DNA from: Candidatus Fermentibacterota bacterium
GTDB taxonomy: Bacteria; JAFGKV01
Assembly (NCBI GenBank): GCA_030620115.1
Contig: JAUXFG010000056.1
Span: 1 to 22,871 of the forward strand
Direction: 5' to 3'
DNA length: 22,871 nucleotides
Shown: positions 1-22,871 of the stretch, piece after piece
How the letters are laid out: each line of letters begins with the position of its first letter
Position numbering within the stretch: position 1 is the first letter of the stretch
The notes under the pieces: model-generated
Told to the model about the DNA's origin: nothing
Database searches by the model: none
What the model saw: only the letters and a program-made list of their open reading frames with translations
Program-made: the position numbers and the translations under genes

Positions 1-791
1 ACCGCGCCGCCACCGCTTCCACTGGTGCTGCCTTCTTGCAAGCCCTGGACTCCTGCAGTCTCCGTGTATTCGCCGTCTTCCGAGCCTACCAGTTGCCCAA
101 GCGGCTTCGAAAGATCGGCAAGGCGTATCCCGCTCTCCTCATCAAGAGAGAAGAGATCATCCGACAGGGAACTTCTCCTGAACCGTACCCGCTCCAGAAC
201 GGCCAGCAAGTTCCCGTCTTTGTCACGGATCATCGCTCGTGACCATGGCGCACCTGCGTCTGATTCCTCGAATGAGACTCTCGCTTTGGTACTCCCGGTC
301 CATAGAGGTCGACTCAGATTATCCACCACCAGGAGGATCGGGTTCCCCTCCGCACCGAGCGTGAGGTTCCCTTCTCCCAATGGCCCCTCTACAATCGTCG
401 GCATACCGGCGATCACTTCTCCCGATGCCGACCAAAGCGGCACAAGGAACTCCACAAGCAGATAGGCATCAGCCATGGAAAGCCGTTCGCCGGGCGAAAA
501 GGTTGAAGGGCGCCCTCCCATGAACTGAACAGCCCCTTCCCCGGTCCAGAGCAGTTCTTCTGGGCCCGGCTCGACATCGCCCCCTGCGCGCCGATTATAG
601 ATGCGCAGGCGGTCTCCCTTGGCGAGTACTCTCGACTCCCACTGGGCACGGCCTTCAGCTGCGCCGATCCACATCTTGATATCGCATCTGGCACCGCCGC
701 CTGCGGTGAACCTACTCAACTGTTCCCCGAGTTCCGCAGCCCCGGCATTAGCGAAGACCAGGAACGCGAGTAAGAAACCAGGAAGTCTCAC
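1..791 (-). CDS. Secreted/periplasmic protein, possibly LolA-like (partial, runs off left edge)
   Basis: The reading frame is open from a GTG at 791 to the window edge (263 codons, no stop), so the C-terminus is missing. The start is supported by an AAGGAGG ribosome-binding site 8 nt upstream and by a GTGA overlap with the stop of the mscS-like gene, which implies translational coupling. Residues 1-19 form a typical signal peptide (Arg2, hydrophobic core 5-13, AGA-A cleavage site). There is no lipobox cysteine, so the product is probably soluble periplasmic. The mature part looks beta-rich and contains a DKDGNLLAVLE stretch near residue 190 followed by a VRF segment; this loosely recalls LolA/LolB-fold lipoprotein-sorting proteins, but that is a weak impression. 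The visible end (about 253-263) is Gly/Ser-rich. That it is a gene is well supported; its function is not. Confidence 0.75.
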   Translation of the reverse strand, partial: MRLPGFLLAFLVFANAGAAELGEQLSRFTAGGGARCDIKMWIGAAEGRAQWESRVLAKGDRLRIYNRRAGGDVEPGPEELLWTGEGAVQFMGGRPSTFSPGERLSMADAYLLVEFLVPLWSASGEVIAGMPTIVEGPLGEGNLTLGAEGNPILLVVDNLSRPLWTGSTKARVSFEESDAGAPWSRAMIRDKDGNLLAVLERVRFRRSSLSDDLFSLDEESGIRLADLSKPLGQLVGSEDGEYTETAGVQGLQEGSTSGSGGGA

Positions 792-2392
792 TCGGATTGC
801 CTCCTTCTTGGTGACTCGTTCGTCGTGTCGCCCACGTTACCCCTGGAGCCCTTCCGCGTCAAGAAACCCATCACTCTCTGAATTGAGGCGCGGGTATGAC
901 TCCTCTCTTGTTTTGGGGGAAGCTCATGAGGCTTCACACCTGAGGCGGCCAGTTTGATCCGATTTTCTTCGACACGCTCTTGTACAAGGTCCGTGAGCTT
1001 ATCAAGAATCGATTCATTCGCCTCTATCACGTGTTTGAATGCATCACGATATATTACCGCGACAGAGCAGTCCTCTGTAGCTCTGACCGTCGCATTGCGC
1101 TTCTCGCCCTGCAAAAGACTCATCTCTCCGAAATGATCATGCCTTGAGAGGGATCCAACTTGCACATCATTGCCACTGTCATCTTTGATGCAGATCGAAA
1201 CCATTCCTTTCAGAATGATGAAGAAGCTGTCACCGCTTTCGCCTTGCTGAACAAGGTTCTCTCCCGCGGCAAATCTCTGCACTTCCACTTCCTCCATCAA
1301 CCTTCCCATGTCCAGGTCATCCAGCGGTTCCAAGACCGGCACATGCTGAAGCGCTACTAGCAATTCGCGTCGATCTCGCTCCTCCTGCTCTGCCTCGGTC
1401 TTCCGCGAAATGGTCCTGAGCATGACATTCTTGATAGGAAATGGGATCTCGATGCCATACCGGCGGAAGTAGTACCAGACCTTGGCCCGGATCGCATCTT
1501 GGATGAATTCCTTCTTTGCATAGTCCCGGATCCAAAACCGAACGTCGTATTCGATGGAGAAGTCATCATACGACAGAAGTAATACCTCAGGCGCAGGATT
1601 CATGGTAATACCTTGCCTCGCGGCGTCGCTCACCACCTGAAGCAGTACGCTCTTGACCTTATTGGGTGGCGCTTTGTAGCTCACGCCAATATAAAAATGC
1701 TCCCGATGAAGCCTCTTTGGCTTCGTGAAATTCACGAGCTTGCCATTGGCAATGGCACTGTTCGGAATGATCATGTAGTCGTTATTCCTCGTCCTGATTC
1801 GTGTTGCCCTCCAGCTCATCTGATCCACAATCCCTTCTTCATCCTCCGCATTGACCCAATCCCCCACCTCGAAGGGCTTTTCCACAAAAATGGCGATCCC
1901 GGCGAGGATATTTCCCAGAGTATCCTTGAGCGCGAAACCCAATACTGCTGAAAGAATCGCACTTGTGGTAAGCAGTGCCCCGAGTTCAACATCAAACCCC
2001 GTCTTCAGCACAAACATGATGACGATAATCATGAGAAAAGCCCGGATGATGTCCCGGAAAATCCCAGGAATCTGTTCCTGCTTCTCCCGTGATATAAAAT
2101 GGCGGATCACCAGTGGTTCCAGGAGCATGACTGCCAAGGTCAGAATCCATAAGGCGAGGAATCCGTTGAGAGCCTGTGCGACTGACGGGCGGGTTATCGC
2201 ATGATCGGGTCCCAATAGATCCGGCGAGGAGAGTACACTGACCAGCATTCTCACCAAGAGCGTAAGGATGGCCAGGCGCGTCACCACGGCGCCTTTTCGG
2301 ATCTTGAAGAATCTTATGGCCCCCTCGTGGAGCAAGGTGAGCCCCAATGCCAGCGCCATGGAAACCACAAGTGAGCCAAGCCAATCAGGCAT
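788..2392 (-). CDS. MscS-family channel with C-terminal cyclic-nucleotide-binding domain (bCNG type)
   Basis: The product is a 534-residue inner-membrane channel. Predicted membrane helices lie at about 5-25, 38-55, 76-98 and 112-130, followed by the Gly/Ala-rich pore helix of MscS (about 140-170, with SAVLGFALKDTLGN) and the cytoplasmic beta domain (VGDWV, then IIPNS near 209-213). After residue 350 comes a Crp/CNG-type cyclic-nucleotide-binding domain (about 355-470). Its phosphate-binding cassette begins FGEMSLL at 421 and keeps the ribose-contacting Glu423 and phosphate-contacting Arg432. This matches the known bCNG subfamily, in which cAMP rather than membrane tension is thought to gate the pore. 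The ATG is preceded by GGAGG at 6 nt and overlaps the cyclase gene by 8 nt. The tail (about 480-534) is basic and polar. Ligand and ion selectivity cannot be read from sequence. Confidence 0.93.
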   Translation of the reverse strand: MPDWLGSLVVSMALALGLTLLHEGAIRFFKIRKGAVVTRLAILTLLVRMLVSVLSSPDLLGPDHAITRPSVAQALNGFLALWILTLAVMLLEPLVIRHFISREKQEQIPGIFRDIIRAFLMIIVIMFVLKTGFDVELGALLTTSAILSAVLGFALKDTLGNILAGIAIFVEKPFEVGDWVNAEDEEGIVDQMSWRATRIRTRNNDYMIIPNSAIANGKLVNFTKPKRLHREHFYIGVSYKAPPNKVKSVLLQVVSDAARQGITMNPAPEVLLLSYDDFSIEYDVRFWIRDYAKKEFIQDAIRAKVWYYFRRYGIEIPFPIKNVMLRTISRKTEAEQEERDRRELLVALQHVPVLEPLDDLDMGRLMEEVEVQRFAAGENLVQQGESGDSFFIILKGMVSICIKDDSGNDVQVGSLSRHDHFGEMSLLQGEKRNATVRATEDCSVAVIYRDAFKHVIEANESILDKLTDLVQERVEENRIKLAASGVKPHELPPKQERSHTRASIQRVMGFLTRKGSRGNVGDTTNESPRRRQSE

Positions 2393-4355
2393 CGCCTGCC
2401 TCCTGTCCTCCTATGGGTTCAAATAGCTCGACCTCTCGAGTCTTGCCCCGGATGCTGTGCGCGCCGTGAGACCGAAACCGAATCTCATCACCGCACTGCT
2501 CCGCCGTGGCTGCGGTCACAAGAATACATGTGCCAATCTGCTTATTCAACGCCTGTACCCTGCTGGCTGTATTGACCGTGTCACCAATGGCGGTGTACTC
2601 CATCCGCTCCTTGCTTCCGATATTACCCACCGTGGCAGGGCCTGTATTGACACCAATGCCAATACGCAGGCTCGGTAATCCACGCACCTGCCACCCCGCG
2701 TTCAGCTCTTCGAGCCGTGCACGCATGCCCAGCCCGGTGCGCACGGCTCGAGCAGCCTGATCCGCTTGGTGACCGGGAGCGCCATAAAAAACCATCATGC
2801 CATCGCCGAGGAATTTATCCAAAGTTCCTCCATGCGCGAACACTTCTTCAACCATGGCGCCAAGGAATTCATTCAATATACCCACGACCTCTCCGGGGCG
2901 TCGGTGCTCCGACAGGGTCGTGAAGCCTCTTATATCACAGAAAAGCACGGTGATCTCCCGCCGCTCTCCACCGAGCGTGATCTGATCCGATTCCTTGAGC
3001 AGCTCTTCGACCACCTGCTTGCTCACATATCGAGAGAATGTTGCCCGGTAACGTCGTTTCTCCCTGCCCTCCGCGAAATACAGTGCAAGTATCTGGCCAG
3101 CCTCTGCCAACACAAAGGCGAGCCACGGAAAAGAGAGGTCCATCCAGTTCCCTGACCGAAGGAGCGAGACATCAAGCGCCCCATAGCCCATGGCGAGAAT
3201 GGAACCAAAGGGAAGTGCAATCCATGTGGGCCACCGATGCAGCGCCAAGCCCCCCAACAGTACGAGCCCGGCAGCCGCGAGCCATGACCATCTCCTATCC
3301 AGCCGTTTCAGGAAGCCGCCAACTTCGATATTCTCATAGGCTGCTGCGTGAAGTTCGACGCCGGGAACAGTACCGAGAGGCGACGAGACAAGATCAAACA
3401 GACCGGAGGCCGTCACGGCAATAATCACCACCTTGTTCTCAAACATCTCAGGTATGACCACAGGAAGATCGCGCTTCCGCCAATCGGGAGCTACTCCCTC
3501 GCGAAGGGCCAGACCAGCATGGAGCACAGATGAGAAGGACAGATATGTGCGCCGGAAACGGCTGAACCGGAGCCATGCGGTCCCATCCTCCTCAATAGGA
3601 ATGGACCGGACGGCGCCATTGACTCCGATCGTGCGCGCTACGCATACGATCTCCTCGGGGTATCGCTCCTTGACCCAGAGCCACATGGCCAAAGGTAGTG
3701 AGGGAAGGGTGACGCCTTCAGCGGAGGCAAGCATGGAAACCCGCCGTTTTGCTCCGTCAACATCTCTGGGGGCATTGAGCTGGCCGAGGCAATCGCATGC
3801 GTCACGGAGCCCGTCGAATGGAACGATGAGCCGATCGAATGGCGACTGCGGGTCACAGGAAACGCCGAATCGCTCGAGGAGATCGCTCCTGGCCTCCTCT
3901 GAGGTTGGTTTCCCCAGCTTCGTGGCGGCAGCCGCCGCCTGGCAGGTGTTCCCGACTTCCAGAACCGCGTTGACGAACTGGCGATCATCCTCGGGTTCCG
4001 CACTGCTGAGTGGGAAATAGATGTCAAAGCCCACCATTCGAGCATCTGCATAGGCAAGGTACTCCAGCACAGGAGCGTAGATATCCCTCGGCCACGGCCA
4101 TTTGCCCAATGCATAGGAATCCGCGTCAAGGGAAAGATCGTCCACCGCCACCACCACCACTCGATTCTCTTCCCGTACGGTCAAGGGCGCCAGGCGTTGC
4201 GCCGTATCCATGAGGTTGAGCTCAATCCTCTCTATCTTCTCGGACCCCCGCAGAAACGCAGCCACCGCGATTGCCCCAAGGGAAATCAGGGTGAACCGAA
4301 GAAGCCTCGCGTTCAGCCGTTTCTTGAGGGTAGGATCTCGCTGTCCCTGCGCCAC
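2385..4355 (-). CDS. CHASE2-domain class III adenylate cyclase
   Basis: A 656-residue membrane cyclase predicted to make cAMP from ATP. The layout is an N-terminal membrane helix (about 20-36), an extracytoplasmic CHASE2 sensor (about 40-335, with VAVDDLSL and the GFDIYFP motif), two or three membrane helices (about 355-425), then a cytoplasmic class III catalytic domain (about 460-645). The catalytic residues are all present: metal ligands Asp474 (FCDIRGFT) and Asp518, adenine-selecting Lys514 (LDKFLGDG) and Asp592, and transition-state Asn595 and Arg599 (GDTVNTASR). The Lys/Asp pair predicts ATP rather than GTP as substrate. The GTG start at 4355 has GGGGAG 7 nt upstream, which gives a 43-nt overlap with the end of nadB. 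The gene overlaps the following cNMP-binding channel by 8 nt, so that channel is the obvious cAMP target. The signal sensed by CHASE2 is unknown. Confidence 0.93.
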   Translation of the reverse strand: MAQGQRDPTLKKRLNARLLRFTLISLGAIAVAAFLRGSEKIERIELNLMDTAQRLAPLTVREENRVVVVAVDDLSLDADSYALGKWPWPRDIYAPVLEYLAYADARMVGFDIYFPLSSAEPEDDRQFVNAVLEVGNTCQAAAAATKLGKPTSEEARSDLLERFGVSCDPQSPFDRLIVPFDGLRDACDCLGQLNAPRDVDGAKRRVSMLASAEGVTLPSLPLAMWLWVKERYPEEIVCVARTIGVNGAVRSIPIEEDGTAWLRFSRFRRTYLSFSSVLHAGLALREGVAPDWRKRDLPVVIPEMFENKVVIIAVTASGLFDLVSSPLGTVPGVELHAAAYENIEVGGFLKRLDRRWSWLAAAGLVLLGGLALHRWPTWIALPFGSILAMGYGALDVSLLRSGNWMDLSFPWLAFVLAEAGQILALYFAEGREKRRYRATFSRYVSKQVVEELLKESDQITLGGERREITVLFCDIRGFTTLSEHRRPGEVVGILNEFLGAMVEEVFAHGGTLDKFLGDGMMVFYGAPGHQADQAARAVRTGLGMRARLEELNAGWQVRGLPSLRIGIGVNTGPATVGNIGSKERMEYTAIGDTVNTASRVQALNKQIGTCILVTAATAEQCGDEIRFRSHGAHSIRGKTREVELFEPIGGQEAGDA

Positions 4356-5926
4356 CGCTTGTCTCCCCTGCCGGGATGATCGAGGTTATAGTGGAGCCCT
4401 CTGGATTCCTTGCGCCACGCGGCCGATCGTGTGATGAGCTCCGCCACATCGGCCATGTTGCGCAGTTCCACGGTGGCTCGGGTTTCGCCGTGACTCTCAA
4501 TCAGAAGCCGCACCCTGCGCTTCAGAGCGGCCAGTTCGTGCAACGCACCGGCAAGACCCGTGTCTGATCGGACTATGCCCGCCCCCGCCCACATACATCT
4601 TCGGATTTGACCTCTCAATTCAACCGCCAGTTCGTCATCAGAGCCAGTCAACGGCGGCACGTGATGTGCGGTCTCGGGAGTCTCTTCCGTGGGGGAGATC
4701 TGCGCCAATCGCTTGTTCACACTCTTGGCAACCCGCTCGGCAAAAACCACCGCTTCGAGAAGGGAGTTGCTCGCCAGTCGGTTGGCACCATGGAGCCCTG
4801 TATGCGCCACTTCACCGCATGCGAATAGCCCTTCGACGCTGGTGGCTCCGTCCAGGTCCGACCTGAGCCCCCCACACATATAGTGGGCCGCAGGGACCAC
4901 GGGAATCGGCTCTACGGCAAAATCGATCCCCACATTGAGACACTTCTCGTTGATCTGCGGGAATCTCCGTCGCAGATAGGCGCTGTCTAAAATCGTGGCA
5001 TCAAGAAGCACGTAGGGGATTTGATGAGCTCTCATCTCGCTATCGATGGCCCGCGCCACGATGTCCCTCGGAGCAAGCTCACCACGAGAATCATAGTTCT
5101 TCATGAAGGCCCGGCCGTCAGGAAGGACCAGCTTGGCGCCTTCCCCTCTCACGGCCTCCGAGATCAAGAAGCTTTCCCCGCAAGGACTGTAGAAAGTGGT
5201 GGGGTGGAATTGCACGAATTCAAGGTTGCATACCGCGACACCGGCCCGGAATCCCAACGAAATGCCGTCACCGGTGGCGATCTCAGGGTTACTAGTGAAT
5301 TGATATACGTGCCCGGCGCCGCCGGTGGCCAAGACGGCTGTAGTAGAGTCTACGGTCCGCCGCATGGCCCGCTCCCCGCGCTCGTCAAGGAGCACCACCC
5401 CCCGCACCCGACCACATCCCCCATATTCCTGGTCCACTTGAATGTCGGATACCAGGATGTTCTCCAGGAGAATGACATTCCGCCTCTCTTTGATCACGGA
5501 CAGCAAGGTCATTTCGATCTCCTTGCCGGTCCGATCCAGCGCATGAACAATCCGTCTCCTCGAATGCCCACCTTCCCGTCCGAGATCCCATATGCCGTCT
5601 GGTGACCGTGAGAAATCCACGCCCCAACGATACAAGCGCGCAACTGCGGCCGGGCCGTTCTCAACCACCTCCTTCACCACGTCCACATGGCAGAGCCCTG
5701 CGCCACCCCGCAACGTATCTACCAAGTGTCGTTCGGGTGCATCATCGTTCCCCACTGCGGCAGCTATGCCGCCTTGGGCGAAATTCGTATTGGAATCGGC
5801 CTTCCCTTTCTTGGTCAACACAAGCACGTGCCACTTTGGTTCGATCATCAGGGCCGTCACGAGACCGGCCATTCCGGATCCAACCACAATCACGTCCGCC
5901 TGCCTGGGGACCATCTGCCTAAACAA
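4313..5926 (-). CDS. nadB: L-aspartate oxidase
   Basis: A 537-residue FAD flavoprotein (E. coli NadB is 540) that oxidises L-aspartate to iminoaspartate, the first step of de novo NAD synthesis. Family landmarks are the FAD-binding GSGMAGL near residue 16, NFAQGGIA near 48, the EGGHSRRRIVHALD segment near 118, VQFHPT, RGEGA, the APRDIVARAI active-site loop, AAHYMCGG and the C-terminal FAD motif (GLHGANRLASNS). The start appears to be TTG at 5926: AAAGGAG lies 6 nt upstream, inside the lpxK end (8-nt overlap). The next ATG (5914) is too far from that site. nadA and nadC are not adjacent, so the quinolinate synthase partner must lie elsewhere. The gene sits between lpxK and the cyclase simply as part of the run; no functional tie is apparent. 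Confidence 0.97.
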   Translation of the reverse strand: MFRQMVPRQADVIVVGSGMAGLVTALMIEPKWHVLVLTKKGKADSNTNFAQGGIAAAVGNDDAPERHLVDTLRGGAGLCHVDVVKEVVENGPAAVARLYRWGVDFSRSPDGIWDLGREGGHSRRRIVHALDRTGKEIEMTLLSVIKERRNVILLENILVSDIQVDQEYGGCGRVRGVVLLDERGERAMRRTVDSTTAVLATGGAGHVYQFTSNPEIATGDGISLGFRAGVAVCNLEFVQFHPTTFYSPCGESFLISEAVRGEGAKLVLPDGRAFMKNYDSRGELAPRDIVARAIDSEMRAHQIPYVLLDATILDSAYLRRRFPQINEKCLNVGIDFAVEPIPVVPAAHYMCGGLRSDLDGATSVEGLFACGEVAHTGLHGANRLASNSLLEAVVFAERVAKSVNKRLAQISPTEETPETAHHVPPLTGSDDELAVELRGQIRRCMWAGAGIVRSDTGLAGALHELAALKRRVRLLIESHGETRATVELRNMADVAELITRSAAWRKESRGLHYNLDHPGRGDKRWRRDSEILPSRNG

Positions 5927-6992
5927 TATTCACTCCTTTGAGCTTCGAGGAGAGCAGAGACAAGAGACTATCAGGATCATCGATCTCGAGCTCGATGTCC
6001 AGCACATAGGGCCTCCAGGAGACTCCGACCGGCCAACGAGTGGCATCCTTGGCTGTGGTGATGGGCATCACCTGCTTGTCTCCTCTTCTCTTCCCAAGCG
6101 CCACCACATCTGCTCCAGAATAGCGATGATGATCAGGGAACGCAAGGAACTCCGTCACATTCGCGCCTAAAATGTCGAGGAGTTCCTCGAACCGCCAAGG
6201 TCGTGCAATCCCCGACCACGCGAGCACATGCTTCCCCTTGAGGAGGGTGGGTGGCAAAGACTCTCCATCAGGATGGATGAGCCTTTTGGCCACAGTCCTG
6301 CCGAGGAAGCATGTGGTATTGAGCGACCGTAATGCAACGTCAGTTCCTTCCCGGGATCCACCTTCGGAGATCACCAAGAGGGCCGTTGCCTCTCGAAGAG
6401 CCGAGGGGGGGCGCCGAAGCGGCCCCGCCGGCAGGCATCTCCCATTGCCCAAAAGATCAGAGGCCCCGAGCACGATAAGTTCGGCATCACGGATGATGGA
6501 GAACTGCATGAGTGCGTCGTCCAGAATAAGCACATCGGCATTCAGGTTCTGCGCCACAAACTCGCAACCCGCAACCCGATCCTTGCTCACCACCACGGGA
6601 ATATCGGAAGGAAGCTGAGAAGAGAGGAGAACCGGTTCGTCTCCCGCAAGTCGTGCAGTGTGGCGTTGGATATCCATGAGTAGAGGACCAGCCAGCGAGC
6701 CACCATAACCTCGGCTGATTATCGCCGGCCGATAGCCTATTCCAAGAAGTGCTTCCGCGAGCCACCGGACCAAGGGAGTTTTTCCACTCCCGCCAACCGT
6801 GAGACTGCTTACTCCAATGGTAGGAAGCCCCATGCTTTGGGGCCGTGCAAGCCGCTGGCGAACCGCCACCCCCATGCGCCAGCAGAGCGAAACCATGGCA
6901 AGCGGAACACCAATGTGGCATGGGAGAGATTCCGCACGCCCATACCAGACGCGCTCGAGATGTTCCGCGTGATGATGTCTCGACACACTCAC
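5919..6992 (-). CDS. lpxK: Tetraacyldisaccharide 4'-kinase
   Basis: A 357-residue inner-membrane-associated kinase that phosphorylates the 4' position of the tetraacyl disaccharide to give lipid IVA. Visible motifs are a membrane-entering N-terminus (HLERVWYGRA near 11-20, hydrophobic stretch about 27-47), P-loop TVGGSGKTP at 65-73, SRGYGG near 93, GDEP near 117, PAGPLR near 188 and FPDHHRYS near 285. The usual DDGxQH motif reads DDALMQ (158-163), an unusual version. The start is a GTG at 6992 that overlaps the upstream stop as GTGA; GAGGG lies just upstream. The gene is coupled to the acyltransferase before it and overlaps nadB after it. No waaA (Kdo transferase) is nearby, although it is often linked to lpxK. 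Confidence 0.95.
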   Translation of the reverse strand: MSVSRHHHAEHLERVWYGRAESLPCHIGVPLAMVSLCWRMGVAVRQRLARPQSMGLPTIGVSSLTVGGSGKTPLVRWLAEALLGIGYRPAIISRGYGGSLAGPLLMDIQRHTARLAGDEPVLLSSQLPSDIPVVVSKDRVAGCEFVAQNLNADVLILDDALMQFSIIRDAELIVLGASDLLGNGRCLPAGPLRRPPSALREATALLVISEGGSREGTDVALRSLNTTCFLGRTVAKRLIHPDGESLPPTLLKGKHVLAWSGIARPWRFEELLDILGANVTEFLAFPDHHRYSGADVVALGKRRGDKQVMPITTAKDATRWPVGVSWRPYVLDIELEIDDPDSLLSLLSSKLKGVNIV

Positions 6993-7678
6993 GCCCTCGG
7001 CATATCGGATGCCGTAGAAATCGGGGCGCCCACCAAACGATCAGCCTCGGCAGTGGTCTCCATCAACCGCAGCTCAAGCTGCCTTCGCGTCGCCTCGCGC
7101 TCGTCCTTCCCGAACTCCCCTGGCCACCACGGCTTCCCGAGGACTACGGCACACCTGGCGCCAGGAGACGGGACATGGAATCTATCCCATGAGCGAAGCT
7201 CCAACCTCGGCCATGCGGCATTGGCGATGGGGATCACGGGGAGCCCTGTCATCCGAGCGAGAATCACGAGTCCCGGCTTGAGCACATTCCTCGGTCCGCG
7301 CGGGCCATCAGGCGTGACGGCAAGATCATGTCCCTGCCTCCCCAAGGCAATCATGCCATGGAGTGCCTTCCGGCCACCCCTGGTGCTGGACCCACGAATC
7401 GTGTCAAAGCCGAGTCTCTCGATGACCTGCGCAATGAGCTCTCCACCTCGGTGGGTGGACACAAGCACACATACGCCCCGCTGCCTATGGGTATAGCAGA
7501 ATGGAAGAAGGCGTTGATGCCAGAAAGCATAGATGACTCCTCCAGGTGACTTCTTTCGGATATCATCGAGAGCATCCTCATGATGCCAAGTCACCCGAAG
7601 GGACCTGCCCAAACCCCATAGCACCCCGGTAGCGGCCATGACCTTGGCTTTGAATCGTACCCCGCGAACCGATTCCAT
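6989..7678 (-). CDS. Lysophospholipid acyltransferase-like protein (DUF374 family)
   Basis: A 229-residue acyltransferase-fold protein with an N-terminal hydrophobic segment (about 11-28), YAFWHQRLLPF near 50-60 carrying the presumed catalytic histidine, the STHRGGELIA stretch, RGSSTRGG near 94-101, and DGPRGP near 123-128 followed by a hydrophobic segment with PVIPI. This combination is typical of the DUF374 family in the glycerophospholipid/lipid A acyltransferase superfamily. Family members often sit among lpx and waaA genes. Placed between lpxB and lpxK, it may add a secondary acyl chain to lipid A in place of LpxL/LpxM, but that role is inferred from location only. The ATG at 7678 is 5 nt after the lpxB stop with no strong ribosome-binding site, so translation is probably coupled. 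Confidence 0.85.
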   Translation of the reverse strand: MESVRGVRFKAKVMAATGVLWGLGRSLRVTWHHEDALDDIRKKSPGGVIYAFWHQRLLPFCYTHRQRGVCVLVSTHRGGELIAQVIERLGFDTIRGSSTRGGRKALHGMIALGRQGHDLAVTPDGPRGPRNVLKPGLVILARMTGLPVIPIANAAWPRLELRSWDRFHVPSPGARCAVVLGKPWWPGEFGKDEREATRRQLELRLMETTAEADRLVGAPISTASDMPRA

Positions 7679-7683
7679 CCCGG

Positions 7684-8868
7684 TCAGAGCAGTCGTGAGG
7701 CTACTGCGGCGGCCGCCCGACGACTGGCGCCCCCAGCCCCCAACACACGAGCAACGATGCCCAATTCCGTCTTCATCGCGGCGACACGGTCGGGAGAATT
7801 CACAAGCTCCTGCACTGCATGAGCCACGTTTGTGGGTGTGAACCGATCCTGAAGATATTCAGGCACGATCATCCGACCGGCAACTACATTTGCCATGGCC
7901 ACATAGGGAATTCTTATCAACTTCTTTGCCAGGAGCGCGCTGAGCGGATTCGTCCTATAGACCACCACCATAGGCGTCCCCAGGAGAGCTGCTTCCAATG
8001 TTGCAGTACCGGATGCAATCACCGCACATGTTGCACTGGCAAGCAATGTGTAGATATCACCTGTGGCATGAAGACCTAATTCTTCGATGATTGCCTTGTC
8101 CACCTCAGGGGCCAAGCCCACCACCGGTGTGAATGCCGGAACCATGTGGGCGGCTTCGGCCAGAGCGGGGAGATGCCGCTTCACTTCCTGCATTCTGGAA
8201 CCAGGGAGAAGTCCCAGAATGGGCTGTTCTCTCGCCAGCCCAAGCTTATCTCTGAGAATCTCGCCGCTTTCGTGCGCCACAACTTCATCCACCAACGGAT
8301 GCCCCACGTACTCCACACTTACTCCCGCAGAACGGTACAAAGCTTCCTCGAATTGAAACAACACAAGCATCTGATCTATGGAAGACTTGATGCGCTTGAT
8401 CCGGCCTGCTCCCCAAGCCCAAATCTGAGGACTAATGTAGTAGGTCACCGGGATGCCGCGTTTGGACGCTTTCCTCGCGAGCCGCAGATTGAAGCCGGGA
8501 TAGTCCACCAGAAGCAGCCGATCTGGTTTCCACTCATCCATGAGTTGCTCCATCCGCTTCATGACCCCGGCAAAGAAGGGAAGATGCTTGATGACCTCCA
8601 CGAATCCGACAACTGACAGCCTGCGAAGATCATATTCGCTCTTGAGCCCCAACTGCCCCAAGGCGTCGCCCCCCAGCCCCTTGAGGTTGATTCCATTCAC
8701 CAGCGGCGTCAATTCGCGTATCAGCCCTGCGGCTCGGAGATCGCCCGATCGTTCTCCGGCGGAAACCAGAAGTCGGATATCACGATTGGGGTTTTGGAAT
8801 GATGGCATGGTGGAATATGGGGGTGGGAGGATAGAGATTCTGTTTCTTTTCTCTCCGAGATCCATCAT
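7684..8868 (-). CDS. lpxB: Lipid-A-disaccharide synthase
   Basis: A GT19 glycosyltransferase that joins UDP-2,3-diacylglucosamine and 2,3-diacylglucosamine-1-phosphate into the lipid A disaccharide at the inner membrane. Landmarks are SAGERSGD near residue 36 (usually GExSGD), LLVDYPGFNLRLA near 118, YYISPQIWAWG near 146, VGHPLVD near 192, LLPGSRMQEV near 220 and SGTATLEAALLGTPMVVVYR near 285. The longest frame gives 394 residues from ATG 8868. The first 20 residues are non-conserved, and homologs begin close to the conserved core, so Met21 (ATG at 8808, 374 residues) may be the true start. Neither ATG has a good ribosome-binding site. The 5' region carries repeats (8794-8887) and follows one of the two larger gaps of the run, so a separate promoter is possible. 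Confidence 0.95.
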   Translation of the reverse strand: MMDLGEKRNRISILPPPYSTMPSFQNPNRDIRLLVSAGERSGDLRAAGLIRELTPLVNGINLKGLGGDALGQLGLKSEYDLRRLSVVGFVEVIKHLPFFAGVMKRMEQLMDEWKPDRLLLVDYPGFNLRLARKASKRGIPVTYYISPQIWAWGAGRIKRIKSSIDQMLVLFQFEEALYRSAGVSVEYVGHPLVDEVVAHESGEILRDKLGLAREQPILGLLPGSRMQEVKRHLPALAEAAHMVPAFTPVVGLAPEVDKAIIEELGLHATGDIYTLLASATCAVIASGTATLEAALLGTPMVVVYRTNPLSALLAKKLIRIPYVAMANVVAGRMIVPEYLQDRFTPTNVAHAVQELVNSPDRVAAMKTELGIVARVLGAGGASRRAAAAVASRLL

Positions 8869-8887
8869 TCCAACAGCCTATCATTCC
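8794..8887. repeat. Inverted/direct repeats of a TTGGAATGATGG unit around the lpxB start
   Basis: The 12-mer TTGGAATGATGG at 8794-8805 has a perfect inverted copy, CCATCATTCCAA, at 8862-8873, with 56 bp between them. A third partial copy, TCATTCCA, lies at 8881-8888, about 17 bp from the second. The repeats straddle both candidate lpxB start codons. In the mRNA they could pair into a stem that covers the Met21 start; as DNA they could be binding sites. A nearby 6-bp hairpin (GGAGTT-GTGG-AACTCC, 8936-8951) has no T-tract and is not a terminator. Confidence 0.45.
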
Positions 8888-8963
8888 ATGAGGAAGATCG
8901 AAGCGTGAGTCGGCATAGAAAACGTTGCGCGGCATGGAGTTGTGGAACTCCCGATGCGTTCGA

Positions 8964-9896
8964 TTACTCCGGGCCCAACCGCTCCAGCCTTCCATGAATG
9001 TCTTCCACGATCTCTTCCGCAAGGCGGAGAGCCCGCACACCATGTTCTCCAGAGATCCGTGGAGGATTGCCCGTACGGATGGCGGCCAGGAAATCATCCT
9101 GCTCTGCCTTGAGCGGCTCGGGTCCCTCCGCTATTTCTTCCGACACATCGAGTCCGGCAGTGGAATGGCGGATCATTCTAATCCTCTTCTCCTTTAAATC
9201 AACTGAGAGGTATCCCCCGCGCTGGAAGACCCTCACGGCTCTTATCGGGGTGAGAGACACTCGGGACGCAGTAAGGGTCGCCACCGCTCCCCCGGGGAAC
9301 TCCAGTCTTGCGTTGGCGATGTCCACCTCCCGAGTCATCACCGATACACCCACCGCACGCACATCTACCGGATACTCACCCACCCAGTTGAGTATGATCT
9401 CAAGATCGTGCACCATAAGATCCTTGACCACATCGATGTCTGATCCGCGGCCTTGAAAGGATGCTAATCGCGTGCACTCCAGGTAAAGGGGCCGGGCCAC
9501 CAACGCATCTGCCCGCTCCACCGCAGGATTGAAGCGTTCTGAGTGGCCAACTGCCAACACAAGATTCCTGTCTCTCGCAATGGTCACCAGCGCCCGGCCA
9601 TCATTCGAATCGGCGGCCAGGGGCTTCTCCACAAGACAATGACACCCGGCTCCCAATGCGTCGGCGGCAATGGCATGATGAGTGCCTGCCGGCGTGGCAA
9701 CTACCACTGCATTCACAGCTCCGAGCAGTTCTTCCATGGTTTCGAAGGCAGTGACATGCCATCTGGATGCCACCTCCCGGGCCCTATCCTGGTCAAGATC
9801 AAAAACCCCCACCAAGGTGGCGGAAGAAAGGGCGGCGATTCTGGCGTGGTGCCGGCCTAGATGCCCGACCCCGATCACGCCGATGAGATTCGACAT
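8964..9896 (-). CDS. Gfo/Idh/MocA-family NAD(P)-dependent sugar oxidoreductase, GnnA-like by position
   Basis: A 310-residue oxidoreductase with an N-terminal Rossmann fold (VIGVGHLGRHH at 7-17), the EKPLA motif at 90-94 carrying the catalytic Lys91, and DLMVHDLEI near 159-167, the histidine-bearing motif of this family. It lies between lpxA and lpxB, 5 nt after the lpxA stop (GAGG 8 nt before the ATG), which argues for a role in lipid A precursor chemistry. The characterised family member in that context is GnnA, which oxidises the 3-hydroxyl of UDP-GlcNAc so that the transaminase GnnB can install an amino group. No gnnB-like aminotransferase is present here, so the substrate stays open. Family assignment is firm; GnnA function is inference. 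Confidence 0.9.
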   Translation of the reverse strand: MSNLIGVIGVGHLGRHHARIAALSSATLVGVFDLDQDRAREVASRWHVTAFETMEELLGAVNAVVVATPAGTHHAIAADALGAGCHCLVEKPLAADSNDGRALVTIARDRNLVLAVGHSERFNPAVERADALVARPLYLECTRLASFQGRGSDIDVVKDLMVHDLEIILNWVGEYPVDVRAVGVSVMTREVDIANARLEFPGGAVATLTASRVSLTPIRAVRVFQRGGYLSVDLKEKRIRMIRHSTAGLDVSEEIAEGPEPLKAEQDDFLAAIRTGNPPRISGEHGVRALRLAEEIVEDIHGRLERLGPE

Positions 9897-9901
9897 GAGG
9901 G

Positions 9902-10693
9902 TTACCTCACGAAACCCCGGTCACTGCTGTCGAAAAACGAGAGGAGCGTTGAGAGCTCAGGGGAAGCGGGAAGCTCCTTCGCGATGACCTCTAATGCCTG
10001 TGTCACGTTCAGACCGGATCTCGATAAAAACTTGTGCGCGCGTTTCAGATCTCGCAAAGAGGATACGGAGAACCCCCGGCGGCGCAAACCTATGCTGTTT
10101 ATGCCCATGAGCTTCAGCGGCTCCCCCGCGGCAGTCATATAGGGAGCCACATCCTTGCTCACACGGCACCCACCACCCACCATGGTATGAATACCGATCT
10201 TGCAGAACTGATGCACGGGAGTGAGCCCCCCGATGATTGCCCAGTCACCAATAGTCACATGTCCACCCAGCTGGACGCCGTTGGCCATGATCACACGGTC
10301 ACCGATCACGCAGTCATGCGCGATGTGGCAGTATGCCATGATCAGCACATCTGAACCAATGGTGGTCTTGCCTGAAGCAGCAGTCCCTCTATGCAGGCTC
10401 GCAAATTCTCTGATTACGGTGGAGTTCCCGATCTCGAGCCAGGTTTCCTCACCCGCATACTTCAGATCTTGCGGATCCCCACCCACCACCGCAGAGAAGT
10501 AGATTCTGCAGTCATTTCCAATACGCGTATTCCTCTGGATCACCGCATGATGCCCCACCCAAGTCCCGTTGCCCACCGTGACATTCGGTCCTATGGCAAC
10601 ATACGGTTCGATGATGACTCCCTCCCCGAGCACTGCGTCGGGACTCACCACCGCTGATTCATGGATCTCAGCAGGTTTTGCCGTGCCTGGCAC
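9902..10693 (-). CDS. lpxA: UDP-N-acetylglucosamine O-acyltransferase
   Basis: A 263-residue left-handed parallel beta-helix enzyme (E. coli LpxA is 262) that transfers a 3-hydroxyacyl chain from ACP to the 3 position of UDP-GlcNAc, the first step of lipid A synthesis. Hexapeptide repeats run to about residue 185. The catalytic region YCHIAHDC (121-128) has His126, matching E. coli His125. PVHQFCKIG and the GINSIGLRRRGFS element of the C-terminal helical domain are present. Gly174 aligns with E. coli Gly173, the acyl-chain ruler; a glycine there is associated with long (C14-type) chains. The start is GTG at 10693, 7 nt after the lpxC-fabZ stop, with GGAGAG 11 nt upstream. If the neighbouring oxidoreductase is GnnA, the acceptor could be the 3-amino sugar instead. 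Confidence 0.96.
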   Translation of the reverse strand: MPGTAKPAEIHESAVVSPDAVLGEGVIIEPYVAIGPNVTVGNGTWVGHHAVIQRNTRIGNDCRIYFSAVVGGDPQDLKYAGEETWLEIGNSTVIREFASLHRGTAASGKTTIGSDVLIMAYCHIAHDCVIGDRVIMANGVQLGGHVTIGDWAIIGGLTPVHQFCKIGIHTMVGGGCRVSKDVAPYMTAAGEPLKLMGINSIGLRRRGFSVSSLRDLKRAHKFLSRSGLNVTQALEVIAKELPASPELSTLLSFFDSSDRGFVR

Positions 10694-10700
10694 TTGAGGG

Positions 10701-12017
10701 CTATCTCTCCGCTACGGTGCACATGAGTTCCGCTTCAGCCACGAGCTGACCATCCACATAACCTTTGGCAGCCATCTTGGATGTGCTGGGTCTGAAACGG
10801 ATCATTTCGACTTCGAATCTGATCTGATCTCCCGGGCGAACCGGCCTGCGAAACCGTGCTCTATCAATCCCAGTGAAGTAAACGAACTTCTCTTGAGGAT
10901 TGTTCATCGCGCTCAGAAGGAGGAGGCCACCGACCTGGGCCATGGCTTCGACGATGAGGACTCCAGGCATCACCGGATGCCCCGGAAAGTGGCCGGAGAA
11001 GTAAGGTTCATTGATCGTCACGTTCTTGATGCCAACGATTCGTTCTCCACCCTCGATCTCCAGAATCCGATCGACCAACAAGAAAGGATATCGATGCGGC
11101 ATGATTCGTTGGATGTCTTCAATGTCAACAGGCGGTTTTGGGAAGACCATATCGCCCTTTGCACCAATGGAACCGTCATTATCTTCCAGCCTCCGCCGAA
11201 GCATACGCACGAGACGAACATTGGCCTCATGACCCGACTTTGCGGCGATGACATGGGCGCGGAGAGGAACCCCTATGAGGAAGAAGTCACCAATAAGATC
11301 CACGATCTTGTGACGGACGAATTCGTTGCTGAACCTCAATTCGCCGTTGTTCAGGATACCCTCGTCACCCACGACAATCGCATTGTCGAGGCTGCCGCCC
11401 TTGATGAGGCCCGCACGCTGAAGCATCTCCACTTCGTGCAAGAACGTAAACGTCCTCGCGGGGGCAATCTCCTTCGCAAATATGGCATCGGTGATCACGA
11501 AGGACGCATATTGTGTTCCGAGCATGGGATGATTGTATTCGAGGAGAAAACTGACTTTGAAGCCATCATAGGGCAAGAGAACGATGTTCACTCCATCTTT
11601 CTCATAGCTCATGGTCTCTTTGATCTCGAGATACTTCTTTTCGTCGCCCTGTCCCACCAATTCCGCTTTCTGGAGTGCCTTCACGAACGGCAATGCACTA
11701 CCGTCAGCCACTGGGGCTTCATTCCCATCTACCTTGACGATCAGATTGTCGATGCCGAGACCGGCGACAGCTGCCAGTACATGCTCAACGGTCATGATGC
11801 GCGCACCATTGGCACCGAGAGTAGTCCCTCTGGCAGTATCGACCACGTGGGCGATGTCCGCATGGATAGTGGGAGAACTCGGCAAGTCGGATCGGACGAA
11901 AACCACACCGGTATTCTCTGGAGCCGGCTCGAAGGTGATTGTGTTAATTTCGCCTGTATGCAATCCAACACCGGTGAATGAAGCCGTCCCACGGATGGTT
12001 TTTTGCCTATCCGGCAT
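10701..12017 (-). CDS. lpxC-fabZ: Bifunctional LpxC-FabZ: UDP-3-O-acyl-GlcNAc deacetylase / 3-hydroxyacyl-ACP dehydratase
   Basis: A fusion of the committed lipid A deacetylase with the fatty-acid dehydratase, known from Bacteroidetes/Chlorobi-type genomes. The start is taken at ATG 12017 because AAGGAG lies 7 nt upstream; an in-frame ATG 18 nt earlier (12035) has no such site. From 12017 the protein has 438 residues. The LpxC part (about 1-290) has zinc ligands His79 (TVEHVLA), His236 and Asp240 ([10 protein letters not shown]), plus His263 (SGHEANVR). The FabZ part (about 297-438) has [13 protein letters not shown], His343 ([12 protein letters not shown]) and Glu357 (EAMAQ), the dehydratase pair. 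The fusion ties lipid A commitment to supply of 3-hydroxyacyl-ACP. A 108-bp gap with repeats precedes it, so it may have its own promoter. Confidence 0.97.
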
Positions 12018-12024
12018 AGGCGAA

Positions 12025-12030
12025 CTCCTT
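12025..12030 (-). promoter_or_regulatory. Ribosome-binding site that fixes the lpxC-fabZ start
   Basis: AAGGAG on the minus strand lies 7 nt before ATG 12017 and inside the reading frame that would begin at ATG 12035. It favours the shorter protein, which also puts the first zinc ligand at position 79, as in E. coli LpxC. Confidence 0.7.
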
Positions 12031-12042
12031 GTCATACAACGA

Positions 12043-12130
12043 TTCCACGTCGCGAAGAACCCGTTCCACGTATGGCTATTCCGGTCTACCTACTTTTCTG
12101 GCCGACCAGAGTCAAGCTTGACGTGTCAAG
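12043..12130 (-). promoter_or_regulatory. Candidate lpxC control region with paired repeats
   Basis: This is the larger part of the 108-bp gap between ompH and lpxC-fabZ. It contains two identical TTCCACGT octamers (12043-12050 and 12064-12071; ACGTGGAA on the coding strand) exactly 21 bp apart, i.e. two helical turns on the same face. It also contains a perfect 12-bp palindrome GTCAAGCTTGAC (12111-12122) that shares its CTTGAC half with a second interrupted palindrome (CTTGAC-GT-GTCAAG, 12117-12130) spanning the ompH stop. On the minus strand these give TTGACA and TTGACT, which resemble -35 boxes, but no good -10 box at standard spacing is visible. Confidence 0.4.
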
Positions 12131-12689
12131 GATTTGCAGTCTCGGATGCATCCTTGCCGGGAAATTCTACCATGGAATTGAGTTCATCAAGAACTTGCGG
12201 GGTGAGATCAAGACCTTCGCGGGCAAATACAATCCCTCCAGGTGCCACATCGAAGATGACATCATACTTCTCTTCTTCGCCCATTCGATTGAGTATCGTG
12301 TTGATCTGCTCGATGATTGGCCTGGTGAGCTCAGCGTTCAGTTTCACGATCCGGCCATCCTCGCCAAATGCGTCGAAGTAGAATTGCTGGAACTCCCGCT
12401 CTTTGTTCTCGATTTCAGTAATGCGTTGTTTTTTTGTTTCCTCGCTGAGAAGAAGGCTCTGTCGTTCTAGATTCGCACGGAGATCATCTATTTCGCGCTT
12501 CTTTTTCTCTGCTTCGTCGGCCAGTCGTATCTTCTCATCCTCGAACCTCTTCTGTGCGTCCTCCGTGCCTTTGTACTTCACGAAGATTTCTTGCGAGTTG
12601 ATGAACCCGACCTTGAGCTCCGCCGAGACATCTGCCGAGAGAAAACATAGCGCCAGGATGGCACAGATCACGTACATGTTTCGATTCAC
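12126..12689 (-). CDS. ompH: OmpH/Skp-family periplasmic chaperone
   Basis: A 187-residue exported protein with a signal peptide (about 1-23, ending VSA-E), a short beta segment (LKVGFINSQEIF, about 25-36), a long charged coiled-coil stretch (about 42-115) and a C-terminal beta segment (YDVIFDVAPGGIVFA). This is the OmpH/Skp tentacle layout: a periplasmic chaperone that keeps outer-membrane proteins soluble on the way to BamA. The start is GTG at 12689, with CGGAGG 7 nt upstream; Met5 (ATG 12677) is an alternative. The bamA-ompH order is conserved in many didermic bacteria, usually followed by lpxD, which is missing here. Confidence 0.93.
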   Translation of the reverse strand: MNRNMYVICAILALCFLSADVSAELKVGFINSQEIFVKYKGTEDAQKRFEDEKIRLADEAEKKKREIDDLRANLERQSLLLSEETKKQRITEIENKEREFQQFYFDAFGEDGRIVKLNAELTRPIIEQINTILNRMGEEEKYDVIFDVAPGGIVFAREGLDLTPQVLDELNSMVEFPGKDASETANP

Positions 12690-12715
12690 TGTCTAACCTC
12701 CGTAAGGGATAATCA

Positions 12716-14959
12716 CTACATGAACGCCCCAAACTGAAAATGCGGTTTCCAGCCTGGATCTTCTTTGTCAAAGCCGTAGCCATAATCCAAACCAATGATA
12801 CCCATAATGCCCGTGTTGATGCGGATCCCTATGCCTGCACCCCGCTTCATGCTCTCGAAGTTGAGATCACCAAGACTTCTCCATGAATTCCCCGCATCAA
12901 AGAAGCCAAGGAGATCGATCTGTTCGGGAACCAGAGGCGCCCTGAGTTCCGCGTTGACTACTGCCATGGCCCTCCCGCCCACCGTGTATCCGGAGCGTTC
13001 CTCGGGACCAATCGAATAATCCTCATATCCTCTGATGGCGCCATCACCGCTGGTTCCCCCAAGACGGAATCGCTCATACACGGGAACATCGTCCCTATCA
13101 GGATGGCCGGACACCGATCCCGCTTTCAGACGAACATTGAGCACAAGGTGCTTGAAAAGTGGGCTGAACCAGCTTGTTTGAACCTCGTATTTATTGTACG
13201 ACACATCGCCCCCGAGGATTCGTCCCGCTACCTCCAAGTTCATGGAACTGCGTGAGCCGTTCCTCGGATCAAGGAAGTTGTCCCGACTATCACGGACCAG
13301 CCGATAGATGGTGCGGCTGGTGGTTCTCCAGCCATCCGGCAACTCCGGCCCATCGTAGTCGCTGTCAGGGGTAACCTTCACGTCATGCAAGCTGTAGGCA
13401 AAATAGGTGCTCACATAGTCCAACCAAGGCAGGGGCCTTCCAAGGTGTATGCCGCCTCCTCTCCTCTTCTCTTCATAGTCGGCATAGTAGATCTTGCGAG
13501 ACGTATTGTAGACGTCAAAGCCTGCTCTCGTTGGCGTGTCCAGAAGCCACGGTTCCGTGAACCCGAATTCGATATTCTTGCTATAGCGACCAAACTCCCA
13601 ACGCAAGTTCGCCTGCCAGGCATTCCCCATGACATTAGGGTGGGAAAGCTGAATGAAGCCCATGAGCTTGCTTTGACTCGAGTAGGTCACCCCGAAATTG
13701 AACTGCCCGGATGACTTCTCCTTGACTTCGACATGGAAGTCAACCTCTCCCTCAGTGGTCGGATTCTTGAAATCGACACTCACATCCTCAAAAAAACCCA
13801 GGTTATAGATTTCCCTGTGACTCCGGACCAAGGCGCTTCGTCTGAATCTCTCGCCGGGGAAGATAACCAACTCCCTCCGGATAACCTTCTCTTTGGTTCT
13901 CGTATTCCCCGAGATATTGATGAGTCGAACCACCGCAGGAGGCCCCTGTCGAACCCTTAGTATATAACTTATAAGGCTATCGTTCCTCTGCTCCTCAGGT
14001 ATGATACGGGCCCAGAGATGGCCATCTTCCTGGAATAGCTCATAAATGCTCCGAATACCGTCCTCAAACTTCTCATAATCAAATGGTTCGCCTGGCGCTA
14101 CTCGGACACGCGACGTAAGAAAATCGGTAGAAAGAGAGAGGGTATCCTCAACATCAACAGTGATCTCTCCGAGATAGTAGCGCTGCCCCTCATCCACCTC
14201 CACCACCACCGCCACGCTCCTGCCATCGGGCAAATATTCAAGGTGATGATCGGTAATCACCGCATCCACATATCCCTGCTTCCTGTAGAACTTCTCGATC
14301 CTGTCGAGGCTCTCATCCATTTTCTCTCTCTCGTATTTCCCGCTTCTCAAGAACCCCTTGGGCTTGAGCTTCATCTTCCCTGCAATGGTGGACGGCTCGA
14401 AGTGCTTCGCCCCCAGAATTCGGATTTCTCTAACCACGACCTTCGGCCCCTCGTCGATCTGGTACTTCACCTGCAATCGGCCATCCGATTCCTCCACCAC
14501 CGGATCAACGGCGGCCTTGAGATAGCCTTGTTCCCGGTAGGCATCACGAATCACTGATCGATAACCTTCGAGCCGTGCGCGACTGACTCGTTGCCCCTTC
14601 ACCAGTGGGACCTTCTCTTCGAGATCCTCGGTGCTGAGGTGTTTGTTCCCGAGAAACTCCACGGAAGCCAGGGGTGGCCTCTCCTTGACGGCAAGGGTCA
14701 GGATTCGACCAGCGGGTTCCAAACGTTCGTAGATCTGCACATCATCAATAAGACCTGCACGATACAAACGCCGAGTGGCGTCGGCGAGGTCCACCCCGGA
14801 ATGGACCATCCCGATTCTCAGCCCGGACGTCCTGAGCACAAAAAGAGAGTCCAGGGTCGACGTACCCTCAACTCTGATCTCCACCGTCTTCGGGGTCTGG
14901 GCGACAGCCCCAACGGCGAGACACCAGAAAACGGCCAGAGGGAAAAAGGACCGAATCAA
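12716..14959 (-). CDS. bamA: Outer-membrane protein assembly factor BamA
   Basis: A 747-residue Omp85 protein that folds beta-barrel proteins into the outer membrane. It has a signal peptide (about 1-20, AVGAVA-Q), then about five POTRA repeats (about 25-420; repeated features such as YREQGYL and [14 protein letters not shown]), then a 16-strand barrel (about 430-747) starting at [12 protein letters not shown]. The barrel includes the conserved loop-6 signature in the form IRGYED near 655 and a C-terminal aromatic strand ending HFQFGAFM; the extra methionine after the terminal phenylalanine is slightly unusual. The likely start is TTG at 14959, overlapping the clpC stop as TTGA. Without it no signal peptide would be complete. 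No strong ribosome-binding site is visible, so translation probably depends on coupling to clpC. Confidence 0.95.
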
Positions 14960-17430
14960 CTCGTCTGCACCGACATCATCTCCGCGCTGGCACGGAATAC
15001 CTTGAACCCATCCTGATCAACGTCAACCATCACAACCGCCCCCTCATGGATCATTCCATCCAGGAGACCCTCGGCCAGCCTGTCTTCTATTTCCTTCTGA
15101 ATGACTCGCTTCAGCGGACGGGCGCCAAGCTTTCGATCGAACCCCTTGGTTGCCAGCCGTTCCCTGGCAGCGTCGGTGGCTCGAACGGTGATCGCCTTGT
15201 CTTCTAGCCTTCCCTGAAGCTCCTTGAGCTGAATATCGACGATCTTTGCCATGTCATCCATATCAAGAGACCGAAAGACAATCACTTCATCAAGCCTATT
15301 CATGAACTCCGGGTTAAAGAGACGTTTCACACTGCTCATGACCTTCGCCTTCATCCTTCTGTAGCTGTTTTGCCCGTCGGCACTCCCGAATCCAAGATTC
15401 TCGACCCTGTCGATCTCCCTGGCACCGATATTCGAAGTCATAACGATAACCGTGTTCTTGAAATCTACGATGCGCCCAAAACTATCGGTAAGCCGCCCAT
15501 CATCGAGGACTTGGAGCAGCAGATTGAATACGTCGGGATGGGCCTTTTCTATCTCGTCGAGCAACACCACCGAATATGGCTTCCTTCGTACCTTCTCCGT
15601 CAGCTGCCCACCCTCTTCATACCCTACGTATCCCGGAGGGGCGCCGATCAATCGTGAGACTGCAAACTTCTCCATGTACTCAGACATATCGACTCTGGTA
15701 AGCGCATCCTCATCGTCGAAAAGGAACTGCGCCAAAACCCTGGCCAGTTCGGTCTTCCCCACGCCAGTAGGTCCCAGGAAGAGAAACGATCCGATGGGCC
15801 TCCGGGGATCCTTCACCCCAGCTCTTCCGCGCCTCACTGCATTTGAAACCGCACGCACCGCCTCGTTCTGGCCAACGATCCTCTCGTGCAGACGTTCCTC
15901 CATGGCCAGCAGACGTTCTGATTCTTCCAGCTCCATCCGGGCTACCGGGATACCCGTCCACCGCGATACGATGTATGCCACGGCTTCGCGATCAACCTTC
16001 ACCTTCTGGCTTCCAACCGCCTTCGTCCACGCCTGCTCCAGCATGCTGAGATGATCACGAAGCTTTTTCTCGCGATCTCGCAAGCCGGCAGCCCGCTCGA
16101 ACTGTTGCTCGCGGATGGCACGTTCTTTCTCCAAAGTCACGGCCTCGATCTCAGCCTCCAGCGCCGCAATCTCGGGATTCACCTTCTGACCTCGCAACCG
16201 AGCCCTTGCACCGGCCTCATCGATGACGTCAATCGCTTTGTCGGGGAGGAATCTATCAGAAATGTAGCGATCAGCCAGTTCCGCCGCCGCCTCCAGAGCC
16301 TCATCGGTGATCACCGCCCTGTGGTGATCCTCGTATTTTGATCGCAGGCCACGAAGTATCTGAAGTGTCTGTTCCTTGGTGGGAGCCTCCACCAGTATCT
16401 TTTGGAAGCGCCTTTCCAAGGCGCCGTCCTTTTCGATATATTTCCGGTGCTCGTTCAGCGTGGTGGCGCCGATACATTGCAACTCCCCACGAGAAAGCGC
16501 CGGCTTCAGCATGTTGGAGGCATCGATGGCGCCCTCCGCACCACCGGCTCCGACAATGGTGTGCAACTCATCGACAAAAAGAACGATGTTGCCGTCTTGG
16601 CGTATCTCGCTCATCAAGGCTTTCAGCCGTTCTTCGAACTGACCACGATATTTCGTTCCCGCGACAACTGCCGCGAGGTCCAAGGCGAGAACACGTTTCT
16701 TGCGAAGCAGATCGGGAACTCGCCTCGAGACGATACTCTGTGCCAACCCCTCCACAATGGCCGTCTTGCCGACGCCAGGTTCTCCCACCAGAACCGGATT
16801 GTTCTTCTTGCGCCTGCAGAGAATCTCTGCCACCCTATTGATTTCCTTCTTTCTGCCCACGATGGGGTCAAGTTTGCCACCTCTCGCAAGACCTGTCAGA
16901 TCTCTGCAGAAATGATCCAAGGCAGGCGTTCGGCTTTTCTTGGCTGAACCATGAGAACCCGATGATGCAGCCTTTGGAACTGTCGCCGCCGACGCAAGCA
17001 ACCGGAGCGCCATGTGTTTCACGCGTGGATATGTGGCGCCCATGCCGATGAGCGCATGGGCAGCCACGCCCTCACCTTCCCGAATGAGCCCGAGGAGCAA
17101 ATGCTCGGTCCCCACGTAGTTATGCTCCATGGCGCTCGCCTCCTCCGTAGCGAGTTCCAGCACGCGGCGTGCACGGGATGTGAGCGGCACATCGCCGGCC
17201 GTCACTGTGCTGGATGCCCGGCGCACCAGTCGATCGACGTTATGGCGTAGATCGTCCAAATTGACGTTCAACTCCGCCAAAATGGCAGTCGCCACCCCAC
17301 CGCCCTCCCGAATGAGCCCAAGAAGCAAGTGTTCGGTTCCAATGAAATCATGGTTCAGGCGAACTGCTTCTTCCCGCGCGAGCAGAAGCACCTTTCGAAC
17401 ACGATCGGTAAAATGGTCGAATCTCATCAT
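14956..17430 (-). CDS. clpC: ClpC-type AAA+ unfoldase
   Basis: An 824-residue HSP100 ATPase that unfolds substrates, normally for the ClpP protease. It has two N-terminal Clp repeats (about 5-145), AAA domain 1 with Walker A GEPGVGKT (216-223) and Walker B LFVDE, a short coiled-coil middle domain with a UVR-like [14 protein letters not shown] (444-457), and AAA domain 2 with Walker A GPTGVGKT (553-560) and Walker B LLDE. An LGF tripeptide (679-681) sits at the ClpP-docking loop position, so it should partner with ClpP encoded elsewhere. In the McsAB system the N-domain reads phosphoarginine marks; the gene follows mcsB by 19 nt, which supports that role. The start is one of two adjacent ATGs (17430 or 17427). 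Confidence 0.96.
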
Positions 17431-17449
17431 CCTAATGGCCCCGTATTAT

Positions 17450-18505
17450 CTACGCGGGGAGCAGTCTACTCCTCACGTACTCTGAACGCCGGTAATCTCT
17501 CTCTTCGGCCGACAAATCACCACCAACCCGCTTCTGAATATGTGCGGGCCGGCAGAGCTCGATCATCTCATTCAGAAACGAGATGTCGACTCCCTCCACC
17601 ATGCCAAGGTCAACACCAAACCGGACGGCCGAACACAACGCCGCGCATTCCTTGCTCCCCAGCAGCCTCGAGCTCCGCAAAAGGCCAAAAGCTCGCCAGA
17701 CCTTGTCTTCCACCTCGAGCCTTGCGTCCTGAGCAAGGACTTCTTGCGCTTGTACTTCGTATTGCAAGAGCTGTGCCACAATCCGATCCATCATCTCGAC
17801 TATTTCTTCTTCAGATGGGCCCAAAGTAGTCTGGTTGGAGACCTGGAACAGGTTTCCAACCACGCCGCTTCCTTCTCCTCGAAAGCCACGGACCACCAAA
17901 CCTATCTGAGAGATCCCATTGATTACCTTGCTGATCTCTCGCGTGAGAACCAGACCTGGTAGATGAACGAGGACCGAGGCCCTCATGCCAGTGCCCACAT
18001 TCGTGGGACACGCGGTCAGATAGCCAAGCCGCTCATCATAGGCCGGCTCGTAGAAACCCTCGAGTTCCCTGTCAACCTCCCGAGCCAGCCTCAACGCTTC
18101 CCAAAGATCTAACCCCGATGCGAAGCCACAGATCCGAAGATGGTCTTCTTTATTGATCTGGACCGACATCAATTCATCATCCCGGAAGATCGCCGCAGCC
18201 TCCGAGGGCTCACCCACAGAATTGCGCTCAATGATGTGGCGCTCATTCAGTACTTCCCGATCAAGCTCGCTCAGTGCTCCCAATTCCACAAACTCCGCAG
18301 GTTTCAGCTCATCCAGAGCGGGAAGTGCACGATGAATGGTATCAGCCACGTGGCGAAGCTCATCGGCGTTGGCATGCTGAGGAAAATGGAGTGTTTGCAC
18401 GTTCCTGGCAAGCCGGACACGTGACGAGAGAACCTTATCCGCTTGGGGCCCTGTTGCCGAAAGCCAGCCGCTAGGTTTTAGGGAAATGCTGTCCAGCATA
18501 CTCAT
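17450..18505 (-). CDS. mcsB: Protein-arginine kinase McsB
   Basis: A 351-residue phosphagen-kinase-fold enzyme that phosphorylates arginine residues in proteins, marking them for ClpC. Visible motifs are SSRVRLARN (27-35), the catalytic loop NKEDHLRI with Glu120, CPTNVGTGMRAS with Cys166, and the nucleotide-binding RGFRGEGSG (206-214) and SNQTTLG. The C-terminal ERDYRRSEYVR (335-345) corresponds to the phosphoarginine-sensing RDxxRA element of Bacillus McsB (Arg336, Asp337), so allosteric feedback is probably kept. Length matches the family (about 350-360). The ATG overlaps the mcsA stop as ATGA, which suggests stoichiometric production with its activator. Confidence 0.96.
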   Translation of the reverse strand: MSMLDSISLKPSGWLSATGPQADKVLSSRVRLARNVQTLHFPQHANADELRHVADTIHRALPALDELKPAEFVELGALSELDREVLNERHIIERNSVGEPSEAAAIFRDDELMSVQINKEDHLRICGFASGLDLWEALRLAREVDRELEGFYEPAYDERLGYLTACPTNVGTGMRASVLVHLPGLVLTREISKVINGISQIGLVVRGFRGEGSGVVGNLFQVSNQTTLGPSEEEIVEMMDRIVAQLLQYEVQAQEVLAQDARLEVEDKVWRAFGLLRSSRLLGSKECAALCSAVRFGVDLGMVEGVDISFLNEMIELCRPAHIQKRVGGDLSAEERDYRRSEYVRSRLLPA

Positions 18506-19035
18506 GGGGACCCCTGTTCCGGTATGATGCCGCCTTCCTTCAGCTCCTTTATGCGATCGCGGATCCTGGCCGCCTCCTCGTAGGCTTCTTCGGCGACTAC
18601 ATCCGCCAAATGCGTTCGCAGAGCGCGCAACTCGAGTTGCACCGACCCTTCGGCGCTATGCTCCCCGGGGCCGCGCCCTCCATGTCGAAGGCTCCCATGA
18701 AGGCGACGAATCAATAAGCCGACCTCACGTTGGAAGCTGGTGTAGCACTGGGAGCAGCCCAGTTGTCCCGTTTCTTTGAACTCTCTGTATCCCAGACCGC
18801 AGGATGGACAGACCAAAACACCTCCTGTAGCATGGTGATCCCGCGTCTTGTGATCCTCTATGCCTGCCACCAGCTTGGATACCGTGAACCCAGCCTGTGA
18901 GGGCTGCTCTCCCGCGCCCATCTCCCGGGCGCATTGTGGGCACAAGTGGTACTCATGCACCTCACCGTCGGAAACATCCTTGAAAGTGATTTCCGCCGGC
19001 TTCTTGCCGCACCTATCACATGTGCCGCTCGTCAT
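18502..19035 (-). CDS. mcsA: McsA, zinc-finger activator of McsB
   Basis: A 177-residue protein with four CxxC pairs (Cys6/9, 32/35, 76/79, 94/97) forming two zinc-binding modules, then a C-terminal UVR motif (about 140-165, AYEEAARIRDRIKEL). This is the architecture of McsA, which binds and activates the arginine kinase McsB and links to ClpC. It overlaps mcsB by 4 nt and the preceding ABC ATPase gene by 20 nt. In Firmicutes the operon begins with the repressor ctsR; no ctsR-like gene is present here. Confidence 0.93.
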   Translation of the reverse strand: MTSGTCDRCGKKPAEITFKDVSDGEVHEYHLCPQCAREMGAGEQPSQAGFTVSKLVAGIEDHKTRDHHATGGVLVCPSCGLGYREFKETGQLGCSQCYTSFQREVGLLIRRLHGSLRHGGRGPGEHSAEGSVQLELRALRTHLADVVAEEAYEEAARIRDRIKELKEGGIIPEQGSP

Positions 19036-19720
19036 GCCTTACTTCTTTCAGAATTCCTTCAGCAAGACGCACACAGCAGTCGGCCCTCGCCGCCAGCTCT
19101 TCATCATGCGTCACCACCACTAAGCTGGTTTCTCTCTCGCGAGCCAATCGCCATAGGAGATCCTCCAATTTCAGAGCATTGCGGGGATCCAGATTCCCGG
19201 AAGGCTCATCGGCAAGAAGAAGGCGCGGACTGTTCATCAGTGCCCGAGCCACGGCAACACGCTGCTGCTCACCACCGGAGAGCTGTGCCGGTCGGTGTGT
19301 AGAGCGCTGCCGAAGCCCTACCTCCTCCAGGAGTGCCGCGGCTCTCCTGGATGCTCGCGCATGGCTCTCCCCTCTGATCAGTCCAGGGATCATCACGTTC
19401 TCCAACGCATTGAAGTCCGGCAATAGACGGTGGAACTGGAAAACGAAACCGATCGTATTGCTCCGAAGGGCGGCCAGCTCTCTTTCCGGCAACGAATAGA
19501 TATCCTCCCCGTCAATGAAGACGGAACCTCCATCAGGATGATCTAAGCCACCAAGAATCTGCAGCAATGTACTCTTGCCCGAGCCTGACATTCCCACCAC
19601 CGCCACAATGGATCCTGTGTGCACCGTCATATCGGTGCCTGCGAGGACCACAAGGCGCCCCTCGCCAGTGTGGAACTCCCGATGAATGCCGCGCGCCTTC
19701 AGAACTTCCTGTTCCTGCAA
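19016..19720 (-). CDS. lolD: LolD-like ABC transporter ATPase (lipoprotein release)
   Basis: With the start taken as TTG at 19720 the protein has 234 residues, the usual LolD size. That start has AGAGGAGG 4 nt upstream; a longer frame reaches ATG 19771 or 19837, but the extra 17-39 residues look non-conserved. Motifs are Walker A GMSGSGKST (43-51), Q-loop in GFVFQFHRLLPDF (91-103, the stretch typical of LolD), signature LSGGEQQR (147-154), Walker B LLLADEPSGNLD and switch His205. LolD powers the LolCE permease that releases lipoproteins from the inner membrane. No permease gene is adjacent, so LolC/E must be encoded elsewhere; a related MacB-type role is the alternative. It is the first gene of the minus-strand run. 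Confidence 0.9.
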   Translation of the reverse strand: MQEQEVLKARGIHREFHTGEGRLVVLAGTDMTVHTGSIVAVVGMSGSGKSTLLQILGGLDHPDGGSVFIDGEDIYSLPERELAALRSNTIGFVFQFHRLLPDFNALENVMIPGLIRGESHARASRRAAALLEEVGLRQRSTHRPAQLSGGEQQRVAVARALMNSPRLLLADEPSGNLDPRNALKLEDLLWRLARERETSLVVVTHDEELAARADCCVRLAEGILKEVRHDERHM

Positions 19721-19982
19721 GGATCCTCCTCTGACAACGCCGGGTAGAGTTGATGTACCTTCGCGTGGCATCGTCCCGCAATGGGCGTTCTGGAACGCGG
19801 GAGCAATGGAGTGTCGGGCATGGCCCGCCTTTCTCATTCTTCTTGTGCGCGATCCGATATTCCACTAAATCCTTCATTACCATTCTTGGAATGGTGAGGA
19901 TTTTGGAGATGCCAATTTATCAGATCCAACCCCGCCTCACAAGGGAGGACAGATATGCCGATTCTCCCAAGGATAGGATGCC
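19721..19982. promoter_or_regulatory. Divergent intergenic region with a palindromic operator candidate
   Basis: This 262-bp spacer separates the minus-strand run from the plus-strand TPR gene, so it should hold promoters for both. The most striking element is the palindrome ACCATTC-TTG-GAATGGT (19879-19895; 7-bp arms, 3-bp centre), extendable by one G-U wobble and one A-T pair to 19877-19897. It could be a repressor site or a short hairpin. I could not find a convincing -35/-10 pair in either direction. Confidence 0.45.
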
Positions 19983-19990
19983 GTGGGTGA
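19955..19990 (+). other. Possible 11-codon leader peptide before the TPR gene
   Basis: ATG 19955 has the best ribosome-binding site of this area (AAGGGAGG, 6 nt upstream) but opens an 11-codon frame that stops at TGA 19988-19990, overlapping the GTG start of the TPR gene in another frame. It may be a leader peptide that couples translation, or a sign that the true start is upstream and a base is missing from the sequence. Confidence 0.3.
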
Positions 19991-21104
19991 AGAAAATCGT
20001 CTCGTAGTAACGAGTATCGTGATTCTGGTGCTTCTCGCCGTCATTTTTTCAGTGGGTGTGGTGCTCATCACGCGATCTGATTTCACTCTGACACAAGACA
20101 ATCCGCTAAATCATGGCAATACCGGCCTGGAGCAAGAATGCACAGAACTAACTCATCTTGCCCACCAAGCATTTTCTGATGGTAGGGTGGACGAGGCGCT
20201 CCATGCCCTGGCATTGGTCGAGAGTCTTTCATGCGGTGATGAATTTCTGCTCCGCAGCGCCGAGCTCTACAGGGCCATGAACATGCCACAGGGCGCAGTT
20301 CGTCTCATGGGAGCACTCGTCAACAAAGATCCGGAGGACGGCAGGATTCAGAACATCCTCGCATGGTCGCTCTTCGAGAGCAAAGATCCGGATTCCGCTC
20401 TCTGTGTGCTCCGGCGCACACAAGGGAAACGCGGCATGGAGGGCGCCACGGTTCGATCACTGGCATGGCTGGCGGTGGCTCTCAAAGAACCATCCATTGC
20501 GGGAGAGCTCTTCCTCCAGGCATTGGATTTCGATCCCACTGATGCCGAATTATGGCGCGCCTTGTCCCAGGTGAGCCTGCAGTCCGGGGACATTCCAGGT
20601 GCACGGAGGGCTGCACAAGAGGCCACCAGGCTCGAACCGACCTCGTGCGGCGCCCATCTCGCGCGGGCCTGGGCAGCCGAGGCCGCGGGGGATTCAGCAC
20701 AGGCCGCAAGAAGTTTCATCAGCGCATTCACGCACTGCCCTGATGATAATAGAGTCACCTTCGAGATCGGTCGATTCCACTTCCGGGCAGGTCGAGCCGC
20801 ACAGGCAGTACCATTCCTTGCACAGGCCGCACATACACAGAGCTGCCCTCTGGACTGGCTTTTGATGTTAGGAAGAGCCCAGGTGCGCGCAGGTCTGACA
20901 CAAGAAGCCCGTCAGACATTCACCCTGGCGGGGACACGGCCTGATGCAGACTTCCAGCCCTTCTTGGAATGTGCCCGAATCGAGAGGAACGCACGGAACT
21001 ATGAGAAGGCAAAGCGTTTGGCGCTCAGAGCGAAGGCCATTGCTCCCGAGAACCCGGCTGTTGATTATTTCCTGAAACATCTCCCCCGTACCGCGAATCC
21101 ATGA
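19983..21104 (+). CDS. Membrane-anchored tetratricopeptide-repeat protein
   Basis: A 373-residue protein with one N-terminal membrane helix (about 8-30) and then a long helical solenoid of TPR-like repeats (about 54-365). Recognisable units are the ones containing DPTDAELWRALSQVSLQSGD near 182, CGAHLARAWAAEAAGD near 220, and NYEKAKRLALRAKAIAPENP near 344. With the short N-terminus inside, the repeats would face the periplasm. Such proteins are usually scaffolds in envelope assembly, but no specific partner can be named. The start is GTG at 19983 with only a weak site (AGGAT, 3-4 nt upstream); it overlaps a short upstream frame that has a much better one. The gene is monocistronic, followed by a clear terminator. 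Confidence 0.85.
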   Translation: MGEENRLVVTSIVILVLLAVIFSVGVVLITRSDFTLTQDNPLNHGNTGLEQECTELTHLAHQAFSDGRVDEALHALALVESLSCGDEFLLRSAELYRAMNMPQGAVRLMGALVNKDPEDGRIQNILAWSLFESKDPDSALCVLRRTQGKRGMEGATVRSLAWLAVALKEPSIAGELFLQALDFDPTDAELWRALSQVSLQSGDIPGARRAAQEATRLEPTSCGAHLARAWAAEAAGDSAQAARSFISAFTHCPDDNRVTFEIGRFHFRAGRAAQAVPFLAQAAHTQSCPLDWLLMLGRAQVRAGLTQEARQTFTLAGTRPDADFQPFLECARIERNARNYEKAKRLALRAKAIAPENPAVDYFLKHLPRTANP

Positions 21105-21120
21105 CGCCTGAAGAAGGCGT
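21104..21120 (+). other. Small hairpin at the TPR gene stop
   Basis: ACGCCT-GAAGA-AGGCGT forms a 6-bp stem beginning at the last base of the TGA stop. It has no following T-tract, so it is not an intrinsic terminator by itself. Confidence 0.35.
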
Positions 21121-21135
21121 TACGGGAGTTGAGTA

Positions 21136-21163
21136 TTCAGTGTTCAGCGTTCAGTGTTCAGTC
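21136..21163 (+). repeat. Four heptad repeats (TTCAGYG)
   Basis: TTCAGTG, TTCAGCG, TTCAGTG and TTCAGTC follow each other without gaps. Together with an inverted, less regular array at 21307-21345 they flank a 143-bp segment that holds two further hairpins. They could pair into an imperfect long stem or be the ends of a small non-coding repeat element. Spacing of 7 bp with no unique spacers rules out CRISPR. Confidence 0.6.
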
Positions 21164-21169
21164 TGGCCT

Positions 21170-21196
21170 CTGATGGCGCCGCGCCATCAGGTTTTT
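21170..21196 (+). terminator. Intrinsic terminator of the TPR gene
   Basis: CTGATGGCG (21170-21178), loop CCG, CGCCATCAG (21182-21190) gives a perfect 9-bp GC-rich stem followed at once by GTTTTTC. This is a textbook rho-independent terminator oriented on the plus strand, 66 bp after the TPR stop. Confidence 0.8.
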
Positions 21197-21203
21197 CAAG
21201 GCA

Positions 21204-21233
21204 GAGAGTACAGCAAATATGAAATGTACTCTC
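21204..21233. repeat. Inverted repeat GAGAGTAC / GTACTCTC
   Basis: Perfect 8-bp arms (21204-21211 and 21226-21233) around a 14-bp AT-rich loop, inside the segment bounded by the two heptad arrays. Role unknown. Confidence 0.4.
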
Positions 21234-21306
21234 AAACAAGAGTTCAGGGGGGAACAGCGGGCGAGGAGTCGAAGCGCCGGTGGACAGCACAGGCGAAGCA
21301 TCTCTC

Positions 21307-21345
21307 CTGAACTCTGAACGCTGAACCCCTGAACACTTTGAACTG
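21307..21345 (-). repeat. Inverted heptad array (CTGAACN)
   Basis: CTGAACT, CTGAACG and CTGAACC are contiguous from 21307 to 21327, followed by degenerate copies to about 21345. They are the reverse complement of the TTCAG units at 21136-21163. The remaining 63 bp up to the DUF362 start show no convincing promoter. Confidence 0.55.
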
Positions 21346-21408
21346 AAATGAATCTCAAATATGTTTGGCTAGAACTCTGACTCACACAGAGGACATTCAA
21401 GGAACGGG

Positions 21409-22548
21409 ATGAAGACCACGAAACAAACCATCGCCATTGTCCCCTGTGTTACGTATCATGAGGGGATCGAGGAGGCAGTCACAAGGGCATTGGAGTTGTC
21501 GGGGGCGGCTGTTGCCATGCGAGGGCCGCCTTCCCGGGTCCTGGTCAAACCAAATCTCATCAGCTTCGTTCCCCCTGACCGTGCCATAGGGACACATCCG
21601 GCCGTGGTACATGCAGTGGTGAGGTTCCTGCAGCGTGCGGGGCATTCGGTAATTATAGGTGACAGCCATAGTGGGGCATTTCTCTGGTCAAAGAAAGGAC
21701 TCGAGAGACTCTATGGGATCACCGGCATGCAGGCGGTTGCAGAGGATACCGGCTGTGATCTCAACTTCGACATTCGCTGGGAGAGACATGCGCTCCCAGA
21801 AGGCAAGGTCCTGAAGCGGGTGGAGCTGTTGAGAATACTGACGGAAGTCGATTGGGTAGTCAATGTCCCCAAGCTGAAGACACATGTGTATACGGGCATT
21901 ACCGGCGCCGTCAAGAACCTCTTCGGACTGGTGCCCGGCCATTTCAAGATCAGCTACCATGCCCGGTTCTCAGACATTGAGCGATTCGCGTATGCTCTTC
22001 GGGACATCGCACTCTCGATTCCGGTTCGCGCCACCGTCATGGATGGAGTGACTGCCATGGAAGGAGACGGACCTACAGGCGGTACGCCGATAGACGTTGG
22101 TGTCATCGTCGCCGGCATGGACCTTCTTGCTCTTGACCAAGTCACCGCTCGCTTCTGTGGACTGGATCCCCTCTCCCTCCCTTGGCTGGGAGGTGACCCG
22201 CCGACCATCATTGGTCCTTCCCCGGAGGAGATCCTCCCTATGGGGCTTGCGCGTCCTGCCACCAAGACTCACGATATGGGCATATTCGCAAACCCGGTGA
22301 TCCGTTCGGTAGCGCGGCGGCTTCTGAAGGATGTATTCTCACCCGCCCCAAAAATGTGGGAGGAACGATGTGTACGCTGTGGCGTGTGTGTCGAAGCGTG
22401 CCCTGTGGATGCGCTGCGTCTCGGTGAGAAGGACGACGCTCCCCAGGTACAGAAGGGCCGATGCATCAGGTGCTACTGCTGCCACGAGGCATGCCCCCAC
22501 AATGCCGTCTCCATCCCACGGAGTCGTCTGGCTCAATGGCTCACATAG
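21409..22548 (+). CDS. DUF362 protein with C-terminal 2[4Fe-4S] ferredoxin domain
   Basis: A 379-residue protein. Residues 1-300 form a DUF362 domain (LVKPNLISF near 45-53, IGDSHSG near 83-89, VPKLKTHVYTGITGAVKN near 153-170, ALDQVTARFCG near 241-251). Residues 315-379 carry two clusters of the CxxCxxCxxxCP type: Cys321/324/327/331 and Cys352/355/358/362, as in bacterial 2[4Fe-4S] ferredoxins. Family members of this build are predicted cytoplasmic redox proteins; the reaction is not established. The ATG at 21409 has AAGGA 5 nt upstream. It stands alone after a terminator and repeat region. The reading frame stays open for 69 codons past the TAG stop, through the SfsA-like remnant. Confidence 0.92.
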   Translation: MKTTKQTIAIVPCVTYHEGIEEAVTRALELSGAAVAMRGPPSRVLVKPNLISFVPPDRAIGTHPAVVHAVVRFLQRAGHSVIIGDSHSGAFLWSKKGLERLYGITGMQAVAEDTGCDLNFDIRWERHALPEGKVLKRVELLRILTEVDWVVNVPKLKTHVYTGITGAVKNLFGLVPGHFKISYHARFSDIERFAYALRDIALSIPVRATVMDGVTAMEGDGPTGGTPIDVGVIVAGMDLLALDQVTARFCGLDPLSLPWLGGDPPTIIGPSPEEILPMGLARPATKTHDMGIFANPVIRSVARRLLKDVFSPAPKMWEERCVRCGVCVEACPVDALRLGEKDDAPQVQKGRCIRCYCCHEACPHNAVSIPRSRLAQWLT

Positions 22549-22587
22549 GAGTATACCCCTGCCGGCTTCTCGAGTGATACAAGATAC

Positions 22588-22758
22588 ATGTTACAGGAGC
22601 GCATCCTCCTGAGGCTCCCCGCCGACCATGAAGGGACGGATCCCGCATTCGCACAGCTTTTCATGGAAGCTGTCCGCGTCGGAGTCGAGATCTACCCCCT
22701 CGTATTATCCTGCGACGGAACCAACATCCGCTTCCTCCGCGCCATCCCTTACCCATAG
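22588..22758 (+). pseudogene. SfsA-like C-terminal remnant
   Basis: The 56-codon frame from ATG 22588 encodes DPAFAQLFMEAVRVGVEI followed by a strand ending FLRAIPYP. This matches the end of SfsA (sugar fermentation stimulation protein / DNA-RNA nuclease), whose E. coli version reads YAQLLSEAQQRGVEILAY and ends in KSLPVTL. Full-length SfsA is about 230 residues, so three quarters, including the nuclease core, are absent. There is no good ribosome-binding site. It most likely is a decayed gene fragment left between genes; a genuine short protein is less likely. The assignment rests on about 40 residues. Confidence 0.5.
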
Positions 22759-22871
22759 GTCCCTCCGCCAAGCTCTCAGCTTTCATTCGATCCTGGATGT
22801 TGAATGTTCGACATTTCCTTTCCCTCCCTTATCCCATCCTTCCCCCCCATTCCCGCAATTCCAAATCCCCC
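22759..22871. other. Pyrimidine-rich intergenic sequence with degenerate heptads
   Basis: No coding frame, hairpin terminator or promoter can be supported. TGGATGT-TGAATGT-TCGACAT (22794-22814) is a short degenerate heptad run like those seen at 21136. The rest to the edge is C/T-rich. Confidence 0.4.

Follow-up and report, generated by a model that had tools for sequence, protein, structure and literature searches.

The locus examined here raises the question of whether a receptor-type cyclase and a membrane channel that are encoded by overlapping genes are also coupled in function, namely by the cyclic nucleotide that the one would produce and the other would bind. The window, i.e. the whole stretch of 22,871 nucleotides that was analyzed, is one entire contig (C55) of a 4.1-Mb metagenome-assembled genome (MAG) that is 98% complete. 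Judged from genomics only, we consider it likely, though well short of certain, that the cyclase-channel pair constitutes a cAMP-to-channel signaling module.

The overlapping genes and their products

3..791, minus strand: ORF3, downstream of the pair and cut by the contig end; conserved, with a signal-peptide-like N-terminal hydrophobic stretch
788..2392, minus strand: channel of the MscS family, 534 aa, bCNG-like, with a cNMP-binding domain at the C-terminus (Pfam, AF2, Foldseek)
1016..1279, minus strand: cNMP-binding domain (cNBD) of the channel, aa 372-459, with E423 and R432 in a GEMSLL...R motif (Pfam PF00027, E 2e-24)
1445..1924, minus strand: MscS beta domain and third domain of the channel, aa 157-316 (Pfam PF00924, PF21082)
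2385..2392, minus strand: 8-nt overlap of cyclase and channel genes, ATGCCTGA, the identical 8 nt being found in G001 and G002
2399..2404, minus strand: AGGAGG as ribosome-binding site, six bases upstream of the start codon (ATG) of the channel gene (sequence)
2385..4355, minus strand: predicted receptor-type adenylyl cyclase of class III with a CHASE2 domain, 656 aa, translated from a GTG start (Pfam, residues, PDB matches)
2436..2960, minus strand: class III catalytic domain of the cyclase, aa 466-640, with D474/K514/D518/T588/N595/R599 (Pfam Guanylate_cyc, 3e-21)
3249..4265, minus strand: CHASE2 sensor domain of the cyclase, aa 31-369, presumed extracytoplasmic (Pfam PF05226, E 3e-44)
4313..5926, minus strand: nadB (L-aspartate oxidase), upstream neighbor, which at its 3' end shares 43 nt with the start of the cyclase gene

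On the minus strand, the genes lpxB, a DUF374 gene, lpxK and nadB lead in this order into cyclase and channel. The overlap and the strong ribosome-binding site of which the original prediction had spoken are both present, with exactly 8 nt being shared. The same-family genomes G001 and G002 encode cyclases and channels with 55-58% protein identity to those of the window, and both keep the order cyclase-channel-ORF3 with the overlap; in G001, the full order lpxK-nadB-cyclase-channel-ORF3 is confirmed, and nadB thus adjoins the cyclase there as well. An analysis of dN/dS was dropped, as synonymous sites are saturated. While nadB is outside the mechanism proposed below, ORF3 is a possible third member of the module in the window's family only: it follows the pair in 3 of 3 family members with 48-68% identity (48% between the window and G001), no known domain was found in it, and its AF2 model, which is based on a three-row alignment, has a pLDDT of 50. 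A scan for promoters and terminators gave matches that were no more frequent than expected by chance.

In the cyclase, the CHASE2 domain precedes the catalytic domain, as in CHASE2 receptor cyclases (Pfam), and the two metal-binding Asp as well as the transition-state Asn and Arg of class III enzymes are all present (D474, D518, N595, R599). The original prediction had listed D474, K514, D518, D592, N595 and R599 as the catalytic set, and all six residues were indeed found, but the residue that specifies the base is Thr588, seven positions before N595, and not Asp592. The latter is common though not invariant, with several relatives having Arg, Lys, Asn or Ser instead. The base-selecting pair is therefore Lys514/Thr588, which is of the purine-selecting type of adenylyl cyclases (Lys plus Asp/Thr) and which is conserved in 11 of 11 triad cyclases; among all CHASE2 cyclases compared, position 514 is Lys and position 588 is Thr, rarely Ser. 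The best matches among solved structures are 6fht, a bacteriophytochrome-cyclase fusion, 2w01, and CyaB (3r5g), which in the PDB alignment carries the same Lys/Thr residues at the base site. The product of the cyclase is thus probably cAMP, as far as residues can tell. In one relative (G060; L255, 1778-2640, plus strand), the CHASE2 domain is spread over two open frames, as one match with an internal TAG, and as relatives are intact, this split is an assembly error or decay.

The channel has the architecture of bCNG channels, in which an MscS pore and beta domain are fused to a C-terminal cNMP-binding domain. Pfam matches cover MS_channel_2nd (157-224, 8e-21), MS_channel_3rd (233-316, 3e-11) and cNMP_binding (372-459, 2e-24), the AF2 model (mean pLDDT 81.7) is confident for the MscS core and the cNBD, and Foldseek searches of the PDB with this model returned matches to MscS and to the cNBD of PKA RI-alpha. 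That the nucleotide pocket is intact, as had been predicted, could be confirmed: the Glu and Arg that contact ribose and phosphate in cNBDs correspond to E423 and R432, both of which are invariant in alignment A5, and the GEMSLL...R motif is intact in every paired channel checked. The adenine contacts of CRP (Thr127/Ser128) map by sequence register to approximately Asn477/Arg478 of the window channel, and with Asn/Arg at these positions the identity of the ligand is not readable from the sequence. In another MscS-cNBD relative (L015/L078), Ala replaces the ribose-contacting Glu (GATSLL), and some members of this group may therefore have lost nucleotide binding.

Recurrence of the pair and an additional hydrolase

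The survey for adjacency that the original prediction had proposed comprised 80 distant MscS-cNBD loci as well as searches of Desulfobacterota, Planctomycetota, Fermentibacterota and Verrucomicrobiota, these phylum names being those of the loci used as search centers. In total, 172 distinct loci at 95% identity were obtained, which correspond to 86 clusters at 60% identity, and in 13 of these 86 clusters a CHASE2 or cyclase gene lies within 1.5 kb of the channel gene (upstream on the same strand in 8, downstream on the same strand in 1, on the opposite strand in 4). As many loci end at contig ends, these linkage counts are lower bounds. Pairs occur in the class of L098 (L250-L253, L255) and in Desulfobacterota (L243, L244), and the downstream arrangement is seen in L246 and L247. 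Most MscS-cNBD genes have no neighboring cyclase gene; in Fermentibacterota, the channel was found in 36 of 42 genomes, and none of the 30 loci examined had a cyclase adjoining it. A second MscS-cNBD channel of G002 (L045/L023, contig C257), about 34% identical to the window channel, likewise has no adjoining cyclase.

Could the adjacency be fortuitous? For a control, 48 genomes of two other phyla were picked for carrying the channel, not for adjacency, and these were found to contain 74 CHASE2 genes and 140 MscS domains. Of the 50 cNBD-bearing MscS genes, 8 have a CHASE2 gene at a distance of up to 2.5 kb, as opposed to none of the 92 plain ones (Fisher p 1.6e-4), and within 5 kb the figures are 10 of 50 and 0 of 92 (p 1.5e-5), p-values that are optimistic because related genomes are not independent, although the 0/92 contrast lies inside the same genomes. 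With 8 neighbors observed and 0.16 expected by chance, a chance adjacency is very unlikely. The conserved adjacency that had been anticipated is thus borne out, within the family by the retained overlap and in the two other phyla by the difference between the two types of MscS genes.

The linkage is scattered over both the channel and the cyclase trees, and a single origin by simple descent can be rejected. To explain the linkage on the channel tree, 10 changes are required, 9 of which are forced by starred branches (quick method), and on the cyclase tree the paired cyclases fall into four separate clades; such change counts do not separate gain from loss. The Planctomycetota cyclase of L245 groups with those of the Desulfobacterota loci L243 and L244 (support 100), but the corresponding channels are only about 25% identical, which suggests an exchange of partners.

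In other lineages, a third gene is present. Ten loci of Verrucomicrobiota (L305-L313, L316) as well as L245 have the order cyclase, metallo-beta-lactamase (MBL)-fold hydrolase, channel on one strand, and the intervening gene carries a TH(Y/T/V)H(L/I)DH motif. Scans of three intervening hydrolases gave matches to Lactamase_B_2 as well as weak ones to RNase Z and to a cyclic-nucleotide-degrading phosphodiesterase model, with the Verrucomicrobiota hydrolases reaching only 31-42 bits against NCBIfam NF041851, whose cut-off is 400. For proteins near the pairs L243 and L244, the match to PF02112 (“cAMP phosphodiesterases class-II”) exceeds the gathering score. Rv1339, an atypical class-II phosphodiesterase, and PF02112 phosphodiesterases are MBL-fold hydrolases of the HxHxDH type like those in the clusters, and Rv1339 demonstrates that RNase Z-related MBL-fold proteins can be cAMP phosphodiesterases (PMC9293780). 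The difference is that here the hydrolases are found in the clusters of relatives and not in that of the window, which contains no hydrolase gene. The presence of MBL-fold and PF02112 genes in these clusters provides independent evidence for a cyclic mononucleotide as the currency of the module.

The channel of L200/L245 seemed to have a long extension at its N-terminus, but this was an ORF artefact, as the hydrolase gene occupies that gap. MBL-fold hydrolase genes divergent from the MscS-cNBD gene were seen in L073, L074 and L085 (one Bdellovibrio, one deltaproteobacterial MAG). Locus L265 (381-3436, plus strand) encodes a CHASE2 cyclase followed after 69 nt by a PF02112 gene that exceeds the gathering score, with no channel, and is a predicted bare writer-eraser pair.

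Proposed mechanism and its alternatives

Domains, residues, the overlap, and the recurrent and specific linkage are established here, and the coupling of cyclase and channel that was originally predicted has gained good support from the family-conserved overlap, the specific linkage and the putative phosphodiesterases in the same clusters. In the mechanism that we propose, the CHASE2 domain would sense an extracytoplasmic or membrane cue and thereby alter the activity of the cytoplasmic class III cyclase, which would form cAMP beside the membrane. This cAMP would bind to the C-terminal cNBD of the MscS-type channel, the product of the next, translationally coupled gene, and change its gating, with opening being more likely than closing. 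The output of the module would be a flux of ions or solutes rather than transcription. In several other lineages, the clustered MBL-fold hydrolase, which in some cases matches the class-II cAMP phosphodiesterase family, presumably terminates the signal. We thus infer cAMP as product and ligand, the gating, and the role of the hydrolase.

As to the input, an envelope or osmotic stress is a conjecture, since that proposal builds on neighbor genes common only to the window's family. The lpxK/nadB context is limited to that family and was not seen at the other paired loci, which adjoin SH3, FecR or transglutaminase genes; these neighbors hint at cell-envelope sensing in general.

The cAMP need not be private to the pair. 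In the genome of the window, seven PF00211 matches in six proteins indicate several other class III cyclases, and besides the channel there are two further cNBD proteins among three PF00027 proteins in total in this 98%-complete MAG, so the term “self-contained” of the original prediction was too strong. One of these (L029, 3011-4051, minus strand) is a cNBD-GGDEF fusion, possibly a link from cAMP to c-di-GMP, and the other (L028) is a contig-end fragment with a cNBD and a coiled coil. The predicted absence of a transcription factor from the circuit fits this genome: HTH_Crp gave nothing above cut-off in the 98%-complete MAG, in which one of the three PF00027 proteins is cut by a contig end, and a CRP-type output was rejected on this ground. 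If cAMP is made, the candidate readers are the channel and a diguanylate-cyclase-like protein, with no recognized CRP.

What alternatives exist for a channel that is gated by cAMP? The nucleotide could be a mere modulator, with the channel being gated by tension and the cNBD-bound cAMP raising or lowering the tension threshold, or closing the channel. The pore region has a full MscS fold, bCNG channels are reported to show mechanosensitive behavior, with one member being tension-gated (Malcolm et al. 2012, as cited in PMC4560390), and the same genomics that backs direct gating backs this modulation as well; as no sequence feature separates it from direct ligand gating, we give it an appreciable but minor chance. 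Rather improbable, in our opinion, is that the two genes merely share a regulon, in which case both products would respond to envelope stress and be co-transcribed, cAMP would not act on the channel, and the cNBD would bind another ligand or be structural. The envelope genes that adjoin the pair in the window family (lpxK and the upstream Lpx genes) and the SH3, FecR or transglutaminase genes beside other pairs would agree with this, but co-regulation would not readily account for CHASE2 proximity being confined to cNBD-bearing channels (8/50 versus 0/92 for plain MscS in the same genomes), for putative cAMP phosphodiesterases in the clusters, or for a cNBD motif that is conserved in all paired channels checked.

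Very hard to reconcile with the data is a Pycsar-like anti-phage system, in which the cyclase would form a cyclic pyrimidine upon infection and the channel would be an effector that kills the cell. Pycsar systems also consist of a class III cyclase (PycC) that is encoded together with a cNBD effector, PycTIR or PycTM (PMC11224242), and the PADLOC models of PycC and PycTIR recognize the cyclase and cNBD domains that are common to both. However, the base site of the window cyclase is of the purine type Lys/Thr, whereas the triads reported for PycC are Tyr/Asp/Arg and Phe/Arg/Gln (PMC11224242), a CHASE2 receptor domain is present, there is neither a TIR nor a PycTM effector, and the chromosomal synteny with lpxK and nadB is conserved. 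We therefore rejected a defense function on the grounds of residues, effector and context: the effector is an MscS channel, and PADLOC effector matches are restricted to its cNBD.

Relation to known systems

The direct cAMP-to-channel module that we favor combines known parts. bCNG channels (Caldwell et al. 2010; Malcolm et al. 2012; as far as covered in PMC4560390 and PMC6261518) have an MscS pore and a C-terminal cNMP-binding domain, as is the case here, but in that coverage it is the channel that is treated, whereas here a CHASE2 cyclase is co-encoded and a putative phosphodiesterase is added in other lineages. CyaD1, CyaD2 and CyaK of Sinorhizobium meliloti are CHASE2 receptor cyclases, like that of the window, which answer an extracellular signal with cAMP, and their output is the CRP-family regulator Clr (PMC13001267), whereas the likely reader in the window is the channel. 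The association is real and recurrent, and the combination was not found in the literature searched, in which no paper linked MscS with a cyclase (the original bCNG papers being outside the scope of that search).

bCNG-type MscS channels are widespread, and no native pathway that sets their ligand was found in the literature searched; the receptor cyclases to which they are linked here, joined in some phyla by a putative phosphodiesterase, would place them in a circuit. The known outputs of bacterial cAMP are mostly transcriptional, and the cyclase-channel circuit, if true, adds a fast ion flux to them. Natural cyclase-channel pairs could moreover be used for biophysics. A more far-reaching idea, which we find slightly easier to doubt than to accept, is that CHASE2 cyclase, class-II-like cAMP phosphodiesterase and cAMP-gated MscS may form a widespread, transcription-independent writer/eraser/reader module that follows the logic of animal sensory transduction with unrelated channel parts and that was assembled or kept several times.

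Elsewhere in the window (14956-19035, minus strand), a gene for an AAA+ protein of the ClpB/ClpA type, for which ClpB is the best NCBIfam match, is arranged in a row with genes for an McsB protein-arginine kinase and a UVR-motif McsA-like protein. Such McsAB-Clp sets are known best from Gram-positives, and the bacterium that has the set here also carries Lpx and BamA genes. At 10701-12035 (minus strand), LpxC and a FabA-like (FabZ-type) domain are encoded in a single ORF, which thus represents an LpxC-FabZ fusion.
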